Assembly (NCBI GenBank): GCA_903891095.1
Contig: CAITDI010000029.1
Location: 1 to 55,463, forward strand
DNA from: an uncultured bacterium
Lineage (GTDB): Bacteria > Planctomycetota > Phycisphaerae > Phycisphaerales > SM1A02
Reading direction: 5' to 3'
DNA: 55,463 nucleotides
Shown: positions 1 through 55,463 of the stretch, in pieces
Layout: every line of letters starts with the position of its first letter
How positions within the stretch are numbered: the first letter of the stretch is position 1
Notes under the pieces: generated by a model
Databases searched by the model: none
What the model was told of the DNA's origin: nothing
The model's input: only the letters and a program-made list of their open reading frames with translations
Translations under genes and position numbers: made by a program

Positions 1-269
1 CGCATGAGATGCGCCTGGTCGGCATCGCGCGGAATCGTGCGGAGAACGCGCGACGCGCTGGCGCGCGCATCGGCGAGGTCGCCGCGCACGCGGTCGCGCT
101 CGAGCGCGATCACATCGTGCTGCGCTGCGCGGGCAAGGAGCCGACCGCACTCGGCGGTGCGCGAGTCGGACGCGGCGACGGCCGGCCAGAGCATGAAGCC
201 CGAGCAGGCGGCGAGCGCAACGACCGAAAGTCCGAAGCAGGTGAGCGAGGTGTTGCTTGCACGCATCAT
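1..269 (-). CDS. PilO/GspM-like pilus or secretion assembly protein (partial, 3' end off window)
   Basis: Reads ATGATGCGTGCAAGC on the minus strand; the first ATG overlaps the stop of the preceding pilN by four bases (ATGA), so translation is probably coupled. Visible are one N-terminal hydrophobic helix (about residues 8-33) followed by a polar, helical stretch rich in Arg and Ala, as in inner-membrane PilO or GspM proteins, which dimerise with PilN through periplasmic coiled coils. Only about 89 residues are inside the window. The assignment rests on position directly after PilM and PilN and on the single-helix layout, not on a diagnostic motif. It could be another small membrane component of the same machine. 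Confidence 0.6.
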   Translation of the reverse strand, partial: MMRASNTSLTCFGLSVVALAACSGFMLWPAVAASDSRTAECGRLLARAAQHDVIALERDRVRGDLADARASASRVLRTIPRDADQAHLM

Positions 270-946
270 TGTCCAGCCTCCTTGGCGGACTCGGCCACCG
301 CTGCTCCCGCCGCGGTGATCTCCGGCAGCTTCCACCGGCGATCGAGGTCGACCCTGAACTTCACGCGGAACTCGCGCGCGTTGTGCCCGCGGAACTCGCG
401 GCTGCGGCTCGACTCGAGGCTCACCTGCGAGATCGGCGCCAGCGCGCCGAGCCCGTCGACGATGCTGTTCACGTCGGATTCGTCGGCGGCGATGCCGGCG
501 ATCTCGCCCACGAGCTCGCGCGTCGTCGGCGTGTCCTTGGCCACGCGGCGGATCTTCTTGTTCGTGCCCTGCACGTTCTCGTAGTTGAGGTCGATCTTCT
601 CGAGCAGCGCGCCTGCGGGCAGCGCGCCCGCGATCGCACGCACGAGGCCGCTCGCGGGAATCGCGACGCCGACCGAACGCTGCAGCTCGACCGACGCGAC
701 GATGTCGCGCTGCTCCGAGCGGAGCTTGGCGATCTCCTCGTCGAGCGCGATCACCGGCGCACCGGCTTCGCGCGCGGCGGCGAGCATCTGCGCCGAGCGC
801 GCGTCGATCCAGCGCGCGGTGAGCGCGATGCCGAGCGCGACGGTTCCGATGCACGCAGACGCGAGCATCACGCGGCGCGACGCGCGGCCGCGCGCAACGC
901 GGTCCGCGATCGACGGCGGGACGAGGTTGACTTCATGCATGCTCAT
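266..946 (-). CDS. pilN: PilN-like type IV pilus/type II secretion assembly protein
   Basis: 226 residues beginning MSMHEVNLVPPS. The NLVP motif near the N terminus is the conserved PilN sequence that docks into the cytoplasmic groove of PilM. A single transmembrane helix follows (about residues 24-42), then a periplasmic coiled-coil and a ferredoxin-like C-terminal half, typical of PilN. Start chosen at 946 because AAGGAA lies about eight bases upstream and the ATG overlaps the pilM stop by four bases. It would link the cytoplasmic PilM ring to the periplasmic PilO-like protein encoded next. The family call is firm; whether it serves a pilus or a type II secretion system cannot be told from this gene. 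Confidence 0.85.
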   Translation of the reverse strand: MSMHEVNLVPPSIADRVARGRASRRVMLASACIGTVALGIALTARWIDARSAQMLAAAREAGAPVIALDEEIAKLRSEQRDIVASVELQRSVGVAIPASGLVRAIAGALPAGALLEKIDLNYENVQGTNKKIRRVAKDTPTTRELVGEIAGIAADESDVNSIVDGLGALAPISQVSLESSRSREFRGHNAREFRVKFRVDLDRRWKLPEITAAGAAVAESAKEAGQ

Positions 947-2046
947 GCTGCGTTCCTTTCGGCGCGCGGCGCCGATGCGCGCGCTTCGGACGCGCGGCAG
1001 GCAAGCCCGAAGGCCGCGAGCCACGGCGCGAAATCGCGCGACGCCACCTTCGCGTCGAGCGCCGCCTGGGGCAGCTCGGACTCGTACGCGACCACGCTGG
1101 CGCGCGTGGTTTCCTCGATGATTCCGGCGAGCCGCGGCTCCGCGCCATGCGGACCCGAGAGCACGACGCGCGTCGGCTGGCCGCCGCGGAACGTCACGCC
1201 GTAGTAGCGCAGGCACAGCGCGACCTCGCCCGCAAGGGCGTCGATCGTCGCACGCGTCGCGGCGAGCGCGGCTTCCTCGGCCACGGCATCGACCGCAGGC
1301 GCGATCCCGCGCACGGCGGCGATGCGATGCGCGCGCAGCACGGCAGCCGCATCGATCGGCACCGACAGACGCGCCGCGACCGCCTGGTCGAGCGACTCGC
1401 CACCGATGGGAATCTCGCGGCAGAACGCGATGCGATCACCGCGCAGCACCATGATGCACGAGCCATGCTGCTCGACATGCAGGACCGCGCGCACATTGTT
1501 GACATCGACGTCGCGCCGCGAGCGGCGGCTGATCGCGCGGGCGATCGACATGAAGCGCGGCTCGACCGCGATCGGATCGAATCCCGCGTCCATCAGCGCA
1601 GCGAGCGCCTGCTCGAGCATCTCGGTCGACGCGGCGACGACCAGCTGTTCTTCCTTGGCATCGCCGGGATTCGCGGGCGCACCCGTGGGAATCGCATCGG
1701 CCACGATCGACTCGCGCGGCAGCGCGTTGCGCTCCGACGCCTCCCACGCGATCGCCTCGCGCGCATCGGCGCCGCCGACCGACGGAAGCTTGGCGACATG
1801 CATGCGCGCGACCGTCGCCGGAAGCCCGACCACGACGTCGCGACCGACGAATCCCGCGCTGCGCATCGCGGCAGCAGCCGCGCTCGCGCGACGCGCGAGA
1901 TCCGCGCCGGGCTCGACATGCGCGTGCACGACCGCGGACGGGCGTTCATCGCCACGACGAACCTGCATCGCGCGCGGAGACTCCGCGCCGAGGTCCAGTC
2001 CGATCGGTCCGATGCTGCGATTCCAGGGCATGCGCCAAAACGCCAT
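943..2046 (-). CDS. pilM: PilM-like actin-fold ATPase, type IV pilus/type II secretion assembly
   Basis: 367 residues. N-terminal IGLDLGAESPRAMQVRR resembles the phosphate-1 loop of actin-like PilM/GspL proteins. A later VLHVEQHGSCIMVLRGDRI and the IPIGGESLDQAVA region match the SHS2/ATPase core. PilM forms a cytoplasmic ring on the inner membrane and binds the NLVP tail of PilN, encoded immediately downstream with a four-base overlap. A perfect GGAGG lies five bases before the ATG, but it sits inside a strong hairpin (2051-2084), so translation may be regulated or coupled. The upstream pseudopilin gene ends 115 bases away, probably in the same transcript. Confidence 0.85.
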   Translation of the reverse strand: MAFWRMPWNRSIGPIGLDLGAESPRAMQVRRGDERPSAVVHAHVEPGADLARRASAAAAAMRSAGFVGRDVVVGLPATVARMHVAKLPSVGGADAREAIAWEASERNALPRESIVADAIPTGAPANPGDAKEEQLVVAASTEMLEQALAALMDAGFDPIAVEPRFMSIARAISRRSRRDVDVNNVRAVLHVEQHGSCIMVLRGDRIAFCREIPIGGESLDQAVAARLSVPIDAAAVLRAHRIAAVRGIAPAVDAVAEEAALAATRATIDALAGEVALCLRYYGVTFRGGQPTRVVLSGPHGAEPRLAGIIEETTRASVVAYESELPQAALDAKVASRDFAPWLAAFGLACRASEARASAPRAERNAA

Positions 2047-2050
2047 CGAG

Positions 2051-2084
2051 TCCTCCTAGGGCGGCACGGGGCCGCCACGGAGGA
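2051..2084 (-). promoter_or_regulatory. Hairpin sequestering the pilM ribosome-binding site
   Basis: On the minus strand TCCTCC and GGCGGC (2084-2071 side) are followed by a five-base loop and then GCCGCC and GGAGGA. The last block is the pilM Shine-Dalgarno sequence, five bases before the ATG. Both arms pair perfectly (6 bp plus 6 bp with small internal bulges of two and three bases), so the ribosome-binding site is buried when the RNA folds. The pairing is seen directly; regulatory use is inference. Confidence 0.6.
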
Positions 2085-2161
2085 TTCGTCGGCGTTTCAG
2101 AGGCTTGGCTTTGGCGCTGTTCGCGGACCGACGGGAAATCACCCGATCGTCGCGCGACGGC

Positions 2162-2749
2162 TCAAGGCGTTTCGGCCGCAAGGCGCGTGACGCGGATCTT
2201 GCCGGTCACAGCCGAGACATCGAGCTGGTAGGTCGCGTCAGGCGAACTGAGGCGAATCTTGCCGCCGGTACCCGGAAGTCCACCGGCGCCGACCGTACCA
2301 CCCAGCTCGTCGAAGGTCATGCAGCGCTTGCCGCTGTCGAGATCGACGCGCTTGACGCGCACGCTCGAGTAGCGGTTGCTCTTGGTCAGGTCGCACACGT
2401 ACGCGCCGCGCTGCGCGCTGTCCGCAAGCGGATCGAGCACGTAGTCGGCGGTCGCGGCGTCGAACGGCGACGCGAGGTCCGCTTCATCCATGCGCACCAG
2501 CGCCCAGCCCGTGCCGTCCTCAAAGAAGACGACGCGGCGGAATCCCTGGTTGGCGAGCGCATCGCTCTGCGCGAACGAGATGTCCGCGATCAGCTGGCGC
2601 ACCGCAGCCTGCGTGTCGAAGTCGCCGCGCCCCGAGAGATACGGCACGAGCAGCGCACCGGCAAGTCCGAGGATCGCCACGACGATCAGCACCTCGATGA
2701 GGGTGTAGCCGCGTCGAATCGCCTTGAACATGCTGGTTCCGCTGCGCAT
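2162..2749 (-). CDS. GspH-like minor pseudopilin
   Basis: 195 residues. The N terminus carries a prepilin leader ending RRG, cut before YTLIEVLIVVAILGLAGA, the class III signal read by prepilin peptidase; Glu at +5 is present. The rest contains a short helical region and beta-rich segments, with length matching GspH/FimT minor pseudopilins rather than the shorter GspG. Start at 2749 has GAGGAA six bases upstream. A disulfide is possible between Cys residues in VCDL and KRCMTF. It lies between the unknown 137-residue protein and pilM, consistent with a tip or priming subunit. The exact minor-pilin class is inferred. Confidence 0.8.
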   Translation of the reverse strand: MRSGTSMFKAIRRGYTLIEVLIVVAILGLAGALLVPYLSGRGDFDTQAAVRQLIADISFAQSDALANQGFRRVVFFEDGTGWALVRMDEADLASPFDAATADYVLDPLADSAQRGAYVCDLTKSNRYSSVRVKRVDLDSGKRCMTFDELGGTVGAGGLPGTGGKIRLSSPDATYQLDVSAVTGKIRVTRLAAETP

Positions 2750-2777
2750 GGAGTTCCTCGTTCGTTCGATCGCCTGA

Positions 2778-3191
2778 TCACTGGCCGCGCGACGCGTCGC
2801 GAAGCTTCGCGTAGTCGATCTCGAGCTTCAGGTCGTTGAGGTTGGTGACCTCGGTGCGAACGCGTCCGCTGAGCATCGCGGACTTCATCTCCGCGACTTC
2901 CTGGCGGAGCGAACGGAGCTGGCTGATGATCTCGGCCTGCTGCGCGCCCGCGTCGAGAAGCACGTCGTTGCCGCTCGCGGCACGCTGCTCGATGCTCAGC
3001 GCGCTCGGCGCCGGCGGACCGGCGTGCGCACGCTGCATCATCGGATTGCTGCCGCTGGTGGCGATCAGCCACACGCCGATGCCGAGGATGCACGCATTGA
3101 GGATGGTCCAACCCGCGAAGCGCGCGCCCGTGTTCTTGCAGGCGGTTGCGTCGCTGGCCGGTCGGTTGTCGGTGTCGTGTGAATGATTCAT
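2778..3191 (-). CDS. Unknown membrane coiled-coil protein in pseudopilin operon
   Basis: 137 residues from MNHSHDTDN. I do not recognise the family. It has a polar N terminus of about 26 residues, one transmembrane helix (ARFAGWTILNACILGIGVWL), then a Pro/Ala linker and a C-terminal heptad-like helix (QQAEIISQLRSLRQEVAEMK) ending in charged residues. This is the layout of a single-pass protein with a periplasmic coiled coil, similar in plan to PilN/PilO/GspM but without the NLVP motif. It lies between two pseudopilin genes on the same strand with short gaps, so a structural or assembly role in the same machine is likely. The start follows a GGAGAGAAGCC ribosome-binding site. Confidence 0.75.
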   Translation of the reverse strand: MNHSHDTDNRPASDATACKNTGARFAGWTILNACILGIGVWLIATSGSNPMMQRAHAGPPAPSALSIEQRAASGNDVLLDAGAQQAEIISQLRSLRQEVAEMKSAMLSGRVRTEVTNLNDLKLEIDYAKLRDASRGQ

Positions 3192-3287
3192 GGCTTCTCT
3201 CCCCAATCGTGTCGACCATTGCTGGCCGAGACTTGTGCATGAGTTCGGAGACCGCGGGACGCGGCGTGATCGCATCGCCTGGGCATA

Positions 3288-3680
3288 TCACCAGGTCGGC
3301 GCATCAGCGACCGCGAGCGTGTCGCGACCTTCGTACGCCACCTTCAGGCGCACGCCGTCGAAGCTCCAGGTGTATCCCATCGGGAGCACCGGGCGACGCT
3401 GCAGCAGCGGCAGGCGACCCTCGTCGAGCATGGTCATCGCTTCCCACAGCGTGTCGGTTCCATCGGCACCGGCCGCAGGCGGAATCGCGCCGTTATGACG
3501 AAGTCGGTAGAGCTCGATCTGACCGCGGACCGTCGCAAGCTGCGACTTCGCGGTTCCACGCGCCGCATCCTCTGCGGTGCGCGTGAGGTTCGGGAGCACC
3601 AGCGCCGCAAGGATGCCGATGATCACCACGACGATGAGAATCTCGATCAGGGTGAAACCACGACGTGCTTTGGTGTACAT
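3288..3680 (-). CDS. GspG-like pseudopilin (second copy)
   Basis: 130 residues. Short leader MYTKARRG followed by FTLIEILIVVVIIGILAALV, a textbook type II pseudopilin signal and assembly helix with Glu at +5. The stretch QLATVRGQIELYRLRHNG matches the GspG helical region, and the C-terminal part (LPMGYTWSFDG) resembles the calcium-site end of the first copy. It is a paralogue of the protein encoded at 3821-4222; the two share the order leader, SQL-TVR-Q-ELxRxxxNG, then a Pro-Gly-Tyr turn. The gap of about 140 bases between them holds a strong hairpin. The product would be exported, N-methylated and polymerised in the inner membrane. Confidence 0.85.
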   Translation of the reverse strand: MYTKARRGFTLIEILIVVVIIGILAALVLPNLTRTAEDAARGTAKSQLATVRGQIELYRLRHNGAIPPAAGADGTDTLWEAMTMLDEGRLPLLQRRPVLPMGYTWSFDGVRLKVAYEGRDTLAVADAPTW

Positions 3681-3771
3681 GCGTACTTCTCGCAGTAAGC
3701 GGCCAGGACGATGGCCGAGGTTGCCTGTCAGTTGCCTATCAGTTGCTTGAGTGCCCTATCCACCCGCAAGC

Positions 3772-3799
3772 GGGCTGCACGGATTTCTCCGTGCAGCCC
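3772..3799 (-). other. RNA hairpin between the two GspG-like genes
   Basis: A perfect 12-bp inverted repeat (GGGCTGCACGGA / TCCGTGCAGCCC) with a four-base loop that reads GAAA on the coding (minus) strand, a GNRA tetraloop. No U-run follows it, so it is more likely an mRNA stabiliser or partial attenuator than a full terminator. It would allow the first pseudopilin to be made in excess over downstream genes. The structure is seen; the role is inference. Confidence 0.5.
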
Positions 3800-3820
3800 G
3801 GGACGTTCAGTCAGATTCGA

Positions 3821-4222
3821 TTACCAGCCTTCGATCGCCGGGAGGGTGAGGCCCTCAGGCAGCGTCGCACCGGTGAAGGTGACGTAGATGGTCTCGACGT
3901 TCGGCGTCGAGGCGTTGTCGCCCCACACGAACTCGTAACCCGTCGGGAGCGTCGGCTCCTTCTGGAGGTACGGATCCTCGCCAGCCGGCGGGGTCATGAG
4001 GTCGGTGAAGTCGACGGGCAGGTTGCCGTTGTTACGGACGCGGAAGAGCTCAACCTGGCTGCGGACGGTCTGGAGCTGGCTCTTGACCGAGCTCTCAGCG
4101 GCTTCCTGCGAAGCGTTCGTGAACTGCGGGATCACGATCGCGGCGAGGATGCCGAGGATGACGACGACGATGAGGATTTCGATAAGCGTAAATCCACGAC
4201 GGAGCGAGCGATTGATGTGCAT
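3821..4222 (-). CDS. GspG-like major pseudopilin
   Basis: 133 residues from MHINRSLRRG, cut before FTLIEILIVVVILGILAAIV. Helical repeat SQLQTVRSQVELFRVRNN and C-terminal PTLPTGYEFVWGD follow, as in GspG/PulG-type major pseudopilins. Start at 4222 is preceded by AAGGAACTC. It is the first gene of the minus-strand operon running to the left edge. First position and a strong downstream hairpin suggest high expression, as expected for the major subunit of a type II secretion pseudopilus or related pilus. In planctomycetes such genes are often annotated as prepilin N-terminal cleavage/methylation proteins. Confidence 0.87.
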   Translation of the reverse strand: MHINRSLRRGFTLIEILIVVVILGILAAIVIPQFTNASQEAAESSVKSQLQTVRSQVELFRVRNNGNLPVDFTDLMTPPAGEDPYLQKEPTLPTGYEFVWGDNASTPNVETIYVTFTGATLPEGLTLPAIEGW

Positions 4223-4564
4223 GAGTTCCTTCTTTCCCTCGGAGTCTTCTTCTTCCATCCGGGGCACTGCCGATCCGAGGAGGAAATCGGCCGCCTGACG
4301 ATCATTTGGGCTCACACGAGCCCTGGTTTGAATGCCGCTGCGGACTGTTCGTCCGCAACGGCGCTTGCTCGGATCCCTCCCTGAGGCCTCACCGTCCCTC
4401 CGGCGGGAGACCAAGGACACGAAGCAACTCTCTGATCGTCCTGCGATCATCAACCCTTCAGCACGTAGGTCGATTCGGGCACGAAGTGCGCGGCCAGAGG
4501 CCCGTACATCCGAAACACCCGTCGAAGCCGTTACAGATGGAACTTGTGCGAGCCGCCGAGCAGC
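4223..4564. other. Leader region of the pseudopilin operon, no gene seen
   Basis: 342 bases between the PilZ-like gene and the first pseudopilin. It holds a strong imperfect hairpin at 4334-4362 (GCCG-C-TGCGGAC / GTCCGCA-A-CGGC with a TGTTC loop) and no ORF with a ribosome-binding site or familiar product. I could not pick a convincing -10 box for the pseudopilin operon. The hairpin may end PilZ transcription or structure the pilin leader. Confidence 0.4.
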
Positions 4565-4948
4565 TCAGCAGAGCGCCGTGCCGTCGAATCGCAGCGCGAT
4601 GCGATAGCGACCGTCGGACGCGCGCTCGCAACGCTGCACATGCGCAATGCCCGGTCGGCAGCGCTGGTCGCTAAAGCCCACGCTCACGCGCGTGCCCACC
4701 GCGATCGGCGTGATCGAGCGCCCGGCGAGCCACCACGGCGAGCAGCCCAGCGTGTCGAGCTCCACAAGGATGCCGAGGTCGACGCCAAGCGAGAGCAGCG
4801 TCGCAACGCCATGCAGCGGCCAGCGGTCGCCACGCCGACGCTCGATCCGAAACGGCTGCAGCAAGCGCTCGCGCTCCGGCCACCAATTGCCGAGCGGGCC
4901 CCGTGAGGCACTCGTTGGAAGCGGCGATAGCGTTGCGGGTACAGACAT
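4565..4948 (-). CDS. PilZ-domain-like protein, degenerate second motif
   Basis: 127 residues from MSVPATLSPLP. RIERRRGDRWPLHGVATL matches the N-terminal RxxxR arm of PilZ domains (cyclic-di-GMP binding), and GTRVSVGF plus the closing RIALRFDG fit later PilZ strands. Where PilZ normally has DxSxxG, this protein reads LDTLGCSPWWLAG, so nucleotide binding is uncertain. It lies upstream of, and on the same strand as, the pilus/secretion operon, which suits a regulatory partner. No Shine-Dalgarno is visible; the start lies within an 11-bp tandem repeat so two nearby ATGs exist, only one in frame. The family call is moderate. Confidence 0.6.
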   Translation of the reverse strand: MSVPATLSPLPTSASRGPLGNWWPERERLLQPFRIERRRGDRWPLHGVATLLSLGVDLGILVELDTLGCSPWWLAGRSITPIAVGTRVSVGFSDQRCRPGIAHVQRCERASDGRYRIALRFDGTALC

Positions 4949-4967
4949 GGATGCAACATGGATGCAA
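4946..4967 (-). repeat. 11-bp tandem repeat spanning the PilZ-like start codon
   Basis: CATGGATGCAA occurs twice head to tail at 4946-4956 and 4957-4967. On the minus strand each unit contains an ATG; only the copy at 4948 is in frame with the PilZ-like protein. Gain or loss of a unit would alter the leader. Confidence 0.7.
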
Positions 4968-5069
4968 ACGGCGCGAGCGGGCGGGACGTGCGGGAAGTTC
5001 GGCACTTCTACGCGCGCGGCTTGAGAACTTGCGATCTCCGCTCCGTGCGGCGATGTATAAAGCCCACCC

Positions 5070-5660
5070 ATGAAAATCGCCCCCGTCGCGCGACTCGCAG
5101 TTCCGACCGGCACAGCAGCCGCGACGGTGACCGCGCAGGGTTTCTCGGGAGACCCCGAGACCGACGCGCGGCGCTTCGGCTGCCTCGCGACGCTCGACGA
5201 CGCGTCGTTCCGCGGCGCGTTCGAGGAGCTGATCGTGGCGGGCGTCTACACCGTCATCTCGCAGCGCGTGTTCGTGCTCCGATCGAGCCGCGCGGGGGTC
5301 AAGCACTTCGCGGTGGTCCTTGCGATCGACGGCCGCGGCACGCCCCCCGCCATGCGCGCGGGCCTCGCCGCCCACAGTTGCGTCCTCGGCACCGACCCCG
5401 AGCACGAAGCCGCCGTTCGACTCCGCGCCCTGCTCGAGTACGAGACCAAGCAGCGCCCCGTCTTCCACGGCATGACCCCCGAAGGCATCACCTATTCGGG
5501 TTTCGAAGCCGAGGCCGCGGGCGCGGGCAACATCCTCGCGGAGGCCGCCACACTGATGCCCGAAAGCGCGCCCTCGACGGCGCTTGCGGTGCTCTGCGTC
5601 GGCCCAGCGGTGGAGTTCCCCGAAGGTTTGCTGGTCGCGCTCGGCGCGGCATCGGTCTGA
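5070..5660 (+). CDS. Hypothetical protein, 196 residues
   Basis: Not recognised. It is Ala-rich, soluble, with no signal peptide or membrane helix. The middle (GVYTVISQRVFVLRSSRAGVKHFAVVLAIDG) reads as two beta strands, and the C-terminal third is small-residue rich. TATAAA lies eight bases before the ATG and there is no Shine-Dalgarno sequence, in keeping with the leaderless pattern seen elsewhere in the window. It is divergent from the PilZ-like gene and about 105 bases upstream of serC on the same strand. Codon bias (G/C at third positions) supports a real gene. Confidence 0.65.
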   Translation: MKIAPVARLAVPTGTAAATVTAQGFSGDPETDARRFGCLATLDDASFRGAFEELIVAGVYTVISQRVFVLRSSRAGVKHFAVVLAIDGRGTPPAMRAGLAAHSCVLGTDPEHEAAVRLRALLEYETKQRPVFHGMTPEGITYSGFEAEAAGAGNILAEAATLMPESAPSTALAVLCVGPAVEFPEGLLVALGAASV

Positions 5661-5699
5661 GCCCAACGCGGCGCTGTTCCATGCTGAAATCCGCGCAGT

Positions 5700-5731
5700 G
5701 ACTGCTACCCTCGACGACTGCTACCATCGCG
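5700..5731 (+). repeat. 16-bp direct repeat in the serC promoter region
   Basis: GACTGCTACCCTCGAC (5700-5715) is followed directly by GACTGCTACCATCGCG (5716-5731), 13 of 16 matching. Each copy holds a TACCnT hexamer that could act as a -10 box for serC; GTGACT lies 18 bases before the second one. Promoter use is inference. Confidence 0.45.
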
Positions 5732-5765
5732 TTCCGCCCCGATTTGACTGGATGCGAGCCCACCC

Positions 5766-6926
5766 GTGACCACCATGAACCCCGCCGCCACCCCCGCCGC
5801 TCACGACGCCGCCCGCAAGCTGTTCCCGCAGACCCCCTCCAAGGGCCGCGTCTACAACTTCAGCGCGGGCCCGGCCTGCATGCCCGAGTGCGTGCTGGAG
5901 CAGCTCCGCGAGGAGCTCATCGACTGCCGCGGCGGCGGCATCGGCCTGCTCGAGCTCTCCCACCGCGGCGCGCTCTACGACGCGCTCAACAACGAAGCCG
6001 AGGCCGCCTGCCGCAAGGCCGCAGGCGTCGGCAGCGACTACGCCGTGTTCTTCATGCCGGGCGGCGCGACCATGCAGTTCGGACTGCTGCCGCTCAACTT
6101 CCTCGGCGAGACCGACACCGCCGCCTACATCGACACCTCGATCTGGTCCTACAAGGCCTACACCGAGGCGCTCCGCTGCCGCAACGTGACGGTCGCCTTT
6201 GACGGCCGCGCGCTGCCCGCCAAGTACTCGCGCGTCCCCAAGAAGGGCGAGTTCGCCGAGCCCAAGGGCGCCAAGTACCTCCTCTACTGCCAGAACAACA
6301 CCGTCGAGGGCACGACCTTCTGGGCGCCGCCCGAGACCAGCCTCCCGCTCATCGGCGACGCGACCAGCGACATCTTCTCGCGCCCGTGGGACTTCACCAA
6401 GCACGCGATGGTCATGGCCGCCGGTCAGAAGAACCTCGGCGCCTCGGGCGCCAGCCTCGTCATCGCGCGCAAGGACTTCCTCGCCAGCGCCACGCAGAAG
6501 CTCCCGCAGATCCTCCGCTTCGAGGACCACGCGAACGCCAAGTCGATCCTCAACACGCCGCCGACGTTTGCCGTGCGCGTGATGGGCCTCATGGCCGAGT
6601 GGACCCTCAAGGTCGGCGGCCCCGACGCGATCGCCAAGAACAACGCCTACAAGGCGAACCTCATCTGGGACGCCGTCGACAACTCGAACGGCTTCTACTC
6701 CTGGCCCGCCGAGAAGTGGTGCCGCTCGCACCTCAACGTCTGCTTCAAGACGCCGAAGGCCGAGCTCGATGCCCGATTTGTCGCGGAGGCGGAGAAGGCG
6801 GGGCTCTTCGGCCTCCTCGGCCACCGCGAGGCCGGCGGCATGCGCGCGTCGATCTACAACGCGTTCCCCGTGAAGGGCTGCGAGATCCTCGCCGACTTCA
6901 TGGCGGACTTCGCCAAGCGCGCCTGA
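5766..6926 (+). CDS. serC: Phosphoserine aminotransferase
   Basis: About 386 residues, class V PLP-dependent aminotransferase. It converts 3-phosphohydroxypyruvate and glutamate to phosphoserine in serine (and pyridoxine) synthesis. Seen: YNFSAGPACMPECVL near the N terminus, the LLELSHRG region, and MAAGQKNLGASGASLV carrying the PLP lysine. The C terminus has the HREAGGMRASIYNA segment that binds the substrate phosphate. Length is within the range of the family. The track-like start is a GTG at 5766; an ATG nine bases later (5775) is equally possible and there is no clear Shine-Dalgarno. No serine-pathway neighbours are present. Confidence 0.95.
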   Translation: MTTMNPAATPAAHDAARKLFPQTPSKGRVYNFSAGPACMPECVLEQLREELIDCRGGGIGLLELSHRGALYDALNNEAEAACRKAAGVGSDYAVFFMPGGATMQFGLLPLNFLGETDTAAYIDTSIWSYKAYTEALRCRNVTVAFDGRALPAKYSRVPKKGEFAEPKGAKYLLYCQNNTVEGTTFWAPPETSLPLIGDATSDIFSRPWDFTKHAMVMAAGQKNLGASGASLVIARKDFLASATQKLPQILRFEDHANAKSILNTPPTFAVRVMGLMAEWTLKVGGPDAIAKNNAYKANLIWDAVDNSNGFYSWPAEKWCRSHLNVCFKTPKAELDARFVAEAEKAGLFGLLGHREAGGMRASIYNAFPVKGCEILADFMADFAKRA

Positions 6927-7141
6927 TCGCTGTTCGACACACCAGAGGAAGCCGCCGCAGCGGCGACCGCTCCATATTCGAGGGGTGGTGCCCGCATGGC
7001 CGGCCAGTCACAGGCCGTGATGTTTCACGTCCATCGACACGGCCGAGCCTGCGGGTGGGCGTCACCGGACTCGAAACCCAAGTCGACTCGGCCTGATCTC
7101 GGCGCGATCACGGCCCGACTCGACTCCCAATTCGAGTCTCC
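6927..7141. other. Convergent intergenic region with inverted repeats
   Basis: 215 bases between the ends of serC and the flavin reductase gene. Small inverted repeats include CGGCC/GGCCG near 7001-7017 and GACTCGA/TCGAGTC (7117-7123 and 7132-7138). GACTCGA-like words recur several times. These may end transcription from both sides, but none has a clear U-run. No gene or tRNA seen. Confidence 0.35.
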
Positions 7142-7768
7142 TCACCCACGCTCGAGCTCAAACCGGTCTCCCGTCCGCGCATACGCGTTGCCGCCCATGC
7201 GCCCCACCGCGCGGAGCTTGTCGGGATCGATGTGCATGCGCGGATGCACGAGCGCATCGTCGACGCGCGCGTGGATCACGCGGCCAAACACGGCGTTCCC
7301 GCCGAATGCCACGCCAGGCGCGAACCGCTTGACCTCGATCGTCTCGCACTCGAAGTGGATCGGGCTCTCGAGCATGTACGGCGCGCGGATCTTCGCGCAC
7401 ATCCGCGCGGTCAGCTTCGCGTACTCGAACTCGCTCTCGCCAAACGGCAGGTTCGCGGCGCATTTCACGACCTGCGCGATGTTGTCCTCCGTCGCCAGGC
7501 TCACGGAGAAGCACCCCATTCCCCCTTCGCTCACCGGCTTCGCGTTGCGCATCGAATCGTTCTCGCTGCCGTCGCCGCGGCTGACGGGGCAGAACATCAG
7601 CACCATCGGCTCGTTCGACACCGCGTTGAAAAACGAGAACGGCGCCAGATTGTGCTGGCCCGCCGCGTTCATCGTTCCGATCACCGCGATCGGCCGCGGC
7701 ACGATCGCGCCGAGCAGCAGGTTGTAGCGCAGTCCAACGGGCATCGACTCGACGTCAAGTTCCATCAC
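7142..7768 (-). CDS. Flavin reductase family (DIM6/NTAB) FMN-binding protein
   Basis: About 208 residues. MPVGLRYNLLLGAIVPRPIAVIGT followed by HNLAPFSFFNAVSNEPMVLMF is the characteristic N-terminal half of the flavin-reductase-like split-barrel family, which binds FMN. The later SESEFEYAKLT-like region and FECETIEVKRF match family members of about 200 residues. The reaction is likely NAD(P)H-dependent flavin reduction or an FMN-dependent reduction; the substrate is unknown. It overlaps the preceding phosphatase gene by four bases (GTGA), so GTG at 7768 or ATG at 7765 is the start, and the two are probably co-transcribed and translationally coupled. Confidence 0.85.
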   Translation of the reverse strand: MMELDVESMPVGLRYNLLLGAIVPRPIAVIGTMNAAGQHNLAPFSFFNAVSNEPMVLMFCPVSRGDGSENDSMRNAKPVSEGGMGCFSVSLATEDNIAQVVKCAANLPFGESEFEYAKLTARMCAKIRAPYMLESPIHFECETIEVKRFAPGVAFGGNAVFGRVIHARVDDALVHPRMHIDPDKLRAVGRMGGNAYARTGDRFELERG

Positions 7769-8265
7769 GCACCTCCGCGCTTCCGCGCGATCTCACCACG
7801 CACACGCTCGACCAGCCCATCCACCGCCGCCTCGAGCATCACGATCATCTCGGTAAATCCCTCGCGCCCGCCGTAGTACGGATCGGGCACATCGTCGTGC
7901 GCGCGCGCTGGATCAAACGCGCGCATCAACACCACGCGCTCCCTCGGCGCTCCGCGCGCAACCACATCGCGCACGTGCGACCCGTCCATGCACACGAACA
8001 GATCGTGATGCAGGAAGTCGCGATCGCGCAGCCCGCGCGCGGTTCCATCCGCGGCGTACCCCGCCTCGCGCAGCGCGTGCACCGAGCGATGATCGGGATC
8101 ATCGCCCTCGTGCCAGTCGCCCGTGCCCGCGGAATCAACCTCGATTTCACCGAGAATCCCCGCCCTCCGCGCGTGCTCGCGAAAGATGTTCTCCGCTGCG
8201 GGACTACGGCAAATGTTCCCCGTGCAGATGAAGATGATGCGGTAAGGCTCGCGCGTGCGGCTCAT
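7765..8265 (-). CDS. Low-molecular-weight protein tyrosine phosphatase
   Basis: 166 residues. IIFICTGNICRSPAAENIF holds the CX5R(S) catalytic P-loop, and DVPDPYYGGREGF carries the DPYY general-acid loop, together diagnostic of the LMW-PTP/Wzb family. Such enzymes dephosphorylate tyrosine kinases in exopolysaccharide control, or arginine phosphate in some bacteria; no kinase is adjacent, so the substrate is unknown. Start at 8265: no Shine-Dalgarno, but TACACT ends six bases before the ATG, suggesting a leaderless transcript. Divergent from sthA. Confidence 0.92.
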   Translation of the reverse strand: MSRTREPYRIIFICTGNICRSPAAENIFREHARRAGILGEIEVDSAGTGDWHEGDDPDHRSVHALREAGYAADGTARGLRDRDFLHHDLFVCMDGSHVRDVVARGAPRERVVLMRAFDPARAHDDVPDPYYGGREGFTEMIVMLEAAVDGLVERVRGEIARKRGGA

Positions 8266-8271
8266 GCGGCG

Positions 8272-8277
8272 AGTGTA
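8272..8277 (-). promoter_or_regulatory. Putative -10 box (TACACT) for LMW-PTP, leaderless
   Basis: TACACT on the minus strand, six bases before the ATG at 8265. The distance places transcription start at or next to the start codon. No -35 match is evident. Confidence 0.5.
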
Positions 8278-8283
8278 TCGCCC

Positions 8284-8289
8284 TACACT
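8284..8289 (+). promoter_or_regulatory. Putative -10 box (TACACT) for sthA, leaderless or near so
   Basis: TACACT nine bases before the sthA ATG, with no Shine-Dalgarno between. It lies six bases from the divergent -10 box, so the two promoters must overlap and may compete. Confidence 0.45.
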
Positions 8290-8298
8290 GCGCGGCCC

Positions 8299-9684
8299 AT
8301 GGCATACGACTACGACCTCCTCGTCCTCGGCAGCGGTCCCGCTGGCCAGCGCGCCGCCGTGCAAGCCGCCAAGCTCGGCAAGCGCGTCGCCATCGTCGAG
8401 CGCCATCGCATGATCGGCGGCGTCTGCCTGCACACGGGCACCGTGCCGAGCAAGACCTTTCGCGAAGCCGTGCTCGCGCTCATGGCCGCGCCGCGGCTCG
8501 ATCACGGCGTTCCCGTCGAGCGCCCGCGCCCGTCGATGCCCGACCTGATCCACCGCGTCAACGGCGTCATCGAGCGCGAGCTCGATGTCGTCGCGCGCCA
8601 GCTTTCGCGCAACAACGTCGACCTGATCACGGGTTCGGCGCGGTTTCTCGACCCGCACACGATCGCCATCGACGGCCAGTCGCTCGAGCGCCAGAGCACC
8701 GCGGAGCACATCCTCATCGCCTGCGGCAGCGTCCCGTCCGCGCCGCCGGTCCCGAACGACCACGAGACGATCCTCACCAGCGACGACATCATCCTCATGG
8801 AGCGCCTGCCCAGGTCGCTCGCGGTGATCGGCGGCGGCGTGATCGGCATCGAGTACGCGTCGATGTTCGCCGAGCTCGGCGTCGAGGTCACGCTGATCGA
8901 CCGCCATGATCTCCCGCTCGACTTCTGCGACCGTGAGATCGTCGACGAGCTCATCCACCAGATGCGCCTCAAGCGCGTGACCTTCCGCCTCGGCGAAGCG
9001 GTCAAGAAGATCACCGGGCTCGAGAACCCCAAGCGCGCCGAGATCGAGCTCGAGAGCGGCAAGCTCGTCGTCGTCGACGCGGCGCTCTTCTCGATCGGCC
9101 GCGTCGGCGCGACCGCGGGTCTCGATCTCGACAAGGCCGGCGTCAACTGCGACGAGCGCGGGCGCCTCAAGGTCAACGAAAAAATGCAGACCGAAGTCGC
9201 GCACATCTCCGCCGCGGGCGATGTGATCGGCTTCCCCGCGCTCGCATCGACCAGCTCAGAGCAAGGCCGCCTCGCGGTGTGCGCGATGTTCGGCGTCGAG
9301 TCGAATCCGTCCAACGCGACATTCCCCTACGGCATCTACGCGATCCCCGAGATCGCCATGGTCGGCGCGACCGAGCGCGAACTCACCGAGAAAAAGGTCC
9401 CCTACGAAGTCGGCGTCGCGCGCTACGCGGAGATCGCGCGCGGCCAGATCCTCGGCGACGACAGCGGGCTGTTCAAGATGATCTTCCACCGCGAGACGCG
9501 CAAGCTTCTCGGCGTGCACTGCATCGGCACGCACGCGACGGAGCTCATCCACATCGGCCAGGCGGTGCTCGCGCTCGGCGGCGGGCTCGACTACTTCCTC
9601 GACGCGGTGTTCAACTATCCGACGCTTGCCGAGTGCTACAAGGTCGCGGCGTACAACGCGTCGAATCGCATGCGTTCCACGTAA
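8299..9684 (+). CDS. sthA: Soluble pyridine nucleotide transhydrogenase (Si-specific)
   Basis: 461 residues. An FAD-binding GxGxxG motif (VLGSGPAGQRAA) opens the protein; GGVCLHTGTVPSKTF follows, with one Cys and Thr where the disulfide partner Cys of lipoamide dehydrogenase would be, the hallmark of SthA. The second dinucleotide fold is AVIGGGVIGIEYASMFAELG, then the FAD site SAAGDVIGFPALAST and the dimerisation domain. It interconverts NADPH and NADH in the cytoplasm, usually draining excess NADPH. Length equals the Escherichia coli enzyme (466). It starts nine bases after a TACACT box with no ribosome-binding site; divergent from the phosphatase. Confidence 0.93.
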   Translation: MAYDYDLLVLGSGPAGQRAAVQAAKLGKRVAIVERHRMIGGVCLHTGTVPSKTFREAVLALMAAPRLDHGVPVERPRPSMPDLIHRVNGVIERELDVVARQLSRNNVDLITGSARFLDPHTIAIDGQSLERQSTAEHILIACGSVPSAPPVPNDHETILTSDDIILMERLPRSLAVIGGGVIGIEYASMFAELGVEVTLIDRHDLPLDFCDREIVDELIHQMRLKRVTFRLGEAVKKITGLENPKRAEIELESGKLVVVDAALFSIGRVGATAGLDLDKAGVNCDERGRLKVNEKMQTEVAHISAAGDVIGFPALASTSSEQGRLAVCAMFGVESNPSNATFPYGIYAIPEIAMVGATERELTEKKVPYEVGVARYAEIARGQILGDDSGLFKMIFHRETRKLLGVHCIGTHATELIHIGQAVLALGGGLDYFLDAVFNYPTLAECYKVAAYNASNRMRST

Positions 9685-9698
9685 TTCACGCGCGCGCG

Positions 9699-9727
9699 TT
9701 GGACTTGGCGGCAGGGCTTCGTATACT
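9699..9727 (+). promoter_or_regulatory. Promoter of ssrA
   Basis: TTGGAC (9699-9704), a 17-base spacer, then TATACT (9722-9727), a good sigma-70-type match. Transcription would start near 9734, about 37 bases before the mature 5' end, as expected for a precursor trimmed by RNase P. Confidence 0.7.
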
Positions 9728-9771
9728 CACCGTCGCGTCGGGCAACCGCCCGGCGCATGTCTTTCACAATC

Positions 9772-10121
9772 GGGGCCGACCAGAATCGACCGGACGAAAC
9801 CGGTTCATCGTTGCGAGCCGTGGAGCATGCAGGCCACGTAAAAAGTATGCAAACCATAACTGCCAACACGCAGTACGCTCTCGCGGCTTAATTTGCCGTG
9901 ACGTGGAGTAGACCCGACGCCCAGTAAGGTCTGCCCGCGAAAAAAACTGGGCTGGTTCCAAGGCGATGCCTTACCGCTGAGGAACAAGACAACAGTCAGG
10001 CTGGCTTAGGTTTGGCGCCCGCCGTACGCGGATGGCCTAGGCGAGATCGAAAGAACGGAAACGCTCGTTGACGCGGTGAGCAGGACGTAACGGGACGGGG
10101 GTGCGAATCCCCCCGGCTCCA
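9772..10121 (+). ncRNA. ssrA: Transfer-messenger RNA (tmRNA)
   Basis: Rescues stalled ribosomes and tags incomplete proteins. The 5' GGGGCCG pairs with 3' CGGCTCC (one G-U), followed by discriminator A; CCA is not encoded. The T arm is GGGG-TGCGAAT-CCCC near 10097-10114. In the mRNA-like part GCATGC (9825-9830) pairs with GTATGC (9845-9850) as in pseudoknot 1. Eleven bases later GCC (9862) fits the resume codon, as the spacing in E. coli does, giving the tag ANTQYALAA and TAA at 9889-9891. YALAA is the classic degron read by ClpXP. The adaptor gene clpS is also in this window. End coordinates are from base pairing and should be right within a base or two. Confidence 0.95.
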
Positions 10122-10128
10122 TGTTGGT

Positions 10129-10180
10129 CCGATGCGACTTTCGGTTGAAGGCCTGGAGGCCTTCAACCTCTTCGCATCGG
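10129..10180 (+). repeat. REPIN-like nested palindrome, copy A
   Basis: Outer arms CCGATGCGA (10129-10137) and TCGCATCGG (10172-10180). Inner perfect 11-bp stem GGTTGAAGGCC / GGCCTTCAACC with a TGGA loop. The outer arms and spacing are shared with copy B while the inner stem differs, as in mobile palindromic repeats. Confidence 0.7.
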
Positions 10181-10181
10181 G

Positions 10182-10228
10182 CGCGGGGGGTTGTGCGGGC
10201 GAGGCCCGCGCAACCCCCCGCGATTTTT
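10182..10228 (+). terminator. Intrinsic terminator, probably for ssrA
   Basis: A 19-bp stem (CGCGGGGGGTTG-T-GCGGGC with GCCCGC-G-CAACCCCCCGCG, one T-G wobble) closed by a GAG loop, then ATTTTT at 10223-10228. It lies about 60 bases after the tmRNA 3' end, between two palindromic repeats. Confidence 0.65.
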
Positions 10229-10246
10229 CCGATGCGACGTGGTTTT

Positions 10247-10298
10247 CCGATGCGACTTTCGTGTGGAGGCCTGAAGGCCTCCGCACTCTTCGCATCGG
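10247..10298 (+). repeat. REPIN-like nested palindrome, copy B
   Basis: Outer arms CCGATGCGA (10247-10255) and TCGCATCGG (10290-10298), identical to copy A with the same 52-base total length. Inner stem GTGTGGAGGCC / GGCCTCCGCAC (one wobble) with a TGAA loop. A lone left arm sits at 10229-10237. Confidence 0.7.
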
Positions 10299-10300
10299 GT

Positions 10301-10345
10301 GAATGCCCGCAGGAATCACGAATGCCCGCAGGCGGGAGCCTGCGG
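10301..10345 (+). repeat. Direct repeat plus hairpin near the sigma gene
   Basis: GAATGCCCGCAGG occurs at 10301-10313 and 10320-10332. The second copy folds with GCCTGCGG (10338-10345) into an 8-bp hairpin with a GGGA loop. Probably another member of a dispersed repeat family. Confidence 0.5.
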
Positions 10346-10472
10346 CACGGGTTGCATCCAACCACCGCTCGTCAATTCTCACCCTCGCCCCCAATCTGCT
10401 CCAATAGCCGCTCGTCGCTTGCGTATGTCCCACCGCGGGGACGTCCCCCGTGCACGATTGAGGTGGCTTCCC

Positions 10473-11210
10473 ATGTCGAGCCCATCACGCGACTCCTCCG
10501 CGACCCAGACCAACTGGGATCTCATCCGCGACGCGGCCAGTGGTTCTGCATCCGCGCGCGGCAGCCTCGACGCCGTGACCAAGCGCGCGTGGCCCGCCGT
10601 CTACGCGTACATCCGCGCCAGCGGCCGCCAGCGCGAAGAGGCCGCCGAACTCACGCAGGGATTCATGGCCGACGTCTTCCTGTCGCGTCAGCTCGTGGGC
10701 AAGGCCGACCAGTCGCGCGGCCGCTTCCGCACGCTGCTCATCAACTCGGTGCGCAACTACCTCGCCGACATGCATCGCCGCCAGACCGCGGGATTCCGCA
10801 AGCCGACCGGCGTCCTCTCCGCGCTCGACCAACTGCGCGAGCGCGGCGACGAACCCGTCGACACCAGCGAAGCCTCGCCCGAGCGCGCCTTCAACGCGCG
10901 CTACGTCGCGGTGCTCATCCGCGCCACCAGCGAGCGCCTGCACGCGGAGCTCGCCTCCGCAGGCGACCTCGCCTCGTGGGAGATCTTTCAGGCGCGCATC
11001 CTCCGCGCCGCGTTCGAAGGCAACGCGCCAAGCTACGACGAGATCGGCCCGCGCGTCGGCCTCGACAAGGGCACCTGCGCCGCGCGACTGCTCGTTGCCA
11101 AGCGGCGCTTCGCGACGATCCTCATGGAGGAGCTGCGCGCGACCATCGAGAATCCAGCGGACCTCCAGGCGGAGATCACCGAGCTCCGCGCGCTTCTCTC
11201 CAACGGCTGA
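10473..11210 (+). CDS. ECF RNA polymerase sigma factor, planctomycete type
   Basis: 245 residues from MSSPSRDSSAT. Region 2 reads AWPAVYAYIRASGRQREEAAELTQGFMADVFLS, the LTQGF signature common in planctomycete ECF groups, followed by RFRTLLINSVRNYLAD. Region 4 (APSYDEIGPRVGLDKGTCAARLLVAKRRF) is a helix-turn-helix. It directs RNA polymerase to a small regulon; which one is not shown here. GAGG lies about ten bases before the ATG. No anti-sigma factor with a recognisable zinc-binding domain follows; instead a 159-residue unknown protein starts 27 bases downstream, the likely partner. Confidence 0.85.
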   Translation: MSSPSRDSSATQTNWDLIRDAASGSASARGSLDAVTKRAWPAVYAYIRASGRQREEAAELTQGFMADVFLSRQLVGKADQSRGRFRTLLINSVRNYLADMHRRQTAGFRKPTGVLSALDQLRERGDEPVDTSEASPERAFNARYVAVLIRATSERLHAELASAGDLASWEIFQARILRAAFEGNAPSYDEIGPRVGLDKGTCAARLLVAKRRFATILMEELRATIENPADLQAEITELRALLSNG

Positions 11211-11237
11211 CACCACCGACCGCGGCGATCCACCACC

Positions 11238-11717
11238 ATGCACGAGCTTGAACCCGATCCCAACCACCAGCCCTCACCCGACGCGCACCGCACGCTCGGT
11301 GACACGCTGCGCTGGGCCTTCGAGCTCGACAGCTCCCCCGCCATCGCCGGCGCAACCTGGCTCACGCGCGAAATCGTGCCCAACGCGCGCGATCCGTTCG
11401 ACGCGATCCTCGACGCCGCGACCACGCTCAAACAGCTCGAGGAACTCAAGACCGCCTACAAGATGCTGCGCACGACGGGCACGACCATGCCCGAGCGCAA
11501 TCTCGCGGCGCGTCTCTACGCGGCGACCATCGCCGCCGCGCTCGTTCGCCACAACACGCTGATCACGCGCCAGTCCGACGCGGCGCTCACGCGCGCGTTC
11601 GACGAGCTCTACGCCGACGAGACGATTCCCGAGCGCATCCGCACGCTCGCGACGCTTGCCGCCGACGCGCCTGCGCGACGACCGAGTGCCAACGGCGGCA
11701 ACAGTCCGCGCGCGTGA
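11238..11717 (+). CDS. Hypothetical protein co-transcribed with ECF sigma factor
   Basis: 159 residues, not recognised. Largely alpha-helical with no membrane segment or signal peptide. The first half contains TLGDTLRWAFELDSS, the middle ILDAATTLKQLEELKTAYKML looks like an amphipathic helix pair, and the C terminus is disordered. It starts 27 bases after the sigma factor stop on the same strand, so it may be a soluble regulator or co-factor of that sigma factor, but nothing in the sequence proves it. It converges with the TolC-like gene, leaving only twelve bases between the two stops. Confidence 0.65.
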   Translation: MHELEPDPNHQPSPDAHRTLGDTLRWAFELDSSPAIAGATWLTREIVPNARDPFDAILDAATTLKQLEELKTAYKMLRTTGTTMPERNLAARLYAATIAAALVRHNTLITRQSDAALTRAFDELYADETIPERIRTLATLAADAPARRPSANGGNSPRA

Positions 11718-11729
11718 CGCGCGCGTCGT

Positions 11730-13499
11730 TCACTGCTTGGGCACATCGCCGATCGAACCGCCCATCACCGCGGCGCCCGTCGGGTCCGGGATCGGCGGCT
11801 GGCCGTGGTCGTCCTGGCTCTTCTTGAGCGCCTCGAGCTCCGCCTGCGAGAACGGCTCCCACTGGATGTGCGCCGCGCCAAGCGAAGTGCCCGTCGCAAA
11901 CGCGAGGTCCACCAGCGCGATCTCGTAGCTCGAGAGCGCCTGCACCTCGCGGCTCTGCGCGTTGGCCAGGCTCGCGCTTGCGTCGAGCACATCGGTGCTC
12001 GTGCGCAGGCCGACGTCAAACTGCCGCTCTTCGCCTGCGAGCGTACGCGCGGCGAGCACGGTCTCGAGCCGCGCCGCAAGGATGCGCTGCCAGCTCTGCG
12101 CGAGCTGATCGAGCGCGTCGTACACCTCGGTGCGGATCGACTGCCGCCGCGCCTCGCGCGTCGCGAGCCGCTGCACGCGCTGCAGGATCGCAGCGTTCAC
12201 GCGCGACTCCGCCGCCTCGTTGCCCAGCGGAATCTCCGCGCGCAGCCCGATGCGCATGCTGTCGGCATCGCTCAGCGAGCCGTACGCGTACTGCACATCG
12301 GAGCCGTTTCCCTGCGCCTGATAGGTGTAGTCCACCACGAACAGCGGCAGCGCCGCGTTGCGACGGAAGTCGACGTTGCTCTGGTCGATCGCGAGCTGCA
12401 GCTCGAGCTCGAGCATCTCCATGCGGTTCGCGACGGCCTGCTCCGACAGCTTTGCGCCGTCGAGCTTGAGCCCGAGCGGATTCGGTTCGGTCTTCGGCTG
12501 GATCGGCGTCGACGTCGACACCGCGATGTCCTCGCGGTTCATCAGCCGCTTGAGCGCGCGCTGGCGAATGCGCAGGTTCGAATCGGCCACGATGATCTGC
12601 TCGAGCGTGCCGCCCACGCCGCTCTCGGCGCGCAGAACCTCGATCTCCGCCGCGTCGCCCTGCGACACGCGGCGTCGCGCGCGCTCGAGCTGCTTGACCG
12701 CGACGTCGTACTGCGCGCGTCGCACGCCGAGCTCGCGGAACGCGGAGTACACGTTCCAGTACGCCTTGTCGGCGTTGGCGATGATGCGGATCGACTCGAG
12801 CTTGGTGCGCGAATCGGTGATCTGCCCCTGCCACGCGGCTACGCGGATCGAGCTCGTGTTCGTCGCGACGCCCGCGCCGCGCAACAGCGGCTGACTCATC
12901 GAGAACGAAAGCGCCGCGAGCCAATCATCGCCCGGCGAACCAAAGCTCACGCCGCTATCGCCGCGCGTGACCGGCGACGACAGCGTGATGTCGCCGCCCG
13001 TCGCCAGCGGAATGCGCATGCCCGCGTCGAACGACTCCGAATTCGCCGGCAGCCCGCTCGCGAGGTTCGCGAACACGCTGTTCTCGTTGCGCTGGTAGTT
13101 GGCGAAGAACGTGTTCTCGAACTTCGCCTCCTCCGCCGAGAGATTCTCGCGCGCGATCGCGGGATCGATCAGCGCGGTGCGCAGGTCGAGGTTGTTCTTG
13201 AGCACCGCGGCGCGCACATCGGCGAGCGTCAGCGCGACCGGCTCCTGCGACGACGGCGGCGCGCTGATCTCGGCCAGCGACTGCTTCGTGGCCTCGTCAA
13301 GCGGGACGGGCTTCTCCGTCGAGCGCGCAACGGGGTCGAGGTTGTCGATGCGCCGCAGCTCGCCCTCGGGCACGCGCCACTTGGGATCGTCGTTGTCGAA
13401 GATGCCCGACTTGCATCCAGCAAGCGCCGCGGCCGCGAGGCCAATCGCCGCAACACGCGCGAAAGCAGGAAAACGCCGTTCTTCTCGCATCTCGTTCAT
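11730..13499 (-). CDS. TolC-family outer membrane efflux lipoprotein
   Basis: 589 residues. The signal peptide ends AAAALAGC, a lipobox, so the mature protein is probably lipid-anchored. Two TolC (OEP) repeats follow: LRTALIDPAIARENL and later LELELQLAIDQSNVDFRRNAALP, with the barrel strands and long helices expected of the family (NVYSAFRELGVRRAQYDVAVKQL; SANLAN-like ASLANAQSREVQALSSYEIALVDL). It would form the outer channel of the tripartite exporter whose other parts are encoded immediately upstream. Its ATG overlaps the permease stop by four bases. The last gene of the minus-strand operon; ends next to a convergent gene. Confidence 0.9.
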   Translation of the reverse strand: MNEMREERRFPAFARVAAIGLAAAALAGCKSGIFDNDDPKWRVPEGELRRIDNLDPVARSTEKPVPLDEATKQSLAEISAPPSSQEPVALTLADVRAAVLKNNLDLRTALIDPAIARENLSAEEAKFENTFFANYQRNENSVFANLASGLPANSESFDAGMRIPLATGGDITLSSPVTRGDSGVSFGSPGDDWLAALSFSMSQPLLRGAGVATNTSSIRVAAWQGQITDSRTKLESIRIIANADKAYWNVYSAFRELGVRRAQYDVAVKQLERARRRVSQGDAAEIEVLRAESGVGGTLEQIIVADSNLRIRQRALKRLMNREDIAVSTSTPIQPKTEPNPLGLKLDGAKLSEQAVANRMEMLELELQLAIDQSNVDFRRNAALPLFVVDYTYQAQGNGSDVQYAYGSLSDADSMRIGLRAEIPLGNEAAESRVNAAILQRVQRLATREARRQSIRTEVYDALDQLAQSWQRILAARLETVLAARTLAGEERQFDVGLRTSTDVLDASASLANAQSREVQALSSYEIALVDLAFATGTSLGAAHIQWEPFSQAELEALKKSQDDHGQPPIPDPTGAAVMGGSIGDVPKQ

Positions 13500-14737
13500 T
13501 CGTGCCTCAGGGCCTCGATCGGATCGAGGCGCGAGGCCTTGATCGCAGGGAACATGCCGAACACGATTCCGGTCGCCGCGCTAAACGCAAAGCTCAGCAG
13601 CACCGCCCAGAACGGAATGTCCGCCTGATCGAGCTGCGCGCCCGGGATCTTCGTGAGTCCGTACGCCGCGAGACGCCCGAACGCGATGCCGAGGAATCCG
13701 CCGACCAGGCAGAGCGTGACCGCCTCGAGCAGGAACTGCAGCAGGATCGCCATCGGCGTCGCGCCGACGGCCTTGCGCAACCCGATCTCGCGCGTGCGCT
13801 CGCTCACCGACACGAGCATGATGTTCATGATGCCGATGCCGCCGACCAGCAGCGAGATGCCGACGATGCCGCCCGCGATCGCCGTGATGCCCGCCGCCAG
13901 CGCCTTGAACTGCGTGATGAACTTGTCGATCGCCGCGACCTGGAACGTCTGCGGTTCGCCAGGCCCGATCCCGCGCATGCGCCGCAGCACGAAGCGCACC
14001 TCGTCCTCGCCTTCCATCGCCGTCTCAGGGCTCTTGAACAGCCCCTCGATGCGCATGAAGAAGTTGCGCTCCTGCATCTTCTCCGCCACCGAGAACGGGA
14101 TGAAGATCTCCGCGCTCGAAGTGTTCATGCCGAAGAAGCGCGCCTGCACCGTCTCGACGATGCCGACGATCATGAAGCGCCGCCCGCCGAGCAGGATCGC
14201 CTCGCCCACGGGATTCGCCGGGAGATTGAGCTCCTTGATGCCGTCGGCGTTGATCAGGCACACCTGACGCTCGCTGTCTACGTCGATCTGCGTGAACGGC
14301 CGGCCTTCCTGCACAAAGCGGTTCTCGACCTGGTGCCAGTCGGGCCAGATGCCCGACACGGTGAGGCCTTCGATCGTCTTCTCGCCCGCCTGCACGGTGA
14401 GGCCGACCTCGGTGATCGGCGTCACGGCCTTCACCAGCGTGCACTCGTCGTGGATCGCGCGCGCCTCGGCGGTCTTGAGGAGGATCTTCTCCCACGGATA
14501 CATGTTGCGCGGCGCGTTCTCGGGTCGGTTGGGGAACACGAAGAACTTGCTCGCGCCCACCGACTCGAACTCGGTCAGCACGCGCGCCTTGAGGCCCGTG
14601 AGCGCGGCGATCACGCTGGTCGTGCTCGCGACGCCGACGATGATCCCGAGCGCCGTGAGGAACGCGCGCGACTTGTTGGCCCAGATCTGCGAGAACGCGA
14701 GCGAGATCGCCTGCAGCCAGAAGAGCGGATTGAGCAT
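13496..14737 (-). CDS. MacB/FtsX-type ABC transporter permease
   Basis: 413 residues. An N-terminal helix (FLTALGIIVGVASTTSVIAALTG), then a large periplasmic MacB core domain, then three C-terminal helices with the family signature ERTREIGLRKAVGATPMAIL. This is the four-helix MacB/LolC fold without a fused ATPase, which is encoded separately upstream and overlaps by one base (TGATG). Such transporters use ATP for mechanical work on the periplasmic side to extrude peptides, siderophores, lipoproteins or drugs. The substrate is not evident. Confidence 0.92.
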   Translation of the reverse strand: MLNPLFWLQAISLAFSQIWANKSRAFLTALGIIVGVASTTSVIAALTGLKARVLTEFESVGASKFFVFPNRPENAPRNMYPWEKILLKTAEARAIHDECTLVKAVTPITEVGLTVQAGEKTIEGLTVSGIWPDWHQVENRFVQEGRPFTQIDVDSERQVCLINADGIKELNLPANPVGEAILLGGRRFMIVGIVETVQARFFGMNTSSAEIFIPFSVAEKMQERNFFMRIEGLFKSPETAMEGEDEVRFVLRRMRGIGPGEPQTFQVAAIDKFITQFKALAAGITAIAGGIVGISLLVGGIGIMNIMLVSVSERTREIGLRKAVGATPMAILLQFLLEAVTLCLVGGFLGIAFGRLAAYGLTKIPGAQLDQADIPFWAVLLSFAFSAATGIVFGMFPAIKASRLDPIEALRHE

Positions 14738-15522
14738 CAGGCGCCGGCCTTTCCAGCGGTGGTGGCTGCGGCGGCTGCAGCCGCTTCGATCATCGGAAGA
14801 TGCCGGCCCGCGATGTCCTTCGCAGTCGGGAGATCGCTCAGCACGCGACCGTCGCGCAGGCGGACCACGCGCTGGCAGTGCGCAGCGACTTCGTCCTCGT
14901 GCGTCACGATGATCACGGTCTGGCCCTCGGCGTGCAGCTGGCGGAACAGCGCGAGGATCTCGGTGGTCGTCGCGCTGTCGAGGTTGCCCGTCGGCTCGTC
15001 GGCCAGCAGGATCGACGGCTTGTTGAGGATCGCGCGCGCGATCGCGACGCGCTGGCGCTGTCCGCCCGAAAGCTGGTTGGGACGGTGATCGACGCGCTTC
15101 GCGAGACCGACGCGCTCGAGCGCAGCCAGCGCGCGCTGCCTTCGCCCGCGCCAGCCACCGCTCGCGTAGATCAGCGGCAGCTCGACGTTCTCAAGCGCCG
15201 TCTGACGCGGCAGCAGCTCGAAGCTCTGGAACACAAAGCCGATCTCCTCGTTGCGGACCTGCGCGAGTTCCTTCGCGTTCATGCGGCTCACGTCGCGGCC
15301 GTTGAGCAGGTAGGTGCCGCCGGTCGGACGGTCGAGGCAGCCGAGCATGTTCATCAGCGTGCTCTTGCCCGAGCCCGACGAACCCATGATCGCGACCATC
15401 TCGTTGCGCTCGATGGTGAGGTCGAGCCCGCGCAGGGCGTGGATCGTCTCGACGCCGACGCGATAGATCTTGGTGAGGCCGACGGCCTGGATCAGCGGAC
15501 GGTTGTCGCTCGCGTCAGCCAT
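14737..15522 (-). CDS. MacB/LolD-type ABC transporter ATP-binding protein
   Basis: 261 residues from [10 protein letters not shown]. Walker [17 protein letters not shown]-loop [10 protein letters not shown], signature [15 protein letters not shown], Walker [15 protein letters not shown] and the H-loop IIVTHE are all present. The LDS motif after Walker B is typical of the LolD/MacB group. A C-terminal Ala-rich tail ends the protein. Its start overlaps the membrane fusion protein gene by eight bases and its stop overlaps the permease start, so all three parts are likely made together. Confidence 0.95.
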
Positions 15523-16876
15523 TCGGCTTCCCCGACGAGGATCCCGACGAGTCGGATGCAGGCGCGATGTCCTTCGCAGTTTCCTCGCGGATCGCGTCGC
15601 CCTGCTTGAGCCGCTCGAGCACGCGGTACGGACCCGTCGCAACGACGTCGCCGTCGGAGAGCCCTTCGCTGATCATCGTGTCGCTGAGGTTCGACGCGCC
15701 CGTGCGCACGAGCGTGAGCACCGCCTTGCCGTCGACCATGCGGAAGACGACGGTCGCCTTCTTGCGCACCTTGTCGATCAGCGGCGACTCGGCGAGATCC
15801 TTGGGCAGATCCTCGACCTTGCGCTCCATCAGCGCCTGGCTCGGCACGAGCAGGCCTTCGCTGCGGTCGACCACGATGTCGACGTTCGCCGCGAGGCCCG
15901 ACAGCAGCGTCTCGCCCTCGGTCAGATCGAGCTTGACCTCGCACTTGAACCAACCGCCCTGCCCGCTGCCGCTCGCGCCCGATGACGAGCCGAACGACTG
16001 CTCGGTGCCGCGCGAGAGCGCGACGCGCTCGACCGTGCCCTTGAACTCGCGCGCGCGGTAGGCGTTCACGCGCACCGTCGCGGCCTGCCCCGCACGCACG
16101 CGCGCGATGTCGCTCTCGGCGACCTTGGCCTTGAGCCGCACCGAGCCGAGGTCGGCCACGGTGAGGATCTTCGTACCCGCGTTGTTCATGGTGCCGACGA
16201 CGACCAGCTCGCCCTGCTTCGCGTTGAGTTCGGTGATCTGTCCGTCGATCGGCGCGAGGATCGTGGTCTTCTTGAGCAGCTGCCGCGCGCGCTCGATGTC
16301 CGCCTCGGCGGCGGCGAGCGAGCTCTCGATCACGGAAAGCCCTTCCTTGGACGATGCGATGTTCGCCTCGAGCTCGCGCACGCGTGCGATCGCATCATCG
16401 AGCACCGCGCGACTCACGTCGCCGGTCTTGAAGAGCGACTCCTGCCGCTCGAGCGTCGCCCGGGCGTTGGCCAGCTGCGAGTTCGGACCCGCAAGGCGCT
16501 CCTGCTCGCTGCGAAGACGGAACCGCTCGCCGTCGCGACGCGCCATCTGCGCGTCGAGCGACGCCTTGAGGTCGCGGTCGTCGAGCTTGACGATGACCTC
16601 GCCCTTGCGGACGGTCGCGCCCTCGCGGAACGGCAGCTCGAGGATGCGCGCGCTGACTTCGGCCGACACGTCGACCTTGAACTCGGGATCAAGCTCGCCC
16701 GGCGCCGACACCGTCTCGACCAGCTCGCGCTTGGTGATCTTCGCGATGCGCACGGCGAGCGCGTCCTCCCCTGCCCCGAACTTGGGAAGCAGCGCAAGCG
16801 CAGACGGACCCGCCACCACCAACCCCACGACGGCGACGCCGAGGATGATTGCCACCACGATCAAGAACTTGCGCAC
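15515..16876 (-). CDS. MacA-like periplasmic adaptor (HlyD/RND membrane fusion protein)
   Basis: About 453 residues. The single N-terminal helix is [20 protein letters not shown] lipoyl/barrel-sandwich half ([30 protein letters not shown]) is followed by a long coiled-coil hairpin (about residues 95-200), the second half [22 protein letters not shown] and beta-barrel domains. It bridges the inner-membrane MacB-like pump to the TolC-like channel. I prefer GTG at 16876, with GGAG nine bases upstream, over the TTG nine bases earlier that would abut the ribosome-binding site. First gene of the exporter operon. Confidence 0.9.
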
Positions 16877-17008
16877 TGGGTCCAACTCCTGCTCTGCGGA
16901 GGCGGACTCGCCAACGCGGGAAGGCGAGGGTATTCCGAAACCGTTCCGAGGGGTTGCGGATCGCGCGAAAAAGACAACAGCCCACGCCGAGCGTCCAGTC
17001 CAAAAGCA

Positions 17009-17039
17009 CCGCGCCCCCGACCAAAGGTCGGGGGCGCGG
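17009..17039 (-). terminator. Intrinsic terminator downstream of the 785-residue secreted protein
   Basis: A perfect 14-bp stem (CCGCGCCCCCGACC / GGTCGGGGGCGCGG) with a three-base loop, followed on the minus strand by TGCTTTTGG. About 65 bases after the stop codon. The paralogous gene has a similarly placed hairpin at 19778-19809. Confidence 0.75.
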
Positions 17040-17104
17040 GTGATTTCAAGCCAATTTTTGCAGACTGGCCTTGCAGACTGGGGTCTGATCGCAATCCTTT
17101 CGGA

Positions 17105-19462
17105 TTACGGGCAGGCGCCCCAGGCGTTGAGGAGGGTCGACAGGTCGGCCGAGCCGACGGTGCCGTCGCCGTTGAGGTCCGGCGAGCTCGTACCCCAACC
17201 GTTGAGGAGGGCCGCGAGGTCAGCCGACCCCGTGACGCCGTCCTGGTTGATGTCGGTCGGGCACGCGGGTGCCGCGACCATGCCGAGGTTGACGATCCAC
17301 TGCGAGGTGCCCGTCTGCGCGACGAACGCCAGATCGTTGCAGATGTTATTCGGATCGATCGACTGCTCGAACCAAGGTGCCGACGAGCCGGTGTTGTTGC
17401 CAACGCCGCCCGAGAGACCGTTGGTCGCCGGGCTGCATCCACCGCGGATCGGCGCGCTCATCACAACCACGAGCGGCTGGGTGTTGCCGGTGAGGCTGAG
17501 CGGAGCATCGAGGTTCCACGTGAGAAGCCCGAAGCCACCGAGAGCGGTGAAGCTCTTCTGCGTAACGAGCTGGAGATCGCCACCAACCGTGCTCGGGTCG
17601 CCGCCATCGGTATCGCGGTAGAGACCGAGGGTGATGGTGACCGGGGCGCCGTTCGCGAGCGTGCCGTCGGTGTTCTCATCCATGTTGGAAACGCCAACCG
17701 TCACGCAGCCGAGGTTGCCGCTGTTGAGGCCGGCAAAGCTACGAGCAAAGTTGGTCTGGGTGCTAAAGGTCGACTCGTTGGTGCCGCAGTAGAGCCAGCA
17801 GCCGAACGCGTAGTTGGTGATGACCGAGTCCGTGTTCTGCGAAACAGTCGTACCGATGTTGTACGAGCAGGTATCGCCAAAGCTCGGGCAGGTCGCGTCG
17901 ACGCCGTTGAGCTGGAGGACGTAGTTGTTGAACACGCCCGAACCGCACGGAGTGCCGGTGAAATCAGCCGTCGCGACAGCGAAGGTGTAGCTTCCGGCCG
18001 GGAGGCACCACGAACCAGTCGCGGGGCAGCTGTTGGTGATCGAACCGATGAGCTGCGCCGAGCAGGAATCACCCTTGAAGAGGAAGCCCGCAACGTTCGA
18101 AGCGCTGAACACGCTCGCGGTGACGGTCTTGCCCGAGGTGAGGGTGAAGCTGTACCAGTCGACGTCGCGCGTGCCGGCGTCGGCCCAGAAGGTTCCGCCA
18201 ACCGACGCGCCGAGCGCGATCGCGGTGGTGGTGCTGACGGTGTTCACGCAACCAGCGTTGGTGCTGCTGCCGCAAGCTTCGCCTTCCGACGAGGTCGTCG
18301 ACGGGAGCGCGCACGGCTCCGGCACGTCGAACGAGATCTGGCCAGCGCCGGTCTCGCCCGCGGTGTAGGTGCTGAGGTTCACCAGGTAGGTGTGACCAAG
18401 AGACACGGTCACGGAGAGCTCCGACGCGTACGGACTGACGCCGTCGGTCATGAGGCAGTTGTTCGCGCCGTCGTCGTTGCAGCCGATGAACGACGTGTTG
18501 AGCGTGTTGTAGTCGTACGTCGCGGGCGAGGTGCCCATGTCGTAGATCGCGATCTTCGAGTCAAACGGCGTGGTGCCGCAGGTCGAGACGATCATCGTGC
18601 CGTTGGCGACGACGGGGACGCGCCACCAGACGTCGTTGTTGCTCGAGTTGTTGCCGGAGCCGCAGGTCGTGCCGTAGTTCGGGCCGTCCTGGATCGCGCC
18701 GACGTTGCTGAAGGAGCGCACGCCATCGGTGTTGACGACGACCGCGTTGGTCGCGCAATCGTTGGCCGGGGTGCCCTGGTTGCAGGTGTAGACGAAGATG
18801 CCGCAAGCCGCGACAGCCGCGTCAACGCACGACTGATCCCAGCCGATTTCGCAGCAGAGCGGGTTGCTGGCGCAGACCGCGGTGCAGCAGACGCCGTCGT
18901 TGCAGCCCGGGGCGGCGTGAACCGCGCCGCAGCTACCGCCGGTGCCGCAGCCCGCGGCGTTCGGCGTGAAGGTGATGGTGAGCTGACCAGCGCCAGTCGC
19001 GCCGGCGTAGCCACCCATGCGGACGAAGTACGTGGTGCCCGCCGAAACAGTGAGGTTCGAAACGATCGAGTAGTAGTTCTGGCAGCCACCGTCGGTGGGA
19101 CCGTCGCCGTTGCAGGCAACCTGGGTCAGCGCACCGCAGGTGCCGGTGTAGATCGCCATCGAGGTGTCGTACGAGCCAACAAGGCAGGTCGAGAAGGTCG
19201 CGGTTCCACCCTCGGTCGGGGTGTACTTCAGCCACACGTCGTTCTGCGTCGCGTTCCAGCTGAGGAACGTGCCGGCGCACTGGGCGTCGCTCGGCACCGC
19301 ATCGGCGCTCGGGGTGGCGGTCGTGGTGTCGAACGCGGTCGGAGCAGTAGTGGTCGCGACGATTGCCGTCGAGCACTCATCCTGCGCCATCGCCATTGCA
19401 GCAAAGCCGCCCGTCGCAAGGACGGCAGCCATGAGCGAGCTCATGCCATCAAACTTCTTCAT
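17105..19462 (-). CDS. Secreted Cys-rich multidomain protein with EF-hand-type C-terminal doublet (paralogue 1)
   Basis: 785 residues. Signal peptide about 1-26 (cut after AMA). A PPC-like beta domain (about 28-168; DVWLKYTPTEGG, FSTCLVGSYDTSMAIYTG) is followed by a Cys-dense module (about 170-230) with NPLCCEIGWDQSCVD, then two or three more beta domains (about 235-730). It ends in two dockerin-like calcium loops, DINQDGVTGSADLAALLNGW and DLNGDGTVGSADLSTLLNAW, closing with GACP. Function unknown; probably secreted or surface-attached. GGAGAG precedes the ATG. It is a tandem paralogue of the gene at 19861-22347, sharing domain order and the 3' flank. The doublet is a common planctomycete C terminus, perhaps a sorting or binding tag. 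Confidence 0.85.
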   Translation of the reverse strand: MKKFDGMSSLMAAVLATGGFAAMAMAQDECSTAIVATTTAPTAFDTTTATPSADAVPSDAQCAGTFLSWNATQNDVWLKYTPTEGGTATFSTCLVGSYDTSMAIYTGTCGALTQVACNGDGPTDGGCQNYYSIVSNLTVSAGTTYFVRMGGYAGATGAGQLTITFTPNAAGCGTGGSCGAVHAAPGCNDGVCCTAVCASNPLCCEIGWDQSCVDAAVAACGIFVYTCNQGTPANDCATNAVVVNTDGVRSFSNVGAIQDGPNYGTTCGSGNNSSNNDVWWRVPVVANGTMIVSTCGTTPFDSKIAIYDMGTSPATYDYNTLNTSFIGCNDDGANNCLMTDGVSPYASELSVTVSLGHTYLVNLSTYTAGETGAGQISFDVPEPCALPSTTSSEGEACGSSTNAGCVNTVSTTTAIALGASVGGTFWADAGTRDVDWYSFTLTSGKTVTASVFSASNVAGFLFKGDSCSAQLIGSITNSCPATGSWCLPAGSYTFAVATADFTGTPCGSGVFNNYVLQLNGVDATCPSFGDTCSYNIGTTVSQNTDSVITNYAFGCWLYCGTNESTFSTQTNFARSFAGLNSGNLGCVTVGVSNMDENTDGTLANGAPVTITLGLYRDTDGGDPSTVGGDLQLVTQKSFTALGGFGLLTWNLDAPLSLTGNTQPLVVVMSAPIRGGCSPATNGLSGGVGNNTGSSAPWFEQSIDPNNICNDLAFVAQTGTSQWIVNLGMVAAPACPTDINQDGVTGSADLAALLNGWGTSSPDLNGDGTVGSADLSTLLNAWGACP

Positions 19463-19612
19463 AGAACTCTCCTCTTGGGACTCTCGTGGAGTCGGTCTGG
19501 AATGCGGCCGCGTGGCCGCAACGGGGGCAAGCGAGCGAACGCCGTCACGTGTGCGTTCGAGTCAACCGTGCTCTGGCCCTAACAACCGCCACAAAGAGCA
19601 CTGACGCGTGCG

Positions 19613-19641
19613 ATTATGAACTCAGTCCGCATGGTCGCCAA
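19613..19641 (-). promoter_or_regulatory. Promoter of secreted paralogue 1
   Basis: On the minus strand TTGGCG (19641-19636), a 17-base spacer, then CATAAT (19618-19613). Predicted start near 19606, giving a leader of about 144 bases that ends in a good Shine-Dalgarno sequence. Confidence 0.6.
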
Positions 19642-19777
19642 CCGCAAAGTTCATCCTTTCCCAACATCGCAACGATGTCCCGAGATCCGAGGCTGCACCT
19701 CCCGCGACACCCCTCGTTCGCCCGCAGAGCCAAGCCAAGCCCGCACATTGAGTTGCGCGCATCGTGACCGTAAAACG

Positions 19778-19809
19778 ACCGCACCCCCGGCCGAGGCCGG
19801 GGGTGCGGT
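19778..19809 (-). terminator. Intrinsic terminator downstream of secreted paralogue 2
   Basis: A 14-bp stem (ACCGCACCCCCGGC / GCCGGGGGTGCGGT) with a CGAG-type loop, followed on the minus strand by CGTTTTACGG. About 50 bases after the stop codon. Confidence 0.75.
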
Positions 19810-19860
19810 GAGTTTCAAACTGATCCTGTTGGACCAGGGTCTGATCGCAACCCTTTCGGA

Positions 19861-22347
19861 TTACGGGCAGGCGCCCCAGGCGTTCAGGAGGGTCGACAGG
19901 TCGGCCGAGCCGACGACGCCGTCGCCGTTGAGGTCGGGCGAAGTGCCGCCCCAACCGTTGAGGAGCGCCGCGAGGTCAGCCGAGCCGGTCACGCCGTCGC
20001 CGTTGATGTCGGTCGGGCAAGCACCGGCGCAGGTGGCGAAGTTGCCGTTCATCTCAACGACCCACTGGGCGAGGAAGGTCGCGCCGAGCGACTCGCAGAG
20101 CTGGTACGCGCCGCTGTCAGCGCACGAGAGACGGCAGTAGGTGAGGCTGCTGGTCGCGCCCGCCGGGGTGTTGCCACCCGGACGGAGACCGTAGCCCGAC
20201 GCCGCCGGGATCGTGCCCGTCGAGCCGTCGTTCAGGTTCGGGATGTCCATGATCACGACGATGTTGCCGGTCACGCCCGTGAGGCAGAGCGGCGGATCGA
20301 AGGAGAGGGTTCCCTTGTACGCGCCACCGGGGACGACGACCTGACGCTCAGCGATGAGGCGAAGGTCGTTGCCGTCGCCCTGCGTGAGCTCCTTGTTGGT
20401 CGGAGCGCCACCGTTGAGGTCCTGGTAGATGCCGATGGTCGCCGGCAGCGGCAGGTTGCTCGAGAAGTTGGCGCAAGCGGTGTTCGCGGTGTTGGCAGCG
20501 CGACGGATCGAGAAGACGCCGATGTTGAGGCAGCTGATCGAGCCACCGACGCTACCAGCCGGGAACGAACGGGCGTAGCTGTTGGCCGTGGTACCACCAC
20601 CGCTGCAGTTCGGGAACGCCGGGGTCACCGCGCAAGCCACGAGGCCAGCGGTCGAGGTGTTCGGGTCCGAGTTGCTCGAGAAGGTGTTCGGGCCAGGAGC
20701 CGGGCAGGTCGTGGTGAGCGGATCCGGGCAGTTCGACGGGGTGCCGGTCACTTCGAGCATGTAGTCGTTGATCTGGCCGCTGCCGCAGGGCACGTCGGTG
20801 AACGCGCTGGTCGCGACGAACACGTAGTAGGTACCCGGGTTGAGGCAGGCGGTCGCAGTCATCGGGCAGTTGCCCGAGCCGCTACCCATGACGGTCACGC
20901 CAGCGCAGCCAGCGGTGGTGATGTCGCCACCGAGGATGAGGAGCGAAGCGAACGATGCCGAGTAGAGCTTGGCGGTCACAGCGGTGTCCGCGGTGATGTC
21001 GAGCTTGTAGAAGTCGGTGTCGCGGATGTTGCCGCCGGTGGTCGGATCGACCGCCGTGAAGAACGTGCCGCGGACCTTCGCGCCGAGCGCGATGTTCTCG
21101 AACACACCACCGGCGTTGCAGCCGTTGTTGCTCGAAGCGCCGCAGGCCTCAGCCTCGGTGCCGGTGTTCGCCGGGAGCGCGCAGGCCTCGGGCATGTCGA
21201 TGAACACGCCGCCAGCGCCGAACGAGACGTTGTCGTAGCCAGCGACGCGGACGAGGTACCAGTGACCCGAGACCGCGTTGATGGTGAGGTCCGACGCGTA
21301 CGGCGTGGTGCCGTCGGTCTGGAAGCAGCTGGCGCCGTCGTCGTTGCAGGCCACGAGGGTCGTGTTCAGCGTGTCGTAGTTGTACGTCGTCGCGTCGGTA
21401 CCCATGTCGTAGATCGCGATCTTCGAGTCGAACGTCGAGAGACCGCAGGTGCTCGCGCGGAGGCTGCCGTTCGCGATCGGCTTGCAGCGGTACCACACGT
21501 CGAACATGAAGGTGTCGCTACCCGAGCTGCAGGTCGCGGCCGGGTGATTCGGGCCGTCGGTGTTGCAACCGGTGTTGTCGAACGAGAGGGTCGCGTCCGC
21601 GTTCACGACGATCGCGTTCTGCGCGCAGTCGTTGGCGGCAACCGGAGCAACGCACTGGTGGACGAAGATGCCGCAGGCGGCGATCGCCGAGTCAACGCAG
21701 GACTGGTCCCAGCCGATTTCGCAGCAGAGCGGGTTGTTCGCGCAGACTGCGTTGCAGCAGACCGCGTCCGAGCAGCCGGGGTTCGCGTGAACCGCGCCGC
21801 AGCCGTCGGTGCCGATGCCGCAGACCGGCGGGGTCGCGGTGAAGGTCATCGAGACCTGGCCAGCGCCGAACTCAGTGCCACCCCAACCGCCAACGCGGAG
21901 GTAGTAGGTCGAGCCAACGACGATGCCGAAGCTGTTGATCTTCGAGTAGAAGTTCTGGCAGCCGGTGTCGCCCGTGCCGTCGCCGTTGCAGGAGACCTGG
22001 GTCAGCGCGCCGGGGGTGCCGGTGTAGAGGACGATCGAGGTGTCGAACGAACCCGCGAAGCAGGTCGAGAAGCTGGCAACGCCGGCCTCGGTGGGGACGA
22101 ACTTGAACCACACGTCCTTGTTGCCCGTTCCCCAGTCGAGGAAGGTGCCGGTGCAGAACGCGTCGCTCGGGGCGGCGTCGGCGCTGGCGGTGGCATTGGT
22201 GGTATCGAACGCGACGGGCGACGCCGGGGTGAGGGTGACCGCGTCCGCGGCCTCGTCGCCTGCGACCTGACCCAGCGCCGTCGTGGTGAGACCAGCCGTC
22301 GCGAGGACGGTGGCCACCGTGAGGCTCATACGATTGACATTCTTCAT
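19861..22347 (-). CDS. Secreted Cys-rich multidomain protein with EF-hand-type C-terminal doublet (paralogue 2)
   Basis: 828 residues from MKNVNRMSL; AAGGAG eight bases upstream fixes the start. Signal peptide about 1-27 (ends ALGQ). Same order as paralogue 1: a PPC-like domain (DVWFKFVPTEAG, FSTCFAGSFDTSIVLYTG), the Cys module with NPLCCEIGWDQSCVDSAIA, further beta domains, and the doublet DINGDGVTGSADLAALLNGW and DLNGDGVVGSADLSTLLNAW, ending GACP. The two proteins are similar over nearly their full length, and the DNA after both stop codons is alike for about 25 bases, so this is a tandem duplication. Each gene has its own terminator. Role unknown: a surface or biofilm protein is plausible but unproven. 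Confidence 0.85.
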   Translation of the reverse strand: MKNVNRMSLTVATVLATAGLTTTALGQVAGDEAADAVTLTPASPVAFDTTNATASADAAPSDAFCTGTFLDWGTGNKDVWFKFVPTEAGVASFSTCFAGSFDTSIVLYTGTPGALTQVSCNGDGTGDTGCQNFYSKINSFGIVVGSTYYLRVGGWGGTEFGAGQVSMTFTATPPVCGIGTDGCGAVHANPGCSDAVCCNAVCANNPLCCEIGWDQSCVDSAIAACGIFVHQCVAPVAANDCAQNAIVVNADATLSFDNTGCNTDGPNHPAATCSSGSDTFMFDVWYRCKPIANGSLRASTCGLSTFDSKIAIYDMGTDATTYNYDTLNTTLVACNDDGASCFQTDGTTPYASDLTINAVSGHWYLVRVAGYDNVSFGAGGVFIDMPEACALPANTGTEAEACGASSNNGCNAGGVFENIALGAKVRGTFFTAVDPTTGGNIRDTDFYKLDITADTAVTAKLYSASFASLLILGGDITTAGCAGVTVMGSGSGNCPMTATACLNPGTYYVFVATSAFTDVPCGSGQINDYMLEVTGTPSNCPDPLTTTCPAPGPNTFSSNSDPNTSTAGLVACAVTPAFPNCSGGGTTANSYARSFPAGSVGGSISCLNIGVFSIRRAANTANTACANFSSNLPLPATIGIYQDLNGGAPTNKELTQGDGNDLRLIAERQVVVPGGAYKGTLSFDPPLCLTGVTGNIVVIMDIPNLNDGSTGTIPAASGYGLRPGGNTPAGATSSLTYCRLSCADSGAYQLCESLGATFLAQWVVEMNGNFATCAGACPTDINGDGVTGSADLAALLNGWGGTSPDLNGDGVVGSADLSTLLNAWGACP

Positions 22348-22472
22348 GGGCTGCTCCTTGATGCGGTCCGTTCCGGACCTCGTCTGATTGGTGTCGGTCA
22401 CTCGACCGCACCTGGGACTCTCACGAACTCCGAAACGGACGGTGTTCGCCGTACTCGCGTTTAGGTCGCCGG

Positions 22473-22486
22473 CTGTTGATCAACAG
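22473..22486. promoter_or_regulatory. Perfect 14-bp palindrome, candidate operator
   Basis: CTGTTGATCAACAG is its own reverse complement. It lies about 126 bases before the start codon of secreted paralogue 2, in non-coding DNA. A dyad of this size in a leader or promoter region is typical of a dimeric repressor or activator site. The regulator is not identified. Confidence 0.4.
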
Positions 22487-22664
22487 AAAGCGATGGCAAC
22501 GCGACTTTTTTCCAACTCGGATCCGTGATCGGACAATCCAAACCGCGGCTTGGGTTGAACTCAGAAATCCGACCAACTCTTCGGACTGCTGGGAAAGTTC
22601 CGCGCACAACGAACAGCAATCGCGTTCTCGGAACAGCCGAGAACAAAAGCGATGAGGCAAAAAC

Positions 22665-22692
22665 AAAAACGCCCTGCGAACAGGGCGTTTTT
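22665..22692 (-). terminator. Intrinsic terminator of clpS
   Basis: AAAAACGCCCTG and CAGGGCGTTTTT form a 12-bp stem; on the minus strand the loop is the stable UUCG tetraloop and the stem ends in a T-run. It lies just after the clpS stop. Being symmetric it could also act on plus-strand transcripts. Confidence 0.85.
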
Positions 22693-22707
22693 ATTGGTTT
22701 GTTCCGA

Positions 22708-23007
22708 TTACTTCGCGGGTTCGATGGTGACCGTCAGCCGCAGCGAAGTGAGCTGCTCAGCCACAAGTTCCGCATGCTCGCGATGCGTTGCGAGCACCAG
22801 TGAAAGCCCCTTTTTGTGAGCTTCCATCGTGCAGCGCGTTGCCGCGGGGACGCTCAGACGCGCAAATCGACAGAGCGATTCGACCACGAAACCCATGTCA
22901 TTCACTTCATCGTTGTGCAGAAGGACATTCCAAGGCGGCAGCGCCTCGGTCGGGGTCTTCGGCGCAGGAGTGGGACGAGTTGGTGCGTTGGCGGTCGACT
23001 GGCTCAT
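22708..23007 (-). CDS. clpS: ATP-dependent Clp protease adaptor ClpS
   Basis: 99 residues. PPWNVLLHNDEVNDMGFVVESL is the ClpS core motif and its conserved acidic residues bind the N-terminal amine of N-degron substrates; later KKGLSLVLATHREHAELVAEQL matches the remaining ClpS fold. An unstructured N-terminal tail of about 23 residues is needed in known ClpS proteins to engage ClpA/ClpC. It delivers N-end-rule substrates to the Clp protease. It is preceded by GGGAG and a TATACT box about 86 bases upstream, and followed by a strong terminator, so it is monocistronic. No clpA neighbour is present. Confidence 0.93.
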   Translation of the reverse strand: MSQSTANAPTRPTPAPKTPTEALPPWNVLLHNDEVNDMGFVVESLCRFARLSVPAATRCTMEAHKKGLSLVLATHREHAELVAEQLTSLRLTVTIEPAK

Positions 23008-23092
23008 CAGGTGTTGGGCTCCCGGTGGATTGATCGGGGTGGTCTTGCGGTGACCTCAGTACCTCCGCCGCACAGCTCAGCGTCGGAGCGCG

Positions 23093-23098
23093 AGTATA
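23093..23098 (-). promoter_or_regulatory. Putative -10 box (TATACT) of clpS
   Basis: TATACT on the minus strand in the 150-base gap upstream of clpS; predicted start near 23086. The -35 match is weak. Confidence 0.45.
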
Positions 23099-23158
23099 CG
23101 CGGGCAACTGTGCCGATTCACCTACACGATCGAAGTTCGGACAAAAGCCGCGCGATGG

Positions 23159-24196
23159 TCACGCCTTTCGCCAGTCGACCACAAGCTTGCCGAACTGCTC
23201 ACCTGCCTCGAGCCGCGCGAACGCATCACGTCCGTTTTGCGGCGCGAAGACCTGATCGATGGTCGGCTTGATCGCGCCGCTCTTGAACAGCGACACGACC
23301 TGCCGGAACTCCTCCATGTTGCCCATGGTCGAACCCACCAGACGCAGCTGGTTCCAGAAGATGCGCGTGAGATCGGTTGTCGCGTCGGGGCCCGTCGTCG
23401 CGCCGCAAGTGGCGAACACGCCGCCGCGTGCGAGGCTCTTGATGCAGGATCCATGGATCGACTTGCCGATGCTGTCGACGCACAGGTCGACACCGCGGCG
23501 GCCCGTCAGTTGGCGGACTTCCTTGGACCAATCGTGACCCTTGTCGAGCACGGTGTTATGGGCGCCAAGTGCCTTCGCGCGCTCGAGTTTCCACTCGTGG
23601 CGGCTGGTGACGATCGTCTCGCAACCAAAGTGCTTGGCGATGTTGAGCGCCGCCAACGCCACTCCGCCGCCGATGCCCGTGATCAGCACGAGCATGCCCG
23701 CGCGGAGCTCCGCCTGCGTGACCATCATGCGCCACGCCGTCAGGTGCGCCAGGCCAAAGGCGCACGCCTCGACCGGATCGCACTCGCCGATCTCCATCAC
23801 GTTGGCCACCGGCGCGACGAACTTCTCTGCCAAGCAGCCCGGCCCGTGCTCACCGATCATGAAGATGTCCGCCGGCGCCGGTCGGATGCCCGGGCGCAAC
23901 GGGTCGACCTTCGGCACCGCCGCGTTGAGCAGCACCCGTCGACCGATCCATGAAGCGTCGACGCCCTGCCCCACCGCCTCCACCACTCCCGCGCCGTCGG
24001 AGCCCGAGATCGCGGGGTACTTGAGGTCGATCCCCGGAAGCCCGCGGCCGACCCAGAGGTCGAGATGGTTGAGCGCGGCGGCTTCGGTTCGAACCAGCAC
24101 CTCACCCGATCCCGCGACGGGATCAGGAAAGTTCGCGACGAACTCGACGTTCGGAAGGACGGGATTGCCCTGACGCTGGATGGTGATTGCGCGCAT
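23159..24196 (-). CDS. Zinc-type alcohol dehydrogenase/quinone oxidoreductase-like (MDR family)
   Basis: 345 residues from MRAITIQRQG. The GroES-like N-terminal domain (EAAALNHLDLWVGRGLPG, ISGSDGAGVVEAVGQG) is followed by a Rossmann domain with VLITGIGGGVALAALNIAKHFG. The usual catalytic-zinc Cys/His set is not obvious (NHLDLW occupies the first position), suggesting a zinc-independent quinone-oxidoreductase-type enzyme. It reduces a quinone, enone or aldehyde with NAD(P)H; the substrate is unknown. There is no ribosome-binding site, but TACACT ends six bases before the ATG, so it is probably leaderless. Divergent from the DUF1573 gene, start codons 55 bases apart. Confidence 0.88.
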   Translation of the reverse strand: MRAITIQRQGNPVLPNVEFVANFPDPVAGSGEVLVRTEAAALNHLDLWVGRGLPGIDLKYPAISGSDGAGVVEAVGQGVDASWIGRRVLLNAAVPKVDPLRPGIRPAPADIFMIGEHGPGCLAEKFVAPVANVMEIGECDPVEACAFGLAHLTAWRMMVTQAELRAGMLVLITGIGGGVALAALNIAKHFGCETIVTSRHEWKLERAKALGAHNTVLDKGHDWSKEVRQLTGRRGVDLCVDSIGKSIHGSCIKSLARGGVFATCGATTGPDATTDLTRIFWNQLRLVGSTMGNMEEFRQVVSLFKSGAIKPTIDQVFAPQNGRDAFARLEAGEQFGKLVVDWRKA

Positions 24197-24202
24197 CGCG
24201 CG

Positions 24203-24208
24203 AGTGTA
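24203..24208 (-). promoter_or_regulatory. Putative -10 box (TACACT), leaderless oxidoreductase gene
   Basis: TACACT on the minus strand, six bases before the ATG at 24196. Same sequence and spacing as the LMW-PTP gene. Confidence 0.5.
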
Positions 24209-24238
24209 CGGCGATGCAGCCCGACCGTCCGCAACCCG

Positions 24239-24244
24239 TATGAT
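24239..24244 (+). promoter_or_regulatory. Putative -10 box (TATGAT), leaderless DUF1573 gene
   Basis: TATGAT seven bases before the ATG at 24252; no Shine-Dalgarno sequence intervenes. Confidence 0.5.
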
Positions 24245-24251
24245 CGGCTCT

Positions 24252-25334
24252 ATGACTCGAGACGCCTTCGGACGACTTCCCGCCGCGCTCCGTGCCACGC
24301 TGATCGCGGCGGTTTTCATTGGATTCGGCTGTGACGGCGCCGCCAACGGCCAACAGCCGCCGACGCGTCCGACCGTGACCGCGCCCACCAATCCGAATCT
24401 GCCCCCGCCTGCGCCCGCAGGTCAGTCGATCCCAGGGCCGATCAAGGCCGATCCGCCGGGCGTCGACTTCGGCATCGTCGCGCCCAATTCGGTCGTGTCG
24501 ACGACGGTCAAGATCCTCAATCCGCTCGACCACCCGATCACCATCAAGATGGCCAAGCCGAGCTGCACCTGCACGACCGTCGACATGGTCGGCAAGGTCG
24601 TGCCTGCCAACGGCTATATCGAGATGCCGATGTCCATGAAGCTCACCAGCGCGATCGGCAAGAAGTCCGCGCAGGTCAACATGGTGTTCGAGGGCATCAA
24701 CCAGGTGCTCTCGGTGCGCATCGACGCGGAGACCGCGTATGCCGTCCGAGCCAACCCTAACTACATCGACGCGCTGGCCGCCGAGCGCATGAAGGGCTCG
24801 TTCGAGCTGATCTCGTCGGACGGGACGCCCTTCACCGTCAAGTCCGTCGACGGTCGGCCGGCCCAGAGCGCAGACGGACTTCCCATGAAGCCCGCCGCTC
24901 GACAGGTCGTTCGCTACGACTTCACGGGTGGCGTCGGGCTGCAAGGCAAGGGCGTTCCGCCCTTCCTGATCGTCGTGACCGACCATGCCCAGTGCCCGCT
25001 GCTCGATCTCCGAGTTCGGCACGAGACAACCAAGATCTCCCCCGCGATCAACTTCGGGGCGTTCCGCGAGAATGTTGGCGTGATTGGCTCCAAAGGCACC
25101 GCGGAGTTCGAGTTCGAGGTCAAGCACATCGGCGAGGGGCGCCTCGATCGAGCCGAGCCGCAGCACAAGGAGCTGACCGCGGAGATCCTCAGCCAGCGCT
25201 CGGATGGCGATTCGATCTTCGTCAAGGTCCGCGTCAAGGACGGCGGGATGCCCGCGGGGCCGTTCCTGCTCCCGTGCCGGTTCTGGTCCGGGACCACGTC
25301 CGCGGACTTGTGGCTTTACGGTTCCGTCCGCTAG
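24252..25334 (+). CDS. DUF1573 domain protein, exported
   Basis: 360 residues from MTRDAFGRL. The N-terminal hydrophobic stretch LIAAVFIGFGCDG could be a signal peptide with a loose lipobox, followed by a Pro-rich linker (about 35-65). The DUF1573 domain begins near VDFGIVAPNSVVSTTVKILN and holds DHPITIKMAKPSCTCTTV, the family's Cys-x-Cys turn. DUF1573 is an immunoglobulin-like fold of unknown function, abundant in Bacteroidetes and planctomycete envelopes. The second half (FGAFRENVGVIGS onwards) reads as another strand-rich domain without the Cys motif. Start at 24252 is chosen from the TATGAT box and the signal peptide; upstream in-frame starts overlap the promoter. Confidence 0.8.
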   Translation: MTRDAFGRLPAALRATLIAAVFIGFGCDGAANGQQPPTRPTVTAPTNPNLPPPAPAGQSIPGPIKADPPGVDFGIVAPNSVVSTTVKILNPLDHPITIKMAKPSCTCTTVDMVGKVVPANGYIEMPMSMKLTSAIGKKSAQVNMVFEGINQVLSVRIDAETAYAVRANPNYIDALAAERMKGSFELISSDGTPFTVKSVDGRPAQSADGLPMKPAARQVVRYDFTGGVGLQGKGVPPFLIVVTDHAQCPLLDLRVRHETTKISPAINFGAFRENVGVIGSKGTAEFEFEVKHIGEGRLDRAEPQHKELTAEILSQRSDGDSIFVKVRVKDGGMPAGPFLLPCRFWSGTTSADLWLYGSVR

Positions 25335-25421
25335 CCACCGCGCCGGGCAGCCCGACGGTTCTCGGGATCTTTCTGATCCGACGACGAATCCGATGTTGGC
25401 GGCTCGCGAACCTTGGAGACC

Positions 25422-25751
25422 ATGATTGTCTCGGCACCTGCACACGACCTGATCCGGATCCGCAAGTACCCGAATCGTCGGCTTTACGACACCAGCCGGT
25501 CGACGCACCTCACCCATGACGAGGTGCTCGCCATCGTGCGCCGCGGACAGCGGGTGCAGATCAGCGACAGCCGGACCGAGACGGACATCACCAACGAAGT
25601 CCTCCTGCAGATCCTCATCGCTCGCGACCCTGCGGTCATCAGCGCGCTGCCGACCGCGACCTTGTTCGCGATCGCGCGCTCGACCCCGGCGACTGCCGCG
25701 GCCAGCTCCGGCGGTCTCGATCCCGCGATGCTCGCGGTCGCGCGCGTCTGA
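25422..25751 (+). CDS. PhaR/PHB-accumulation regulator N-terminal domain protein
   Basis: 109 residues. RKYPNRRLYDTSRSTHLTHD and the later RTETDITNEVLLQILIAR are the signature of the polyhydroxyalkanoate synthesis repressor (PhaR) DNA-binding N-terminal domain. Classic PhaR is about 180-200 residues with a second domain that binds PHB; here only a short Ala/Ser-rich tail follows. So it may be a DNA-binding regulator without granule binding. No pha genes are nearby. The ATG at 25422 follows GGAG closely; a TTG nine bases earlier is the alternative. Confidence 0.82.
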   Translation: MIVSAPAHDLIRIRKYPNRRLYDTSRSTHLTHDEVLAIVRRGQRVQISDSRTETDITNEVLLQILIARDPAVISALPTATLFAIARSTPATAAASSGGLDPAMLAVARV

Positions 25752-25818
25752 ACAAGCGGTTCGGGCTCAACAAACTCCACAAATGCACGGCGTGAGCAAC
25801 CGAGGTCCTTTCGGGAGC

Positions 25819-25852
25819 GCATGCCGTGCTTTCCTGCATGCCATGCTTTGCT
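25819..25852 (+). repeat. 17-bp tandem duplication upstream of the cyclase-fold gene
   Basis: GCATGCCGTGCTTTCCT (25819-25835) is followed directly by GCATGCCATGCTTTGCT (25836-25852), 15 of 17 matching. It lies about 40 bases upstream of the next -10 box, where an activator site might sit. Confidence 0.5.
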
Positions 25853-25889
25853 TGACGCTTGCGACGCCGACGCGGCTCGCGGGCGTCCC

Positions 25890-25895
25890 TAGGAT
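25890..25895 (+). promoter_or_regulatory. Putative -10 box (TAGGAT), leaderless cyclase-fold gene
   Basis: TAGGAT six bases before the ATG at 25902; there is no ribosome-binding site. Confidence 0.5.
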
Positions 25896-25901
25896 GCGCG
25901 C

Positions 25902-27218
25902 ATGCTGCTCGCAACCTCGCTCGTCGCATCCATCCTTCTCGCACGCACCGCCGAGCCTCCAGCGCTCGACGCGCGCATCGACGCCAAGAAGGTGACCACG
26001 CTGCCCGAGCCGCAGAAGTCGACGATTGCCGACGTGGTTCGCGCGCCGGTGCCCGAGCCCGTGCTGCGCATCGCCGCGCGCGCAGAAACCGTGCCGACGA
26101 AAGCCGAGACCTACGCCAAGGCGCGCGCCGCGATCGAACGCGGGCTCGCCTATCTCGCGCGCGTGCAGACCTCGCGCGGGACGTGGTTCGAGAACCAGGA
26201 AGTCACGCCCACCGACATGGAGCCGCGCAAGCGCGCGTCGAGCGTCGCGGTCACCGCGATGGCGCTCAAGGCCTTCGCGCAAGCTGGATCGGTCGGCGTC
26301 GATGGCGCACGCGCGCATGCACGCGCCGCGATCGAGGCAGCGCTGCGCGATCCCGCGACCATGGACCTCGTCGCCAAGGGCGGCGTCGGCAACTACGTGA
26401 TGAGCTCCGTCGCGAGCGCACTCAGCGCCGTCGGTGATGCCGACGCGAAGGCCGGCGCCGATCGCGCGCTCGCGTGGCTCCGCGACAACCAGTGGGACGA
26501 GGCCGAGGGCGTCGATTCATCCAAGGACTGGTTCGGCGGCGCGGGCTACGGCAACGGCAAGCGACCTGACCTCTCCAACACGCAGATGATGCTCGACGCG
26601 ATGCACGACGCAGGCGTCTCGCCCGAGGATCCCGCGATGGAGCGCGCACTCGCGTTCGTCGCGCGCACGCAGAACCGCAAGTCCTCGAATCCCGCGCAAT
26701 GGGCCCAAAACGGCACCGGCGACGGCGGCTTCGTGTACTCGCCCGCGAACGGCGGCGAGAGCATGGCCAGCGACGCCGCCGGCGAAGGCCGCTACGGCGA
26801 GAAGCTCGCGACCAAGAGCCTCCGCAGCTACGGCTCGATGACCTACGCGGGATTCAAGAGCCTTCTCTACGCGGGCCTTTCGCGCGAGGATCCGCGCGTC
26901 AAGGACGCGCTCGCGTGGATCTCCGCGCACTTCACGTTCGATGAGAACCCGGGGCTCGGCCAGCAAGGCTACTTCTACTACCTGCACGCGATGTCGCGCG
27001 CGCTGCACGTGTCGCAGATGCAGACCGTGACCGACGCCAAGGGCAACTCGCACGACTGGCGCATCGGCTTGGTCGACGCCATCGCCTCGCGTCAGCGCGA
27101 AGACGGCTCGTGGAAGAACGCCAACGAGCGCTGGGAAGAAGCCAACGAGCAGCTCGCGACGATCTACGCCGTGCTCGCGCTCGAAGAAGCGATCAAGCCT
27201 GCGAAGAGTGGCGAGTAA
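25902..27218 (+). CDS. Exported squalene-cyclase/prenyltransferase-fold repeat protein
   Basis: 438 residues. A short N-terminal hydrophobic segment (LLATSLVASILLART) suggests export. The rest carries repeated alpha/alpha-barrel units with QW-like pieces: AIERGLAYLARVQTSRGTWF, DRALAWLRDNQWDE, AFVARTQNRKSS and AIASRQREDGSWKNA. Planctomycetes carry many such proteins annotated as prenyltransferase/squalene oxidase repeat. A DxDD-type catalytic motif is not evident, so it is probably a structural or ligand-binding member rather than a cyclase. Its 3' end overlaps that of the convergent ctaA by 26 bases. Confidence 0.8.
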   Translation: MLLATSLVASILLARTAEPPALDARIDAKKVTTLPEPQKSTIADVVRAPVPEPVLRIAARAETVPTKAETYAKARAAIERGLAYLARVQTSRGTWFENQEVTPTDMEPRKRASSVAVTAMALKAFAQAGSVGVDGARAHARAAIEAALRDPATMDLVAKGGVGNYVMSSVASALSAVGDADAKAGADRALAWLRDNQWDEAEGVDSSKDWFGGAGYGNGKRPDLSNTQMMLDAMHDAGVSPEDPAMERALAFVARTQNRKSSNPAQWAQNGTGDGGFVYSPANGGESMASDAAGEGRYGEKLATKSLRSYGSMTYAGFKSLLYAGLSREDPRVKDALAWISAHFTFDENPGLGQQGYFYYLHAMSRALHVSQMQTVTDAKGNSHDWRIGLVDAIASRQREDGSWKNANERWEEANEQLATIYAVLALEEAIKPAKSGE

Positions 27219-28665
27219 ACGCCGCGTCGTCGCGCGCGGGCGATGCGACCAGCCGCAGGCTCCACGCAGCGAGCATCGCGCTCATCGCGAGGAGCAACGC
27301 GCCGAACGCCTGGTGCGCCGACGTCGTGATCACTTCGTAGGCGGGGATCTTGGCGTCGACGCGGATCAGCACGACGACCAGCGCGCCGATGCCGAGCGCA
27401 AGCTGCAGACCGACCGCGTGCACGAGTCCCTTGCCGAGGATGCGCACCGGCTTGAGGTCGCGCGCGCGACTCGACGCATGCGCGCCCGTGATGACCGCGA
27501 GCACGAGCACCGCGAGCGCGCCAAAGATGTGACCCCAGATGGGCCACGCGGGATACACCGCGGCAGCGCCATCCTGCGGCGGGACCTGCAGATGTCGGAA
27601 ACTCGCGCCCAGGAAGAGTTGCACAACGAGCAGGCACACCAGCGCGACGGGCAGCTTGCGGACGCGCGCGGCGTCGGCGATGTGCGTCGCGGGCGCGGCG
27701 TTCTTCCATGCGTTGCTCGTCACGCATGCGATCACGCACGCCGTCGCAAAGACCACCTGCCCGAACATGCCATGCACGATCGCCAGCAGCGTGCTCGGCT
27801 GGAGCTCCGTGCCGCTCGTCGCGCTCGTGAGGTTGCCCGTCACGCGCAGGCCGCCCATCAGCCCCTGCACGCAGACCATCGCGAGAAATCCGACCGCGAG
27901 CGCACGCGCCCATGTGCGCGATTCCTCGCGCCACACGACGACCAGCAGCACCAGCGCGGTCGTTCCGACGAGCATGCCAAAGAGCCGATGCGCGTGCTCG
28001 TAGTAGATGCCGCCCTTCATCTCGCTGATCGGATAGAGCAGCATGTTGTGGCCGAACGAGTTCGGCCAGTCGGGCACGGCGAGTCCGCTCTCGAGCCCCG
28101 TGACGAGTCCGCCCGTGACGAGCAGGATGAAGACCGTCGCCGCCGCGACGAACGCGAACAACCCAGCGGACGAAGGCAGCGCGATCGGACGAGCGTTGCG
28201 CGCGAGCAGACCGCCGATCGCCGCAAGCCCTGCGCTGGCCGCGAAAAGTCCAGCCACATACAGGAGCGGCATCCACTGGGATCCATGCTGCTCGTCGCGC
28301 AGGAACGCGCCGACGATCAGGAGATTCGCAAACGCCGACACCAGGCCGACCTTGACCGGCGACTCGCCCGCGCGGCACGCGATCGCGCCGAACGCAAGCG
28401 GCATCGCGAGCGTCGCGGCAAACAGCACCTCGCCGATCCACAGTCCGGGCGCGAGCATGGAGACGTAGCCGATCGCCCACATCGACACCGTCGCCGCGAA
28501 TCCCAGCGCAAGATGCACGGTTCGAATGCGCCAGGCGACGAGGCCCACGAACGCCGCACCGAGGGCAAAGATCGCGATGACAACCGCGATCGGCAGCGAC
28601 TTGGACGCGCCTGCTGCAGACGCGGTCGCTTCCTGCGCGAGAGTGGCCGAGAGAAGTTCGAGCAT
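27193..28665 (-). CDS. ctaA: Heme A synthase (CtaA/COX15) with N-terminal membrane extension
   Basis: 490 residues. Residues from about 168 form the CtaA domain: TGGLVTGLESGLAVPDWPNS, then EHAHRLFGMLVG, IVHGMFGQ and SAHQAFGALLL supply the haem-binding histidines. It oxidises haem O to haem A for the caa3 oxidase encoded nearby. Residues 20-165 are an extra, mostly hydrophobic module with about five predicted helices that ordinary CtaA (300-350 residues) lacks. Start at 28665 has GGAG seven bases upstream; an in-frame ATG at 28710 would add 15 residues. Divergent from ctaB. Confidence 0.9.
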   Translation of the reverse strand: MLELLSATLAQEATASAAGASKSLPIAVVIAIFALGAAFVGLVAWRIRTVHLALGFAATVSMWAIGYVSMLAPGLWIGEVLFAATLAMPLAFGAIACRAGESPVKVGLVSAFANLLIVGAFLRDEQHGSQWMPLLYVAGLFAASAGLAAIGGLLARNARPIALPSSAGLFAFVAAATVFILLVTGGLVTGLESGLAVPDWPNSFGHNMLLYPISEMKGGIYYEHAHRLFGMLVGTTALVLLVVVWREESRTWARALAVGFLAMVCVQGLMGGLRVTGNLTSATSGTELQPSTLLAIVHGMFGQVVFATACVIACVTSNAWKNAAPATHIADAARVRKLPVALVCLLVVQLFLGASFRHLQVPPQDGAAAVYPAWPIWGHIFGALAVLVLAVITGAHASSRARDLKPVRILGKGLVHAVGLQLALGIGALVVVLIRVDAKIPAYEVITTSAHQAFGALLLAMSAMLAAWSLRLVASPARDDAAFTRHSSQA

Positions 28666-28735
28666 GCTTGCACTCCATGCGCGCGACAACCGCCGCGCGA
28701 GGGCATCCATAGTAGGATCTCGCGTTCCTCCGCTG

Positions 28736-29812
28736 ATGAACCACTCCGCTGAAATCCCCGCCGAAGTCCCCGCCGAAATCGCCGTCGCGTCCGATCCTCG
28801 CGGCGCGCCGACGCCGCGCGCGAAGAGCGTGCTGGGAATCTGGGCGGAACTCACCAAGGTGCGGCTCAACGCGCTCGTGCTCGTCACAACCGCCGTCGGC
28901 TTCGCGCTCGCAGAACGCGGATCGATCGACTGGATGCGCCTCATGTGGACCTGCGCGGGTACTGCGCTCGCCGCAGCAAGCGCGTCGCTGTTCAACCAGC
29001 TGTTCGAGCGCCGCCGCGATGCGCTGATGCATCGCACGCGCGGGCGGCCGCTGCCCACCAAGCAAGTTGCGCCAGCGACGGTGTTCGTCGCCGCGCTCGC
29101 CACAGGGTACGGCGGCGCCGCGCTGCTTGGCGTAACGGTCGGGCTCCTCCCCGCGGGACTCGCTGCCCTCAACATCCTGCTGTACGCGGTCCTCTACACG
29201 CCGCTCAAGTCGCGCACGACGTTCAACACGCTCGTCGGCGCGGTGTGCGGTGCGATTCCGCCCGTGATCGGCTGGACCGCGGTCACCGCACAGATCGATC
29301 CCGGGGCGTGGCTGCTGTTCGGGCTGCTGTTCGTGTGGCAGTTGCCGCACTTCCTCGCGCTGGCGTGGCTCTACCGCGTCGACTACGCGCGCGGCGGTCA
29401 CGCGATGCTGCCCGTCCGCGACGAAGGCGGCGAGATCACCGCGCAGGTCGTGCTCATCACGACGCTCCCGCTGATCCCGCTCGGACTCAGCGCGACCGCG
29501 CTCGGCCTTGCGGGCCTGTGGAGCGCGGGAATCTGCACGGTCGCGGGGCTCGGATTCTGCTGGCTTTCGCTGCAGTTCTTTCGCGCGCGCGACGATCGCA
29601 GCGCGCGCAGGGTGTTTCTCGGCAGCATCACGTATCTGCCGCTGGTGCTCGCGGCGATGACCGCCGACCGAGGCGCGGTCTCGCCCGCCGCGTTCCTTCG
29701 CGGCCGAACCGGCGTGGCGATCGAGATGCCTGCAACACAGGCTCCCGAGACGCCGCTACCCCCTGGAGCGGACCCACGCGCGCCACAAGCTGAAGAAGGA
29801 AACGCACGATGA
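28736..29812 (+). CDS. ctaB: Protoheme IX farnesyltransferase (heme O synthase)
   Basis: 358 residues, UbiA family. SLFNQLFERRRDALMHRTRGRPLP is the first prenyl-diphosphate motif (usually N-x3-D-R-x2-D; here Glu replaces the first Asp), and LPHFLALAWLYRVDYARGGHAML is the second. It farnesylates haem B to haem O, the substrate of CtaA, encoded divergently next door. About 35 extra residues at the N terminus repeat AEIPAEVPAE, and a Pro-rich tail ends the protein. A TAGGAT box lies 17 bases before the ATG. The stop overlaps the next start by four bases. Confidence 0.93.
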   Translation: MNHSAEIPAEVPAEIAVASDPRGAPTPRAKSVLGIWAELTKVRLNALVLVTTAVGFALAERGSIDWMRLMWTCAGTALAAASASLFNQLFERRRDALMHRTRGRPLPTKQVAPATVFVAALATGYGGAALLGVTVGLLPAGLAALNILLYAVLYTPLKSRTTFNTLVGAVCGAIPPVIGWTAVTAQIDPGAWLLFGLLFVWQLPHFLALAWLYRVDYARGGHAMLPVRDEGGEITAQVVLITTLPLIPLGLSATALGLAGLWSAGICTVAGLGFCWLSLQFFRARDDRSARRVFLGSITYLPLVLAAMTADRGAVSPAAFLRGRTGVAIEMPATQAPETPLPPGADPRAPQAEEGNAR

Positions 29813-30987
29813 ACGCCGAGCCCGCGCAGCCAAGTCCGCAGCCCGCGCAGCAAGGTCCGCAGCCCGCGCAGCAAGGTCCGCCGCCCGCGCCGACGCTCAC
29901 CTTCCGCGGTGGTGGCTGGGTGATCGTGCTCGCTGTCGTGCTGATGATGCTCGTCCTCGCGTGGGGGCTCCTCGGTCCGCTGCTCGGCCGACGGCCGCAC
30001 GGCGACGGGCGCAACCTCGAGAGCTACCAGTTCGACCTCTCGTCGCTGGCGATCGATCGCGCGGCACTGACTCCGTCGGGCTTTCCGCGCGCGTTCCTGC
30101 CTTCGCTCGACGAGACCGAGCACCTCCGCGGCGCCGAGATCCTGGTGTACAACGAGCGCAACCGCCCGAAGTACCTCGTGACCACCGACCGTGTCGCCGG
30201 CATCGTGATCAACGGCCAGGCGCATGCGTGGCCGCTGACGCTGCTCAACGCGCACGAGGTCGTCAACGACACGGTCGCGGGCGTGCCGGTGGTCGCGACC
30301 TACTCGCCGCTGTGCGACTCGTTCGTGGTCTTCGATCGCCGCATCGGCGGCGTCGCCCGCAAGTTCGAGGTCAGCGGGCTGCTGGTCAACTCGAACCTCG
30401 TCTTCTGCGACAAGTCGGCCGAGGGCGTTGCGCCCGAGCAGCACACGCCGAGTCTGTTCCTGCAGCTTCAGCGACGGGCGATCGCAGGGCCAGCGGCAAA
30501 GGATGCATCGACCGCATCGCTCACCACCCTGCCCGGGCTCTGCATCACGACCTGGGCCGACTGGCTCGCCGCGCACCCCGACACGACGGTCACCCTGCGC
30601 GATGCACCGAGCATCCGCCGCATGGTGGAGATCTCATACGCGCACTACTTCCTGTCGCCCAAGCTGGAGTTCCCGGCGTCGCCGCTTCCGGCGGCCGATG
30701 CGATGGAACGTGCGGGCCTCAGGCTCAAGAGCCCGTTGATCCTGCTCCGCGCCGGGTCACGCTGGAAGGCGATCCCGATCGAGCCGCTGCTCTCGAAGGT
30801 CGGCATGGACCGCTCGTTGACCACCCAGCTCGACGGCATCGGCTACACCCTGCACCTTCCCGCTGGTCCCGCGGTGGCCCGTATCGAGCGATCGGACGGC
30901 GCCGCGGTGGAGACGATCCCCTGCCTGTACTTCGCCGCCGAGTCGGTGGTTGGGCCGCTGGATGGGTTCGATCTGGTCAACCCCTGA
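29809..30987 (+). CDS. DUF3179 domain membrane-anchored protein
   Basis: 392 residues. A Pro/Gln repeat tail (two copies of QPAQQGP) precedes one transmembrane helix (GWVIVLAVVLMMLVLAWGLL), then the DUF3179 domain with VINGQAHAWPLTLLNAHEVVNDTVAGVPV in pieces, and YSPLCDSFVVFDR, the family's Cys motif. DUF3179 function is unknown. The ATGA overlap with ctaB means translational coupling to haem O synthesis, which hints at a role in oxidase or cofactor assembly, but this is inference. Most of the protein would be periplasmic. Confidence 0.85.
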   Translation: MNAEPAQPSPQPAQQGPQPAQQGPPPAPTLTFRGGGWVIVLAVVLMMLVLAWGLLGPLLGRRPHGDGRNLESYQFDLSSLAIDRAALTPSGFPRAFLPSLDETEHLRGAEILVYNERNRPKYLVTTDRVAGIVINGQAHAWPLTLLNAHEVVNDTVAGVPVVATYSPLCDSFVVFDRRIGGVARKFEVSGLLVNSNLVFCDKSAEGVAPEQHTPSLFLQLQRRAIAGPAAKDASTASLTTLPGLCITTWADWLAAHPDTTVTLRDAPSIRRMVEISYAHYFLSPKLEFPASPLPAADAMERAGLRLKSPLILLRAGSRWKAIPIEPLLSKVGMDRSLTTQLDGIGYTLHLPAGPAVARIERSDGAAVETIPCLYFAAESVVGPLDGFDLVNP

Positions 30988-31068
30988 TCTACGTCCCATG
31001 ATCTACGTCCCATGATCTAGGTCCCATGATCTAGGTCCCATGACCGACCTCTCATGACCGCTGTCCAA
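30985..31068 (+). repeat. 14-bp tandem repeat array starting at the DUF3179 stop codon
   Basis: Four good units TGATCTA(C/G)GTCCCA at 30985, 30999, 31013 and 31027, then two degenerate ones (31041, 31055). The first TGA is the stop codon of the DUF3179 gene. There are no spacers, so it is not CRISPR. Confidence 0.85.
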
Positions 31069-31271
31069 TGCGTTCCCGACGGGCGGCGCCGGCGCGCGCT
31101 CGATAAAGACTGCGCTCTCGGCCGATTTGGGAAAATCGAAAGAAACCCGTGCGGACCTCACGCACGTTCGACGCATGGATTCGTGCCGACGGACCATTCG
31201 GGGGACGTCGGTAGGTTGGTCCGCGCAAGTGCGCCTGGAAACGACACCAACCTCACGCTTAGATCGGCGCG

Positions 31272-31307
31272 CACAGCCGCTTCGCAAGAAGCGGCTGTGT
31301 CGCTTTT
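31272..31307 (+). terminator. Intrinsic terminator for the ctaB-DUF3179 operon
   Basis: A 12-bp stem (CACAGCCGCTTC / GAAGCGGCTGTG) with a GCAA tetraloop, then TCGCTTTT on the plus strand. The symmetric stem may also slow transcripts arriving from the oxidase operon. Confidence 0.65.
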
Positions 31308-31320
31308 GGACCGTTCTCAT

Positions 31321-31385
31321 GCGAGGGCTTGATACGAGGGCTTGATGCGTGGGCTTGATGCGTGGGCTTGATGCGAGGGCTTCCT
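31321..31385. repeat. 13-bp tandem repeat array after the oxidase operon
   Basis: Five units of GCGAGGGCTTGAT or close variants at 31321, 31334, 31347, 31360 and 31373, the last one ending differently. It begins 22 bases from the stop of the last oxidase gene, so it is probably within its 3' untranslated RNA. Confidence 0.8.
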
Positions 31386-31406
31386 GCGGCGGAGCCAACC
31401 GCAAGG

Positions 31407-32000
31407 TCAGCGCTGCGAGCCAAACCAGACGGTCGCGTACAGCACCAACCACACTGCGTCGAGGAAGTGCCAGTACATGGCGCAGTAGGTGATGCCCCGG
31501 TGTTCCGCCGGACCGTACGCACCGCGCAGTGCCCGTCGCGTGGTGATGATCATCGGAGGCAACCCGCCAAGCACGTGCGCGGCGTGCAGACCCGTCAGGA
31601 CGTAGAACGTCCACCCGTAGAGGTTGTCCGAGATCGCCAGGTTCTGGCGGAACAGCTCCGCCCACGCCAGCCCCTGCGCGACAAGAAACACCAGCGCCAG
31701 CGCGAGTGTCGCGACCATCCAACGCCCCTGCTCCGCGGCACCGGCACGCGCGGCACGAAGCGCACGCTGCATGGTCCAGCTCGACACGATCAGCACCACG
31801 GTGCTCATGAGCAGCAGCTTGGGCGGCGGCGGCGCATCGGGCGGGATGAACGCGCTTCCGTTGCTGACCCGCACGACGACGTACCCGAGAATCGTCGCCG
31901 CAAAGAGCACCGCCAGCGTGAGCAGGAAGAGCCACATGCCAAGACGGCCCGCTGCAAAGCGGGCCGTCGGGTCATCGAAAGGTGTGTCGCGCTGCTTCAC
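31407..32000 (-). CDS. Cytochrome c oxidase subunit III, second copy
   Basis: 197 residues with five predicted helices. GRLGMWLFLLTLAVLFAATI at the start, NLYGWTFYVLTGLHAAHVLGG and the closing YWHFLDAVWLVLYATVWF are subunit III hallmarks. It is the last of thirteen genes in the ACIII-oxidase operon and overlaps the subunit IV gene by four bases. A longer subunit III is encoded three genes upstream, so the oxidase either carries two such subunits or exists in two forms. A missing haem-binding role is expected: subunit III binds lipids and stabilises subunit I. Confidence 0.88.
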   Translation of the reverse strand: MKQRDTPFDDPTARFAAGRLGMWLFLLTLAVLFAATILGYVVVRVSNGSAFIPPDAPPPPKLLLMSTVVLIVSSWTMQRALRAARAGAAEQGRWMVATLALALVFLVAQGLAWAELFRQNLAISDNLYGWTFYVLTGLHAAHVLGGLPPMIITTRRALRGAYGPAEHRGITYCAMYWHFLDAVWLVLYATVWFGSQR

Positions 32001-32428
32001 TTCTTGGTGACGGGCGCGTACTTCGCGTTCGCGTCAAGGTAGGTCTGCACCGCGGGGGCGTTGCCCTTGATCATGCTCGACTCGTACTGGCCCACGTCCA
32101 TCATGCAGAAGACCATCATGAGGATCACGAACAGCATCGAGCCCACGAGGACCATCAGGTTGAACGGACGGTCCCAGCGAAGGTGCATGAAGAACAGCGA
32201 CACGAGGGTCGCCTTGATCACGGCGATGCCGATGGCGATGTAGATGTTGGCCTCGCCGAGGTCGATGTAGCGAACCGCGACGGTGATCGCCGTCAGCACG
32301 ATCAGCGCGAAGCCGGTGCCGAGGAGCGTGGAGTACGGCACGAGGTGGCCGACGAGCGGATGTCCGTCGCCGTGCCCGTGCGAGCCGTGTCCGTGGGTGT
32401 CATGCGCTGCGTGTGAACCGCTTGCCAT
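31997..32428 (-). CDS. Cytochrome c oxidase subunit IV (prokaryotic type), His-rich N terminus
   Basis: 143 residues, three predicted helices. VIKATLVSLFFMHLRWDRPFN is the signature of the bacterial oxidase subunit IV family. The first 28 residues contain eight histidines in HxH/HGH patterns. It lies between the two subunit III genes, overlapping the downstream one by four bases. Subunit IV is a small stabilising part of the oxidase. The His-rich tail is not part of the usual family and could bind copper or zinc. Confidence 0.9.
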   Translation of the reverse strand: MASGSHAAHDTHGHGSHGHGDGHPLVGHLVPYSTLLGTGFALIVLTAITVAVRYIDLGEANIYIAIGIAVIKATLVSLFFMHLRWDRPFNLMVLVGSMLFVILMMVFCMMDVGQYESSMIKGNAPAVQTYLDANAKYAPVTKK

Positions 32429-32473
32429 GGTCGTGTCCTGTTTCGTTCGTATCCGTGCGGATGGACCGCGCGG

Positions 32474-33421
32474 TCAGTGGATGAGATAGAAGAGCGGGAA
32501 GAGGAAGATCCACACCAGGTCGACGACGTGCCAGTAGAGGCCGACGAGATCGACGGGCGTGTAGTAGTCGCTGCTAAAGCGACCGCGCATCGCCATGACG
32601 AGGAGCCAGCTGATGACGCCCACGCCGATGAGGACGTGGATGCCGTGCAGGCCGGTCATGATGTAGTAGATCGCGAAGAACCGGTGCGTGTTCGGCGGGA
32701 GCTTCGGATCGAGGAGGTGCGCTTCCTCGGAGTGATGGACGTGCATGCCGGCGTCGGCGGCCTCGACCATCGCGGCAGTCGACACGCCATCGGGGCCGGC
32801 CTTGGGCGCGGCGACCGCGGTCTTGTCGACCGGCGGCTGCGCGGCGAGCGCGACCGGCTGCACGCCGGCCGACGGGTTCACCGCAGCGATCGTGAGCACG
32901 GGGTTCTCGACGGGCTTGGGCTCGGTGTTGAGCTCGAGCTTCTCCTCGTCGTTGACCGGGTGATAGAACGCCTGGCCCCACTTGAGGTTCTCGTGGAACT
33001 TGTGGGTGTACTCGAAGTACTTGATGACGAGGAAGCCCATCGCGCCCGCGAGCGTGAGCGCGAGGCAGGTGCAGAGGAGGCCCTTCTTGTTGGTCTGCGC
33101 GGCGCGGACGCCGATCGCCATCGTGAGGCTCGAGAGGATCAGCACGCAGGTGTTGATGCCGCCGAGGATGGTGTCGAGGAACTGGCTCGCGTACGAGAAG
33201 ACCTGCGGGTCCTTGAAGCGCATGATCGCGTACATCACGAACAGCGCGCCGAAGAACAGCACTTCCGTCGCGAGGAACACCCACATGCCGAGCTTGCCGG
33301 ACTCGAACTGCTGGTTCGGCGTGTCGAAGTGGTGCGCGAGGAACGGGTACTTGGCGTGGTCGCCGTGGGCATGGTGGTCGCCGTGCCCGTGCGAGTCAGC
33401 GTGAGAAGTCGAGTGAGACAC
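32474..33421 (-). CDS. ctaE: Cytochrome c oxidase subunit III with large loop insertion and His-rich N terminus
   Basis: 315 residues. Helices at SGKLGMWVFLATEVLFFGAL, TCVLILSSLTMAIGV, the FLVIKYFEYTHKF region, the YYIMTGLHGIHVLIGVGV region and YWHVVDLVWIFLFPLFY match subunit III. Eight histidines lie in the first 22 residues. Between helices, about residues 155-245 form an Ala/Pro/Val-rich insertion with a HVHHSEEAH cluster, where close relatives have a short loop. It starts two bases after the subunit I stop. Part of the caa3-type oxidase. Confidence 0.92.
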   Translation of the reverse strand: MSHSTSHADSHGHGDHHAHGDHAKYPFLAHHFDTPNQQFESGKLGMWVFLATEVLFFGALFVMYAIMRFKDPQVFSYASQFLDTILGGINTCVLILSSLTMAIGVRAAQTNKKGLLCTCLALTLAGAMGFLVIKYFEYTHKFHENLKWGQAFYHPVNDEEKLELNTEPKPVENPVLTIAAVNPSAGVQPVALAAQPPVDKTAVAAPKAGPDGVSTAAMVEAADAGMHVHHSEEAHLLDPKLPPNTHRFFAIYYIMTGLHGIHVLIGVGVISWLLVMAMRGRFSSDYYTPVDLVGLYWHVVDLVWIFLFPLFYLIH

Positions 33422-33423
33422 GA

Positions 33424-35112
<1,689 letters not shown>

Positions 35113-35169
35113 AGCGTCACTCGGTTGCAGTCAGGATCGGGATCGGGTTCGTGCCTTGTCGCGTTTGCA

Positions 35170-36324
35170 TTACTTCGCTGCGGGTGCGGCGGCGGCGGTG
35201 CCCGCCGGCTTCTTCGTCCACTGGCCCTTGGCGTCGAATTCATCGAGGTGCTGCATGAATCCGATCAGGGCGTCAATGCCCTTGTCGGTGAGCTGCCCGC
35301 GGAAGGTCGGCATGACATTGCCGAAGCCGTCGACGAGGTGCTCGCCTGGGTTGAGGATCGAATTGCGGATGTAGCTCTGCGCGTTCGGGACAGCCTTGCC
35401 GTCGCCGACGAGATCGGTGATCGACTTGCCGTCGACCTTGTGGGTCGAGGTCTTGCTGTCCGTGCGCTGCCAGATGTTGCCCGAGCCGTCGTAGTTGCCC
35501 CACGACGGACCGGTGCTGGGCTTGCCATCGAGCGTGTGGCACGAGGCGCAACGCGCGTAGAGCTGAGGACCAGCCTTGAAGTACAGCTCTTCGGCGGGAA
35601 TCTTGTCGAGCCAACGGCCCTGCTCGACGACCCAGTCGTCGAAGTCCTTCTCGGGAAGCACGTAGACGTGGCGGTTCATGTCCGAGTGGCCCTTGCCGCA
35701 GAACTCGGTGCAGAAGAGCCAGTGGAACTTGTCGCTGCCCGTCGGCTCGTCGGCCTGGAACCAGAGCGACGAGTAGCGGCCCGGCACGACATCCTGCTTG
35801 ACGCGGAAGTCGCGGATGTAGAACGAGTGCAGCACGTCCTCGCTGCGCATGACGAGCTTGACCGGCTTGCCCGCGGGCACGTAGAGGTCGTTGCTCGTCG
35901 CGCCGTTCGGGTACTTGAACGACCAGTTCCACTTCGAGGCGGTGACGTCGATCTGGTAGCTGTTGGACGGCGGCGTCTTCATGTCGACGAAGCCGCGGAA
36001 GCCCATGAAGAAGATCACGACGACGATGATCGTCGGGGCGATCGTCCAGCCGAGCTCGAGCATCGTGTTGTGGCTCGGACCGCGCGCGTAGACCTCGCGG
36101 CCCTTCTGGCGGTACTTCCAGACGAAGTACAGCATGATGCCGACCACGAGCACGAAGAAGAAGTAGTTGATGTAGTTGATGAAGTTGAAGACCCAGTCGA
36201 CCTCGCGGGAGATCGTCGAGGCACCTTCGGGCATCCAGAAGGTCTTCGGCGTCGTTGCCTGCCCAGTGGCAAGGGTGGCGTCGGAGCTTGACTGCATCAG
36301 GAGATTGGGAATCAGGTTCAGCAC
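35170..36324 (-). CDS. ctaC: Cytochrome c oxidase subunit II fused to cytochrome c (caa3 type)
   Basis: 384 residues if GTG at 36324 is used (GAGG about ten bases upstream); ATG at 36297 is the alternative. Two helices (about 45-69 and 90-110). CuA ligands are in VLHSF (His166) and CTEFCGKGHSDM (Cys205, Glu207, Cys209, His213, Met216). A class I cytochrome c follows: CASCHT at about 259-264 and NVMPTF with the Met ligand. It accepts electrons from the ACIII cytochromes and passes them to subunit I. It sits 14 bases after sco, which supplies copper for CuA. Confidence 0.94.
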   Translation of the reverse strand: MLNLIPNLLMQSSSDATLATGQATTPKTFWMPEGASTISREVDWVFNFINYINYFFFVLVVGIMLYFVWKYRQKGREVYARGPSHNTMLELGWTIAPTIIVVVIFFMGFRGFVDMKTPPSNSYQIDVTASKWNWSFKYPNGATSNDLYVPAGKPVKLVMRSEDVLHSFYIRDFRVKQDVVPGRYSSLWFQADEPTGSDKFHWLFCTEFCGKGHSDMNRHVYVLPEKDFDDWVVEQGRWLDKIPAEELYFKAGPQLYARCASCHTLDGKPSTGPSWGNYDGSGNIWQRTDSKTSTHKVDGKSITDLVGDGKAVPNAQSYIRNSILNPGEHLVDGFGNVMPTFRGQLTDKGIDALIGFMQHLDEFDAKGQWTKKPAGTAAAAPAAK

Positions 36325-36338
36325 GGTCAATCGCCTCT

Positions 36339-37193
36339 TCAGTTCGCGGCGGCGGCGGTACCCGCCGACGCGCTCTTCTTCTTTCGCAACTCTGCGGTCC
36401 AGAACATCGCGAGGCCGCCCGCGAGGGCGAACATCGTGACCAGACCACCGATGGACATGATCCTGCGCGCCTGCAACACATAGCCGCGCGCGTTCGGGTC
36501 GTAGATATGGCACCAGAGGATGAATCGATCGAGCGTCGAGCCGATGCGGCCCTGCGACGCCTCGAGGAGAGCCATGCGGAGATCCGATGGCTCGAACTTG
36601 GTGCCGTACATGTAGCGGCTGATGCGGCCCTCGGGCGTGATCATGTAGATCGCGGCCGCGTGCGCGTAGTCGCCGTTTTCCTGACGTCGGTACTGGAAGC
36701 CGACCGCATCCGCGACCGACTTCGACATGACCTCGCTGCCCGTGAGGAAGTGCACGCCGCGGCCCGAGCCGGGGCGCTCGAACTCCGCGAGGTAGCTTTC
36801 CTTCTTGGCGTGGGCGAGGCCGACGGACTCGGTCGGGTCGACCGAGATCGCGACGATCTCGAACTCCTTGCCCGGCAGCCAGTCAATGCCCTTGAGGCCG
36901 CCGAAGGCGCCGTTGAGCACGAGGTTGCAGAGCATCGGGCACTTGTTGTAACCGAGCTGGAGCAGCACCGGCTTGTCGCCCTTGAAGAAGTCGCGAAGCG
37001 TGACCTGCGTGCCGTCGTCGTCGGTGAACCGCGCGTCCAGCGGGAGCTGGTCGTTGAGGTGCTCCGTGATGTCGACGCCCTTGAGCTCCTCGGGCACGCC
37101 GAGATTGAGCTGCGCCTGTGCTGCACCCGCAAACGACACCGCGGCCGCGAGTGCGGCAAGCGTGCGTCGGAGGTTGGTGCGGAGGTCCGTCAT
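36339..37193 (-). CDS. SCO1/SenC-family copper chaperone
   Basis: 284 residues from MTDLRTNLRR. Signal peptide about 1-27 (AAVSFAGAAQAQ). The thioredoxin-like core has YNKCPMLCNLVL, the CxxxC copper site, and YAHAAAIYMITPEG with the third ligand His. A C-terminal helix (IGGLVTMFALAGGLAMF) anchors the protein, which is unusual for Sco (more often anchored at the N terminus) but common next to ACIII clusters. It metallates CuA of the subunit encoded next. Within the act-cox operon. Confidence 0.92.
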   Translation of the reverse strand: MTDLRTNLRRTLAALAAAVSFAGAAQAQLNLGVPEELKGVDITEHLNDQLPLDARFTDDDGTQVTLRDFFKGDKPVLLQLGYNKCPMLCNLVLNGAFGGLKGIDWLPGKEFEIVAISVDPTESVGLAHAKKESYLAEFERPGSGRGVHFLTGSEVMSKSVADAVGFQYRRQENGDYAHAAAIYMITPEGRISRYMYGTKFEPSDLRMALLEASQGRIGSTLDRFILWCHIYDPNARGYVLQARRIMSIGGLVTMFALAGGLAMFWTAELRKKKSASAGTAAAAN

Positions 37194-37230
37194 GGTCTCT
37201 GCTGGCTGCTGTCGGTGTGCGCTCGCGTGA

Positions 37231-37563
37231 TCACTTGCCCTGCGCGGACATGAGTTCCATCGCGCGCTCGATCGGGATTCGCACGCGCTCGACAGGCTTG
37301 TCATTCACCTGCTCGGTGTACGTGCCGTACTGACCGAGAAGCGACTGCTGCTCGGAGCGTAGGCTCGTGGAGAACGCGGGCTTCTCGTCGTCCACGCGCT
37401 CCTCGGTGAAGTCGCGCTGCACTCCGAAGAAGAGCACGCTGACCGCGAGGCAGAACGCGACGAAGAAGATGATGCCGACGAACGAGTAGAACCAGGTCGC
37501 CCCCATCTCGGGGTCGTCGATCTGCTCGGTGGTGGTTGGTGCTGCGGACGGTGCTGCGGACAT
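37231..37563 (-). CDS. Small single-helix membrane protein, ActG-like position
   Basis: 110 residues from MSAAPSAAPT. One transmembrane helix (TWFYSFVGIIFFVAFCLAVS) with a short Ala/Pro-rich N terminus and a polar periplasmic C-terminal half of about 55 residues ending VRIPIERAMELMSAQGK. The latter resembles the short IPIxxAM segment found at the ends of some respiratory accessory proteins. It lies between actF and sco. Position, size and topology fit ActG, the small peripheral subunit of alternative complex III, but sequence similarity to known ActG is not something I can verify. Confidence 0.7.
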   Translation of the reverse strand: MSAAPSAAPTTTEQIDDPEMGATWFYSFVGIIFFVAFCLAVSVLFFGVQRDFTEERVDDEKPAFSTSLRSEQQSLLGQYGTYTEQVNDKPVERVRIPIERAMELMSAQGK

Positions 37564-37598
37564 GGTGGATTCCTGATTGGTTCCGGCGCGGACTCGCG

Positions 37599-38912
37599 TC
37601 ACATGTTCTCGAAACGGAGGCTCTCGGCGAAGCGCGGGTCCTTCTTGGGGACGAGCGCGACGCGCGACAGCGTGCCGATCGTGCCCGCGACCACGGCGCC
37701 GACGACGCCGAGCACGAGCATGAAGTTGACGGGGTTGGTGAAGTGGGTGGCGGTATCCGCGTACTTGGTCGCGAGCTCGCCGTAGTTCTTCATCTCACCG
37801 ATGTCGTGCGGGATCTCCGGCATGATGAGCCAGTAGAGGTCGACGTAGTGGAAGCAGAGCATCCACACCGCGCCGAGCGCGAGGGTGAGCGGCGCGCGCT
37901 TCATCCACTTGCTGATGAGCCCGAGGAACGGGAACACGAAGTGGCCGAAGAGCAGCGCGAAGCTGAAGAAGCCCCAGCCGCCGACCTGGCGGGCGAGGAA
38001 CCAGCCGGTCTCCTCAGGCACGTTGGCGTACCAGATGAGCATGTACTGGCTGAAGCCGATGTACGCCCAGAACACGATGCCGAAAGCCCACATGAGCTTG
38101 CCCATGTCCTGGAAGTGCTCGCGGCTGACGATGCCCTTGAGCGCGCCGAGCTGGGTGAGCCGCACGGTGATCAGGATCATCGTGGCGAAGCCCGCCGTCG
38201 CGCAGCCGCAGAAGAAGTACACGCCGAACATCGTGGAGAACCACGCCGGCGAGAGCGACATGATCCAGTCGAACGCGGCGAAGGTGACCGAGAGGCCGAA
38301 GAGGATCGCGGTCGGCGCGGCGAACTTCTGCATGCGCTCGCTGATCTTGATGTCGCCCGACTCGTCCTGGCTCACGCTGCTGCGGAAGAAGAACGACGAG
38401 AGCACCGCCCAGATCGCGAAGTACGCAACCGCGCGGATCCAGAAGAACGTCGGGTTGAGGAACGCGGTCTTCGGGTCGATGAGGCCGGCCTCGACCGGAT
38501 TCTCGGCGCGCAGCGCGTTCATGTCGGCCCACACCCAGAGGGTGTTCGCCTTGCCCATCATCCAGAGCACCGCGAACGGCACGAAGAGGATCCAGATCCA
38601 GCGGAGGTTGGCCGCGAGCGCTTCGGCGGGACGACGCACCGCGACGGACCAGCCGGCGCGCGTGAGGTGCTGCACGAAGACGAAGAAGAGCCCGCCAAGG
38701 CACATCGTGAGGCCGAAGAGGAACGCGATGAGATACGCGCGCCAGAAGTGGCCGGGATCGGTGCCGAACGCGCCGGTGTAGCCCACCGCCGCGCCGCCGC
38801 CGAGTCCGACGACCGCGACCGCGAGGGCGATCTTGCGGAAGCCGAGCGCCATGGCCGGCAGCTGGATGTTCTGCGTGCCGAGATCGGCCGCATGCGTGGA
38901 AGCGTGACCCAT
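37599..38912 (-). CDS. actF: Alternative complex III subunit F (NrfD-like quinol-binding membrane protein)
   Basis: 437 residues with about ten helices. LWVWADMNAL, FSQYMLIWYANVPEETGWF and MLCFHYVDLYWLIMPE are typical of the ACIII quinone-binding subunit 2 family. It is a paralogue of ActC, lacking cofactors, and is thought to help translocate protons and shape the quinol pocket. Its ATG overlaps the actE stop by one base. The GENE order actA-F is as in Rhodothermus and other ACIII bacteria. Confidence 0.92.
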   Translation of the reverse strand: MGHASTHAADLGTQNIQLPAMALGFRKIALAVAVVGLGGGAAVGYTGAFGTDPGHFWRAYLIAFLFGLTMCLGGLFFVFVQHLTRAGWSVAVRRPAEALAANLRWIWILFVPFAVLWMMGKANTLWVWADMNALRAENPVEAGLIDPKTAFLNPTFFWIRAVAYFAIWAVLSSFFFRSSVSQDESGDIKISERMQKFAAPTAILFGLSVTFAAFDWIMSLSPAWFSTMFGVYFFCGCATAGFATMILITVRLTQLGALKGIVSREHFQDMGKLMWAFGIVFWAYIGFSQYMLIWYANVPEETGWFLARQVGGWGFFSFALLFGHFVFPFLGLISKWMKRAPLTLALGAVWMLCFHYVDLYWLIMPEIPHDIGEMKNYGELATKYADTATHFTNPVNFMLVLGVVGAVVAGTIGTLSRVALVPKKDPRFAESLRFENM

Positions 38913-39652
38913 TACTTCACCCCACCCTTCGTTGCGTCAGCAGCCGGGGCCGCAGCCGCAGTTTCGGCCTTCTTGAGGTTGCCGCGGATCTCCGGCGGAA
39001 CGTCCTGCATCGAGGCGTTCTGCGAGAGCTGCAGCGTCTTGACGTACGCGGCGATGGCCCAGCGATCGTCGTTGTCGATCTGCGTTCCGTAGCCCGCCAT
39101 GTTGCGGATGCCGTTGGTCGCGATGTTGTAGAGCATGCCGAGCGGGTGCTCGCGGACGGCCGGATCGTGCAGGCTCTTCGCCTGAACCCAGCTGGTGCCG
39201 TTCGCGGGACCATCGCTGCTGGACATGAGCGCCATCGCGCGCTTGTTCACGGTGCCGTCGCCGTATCCGGCGTAGCCGTGGCACACGCTGCAGTAGATGT
39301 TGAAGCGCTGCTGGCCGCGGGCGAGCAGTTCCTTCGACATCGACATGCCTGCGGGGAGCGTCTCGGCCCACTTGCCGTCCACGACGCCTTCGAAGCGGTG
39401 CGTGTCGAGCTTGGTCTCGCCCTTGGCGACGGTGCCTGCGACGGCGACGCGCTGCGCGCGGCCGTCGGCGAAGAGCGGGTTGTTCGACTGCGACTTGAAC
39501 TTCGGCTGGAAGTCCATGTCGAAGAAGATGTGCACGGCGCGGTTCTGGTCAGGCGTCGCGCGAACGCGGGCGATGACGACCGGCGGAATCACGAGTGCCA
39601 GCGCGGCAATCGCGCCCGTGAAGATCATCCAGCGTGGGGGAAGCGGAATCAT
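38912..39652 (-). CDS. actE: Alternative complex III subunit E (mono-haem cytochrome c)
   Basis: 246 residues. One N-terminal helix (MIFTGAIAALALVIPPVVIA) anchors a cytochrome c domain with CSVCHGYAG and a likely Met ligand in the IRNMAGYGTQI region. It carries electrons from the pentahaem ActA towards the oxidase. The C terminus is Ala-rich and Lys-containing. The start overlaps actD by one base and the stop overlaps actF by one base, so the three are tightly coupled. Confidence 0.93.
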   Translation of the reverse strand: MIPLPPRWMIFTGAIAALALVIPPVVIARVRATPDQNRAVHIFFDMDFQPKFKSQSNNPLFADGRAQRVAVAGTVAKGETKLDTHRFEGVVDGKWAETLPAGMSMSKELLARGQQRFNIYCSVCHGYAGYGDGTVNKRAMALMSSSDGPANGTSWVQAKSLHDPAVREHPLGMLYNIATNGIRNMAGYGTQIDNDDRWAIAAYVKTLQLSQNASMQDVPPEIRGNLKKAETAAAAPAADATKGGVK

Positions 39653-40272
39653 TAGTCCTCCACCGCCTCGACGGCGACGGGATCGAGCGTACGGAGGAAC
39701 TGCTCCGTCGCCTTGGGAAGGAACTTGGGATCACGTGCCTCGATCGCGATGAAGAAGCGATCGTTGCTCGCGCGGCGGAAGCGGTTCGACTTGAACAGCG
39801 GGTGGTAGAGCTGCGGCAGGCCGTTGAAGAGGAACATCAGCTTCACGCACGCGAGCGCGGAGAAGAGGATGGTCAGCTCGAACATCACGGGGATGAACGC
39901 CGGAAGGCTCATCGCGGGCTTGCCCGAGATGAGGAACGGGTAGCCCGTGACCCACACGCCTGCCCAGATGTGCAGGTCCCACGAGTTGGTGAACGCCTGC
40001 AGCAGGAACGCCACGGTCGTGCCCGTCGCGCCAGCGCCGAAGACGAACCACGGGAGCCAGGTGCGCTTGAGACCCATCGCGCCATCGAGCCCGTGCACGG
40101 GGAACGGCGTGTGGCAGTCCCAGTACTTGTAGCCCGCGTCGCGGCACTTCTCGGCGGCGGCCATGAGGTCGCCGGGAGTCTCGAACTCAGCGATGAGGCC
40201 GTACAGCTTCGCGCCCTGCGGCATCGGCTGCTCGGTCTTGGTGTCGGAGATGTTGGTGACGGTCGTCGCCAT
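39652..40272 (-). CDS. actD: Alternative complex III subunit D (DUF3341)
   Basis: 206 residues, two helices. LYGLIAEFETPGDLMAAAEKCRDAGY and WDCHTPFPVHGLDGAMGLKRT match the DUF3341 family, whose cytoplasmic domain packs under ActB/ActC in ACIII structures. C-terminal part RRASNDRFFIAIEARDPKF is the usual ferredoxin-like end. It contains no cofactor. It starts 27 bases after actC. Confidence 0.93.
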   Translation of the reverse strand: MATTVTNISDTKTEQPMPQGAKLYGLIAEFETPGDLMAAAEKCRDAGYKYWDCHTPFPVHGLDGAMGLKRTWLPWFVFGAGATGTTVAFLLQAFTNSWDLHIWAGVWVTGYPFLISGKPAMSLPAFIPVMFELTILFSALACVKLMFLFNGLPQLYHPLFKSNRFRRASNDRFFIAIEARDPKFLPKATEQFLRTLDPVAVEAVED

Positions 40273-40299
40273 GTTGAAAGCCTTCGAAGTGTCGTGCGA

Positions 40300-41729
<1,430 letters not shown>

Positions 41730-41733
<4 letters not shown>

Positions 41734-44700
41734 GAGTGCGCCCCAGTCGTGCCTTCGTGGTTGGCTTCGTGCTTGCCGTCGCCGTGCGCGCCGTGGCCTC
41801 CGGAAGCGCTCGCGCTCTCGATGGCCGGGTTGTTGACGCGCGCGAGGTACTTCACGCGCGGCTTGGTGTTGAGTTCCTCGAGCAGGTCGTAGCTGAGCTT
41901 GCTCTTCACAAGCTGCGCCACGCGGCTCTTGGGATTGTTGAGGTCGCCGAAGACGATCGCCTGCGTCGGGCAAGCCTGCTGGCAGGCCGTGACGACTGCG
42001 CCGTCCTCGATGGTCCATTCGCCCTTGCCGCCCTCGACGCCTCCCGCCTTGGCCCACGCGTTCTTCGCGCGGATCTTGGCGGCCTGGATGCGCTGCATGC
42101 AGAACGAGCACTTCTCCATCACGCCGCGCGAGCGGACGGTGACTTCGGGGTTGAACTGCATGCGCGACCAGCCCTCGGGCTTGTCGGTGATCGGATAGTG
42201 ATCCTCGGCCATCGACTTGTAGTAGTCGGGCTGCACCTTGAGGACGCCTTCTTCGCGCGACGGGTCGCGCCGCTGGTAGTCGAAGAAGTTGAAGCGGCGA
42301 ACCTTGTACGGGCAGTTGTTGCTGCAGTAGCGGGTGCCGATGCAGCGGTTGTAGATCATGACGTTCACGCCCTGCTCGTCATGCACGGTCGCGGCGACCG
42401 GGCAGACCTGCTCGCACGGCGCGTTCTCGCACTGCATGCAGGTGACGGGCTGGACAGCGAAGCTCTCGGGAGCGTCGACCGTTCCCTTGCGGAAGTAGCG
42501 GTCGATGCGGATCCAGTGCATCTCGCGACCGCGCGCCACCATCGCCTTGCCGACGATCGGGACGTTGTTCTCCGCCTGGCATGCGACGACGCACGCGCTG
42601 CAACCGGTGCAGGTCGAGAGGTCGATCGTCATCGCCCAGCGGTAGCGAGCGCCATCGAGGTTCGACTCTTCCCAGAGGGAGAGCTTGTGGGCGACGTGGC
42701 TCACGTGACGCGCGAAATCCGGGTGCTCCTTGTAGTGCGCGAGGCTGGCCTCGCGGACGAGGGTCGGAAGGCGATCGTTGATGCCCGTGGTCGGCACATC
42801 GGCGATCAGCGCATCGGCAGCGCCGTGATCCTGCGTGTGGGCAAACGCGTAGTTCGCGCCGGTCTTGGCCGCGGTGGCCTTGACCATGCCCATCGCCGAA
42901 GTCGAGCGCAGCGGATAGGCGTTGAAGCCAGCGCCTGCAGCGACGCGGCCCGCGACCTCGCCACGGCCGTAGCCGAGGGCGATCGAGGCGCAGTTCTCAG
43001 CATGACCCGGGAGGAGCCACGCGGCGGCTTCGATCGTCGCGGAACCCGCGGTGACCTTGATCACGTCGCCGGTCGCGATGCCGAGCTTGCGCGCGGTCGC
43101 GGGCGCCATGAGGAGCGCGTTGTCCCAGGTGAGCTTGGTCGCGGGATCGGGGAGTTCCTGCAGCCAGCCGAGGTTCGCGAAGCGACCGTCGGCGACCTTG
43201 GAATCGAAGAGGAACGCGACTTCCATCGCGGTGTCGACCGTCGCAGCAGCGGTGCTGCACAGGCCCGACACGCCGCCGCTGTTGACGGCCGGCGCAGGCG
43301 CTGCCTTGGCGGCGGTGCCTTCGACGAATCCGCGATCGAGGTTCTGGCGCCACCATGCTTCGAAGGCCACGCCCGAGAGTCCGCTGACCTTCATGTGCGC
43401 GCGACGCACGATCTCGAGGCTCGAGGTCTGGTCGTCACCGGTGAGGAGCGCGAGGAGCTCGAGCGCGTTGCGGCCACCCTGCTCCTTGTCGATCATCGGG
43501 AGGATGAGCGGCTGCTGCACGACGATCGAGCCGTCGATGGCGCGGCCATCGCTCCACGACTCGAGGCTGTGCGCGGCGGGAACATGCCACATGCAGGCCG
43601 AGGACTTGCTCGTCTCGTTCGCGTAGAACGAGAGGTGCACGACCTGCTTGGCCTTGGTGAGCTTGGCTGCGAAGTCGATGTCGGCCGGCGCGTCGTACGC
43701 GGGGTTGCCACCGAGCATGACGAGCGTCTCGACGCCGCCGGAGGCGAGCGTGTCGGCGAGCTGCTTGAGCTGCGCGCCACCGCCAACGGCCGGACCCGGA
43801 ACGTACGACACGGTGGTGCCGACGGAACCGAGCTTGTCGTTGATCGCGGCTGCGAGCGCGATGGTCGCGGGATCCTGCATCGGACCAGCGACGACGAGCG
43901 CGGAGCGACCCGCTGCCTTGAGGTCGGCGACGAGGTGCTTGACGACTTCGTTCGAGGCGAGTTCACCGGCCTTCGACGCGAGCGCGTCGCCGGCGGAGAT
44001 GCCGAGCTCCTTGGCGACATGCGCGGCAAGCGCGGCGATATCGCTGCGGCGCAGCGCGAGGCGCTGGTCGGCGCTCATGCCGGTCACGGTGACCGACGGC
44101 TCCGCAACGTACATGCGCGAGACGCTCTGCTTGGACGGATCGGACTCCTCGATGCGGCGGCCCTTGGCCCACGCACGCGAGTTCGCGACGCCCGTCGCCG
44201 GGCAGCCGAAGAGATCGGCGTCGAGCACGAGCACGACCTTGGCCGCATCGAGCATCGGCATCGCGATGAAGGAGCCGCCGAACGCAGCGTTCGACGCAGC
44301 GACCGCGGCATCCATGTTCATCGCGTTCCACGAGACCCAGCGGGCCTTCGGGTAGGTCGCGAGGAAGCGCGTCTTCATGTCGTCGAGCGTCGGGCTCATG
44401 CTGTCGTCGACGAGCACGGCGAGGCCGACGCCCGCGTTGGACTTGTACTGCTTGGCGAGGTCGCCGCACCAACCGGAGAACTCGGTCCAGGTGCTGGGCT
44501 TGCCGTTCTTGGTGAGCTCGCGGCTGCGATCGGGGTCGTAGAGCTCGAGCACGCGCGACTGGATCACGGCGTTCGAGCCAGCGGCGAACGGCAGCGACGG
44601 ATTGCCGTCGAGCTTGATCGGTCGGCCGTCGTAGCTCTTGGCGATGACGGGCCACGCGATGCCTGCGATCTCAACGCACGTCGCGTAGTCGACCGGCACG

Positions 44701-44993
44701 CCGGTCGTGCGGCCAGCCTGGCCCTGCGCGAACGGCACGATCTTGGTGTCGGGCCAGCGACGGCAAGCCGCGAGACCAGCCATCGCAAGGCCAGCGCCCA
44801 TCAGCTTGATGAAGTTGCGGCGGTCGTCGCCAGCGGCGAGTTCCTGCGCGTTCGGCCCGAACTCGCGAGCCATCAGCTCGCGGAACGCGGGGGTCTTCTC
44901 GAGGTCATCGGCGCTGCGCCAGTACTCGGCCTGGACGAAATTCGTGCCAGCCTCGTTGCTCCCGTTGTCGCAGCCAGTGCGTGATTCGTGCAT
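41730..44993 (-). CDS. actB: Alternative complex III subunit B (molybdopterin-oxidoreductase-like Fe-S protein, Tat signal)
   Basis: 1087 residues. Start at 44993 has AAGGGA upstream. An unusual internal Tat signal, [20 protein letters not shown] (Arg58-Arg59), follows a conserved [21 protein letters not shown] stretch in pieces. The large domain resembles molybdopterin oxidoreductases but ACIII ActB is known to have lost the cofactor. The C-terminal third has ferredoxin clusters: [59 protein letters not shown] and [10 protein letters not shown]. It takes electrons from quinol at ActC and passes them to ActA. The tail is His-rich ([14 protein letters not shown]). Confidence 0.96.
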
Positions 44994-45063
44994 CGTGGTC
45001 CCTTGCAATTGCCTTCAGATTCCAGGCTCGTGATTTGGGCTCGCCGCAGCGTGCCCCATGCGA

Positions 45064-45717
45064 TCAACGGTGGCAGGTCGAGCAGTCTTGGCTCGGATGA
45101 ATGGAGAACTTGGTCTTGAGCGCCTCGCGCTCCTGCTTGGAGAGCTCGACCGCGGGATCCCACGCGAGGTTGGTGATCTGCGAAGTCGGGCGCAGGTTCG
45201 GTTCGGGATTGCGGTGGCACTCAAGGCACCAGCCCATGGAGAGCGGCGACTTCTGGTAGACGACTTCCATCTTGTCGATGCGGCCGTGGCACGAGACGCA
45301 GCCGACGCCGCGGTTCACGTGCGCGCTGTGATCGAAGTACGCAAAGTCCGGCAGCTTGTGGACGCGCGACCACTCGACGGGAAGACCCGTCGCGTAGCTC
45401 TCCTTGATCTTGGCGAGCTTCGGGCTCTCGGGGCGGATCTGCGTGTGGCAGTTCATGCAGGTCTGCGTCGCGGGCACAGAGGCCGCGGCAGCCTTCTCCA
45501 CCGAGGTATGGCAGTAGCGGCAGTCGATGCCGAGCTCGCCAGCGTGCAGCGCATGGCTGTACGGCACGGGCTGGTCAGGCTGGTAGCCGACCTCAAGCGT
45601 CTTGGGGCTGAAGCCATACGCGACAAAAAAGATCGCGTAAACCGGGATCGTCGCCGCAGCGAGGATGATGGTCGGCAGCAGAAGATTCGACCATCGCGGG
45701 AAGAGGAACCTGCTCAT
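45064..45717 (-). CDS. actA: Alternative complex III subunit A (pentahaem cytochrome c)
   Basis: 217 residues with one N-terminal helix (LLLPTIILAAATIPVYAIFF). Five CxxCH haem sites are visible: CRYCH, CMNCH, CVSCH, CLECH and CSTCH, exactly the ActA complement. It relays electrons across the periplasmic face of ACIII to ActE and the oxidase. First gene of a thirteen-gene minus-strand operon. Upstream, at 45768-45793, sits a near-perfect dyad resembling a Rex box. AAGAG lies directly before the ATG; no clear -10 box was identified. Confidence 0.95.
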   Translation of the reverse strand: MSRFLFPRWSNLLLPTIILAAATIPVYAIFFVAYGFSPKTLEVGYQPDQPVPYSHALHAGELGIDCRYCHTSVEKAAAASVPATQTCMNCHTQIRPESPKLAKIKESYATGLPVEWSRVHKLPDFAYFDHSAHVNRGVGCVSCHGRIDKMEVVYQKSPLSMGWCLECHRNPEPNLRPTSQITNLAWDPAVELSKQEREALKTKFSIHPSQDCSTCHR

Positions 45718-45767
45718 CTCTTGACGTGCTCCATGTTCCGAGGGCGAGCCCGGATAGAACCACAGCG

Positions 45768-45793
45768 GACTTCGTGCAAAATTTCACGAAGTC
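45768..45793. promoter_or_regulatory. Rex-like operator upstream of the act-cox operon
   Basis: GACTTCGTG and CACGAAGTC form 9-bp inverted arms around an 8-base AT-rich centre. The inner 18 bases, 45772-45789 (TCGTGCAAAATTTCACGA), match the Rex consensus TTGTGAAnnnnTTCACAA at 11 of its 14 fixed positions. Rex represses respiratory genes and is released by NADH. The dyad is seen; the regulator is inferred. Confidence 0.5.
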
Positions 45794-45888
45794 GAATCAG
45801 CCATCGTAGACCTTCCTCGCAGAGCCGTCAAACGGTCGGGCGATGCGAGTAGGTGGTTCTCGGCACTTCCGACTTTGCTTCAAGAGAA

Positions 45889-46686
45889 TCAAGCGAGCGG
45901 CGTCGGCTCGATCCGGAAGAACCGCTTGGCGTTGGCGTAGAGCGCGGCGTTTGTGCTCGCAACATCCCTGCCCCAGAGGGCGGCGAGCGCCTCCGCGACG
46001 TGCACCACGAAGCGCGGGGCGTTGGGCCGCACGGTCCGGTGCGGTTCGGGGGTCAGGAACGGCGCGTCGGTCTCGACCATCACCCGGTCGATTGGCGCGA
46101 GCTGCGCCGCCTCCCGCGTCGCGGTGGCGTTTCGGAAGGTCACCACCCCCGTAAAGCTCACGAATGCCCCGAAATCAAGCAGCATCCGCATCTCGCGGGG
46201 CCCCGCGGTAAAGCAGTGGAACACGAACCGGTCGGCGGGGAGCCCGCTCTCCTTCAGGATGGGGATCAGTTCGTCGAAGGCCTCGCGGCAGTGGATGACG
46301 ACGGGCTTGTCGAGCCGAGGGTCCTCGACGCGCCATTGGGCCAGTTGGCCAAGTTGCTCGCGCAGGACGGCCAACTGCGTCTCCTGAGACGGCTCCTTGT
46401 AGTGCCGGTCGAGGCCGAGCTCCCCCCAGGCGACGCACTTCGGGTCGAGGCCGACCTCACGCATTTCCGCCCAGTTCGCAGGGCGATCGGAGTAGAGCGG
46501 GTGCACTCCTGCACTGCACCACAGATCCGCGTGCCGCCGCGCGAGGTCGAGCGCGCGAACCGCATCGGTCGTGGTGGTGGAGATCGTGATGGCGCCCGCG
46601 ACGCCCGCATGGCGTGCTGCAGCGAGGACTTCCGCGGTGCAATCTGCGTATTCGGGGAAAGTTAGATGGCAATGCGTGTCGATCAC
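45889..46686 (-). CDS. tatD: TatD-family DNase/deoxyribonuclease
   Basis: 265 residues. The protein opens IDTHCHLTFPEY, with the HxH metal site, so GTG at 46686 is the natural start (TACGCT six bases upstream, leaderless type); a longer frame from 46752 would run into the divergent tatC. AWGELGLDRHY gives the Glu ligand, PVVIHCREAFDEL and FHCFTAG the further His ligands, and VMVETDAPFLTP the catalytic Asp. A metal-dependent nuclease with 3'-5' exonuclease and repair roles; despite the name it is not needed for Tat export. Confidence 0.93.
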   Translation of the reverse strand: MIDTHCHLTFPEYADCTAEVLAAARHAGVAGAITISTTTTDAVRALDLARRHADLWCSAGVHPLYSDRPANWAEMREVGLDPKCVAWGELGLDRHYKEPSQETQLAVLREQLGQLAQWRVEDPRLDKPVVIHCREAFDELIPILKESGLPADRFVFHCFTAGPREMRMLLDFGAFVSFTGVVTFRNATATREAAQLAPIDRVMVETDAPFLTPEPHRTVRPNAPRFVVHVAEALAALWGRDVASTNAALYANAKRFFRIEPTPLA

Positions 46687-46692
46687 CCCGAC

Positions 46693-46698
46693 AGCGTA
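46693..46698 (-). promoter_or_regulatory. Putative -10 box (TACGCT), leaderless tatD
   Basis: TACGCT on the minus strand, six bases before the GTG at 46686; no ribosome-binding site. Supports the GTG start. Confidence 0.4.
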
Positions 46699-46730
46699 TC
46701 GGGCTGCTCCGATCGCGCCCGCGACTGCCG

Positions 46731-46736
46731 TAGACT
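46731..46736 (+). promoter_or_regulatory. Putative -10 box (TAGACT), leaderless tatC
   Basis: TAGACT nine bases before the tatC ATG; no Shine-Dalgarno between. Confidence 0.45.
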
Positions 46737-46745
46737 CGACCCCAA

Positions 46746-47954
46746 ATGCCACGACGCGATCAACCTGACGAAGCTGGCGGCTCGATGAGCTTCGGCGATC
46801 ACCTGGACGAACTGCGGAGTCGCATGTTCAAGGCGTTGGTGGTGCCCGCGCCGCTTGGCCTCGCGTTGTTTTTCGTCGCGCCGTACATGCGGGAAATCCT
46901 GATTTCACCGCTGTTTGCAGCGCTCCGCGCAAACGGACAACCCTGCCAGATCCAGGCGCTCTCCCCGGGCGAGACGATCACGACCGACATGAAGCTCGCA
47001 TTCGTGGGCGCGCTCACGATTTCGGCACCCTGGCTGCTCTACCAGCTCTGGAAGTTCATCGAACCCGGCCTCTACATGAAGGAGCGCCGCTACGTGCGCT
47101 TCCTGACCCCGCTTTCGGCGGTGCTGTCGGTGGGTGGCGTGCTGCTGTTCTATTGGATTCTGCTGCCGTTCGCGCTGATGTTCCTGGTCGGCTTCGGCAC
47201 GGCGCCGGCGCGCAAGACCGATGTGCCGCCGCCGATGACCGCCGCAACCGACCCGTCGGCCCCGCCGCCGCCGTTTGTGTTCCCGGTGCTCGAAGAGGAC
47301 CCCGTGTCCCCGCAACCGGGCCAGGTCTGGGTCGCCCCCAAGAACCAAGTGCTGCGAATCGCCGTCCCGTTGCAGAAATTCGCGCCGAACGCCATCGTCG
47401 AGTTCGCTGGCGATCTGTCGAACACCGTGTCCGCGGCTGCCTCTGGCCAGACGGTTTCGACCAGCCCGCAACTCTCCATCCTCGAGGTTCCGCTGACGGT
47501 CGTCGGCGGCATCTCGCAGGTCTACCGCCTGAGCGAGTACATCGACTTCACGCTGCTGCTGCTGGCGTCTTCGGTGCTCGCGTTCCAGATGCCCGCGCTG
47601 ATCCTGCTGCTGGGCTGGATCGGGTTCGTGAGCCCCTCGTTCCTGCGAAAGCACCGCCGCTGGGCGTACTTCATCCTCGTCATCATCGCGGCGCTGGTGG
47701 CCCCGCCGGACATCACCTCGATGTTCCTCATGCTCGCCCCGCTGCTGCTGCTGTACGAACTCGGCATCATCCTGCTGATCGTCGTTCCCGCGCACAAGGT
47801 GGCCGAGGGACGTGTGTTCTCGGTCGACCGTCAGGCCAAGAAGCCCGCACAGACCGCACAGACCAACCGGAGTTCCGACGATTCCGACCAAGACGACTAT
47901 GACGACTGGCACACGCGTCCCAACAAGGACGATGAGTCGGAGCGCGGGAGCTGA
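46746..47954 (+). CDS. tatC: Sec-independent translocase TatC with large periplasmic insertion
   Basis: 402 residues against about 250 usual. HLDELRSRMFKA (19-30), FIEPGLYMKERR and APPDITSMFLM are TatC core motifs that recognise twin-arginine signals. Between helices 3 and 4, where TatC normally has a loop of some 15-20 residues, residues about 152-262 form a Pro-rich linker (VPPPMTAATDPSAPPPP) and a strand-rich segment (QVLRIAVPLQKFAPNAIVEFAG). The C-terminal tail (360-402) is acidic. It would export ActB, whose Tat signal is encoded here. Divergent from tatD. Confidence 0.93.
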   Translation: MPRRDQPDEAGGSMSFGDHLDELRSRMFKALVVPAPLGLALFFVAPYMREILISPLFAALRANGQPCQIQALSPGETITTDMKLAFVGALTISAPWLLYQLWKFIEPGLYMKERRYVRFLTPLSAVLSVGGVLLFYWILLPFALMFLVGFGTAPARKTDVPPPMTAATDPSAPPPPFVFPVLEEDPVSPQPGQVWVAPKNQVLRIAVPLQKFAPNAIVEFAGDLSNTVSAAASGQTVSTSPQLSILEVPLTVVGGISQVYRLSEYIDFTLLLLASSVLAFQMPALILLLGWIGFVSPSFLRKHRRWAYFILVIIAALVAPPDITSMFLMLAPLLLLYELGIILLIVVPAHKVAEGRVFSVDRQAKKPAQTAQTNRSSDDSDQDDYDDWHTRPNKDDESERGS

Positions 47955-48061
47955 TCGTCGTGATCCGCCGCACGCGTGACCGAGTGCACAACCGAGGGAC
48001 GTCGAAGGACATGCGCGCACGCATTGCGTTCGCACGCATCGCCCGTCGACGGAGAAGAACG

Positions 48062-48595
48062 ATGAACCCCCTACGCCTTGTGGGTACCACACACCCAGGC
48101 GTCGGCGATATCGATGTGCGCATGATGGAGCGCGCAATCGAACTCGCACGGCGCGCCGCCCTCGAGGGCGAAGTCCCGATTGCCGCGGTCGTGTACCGCG
48201 GCGACGAGATCCTCGGCGAGGCCGCGAACAACCGCGAATCGAAGGCAGATCCCACGGGTCACGCCGAGATCGTCGCGATGCGCATCGCTGGCAAGAAGCT
48301 CGGGGAGTGGCGCCTCGAAGGCTGCTCGATGGCGGTCACGCTCGAACCCTGCCCGATGTGCGCAGGCGCGCTGGTGAACGCGCGGCTCGGCAAGCTCATC
48401 TACGGCGCGACCGATCCAAAGGCCGGCGCCTGCGAGACGCTCTACGCGATTCCAGGCGACGCGCGACTCAATCATCGCGTGCAGATGCACGGCGGCGTGC
48501 TCGCGCCGCGCTGCGTCGAACTGCTTCGTGCGTTCTTTCAGCAGCGCCGCGCGCAGCAGAAGGCCATGAAAGACGAAAGAAAGCGCAGCGCCTGA
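48062..48595 (+). CDS. tadA: tRNA-specific adenosine deaminase
   Basis: 177 residues from MNPLRLVGT; GGAG lies upstream. TGHAEIVAMR carries the zinc His and proton-shuttling Glu, and EPCPMCAGALVNAR the two zinc cysteines. It converts A34 to inosine in the tRNA-Arg(ACG) anticodon. The core is like E. coli TadA (about 167 residues) with a short N-terminal lead of 18 residues. The GTG of the next gene begins three bases after the stop, so the two are co-transcribed. Confidence 0.93.
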   Translation: MNPLRLVGTTHPGVGDIDVRMMERAIELARRAALEGEVPIAAVVYRGDEILGEAANNRESKADPTGHAEIVAMRIAGKKLGEWRLEGCSMAVTLEPCPMCAGALVNARLGKLIYGATDPKAGACETLYAIPGDARLNHRVQMHGGVLAPRCVELLRAFFQQRRAQQKAMKDERKRSA

Positions 48596-48597
48596 CC

Positions 48598-49239
48598 GTG
48601 ACGTCGCGACATCCAGCCAAGCTCGTGTGCGTGGACCTCGGTGGCGTGATCATCCGCATTCGCCGCTCGCTGGCCGAGACGCTGCATGCGGTCGGAGTGC
48701 CCGGGTATCTGCTCGAGGCGATTTCCACCGCTGAAATGCAGGCATTCCGCGCGACGACGTCCCAGCACCAGCGCGGCGAGCATGATTGGAATTCCTGGCT
48801 CGACGCCGCACACCGCGTGCTCGAGCGGCATGTCGACCGCGAGACGATCCAGCGCGCGCACGACGCGATCATCATCGGCGAGTATCCGGGCGTGGCACGC
48901 AGCCTCGGCGCGATCCGCCAGGCGGGCGCCATGACCGCGTGCCTCTCGAACACCAACGATCGGCACTGGGACGCACTGGTGGAGCTGCCTGCATTCAGCG
49001 AACTCGATCACCGGCATGCCTCGCACCTGCTCGGGCTTGAGAAGCCGAACGCCGAGATCTATCGCGCGTTCGAGAAGGCGACGGGCGTGTCTTCGGAGCA
49101 CATCCTCTTCCTCGACGACATCGAGGAGAACTGCGCCGCAGCGCGCGCGTGCGGATGGAACAGCGTGCGCATCGACCACGAGCGCGACACCGCGTCGCAG
49201 ATCATCGCCGCCGCGCGTGCGCACGGCGTGTCCTGCTGA
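48598..49239 (+). CDS. HAD-superfamily hydrolase (YihX-like subfamily IA)
   Basis: 213 residues from a GTG two bases after tadA. Motif I is CVDLGGVIIRI, the DLGxV form found in YihX-type haloacid dehalogenase phosphatases. Motif II is ACLSNTNDRHW, motif III the Lys in GLEKPNAEIYRAF, and motif IV LFLDDIEENCAAARA. Probably a small-molecule phosphatase; YihX itself acts on glucose-1-phosphate, but the substrate here is unknown. The second Asp of the classic DxD is Gly, which is normal for this subgroup. Confidence 0.88.
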   Translation: MTSRHPAKLVCVDLGGVIIRIRRSLAETLHAVGVPGYLLEAISTAEMQAFRATTSQHQRGEHDWNSWLDAAHRVLERHVDRETIQRAHDAIIIGEYPGVARSLGAIRQAGAMTACLSNTNDRHWDALVELPAFSELDHRHASHLLGLEKPNAEIYRAFEKATGVSSEHILFLDDIEENCAAARACGWNSVRIDHERDTASQIIAAARAHGVSC

Positions 49240-49326
49240 ACGCAAGCAAAGCGCGCGCGCATCACGCGCGATCACCACCTGCGCCCGCTCCACCAGAGGA
49301 AGCAGCCGCAGCTGCGACCGCTCAAG

Positions 49327-50682
49327 TTACGCGTCGCCCATGATTTCACGGCAAAGCACCGTGGCGAACGCGCCCTTGGGCAGATCGAACGCGAGGCGGA
49401 TGTAGCCGCCGTGCTCGTCGACGCCCGCGTCGACCGACCAGTCGCGCATCACGATGCGGTACGGCCGCCGTGCGCCCGTGCTGTCGAGCGCGGGCGGCGC
49501 AAACATCGATTCGTTCGCGCCAAAGCAGGCAAGCGCGCGCTGCTCGATCTCGCGAGGCGCGCCGGATGCCGCCACAAGCTCGGGCCCGAAGATCGGCCCC
49601 GTCGGCGAAATGTCGTGCGCCGCGCAACGCGCGCGCAGCGTGGCGAGCTCGTCGGCTGCGACATCCGCGGGGACCGCGAACTGCGAGTTGGTCCCCGCGA
49701 GAATCGCGACATCGCCCGGCAGAATCTCGCCAAAAGTGCCGCCCGACACGCGCGCGCCGAGCGCGGCGTTGTAGACGGCGCCCTGCAGCGCGCTCATCCA
49801 GAACGAGCGCGTGTGCGCAGGCACCGCGCGCACGGCGCCCGCCGCGTCTCGACCCTTGGCGAGCGCGCGCAGCGCGATGCGCTCGGCCTGGTCGTTGCGC
49901 CCCCACATGTCGTGCGCCGCCGCGAAGTCGCCGCGCTCGTACGCCTCGCGCACCTCCATCTGATGCGGCGGGAACGGCGCTCCGTGCGCGCCGAGCATCT
50001 CGTCGAGCAGCTGCTGCCATTCGCCGCGCGCGAAGTGTGCGCCGACGACATGGTTGTTCGCCCGGTAGCCAAAGCGCTGGTCGCCGAAATAGTCGGGAAT
50101 TCCAGTGGTTCCGAGCTCCTCCATGCGGCGCTTGACGGTGCGCACCTGCATGGGATCGACGCCGCGGATGCGGATCGAGAACCGGTTGCCCTTGAGGTGC
50201 CCACGGCGCAGCTTGTTGGTGTGGCGCTTGGCCCACAGCACGCCGAGTCGGTCGTGCTTGAGCTCGCCGACGGGCCGGTCGACGGGCATGTGCACCGACA
50301 CCGCCTGTTGCGTGACGGCGACGCGATCCTTCATGCCCGCGAAGCCGATTGCGTTCTCCTCCACGTGGAAATGCCTGCAGATCACCGCGAGCATCTCGGT
50401 GTGCGGCATGTTGGTCTTCTGCACGCCGAGGTAGATGTGCTCGCCTTCGCCGACAGGGTCGTACGCGGGCAGCTCCTCGACGATGAAGTCCTCTGGCCGC
50501 TCCTTGAGCCGACCGCCGATGCCTGGCACCGTCGACGCGCGCGGACCAGGCCGCGGATCGACGCGCTGGTGCGGCGGCGCGAGCGTGACCCAGTTTTCGG
50601 GCGCAAGCATGCCGACCGCGGGATGCATCGCGAGCGGCGCGTTGTGCGTGCGGAGGCCTTCCGACGGCTCGTCAGTCGTCAT
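49327..50682 (-). CDS. truD: tRNA pseudouridine(13) synthase
   Basis: 451 residues from MTTDEPSEG. IGFAGMKDRVAVTQQ contains the catalytic Asp and its surrounding GxKDxxAxT motif, and GIPDYFGDQRFG is the second family motif. It makes pseudouridine at position 13 of tRNA-Glu. About 100 residues longer than E. coli TruD, mainly through a long N-terminal lead (about 1-50) and the inserted TruD domain. GAGG six bases upstream favours 50682 over the ATG at 50688. The start lies inside the 3' end of the preceding gene (11-base overlap). Confidence 0.93.
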   Translation of the reverse strand: MTTDEPSEGLRTHNAPLAMHPAVGMLAPENWVTLAPPHQRVDPRPGPRASTVPGIGGRLKERPEDFIVEELPAYDPVGEGEHIYLGVQKTNMPHTEMLAVICRHFHVEENAIGFAGMKDRVAVTQQAVSVHMPVDRPVGELKHDRLGVLWAKRHTNKLRRGHLKGNRFSIRIRGVDPMQVRTVKRRMEELGTTGIPDYFGDQRFGYRANNHVVGAHFARGEWQQLLDEMLGAHGAPFPPHQMEVREAYERGDFAAAHDMWGRNDQAERIALRALAKGRDAAGAVRAVPAHTRSFWMSALQGAVYNAALGARVSGGTFGEILPGDVAILAGTNSQFAVPADVAADELATLRARCAAHDISPTGPIFGPELVAASGAPREIEQRALACFGANESMFAPPALDSTGARRPYRIVMRDWSVDAGVDEHGGYIRLAFDLPKGAFATVLCREIMGDA

Positions 50683-51145
50683 CGTCATCCTCGCCGGCCT
50701 CGATCGGAGGCTCGACTTCGGGGCGGTCCTCGGCGGCCTCGCGGATGACATCCTCGGCGACCTCGATCGGCGTGCGGTGCGCGACGCCGAGGGCGATCGC
50801 GTCGCTTGGGCGCGCGTCGACCTCGAGCAGCTCGCCGCCCTGCCGGATCACCAGGCTCGCGTGGTACGTGCCCGAGTCAAGCCGATGGATGAGGATGCGC
50901 TCGAGCGAACCTCCGAGCGCGCGGAGCACGCTGTCGAGAAGTTCGTGCGTCTGCGGGCGCGGCGGCGCCTCGCCGCGCAGGCGGCGCTCGATGGCCAGCG
51001 CCTCGGTGGTGCCGATCTTGATGGCGAAGCTGCGCGGTCCGTCCTTCTCGGTGAGCGTGATGAACTGCTCGGCGCTCGAGTCGAGGATCAGCACGCGGGA
51101 GAGTTCCATCGAGACGAACATGGGCTCGCGAGGATAGCGCGACAT
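50672..51145 (-). CDS. Bifunctional nuclease (BFN/DUF151) domain protein
   Basis: 157 residues. The core FAIKIGTTEALAIERRLRGE and GELLEVDARPSDAIALGVAHRTPI are diagnostic of the BFN/DUF151 family, linked to DNase and RNase activity in plants and found widely in bacteria with unclear function. The tail ends in a run of acidic residues (GEDDDDD) whose codons also hold the truD ribosome-binding site and start codon, so truD translation is coupled. No clear -10 box upstream. Confidence 0.88.
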   Translation of the reverse strand: MSRYPREPMFVSMELSRVLILDSSAEQFITLTEKDGPRSFAIKIGTTEALAIERRLRGEAPPRPQTHELLDSVLRALGGSLERILIHRLDSGTYHASLVIRQGGELLEVDARPSDAIALGVAHRTPIEVAEDVIREAAEDRPEVEPPIEAGEDDDDD

Positions 51146-51203
51146 CGTTCGTCCGACAGGCGATTTGGCTCGGAAACCACAGCGGAAACAAACCCGCTTT
51201 GCC

Positions 51204-52745
51204 TCACCACGCGGAAAGCACGCGCGCGAGATCGAGCGGCCCGACGGTGCAATCGCCGTCGATGTCGCCGACGCAGGAGTCGCAGTTCGTGCACAGTCCC
51301 CACGCCGAAAGCACGATCGCGAGGTCGCGCGCGTCGATCACGCCGTTCCGGTCGAGGTCCTCGACGCGGTACGGCGGCGGCACGAGCGCGAGCGAATTGG
51401 CGATGTCGAGGCGACCCGCGCCGAAGTAGACGTCGGACCCCGCCGCGCCGATGTCATCGACACCTGCGATGAGATACGCACGCACCTGGTCGCGCGTGAG
51501 GGTCGGGTTGTAGCTCCAGAGCAGCACGGCGGCGCCGGTCACATGCGGAACCGACATGCTCGTGCCCGTCTTCGAGGTGTATCCCGTGGTGCCGATGGTC
51601 GACCAGACGCTGACACCCGGCGCGCAGAGATCGACCTCGGCGCCGTAGTTCGAGAACGTCGGATGCTGGTCGCGGTTGTCGGTCGCGGCGACGGCGATGG
51701 TCTCGTTCCAGCGCGCAGGCGCGGCGATCGTGGTGTTTCCGTTGTTGCCGGTCGCGGCGATCAGGAGCGCGCCCTGGCCGCTGGCGTAGCGGATGGCATC
51801 GAGGAAGAACTGGTTTCCCGCGTAGAACTGCAGGCTCATGTTCACGATGCGCGCGCCTTGATCGACGGCCCATGTGAGGCCGGTCGACACATTCGCCTCA
51901 AAGCCCGTGCAGCCGTTGACGACGACCACGGGCAGCAGCCGCGCGTTCCACGCGATGCCCGCGATGCCCATGGCGTTGTTGCCGGAAGCAGCGAGGATTC
52001 CCGCGACATGCGTGCCGTGGCCGCACTCGTCGGTGGTGATCGTGGTGCCGTCGGGCACATTGATGCCGGGCAGGATGCGGCTCGCGAACTCGGGATGCGG
52101 ATCGATGCCCGAATCAAGCACCGCGACGATGAGGTTGCTGCCGTGCGTGAAGTTCCACGCGGCGGTCACGGCGACGTCGGCGTTCGGCAGGCCGACCTGA
52201 CCACCGACGGTCTGGCCGGTGTTCTGCAGCGCGTACTGCGTGAAGAAGTCGGGATCGTTGGGGATCTCGGCGAGACCACCTTCGGGATCGACTTCGGCGC
52301 GCGCGATGGCGCCACCGAGACGCGCGAGCTTCGCGGCGACGACCGCAGGATCGCGGCCAGGCGCGAGCTCCGCGCGGTACCAGCGGTCAAGTCCGATGGC
52401 GTGCGCGGCCTTGGCGTCGCGCGGCGGCGCGATGAACGGGCTCCGCAGCGAGACGATGCCTGCGGCCGCGAGCGCCTTGGATGCTCCCACGAGCTCGCGG
52501 CGGCTGCCGCTCGCCAGAAGCGTGGGCTCCATCGAGCCGCGCTTGGACAGCGTCGTGCCCGGCACAGTGCCCTCGCCAAGCTGGACCATGATGTATCCGG
52601 GCGCGTAACCGCCGACTGCGACGAGGTTCGGCGGCTCAGGCGGAAGGACCTGCGGCGGCATCGCCTGCGCGAGCGCTCCAACGGCGCAACCAAGCGCGGC
52701 GAGGCACGCCGGGGCGATCGAGGTGTTGAGTGTCCGATGCGTCAC
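51204..52745 (-). CDS. Secreted subtilisin-family serine protease with C-terminal EF-hand-type doublet
   Basis: 513 residues from GTG at 52745 (TAGATT eight bases upstream). Signal peptide about 1-28 (ACLAALGCAVGALAQA), a propeptide (about 30-150) and the S8 domain: VAVLDSGIDPHPEF (Asp), DECGHGTHVAGIL (His), AATGNNG (oxyanion Asn) and TGTSMSVPHVTGAAVLL (Ser). It ends with two dockerin-like loops, DLDRNGVIDARDLAIVLSAW and DIDGDCTVGPLDLARVLSAW, stopping right at the Trp, without the GxCP end of the two Cys-rich proteins. A Cys-rich link (CTNCDSC) joins the loops. Extracellular protease, substrate unknown. Confidence 0.9.
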   Translation of the reverse strand: MTHRTLNTSIAPACLAALGCAVGALAQAMPPQVLPPEPPNLVAVGGYAPGYIMVQLGEGTVPGTTLSKRGSMEPTLLASGSRRELVGASKALAAAGIVSLRSPFIAPPRDAKAAHAIGLDRWYRAELAPGRDPAVVAAKLARLGGAIARAEVDPEGGLAEIPNDPDFFTQYALQNTGQTVGGQVGLPNADVAVTAAWNFTHGSNLIVAVLDSGIDPHPEFASRILPGINVPDGTTITTDECGHGTHVAGILAASGNNAMGIAGIAWNARLLPVVVVNGCTGFEANVSTGLTWAVDQGARIVNMSLQFYAGNQFFLDAIRYASGQGALLIAATGNNGNTTIAAPARWNETIAVAATDNRDQHPTFSNYGAEVDLCAPGVSVWSTIGTTGYTSKTGTSMSVPHVTGAAVLLWSYNPTLTRDQVRAYLIAGVDDIGAAGSDVYFGAGRLDIANSLALVPPPYRVEDLDRNGVIDARDLAIVLSAWGLCTNCDSCVGDIDGDCTVGPLDLARVLSAW

Positions 52746-52753
52746 GGGATCCA

Positions 52754-52759
52754 AATCTA
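52754..52759 (-). promoter_or_regulatory. Putative -10 box (TAGATT), leaderless subtilisin gene
   Basis: TAGATT on the minus strand, eight bases before the GTG at 52745. Confidence 0.4.
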
Positions 52760-52859
52760 CTCCTGCGTTCGGGCGGGTCGACGCGGCAGTTGCCCAAATC
52801 CTGCATTGCCCGCGGGTTTTTCCATCTGTGCGGTTGTTGCCGCCAAGCCGAACGGGCAT

Positions 52860-52876
52860 GGCGGTTATAGTCCGCC
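52860..52876 (+). promoter_or_regulatory. metK -10 box inside a dyad
   Basis: TATAGT (52866-52871) lies between GGCGG (52860-52864) and CCGCC (52872-52876), a possible operator overlapping the promoter. The -35 match is poor. Downstream, CGGACC (52885-52890) pairs with GGTCCG (52910-52915) in the leader of about 75 bases. I recognise no known SAM riboswitch here. Confidence 0.4.
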
Positions 52877-52950
52877 CCTTCGAACGGACCCTGTGAATGG
52901 ACCTTGGTCGGTCCGGCACCGCGTCCTCAGCACCTTCACCGAAACACGAC

Positions 52951-54219
52951 ATGAGCAACTCGCGCCACCTGTTCACCTCCGAAAGCGTCTCGATGGGTCA
53001 CCCCGACAAGGTCGCTGATGCGATCTCCGACGCCGTGCTCGACCTGATCCTCGACCACGATTCCGAGGGACGCTGCGCTTGCGAGACGCTCGTCACCACC
53101 GCCCAGGCGGTCGTTGCCGGCGAGATCAAGTTCAACCACAACTCCAAGAAGAAGTTCGATGTCCAGCAGACGATCCGCGACGCGATCGTGCGCATCGGCT
53201 ACGACGACGCGGCCATCGGGTTCGACGGAAACGGCTGCGGCGTGATCAACCTGCTCCACGAGCAGTCGGCCGACATCGCGCGCGGCGTCGTCCGCAAGTC
53301 GAAGAAGGCCCAGGGCGCCGGCGACCAGGGCATGATGTTCGGCTTCGCGTGCGATGAGACCGACCGTCTCATGCCGCTGCCGATCAACCTCTCGCACCGC
53401 CTCGTCGAGCGTCAGGCCGAAGTGCGTCGCAAGGGCATCATCTCGGGCATCCGTCCCGACGCGAAGAGCCAGGTCACCATCGAGTACGACGGCCTCGAGC
53501 CGAAGAAGGTCGACGCGGTCGTCCTCTCGACGCAGCACGCCCCCGAGTGGAACGGCGAGAAGAAGCAGGCCGAGCTCAAGAAGGCCGTGACCGACGCGAT
53601 CATCAAGCCGGTCCTCGGCAAGTGGTGGCACGACGGCGTCAAGGTCTACGTGAACCCGACCGGCCAGTTCGAGATCGGCGGACCGCACGGCGACTGCGGC
53701 CTCACCGGCCGCAAGATCATCGTCGACACCTACGGCGGCCGCGGCCGTCACGGCGGCGGCGCGTTCAGCGGCAAGGATCCGTCGAAGGTCGACCGCAGCG
53801 CCGCCTACATGGCGCGCTACATCGCCAAGAACATCGTCGCGGCCAAGCTCGCGCGCGTGTGCGAGGTGCAGGTCGCCTACGCGATCGGCGTCGCCGAGCC
53901 CGTCTCGGTGCTCGTTGACTCGCAGGGCACGGGCAACGTGAGCGACGAGCTCCTCTCGAAGCTCGTGCGCCAGCACTTCGATCTCACGCCGTACGGCCTG
54001 ATCGAGATGCTCAAGCTCCGTGCGCCGATCTACTCGCCGACCTCGAGCCACGGCCACTTCGGCCGCGAGCCGGGCGAAGGCGGCAAGGGCACGTTCACCT
54101 GGGAGAAGACCGACATCGCCGCCGCGCTCAAGAAGGGCGCGGGCAAGGCCGTGAGCGCTCCCAAGAAGGCCGTCGCCGCCGGTGGCAAGAAGAGCTCGTC
54201 GAAGAGCGTTCGCGCTTGA
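52951..54219 (+). CDS. metK: S-adenosylmethionine synthetase with Lys-rich tail
   Basis: 422 residues. [52 protein letters not shown] and [10 protein letters not shown] are MetK motifs for ATP, Mg/K and methionine binding. It makes AdoMet from methionine and ATP. The core ends near residue 393; the last 29 residues ([19 protein letters not shown] and beyond) are Lys/Ala/Ser-rich, like a histone-H1 tail, and absent from E. coli MetK (384). The stop overlaps the following TTG start, so MetK and the AdoMet-using RsmB are coupled. Confidence 0.96.
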
Positions 54220-55463
54220 ATCGAGAGGTTCCAGTCGGCTATTCGGCCCGCGAGATCGCGCTTGAGCGCATCCTCGCCCAGGCGATGCGCTTTCCTGACC
54301 TCGACATCGCTCCGTTCGATCCGCGTGCACTCACGCAGATCGACGCGCGCGATGCCGCGTTGGCGCGGGCGATCGAGCATGCGGTGGTGCGGCGGTATCT
54401 CACGCTGATCGCGTGCATCCGCCCGCACCTCACCAAGAACTGGCCGCTGCTCGAGAAGCCGATCCAGGCGGCGCTGCTCGCCGGCGCCGCGCAGATTCTC
54501 TTCCTCGACCGCGTGCCCGCTGCGGCCGCGGTCGACGCGAGCGTCGAGTGGACCAAGCGCCGACTGCGCCCAGGCGCGGGCGGGCTCGTGAATGCGGTGC
54601 TTCGCAAGGTGGCGGGCAGCGTGGCCGAGCGCCTCGAGATCGGCCATGAGGCGATCGCGGACCACACGCGGCGCGACATCGTTCCGCTTGCCGACGGCAG
54701 CGGGCTTCGCCTGCATGCGCCGACGTTTACCGAGGACGCCGCCGCGGGAATCTCCGAGAAGACCAGCCACGCGCGCGAGCTGATCCTGCACTGGATCGGC
54801 GCGTTCGGATTCAAGGAAGCGCATCGCATCGCGCTGCACGACCTCGTCGACGCGCCGCTGATCATCACGCCGTTCGACGCGGGCGACGCGCGATTCGCGG
54901 GGCTCGCGACCGCGCACGACGACGCCGGCTTTGGCGTCTGGAACGGCACGCACGCCGAGCTCACCGCGCTGCTTGCGGAGTCGCCCGACCTCCGAGTGCA
55001 GGATCCGACCGCGTGCTCCACCGTCGCGGCGCTCGCGGGCACGCTGCCGCGCGAGCCGAAGTTCATCGTCGATCTCTGCGCTGGCCGCGGAACCAAGACG
55101 CGCCAGCTTGCGCAGCTGTTTCCGGGCGCGACCGTGGTCGCGACCGACCCTGATCGCGCGCGCTTCGAGGCGCTACGCAAGCTCTCCGAGCGCCACCCGA
55201 ACATCCGCGCGCTGCAGCCCGAGCCGCTGTTCCGCGAGGCCGCGGGGCGCGCAGACCTGCTGCTGCTCGACGTCCCCTGCTCGAACTCGGGCGTGCTCGC
55301 GCGCAGGCCCGAGGCGCGCTACCGCTTCTCGAAGGCGCGCACGCAGAGCGTGATCGAACTGCAGCAGAACATCTGCGATCCCGCGATGGGACTGCTCGCC
55401 GCCAAGGGCCTCGTGCTCTACGCGACCTGCTCGATCGAGCACTCGGAGAACGAGGCGCAGGCG
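54216..55463 (+). CDS. rsmB: 16S rRNA m5C967 methyltransferase RsmB (partial, 3' end off window)
   Basis: At least 416 residues, starting at TTG in a TTGA overlap with metK (no better start nearby). The N-terminal NusB-like helical domain ([45 protein letters not shown]) precedes the Rossmann methyltransferase. AdoMet motif I is [17 protein letters not shown] rather than the usual [29 protein letters not shown] holds the PCS cysteine and [14 protein letters not shown] the catalytic TCS cysteine. Coupling to metK places an AdoMet user next to its supplier. Confidence 0.9.

Follow-up and report, generated by a model that had tools for sequence, protein, structure and literature searches.

The TatC protein encoded in the window (the whole stretch of 55,463 nucleotides that was analysed) contains a net insertion of about 100 residues in the P2 loop, between TM3 and TM4. 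The insert is confirmed as a real, clade-restricted and conserved variant of TatC, a family in which long P2 loops are already known. Judged from the sequences, the distribution of the insert is best explained by one acquisition, or a few at most, among the ancestors of a single planctomycete class, and we propose that the insert may act as a clade-specific cap which staples the TatC trimer at the site of P2 self-contact, a proposal that we regard as evenly balanced between right and wrong. Two matters still debated for the mechanism of Tat transport are what keeps TatC trimers together and whether these trimers open at any stage.

The identity of the reading frame as TatC and the position of the insert are near certain. 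The Pfam TatC family PF00902 matches the frame with an E-value of 2.5e-51 and 174.9 bits (curated cut-off 25.1), and the NCBIfam family TIGR00945 gives 156.9 (curated cut-off 132.7). An AlphaFold2 model built from 56 alignment rows (mean pLDDT 84) shows the TatC fold in the membrane core, with a Z-score of 23.2 and an rmsd of 2.4 over 222 residues against 4b4a, and Z-scores of 16.6–23.2 against the seven TatC chains listed. It is the sole TatC detected in this genome (3.6 Mb in 131 contigs, 98.6% complete). The gene may in fact begin at 46785 rather than at 46746, a later start being suggested because the methionine encoded there, M14, is nearly invariant among relatives. As called, the starts of tatC (plus strand, 46746) and tatD (minus strand, 46752) overlap by 7 bases (46746–46752). 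One TatA-type match was obtained in the genome, which by eye resembles TatA, and a second, TatB-like match was not found there; among 61 genomes of the same order, 53 have one TatA-type match and four have two, while in four none was found.

Within the TatC profile the match to residues 18–151 covers positions 1–129, and in the genome profile search the second half (positions 130–208) begins at nucleotide 47505, that is at residue 254, so that the gap falls between TM3 and TM4. According to the established N-in topology of TatC this P2 loop is periplasmic. Measured between common anchors, the span from TM3 to TM4 is 114 residues here and 9–26 residues in insert-free TatCs, a comparison that excludes L102, L115 and L155, where the locus is truncated. 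The break in the profile and the measured span thus agree with the original prediction, made from the sequence alone, of a large insertion at residues 152–262 (47199–47531). The insert enters the protein just ahead of G255, which aligns with chain residue 144 of 9dzz/9r91, corresponding to G144 of E. coli TatC. It is not a product of chance or of a frame error, because the reading frames are uninterrupted, relatives from the same genus match nearly the whole TatC at 59–76% identity, and the hairpin is conserved well outside the genus. The parts of the protein are listed in Table 1.

Table 1. Coordinates of the tatC features in the window and of the small tail-fibre-like gene at a separate locus (L264)
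Feature	Position	Strand	Remarks
tatC reading frame	46746–47954	+	402 residues; start uncertain
TM1 to TM3 core, residues 14–151	46785–47198	+	Pfam match 18–151; helices, block pLDDT mostly >90
Insert part 1, Pro-rich arm, residues 152–176	47199–47273	+	variable in length and sequence; 8–60% identity (14 relatives); block pLDDT 69–86
Insert part 2, conserved beta-hairpin, residues 177–208	47274–47369	+	34–91% identity (14 relatives); predicted strands 194–197 and 202–208
Insert part 3, variable spacer, residues 209–240	47370–47465	+	low-confidence helix; 0–47% identity (14 relatives); block pLDDT 57–68
Insert part 4, third strand (predicted, 243–249) and link into TM4	47466–47531	+	23–86% identity (14 relatives); block pLDDT 89
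R261, aligned to essential D150 of E. coli TatC	47526–47528	+
TM4 to TM6, residues 263–345	47532–47780	+	profile match and model
C-terminal tail, residues 346–402	47781–47951	+	predicted unstructured after about 360; block pLDDT 51–59 from 361
Small tail-fibre-like protein of genome G430	L264:9226–9474	+	nearby matches: tape-measure, lectin-like, holin (weak)

The predicted structure bears out the expectation of a Pro-rich arm and a strand-rich core, the core consisting of a hairpin and a third strand. AlphaFold2 assigns block pLDDT values of 86–95 to residues 171–210, and the insert modelled alone yields the same three strands; full disorder, which had been named as an outcome that would speak against the insert, is therefore not what is predicted for the hairpin. 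Across a 42-row alignment G192 never changes, and P186 and W195 hardly do. Across 14 relatives the TM1–3 core retains 43–83% identity to this TatC; the hairpin is slightly less conserved than that core in 12 of them and more conserved in two, and conservation of the third strand falls below that of the membrane core in most. The arm and the spacer drift, and the spacer is short or missing in many of the aligned relatives. Pfam gave no match for this insert and NCBIfam one weak match (E 0.3). Searches with 42 insert rows returned weak matches to three Pfam families (best E 0.0051) and to 14 PHROG families (best E 0.021), and DUF7360 was weakly matched in five of these rows (best E 0.006). The insert sequence of this TatC, searched singly against the PDB, matched only oxalate decarboxylases and their relatives at an E-value of 1.7, which were taken as chance matches.

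For the survey two alignments were used: A1, consisting of this TatC, 47 of 55 insert-bearing rows and 8 of 23 others, and A2, the insert profile, consisting of this TatC and 41 of the 55 inserts, with near-duplicates and some divergent rows left out. TatC matches were obtained in 145 of 151 genomes of the order, and every one of the 42 order genomes in which the loop was measured has the insert, with 79–124 residues between the anchors. In one further order genome, G278, TatC is split between contigs; a second A2 match in that genome was rejected as a separate gene since TatC is broken there across two contig ends. A2 matches 159 of 298 genomes of the class at E ≤0.01, at least five of these matches lying outside TatC and a minority of the match places being inspected one by one. 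A match in G090 (E 0.0086) lies in a non-TatC frame and was taken as chance. Among class genomes outside the order, the short-loop TatCs that were fetched (n=16) have loops of 13–26 residues.

In a draw of 294 genomes from the phylum, A2 matched 14 of the 15 members of the order and one unrelated weak place; the fifteenth member, G242, has a 96-residue loop which A2 missed. Because some divergent rows had been left out of it, A2 misses divergent inserts such as those of G057 and G242, and loops outside the class were for this reason measured directly. At 49 loci measured there, the P2 span is 9–17 residues. A further 27 genomes gave a TatC match in two pieces; in every one of them the interruption falls within the first loop, near profile position 40 of 208, and the profile continues unbroken through the second. 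Thus none of 76 genomes checked in the rest of the phylum (49 measured loci and 27 split matches) has a P2 insert. The survey of TatC lengths across Planctomycetota that had been suggested therefore shows the insert to be shared well beyond a single strain and, among the genomes checked, limited to one class, so that the planctomycete cell plan does not serve as a phylum-wide explanation for it.

Of 80 named loci, 55 have the insert, 23 have a canonical loop and two are cut at contig ends. Twenty-four of the 55 are titled Phycisphaerales, Phycisphaeraceae or Phycisphaerae, the others only Planctomycetota, and a few seem mislabelled; from the names of many relatives we infer that the insert-bearing class is Phycisphaerae, the assignment of genomes to order, class and phylum being that of the search tool. 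Five loci (L066, L069, L071, L075 and L090) are titled Singulisphaera or Cyanobacteria, although their TatC and its neighbours resemble those of Phycisphaerales, and they possibly derive from mislabelled bins.

In many other planctomycete families, and in one family within the class, it is the first loop (P1, between TM1 and TM2) that is enlarged, together with an ordinary second loop; the long-P1 loci are L022, L023, L026, L027, L169, L171, L173, L175, L211, L214–L217, L221–L224 and L268–L291. The P1 measure misses very long first-loop insertions (L210, L212, L213 and L218–L220 were scored as insert-free with Pfam spans of 984–1119 bases), and the P1 count of 21 in 192 and the eight changes on the tree are for that reason unreliable and were not used. 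The P2 measure relies on anchors that differ from those of P1 and was checked separately.

For the tree, 220 TatC reading frames (some genomes being repeated) were reduced to 192 by removing partial cores (more than 40 gapped columns) and identical cores, and to 164 by thinning at 92% identity. In the tree built from the core alone, all 90 insert-bearing sequences fall into one group of 98 with a local support of 0.932 (0.978 after rerooting). Three changes account for the insert on this tree, compared with a mean of 54 and a minimum of 46 for shuffled labels. The eight insert-free members sit at two places inside the group, which implies that some TatCs of this lineage manage without the insert. 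A single gain followed by two losses would explain this topology as well as a history of up to three gains.

That the periplasmic loops of TatC vary in length is in print, P1 reaching 248 residues in Pirellula staleyi and P2 183 residues in Myxococcus xanthus (PMC3712464), and within the open-access PMC literature searched we found no description of the present insert. The closest precedent is the TatC of M. xanthus (PDB 9E03, 9E0S), which likewise has a large periplasmic insert between TM3 and TM4; this insert is reported to be ordered, to form a homotrimer in the crystal and in the TatBC complex, and to augment the contacts between TatC subunits (PMC13323110). The 9E03 chain is matched by the TatC profile at residues 1–134 and again from residue 298, around its own insert, leaving about 163 residues between the matched halves compared with about 111 here. 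No match between the two inserts was obtained in our searches: A2 against all PDB sequences at E ≤10 returned only a nanobody (E 1.2), and neither 9E03 nor 9E0S was among the Foldseek matches listed for the insert-only model against the PDB at E ≤10, although the lack of such a match does not prove that the folds differ. The TatC of Nitratifractor salsuginis (PDB 9E02) also has a large periplasmic insert; it lies in a different loop, however, is disordered and is described by the authors as unrelated to that of M. xanthus (PMC13323110). Finally, the 248-residue loop of the planctomycete P. staleyi, published since 2012 (PMC3712464), expands the first loop and not the second, and the long-P1 loci measured by us have ordinary second loops.

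In E. coli, cysteines at the P2 positions G144C and S148C give TatC–TatC cross-links, indicating that neighbouring P2 loops touch, and a cross-linker at D150 of the same loop forms adducts with both TatA and TatB (PMC3712464), which agrees with the earlier placement of the insert close to the contacts with TatA and TatB. Both V145E and D150Y, substitutions in P2, have dominant-negative effects and lead to complexes below full size (PMC3712464, PMC5102672). The G144C contact persists under dominant-negative P2 substitutions (PMC5102672), and P2 contact and full assembly are therefore separable.

The trimer cap proposed above would work as follows. The P2 loop would have acquired a beta module, made of the hairpin and the third strand with a variable spacer between them, which is carried on the Pro-rich arm. 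Because it is precisely the P2 loop through which neighbouring TatC subunits touch at the periplasmic face, we infer that the inserts of the three subunits come together at the three-fold axis, trimerise there and form a cap that stabilises the TatC trimer, while transport would continue around the periphery, as has been argued for the solved complexes. Such a cap is the most economical reading given the trimeric precedent of M. xanthus and the P2 self-contacts of E. coli, and the single TatA-type partner makes a need for extra stability plausible without proving anything. Against it, the disorder of the N. salsuginis insert means that long loops need not be structured, E. coli, from which the supporting biochemistry comes, has a TatB, the M. 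xanthus insert is matched neither by sequence nor by Foldseek, P2 contact and full assembly are separable, the third strand is kept less well than the membrane core, and the tree group includes eight insert-free TatCs. If the cap proved correct, the self-contact loop would have been reinforced more than once, here by a second insert unrelated in sequence to the first.

The same conserved hairpin between drifting linkers, on an arm rich in proline, would also suit a docking module. The hairpin would then be the binding face for a separate periplasmic partner, such as an envelope anchor, a folding or cofactor-loading factor or a signal peptidase, which the insert would bring to the export site. 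We consider this unlikely, as no known binding domain was matched and no obvious partner gene travels along with tatC. In a search restricted to the genes of this window, only homologues of TadA (30), TruD (20), TatD (16) and HAD-like proteins (16) recur within 4 kb of tatC among the 55 insert-bearing named loci, several of which are short. These recurring neighbours span 45889–50751 in the window. For the notion that the insert recognises the envelope, as had been put forward, we obtained no positive evidence. Growth of a periplasmic loop may, on the other hand, simply be cheap, with the hairpin as a self-stabilising passenger. The large first-loop insertions in many other planctomycete families, the free drift of arm and spacer and the insert-free members of the tree group are all in keeping with this, and yet the hairpin retains its identity at levels that approach those of the membrane core, so that we attach little probability to mere tolerance of the insert.

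A contribution to gating, in which the insert touches the substrate domain as it exits, or brings in TatA from the periplasmic side, and so tunes specificity or timing, appears quite improbable to us as well. It would be consistent with the D150 adducts, and also with the residue at the D150-aligned position, which is arginine in 61 of 108 TatCs with the insert and in 11 of 88 without it (counted after dropping rows with loops shorter than 9, rows with more than 60 gaps and identical rows). This position is, however, variable even without the insert, and a compensatory exchange of D150 for arginine was dropped as a main argument because of this wide variation. In the solved complexes, moreover, substrates associate solely through their signal peptides, which counts against gating and likewise weakens the earlier suggestion that the insert recognises substrates, the P2 loop being periplasmic and the twin-arginine site lying on the cytoplasmic face of TatC.

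As to where the module came from, a search with the insert profile brought up, besides TatC, a small protein (about 81 residues) encoded by five class genomes with an insert-free TatC (L156–L160), with E-values of 4.7e-9 in G430 and 6.1e-6 to 1.6e-5 in the other four. When the insert was aligned with the alignment of these small proteins (A3) by hhalign, a probability of 96.6% was obtained over 39 columns at 31% identity. The aligned columns take in the hairpin and, beyond the spacer, the third strand as well, and they correspond to A3 positions 40–78, the second half only; as a control, the TM1–3 core alignment of TatC gave nothing except the shared 8-residue flank (11.8%). The N-terminal half of this protein, for which the TatC insert has no counterpart, resembles the starts of phage tail-fibre and related proteins (seven records, best E 4e-5, and eight viral contigs). 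The G430 copy is situated about 7 kb away from a match to a tape-measure protein (E 3.8e-9). The gene immediately following this copy has a lectin-like match in Pfam (E 5.4e-19), and a weak match to a holin (E 0.0026) comes about 5.5 kb after the copy, so that this cluster would represent a prophage or tail-like element; among the five genomes, this context comes from G430 alone. Taken together, the core of the insert is related in sequence to one half of a phage-tail-type protein.

The structural comparisons remain below significance. A viral structure library, which returns viral proteins only, ranks a tail fibre protein first (E 0.05, not significant), five of the next nine matches being collagen-repeat proteins; a short match has a probability of 0.99 and an rmsd of 1.1 over 32 columns (E 0.19, not significant). 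The PDB structural list is led by unrelated pterin dehydratases (E 1.4), with TSP4 entries in the top five. All three rows listed by VIA-align for the insert model are TSP4, at Z-scores of 2.2–2.9 that lie in the noise range, the best being the anchor of TSP4 from phage CBA120 (PDB 7REJ; Z 2.9, 45 residues, rmsd 3.8). This anchor domain is described as a trimeric beta-helix (PMC8825819); we do not claim that the insert belongs to it.

In the phage loci, phage records and viral contigs searched, no phage protein carrying the module was found by sequence. The insert profile found nothing in four phage loci with relatives of the small protein's first half, 17 pattern matches of the L067 insert in viral contigs yielded none that was confirmed, and 48 residues of that insert gave one match in phage records (E 0.09). 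The viral contig L261, which matched the motif half of the 81-residue protein, was rejected as the insert profile did not confirm it. Support for the viral link consequently comes from the tail-type protein of planctomycetes and from the sub-threshold structural matches. Since few residues are involved, convergence on a common hairpin is possible. An ancestor of these planctomycetes might have received, in P2 of its TatC, a beta module of the phage tail-fibre kind that is able to trimerise and would now clamp the Tat core complex at its three-fold axis from the periplasmic side. This seems to us rather unlikely; should such descent be confirmed, it would add another viral structural module reused in cell machinery.

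A pairing of ActB with the insert-bearing TatC is not claimed, ActB being present within 4 kb at two and ActA at four of the 55 insert-bearing loci, many of which are short. The ActB-like reading frame of this window (41730–45008, minus strand) contains the motif RRNFIK followed by a hydrophobic stretch that ends in LAAC, which by eye we take to be a twin-arginine signal of the lipoprotein type. The ActB-like protein is therefore likely a Tat substrate, encoded two genes away from tatC.
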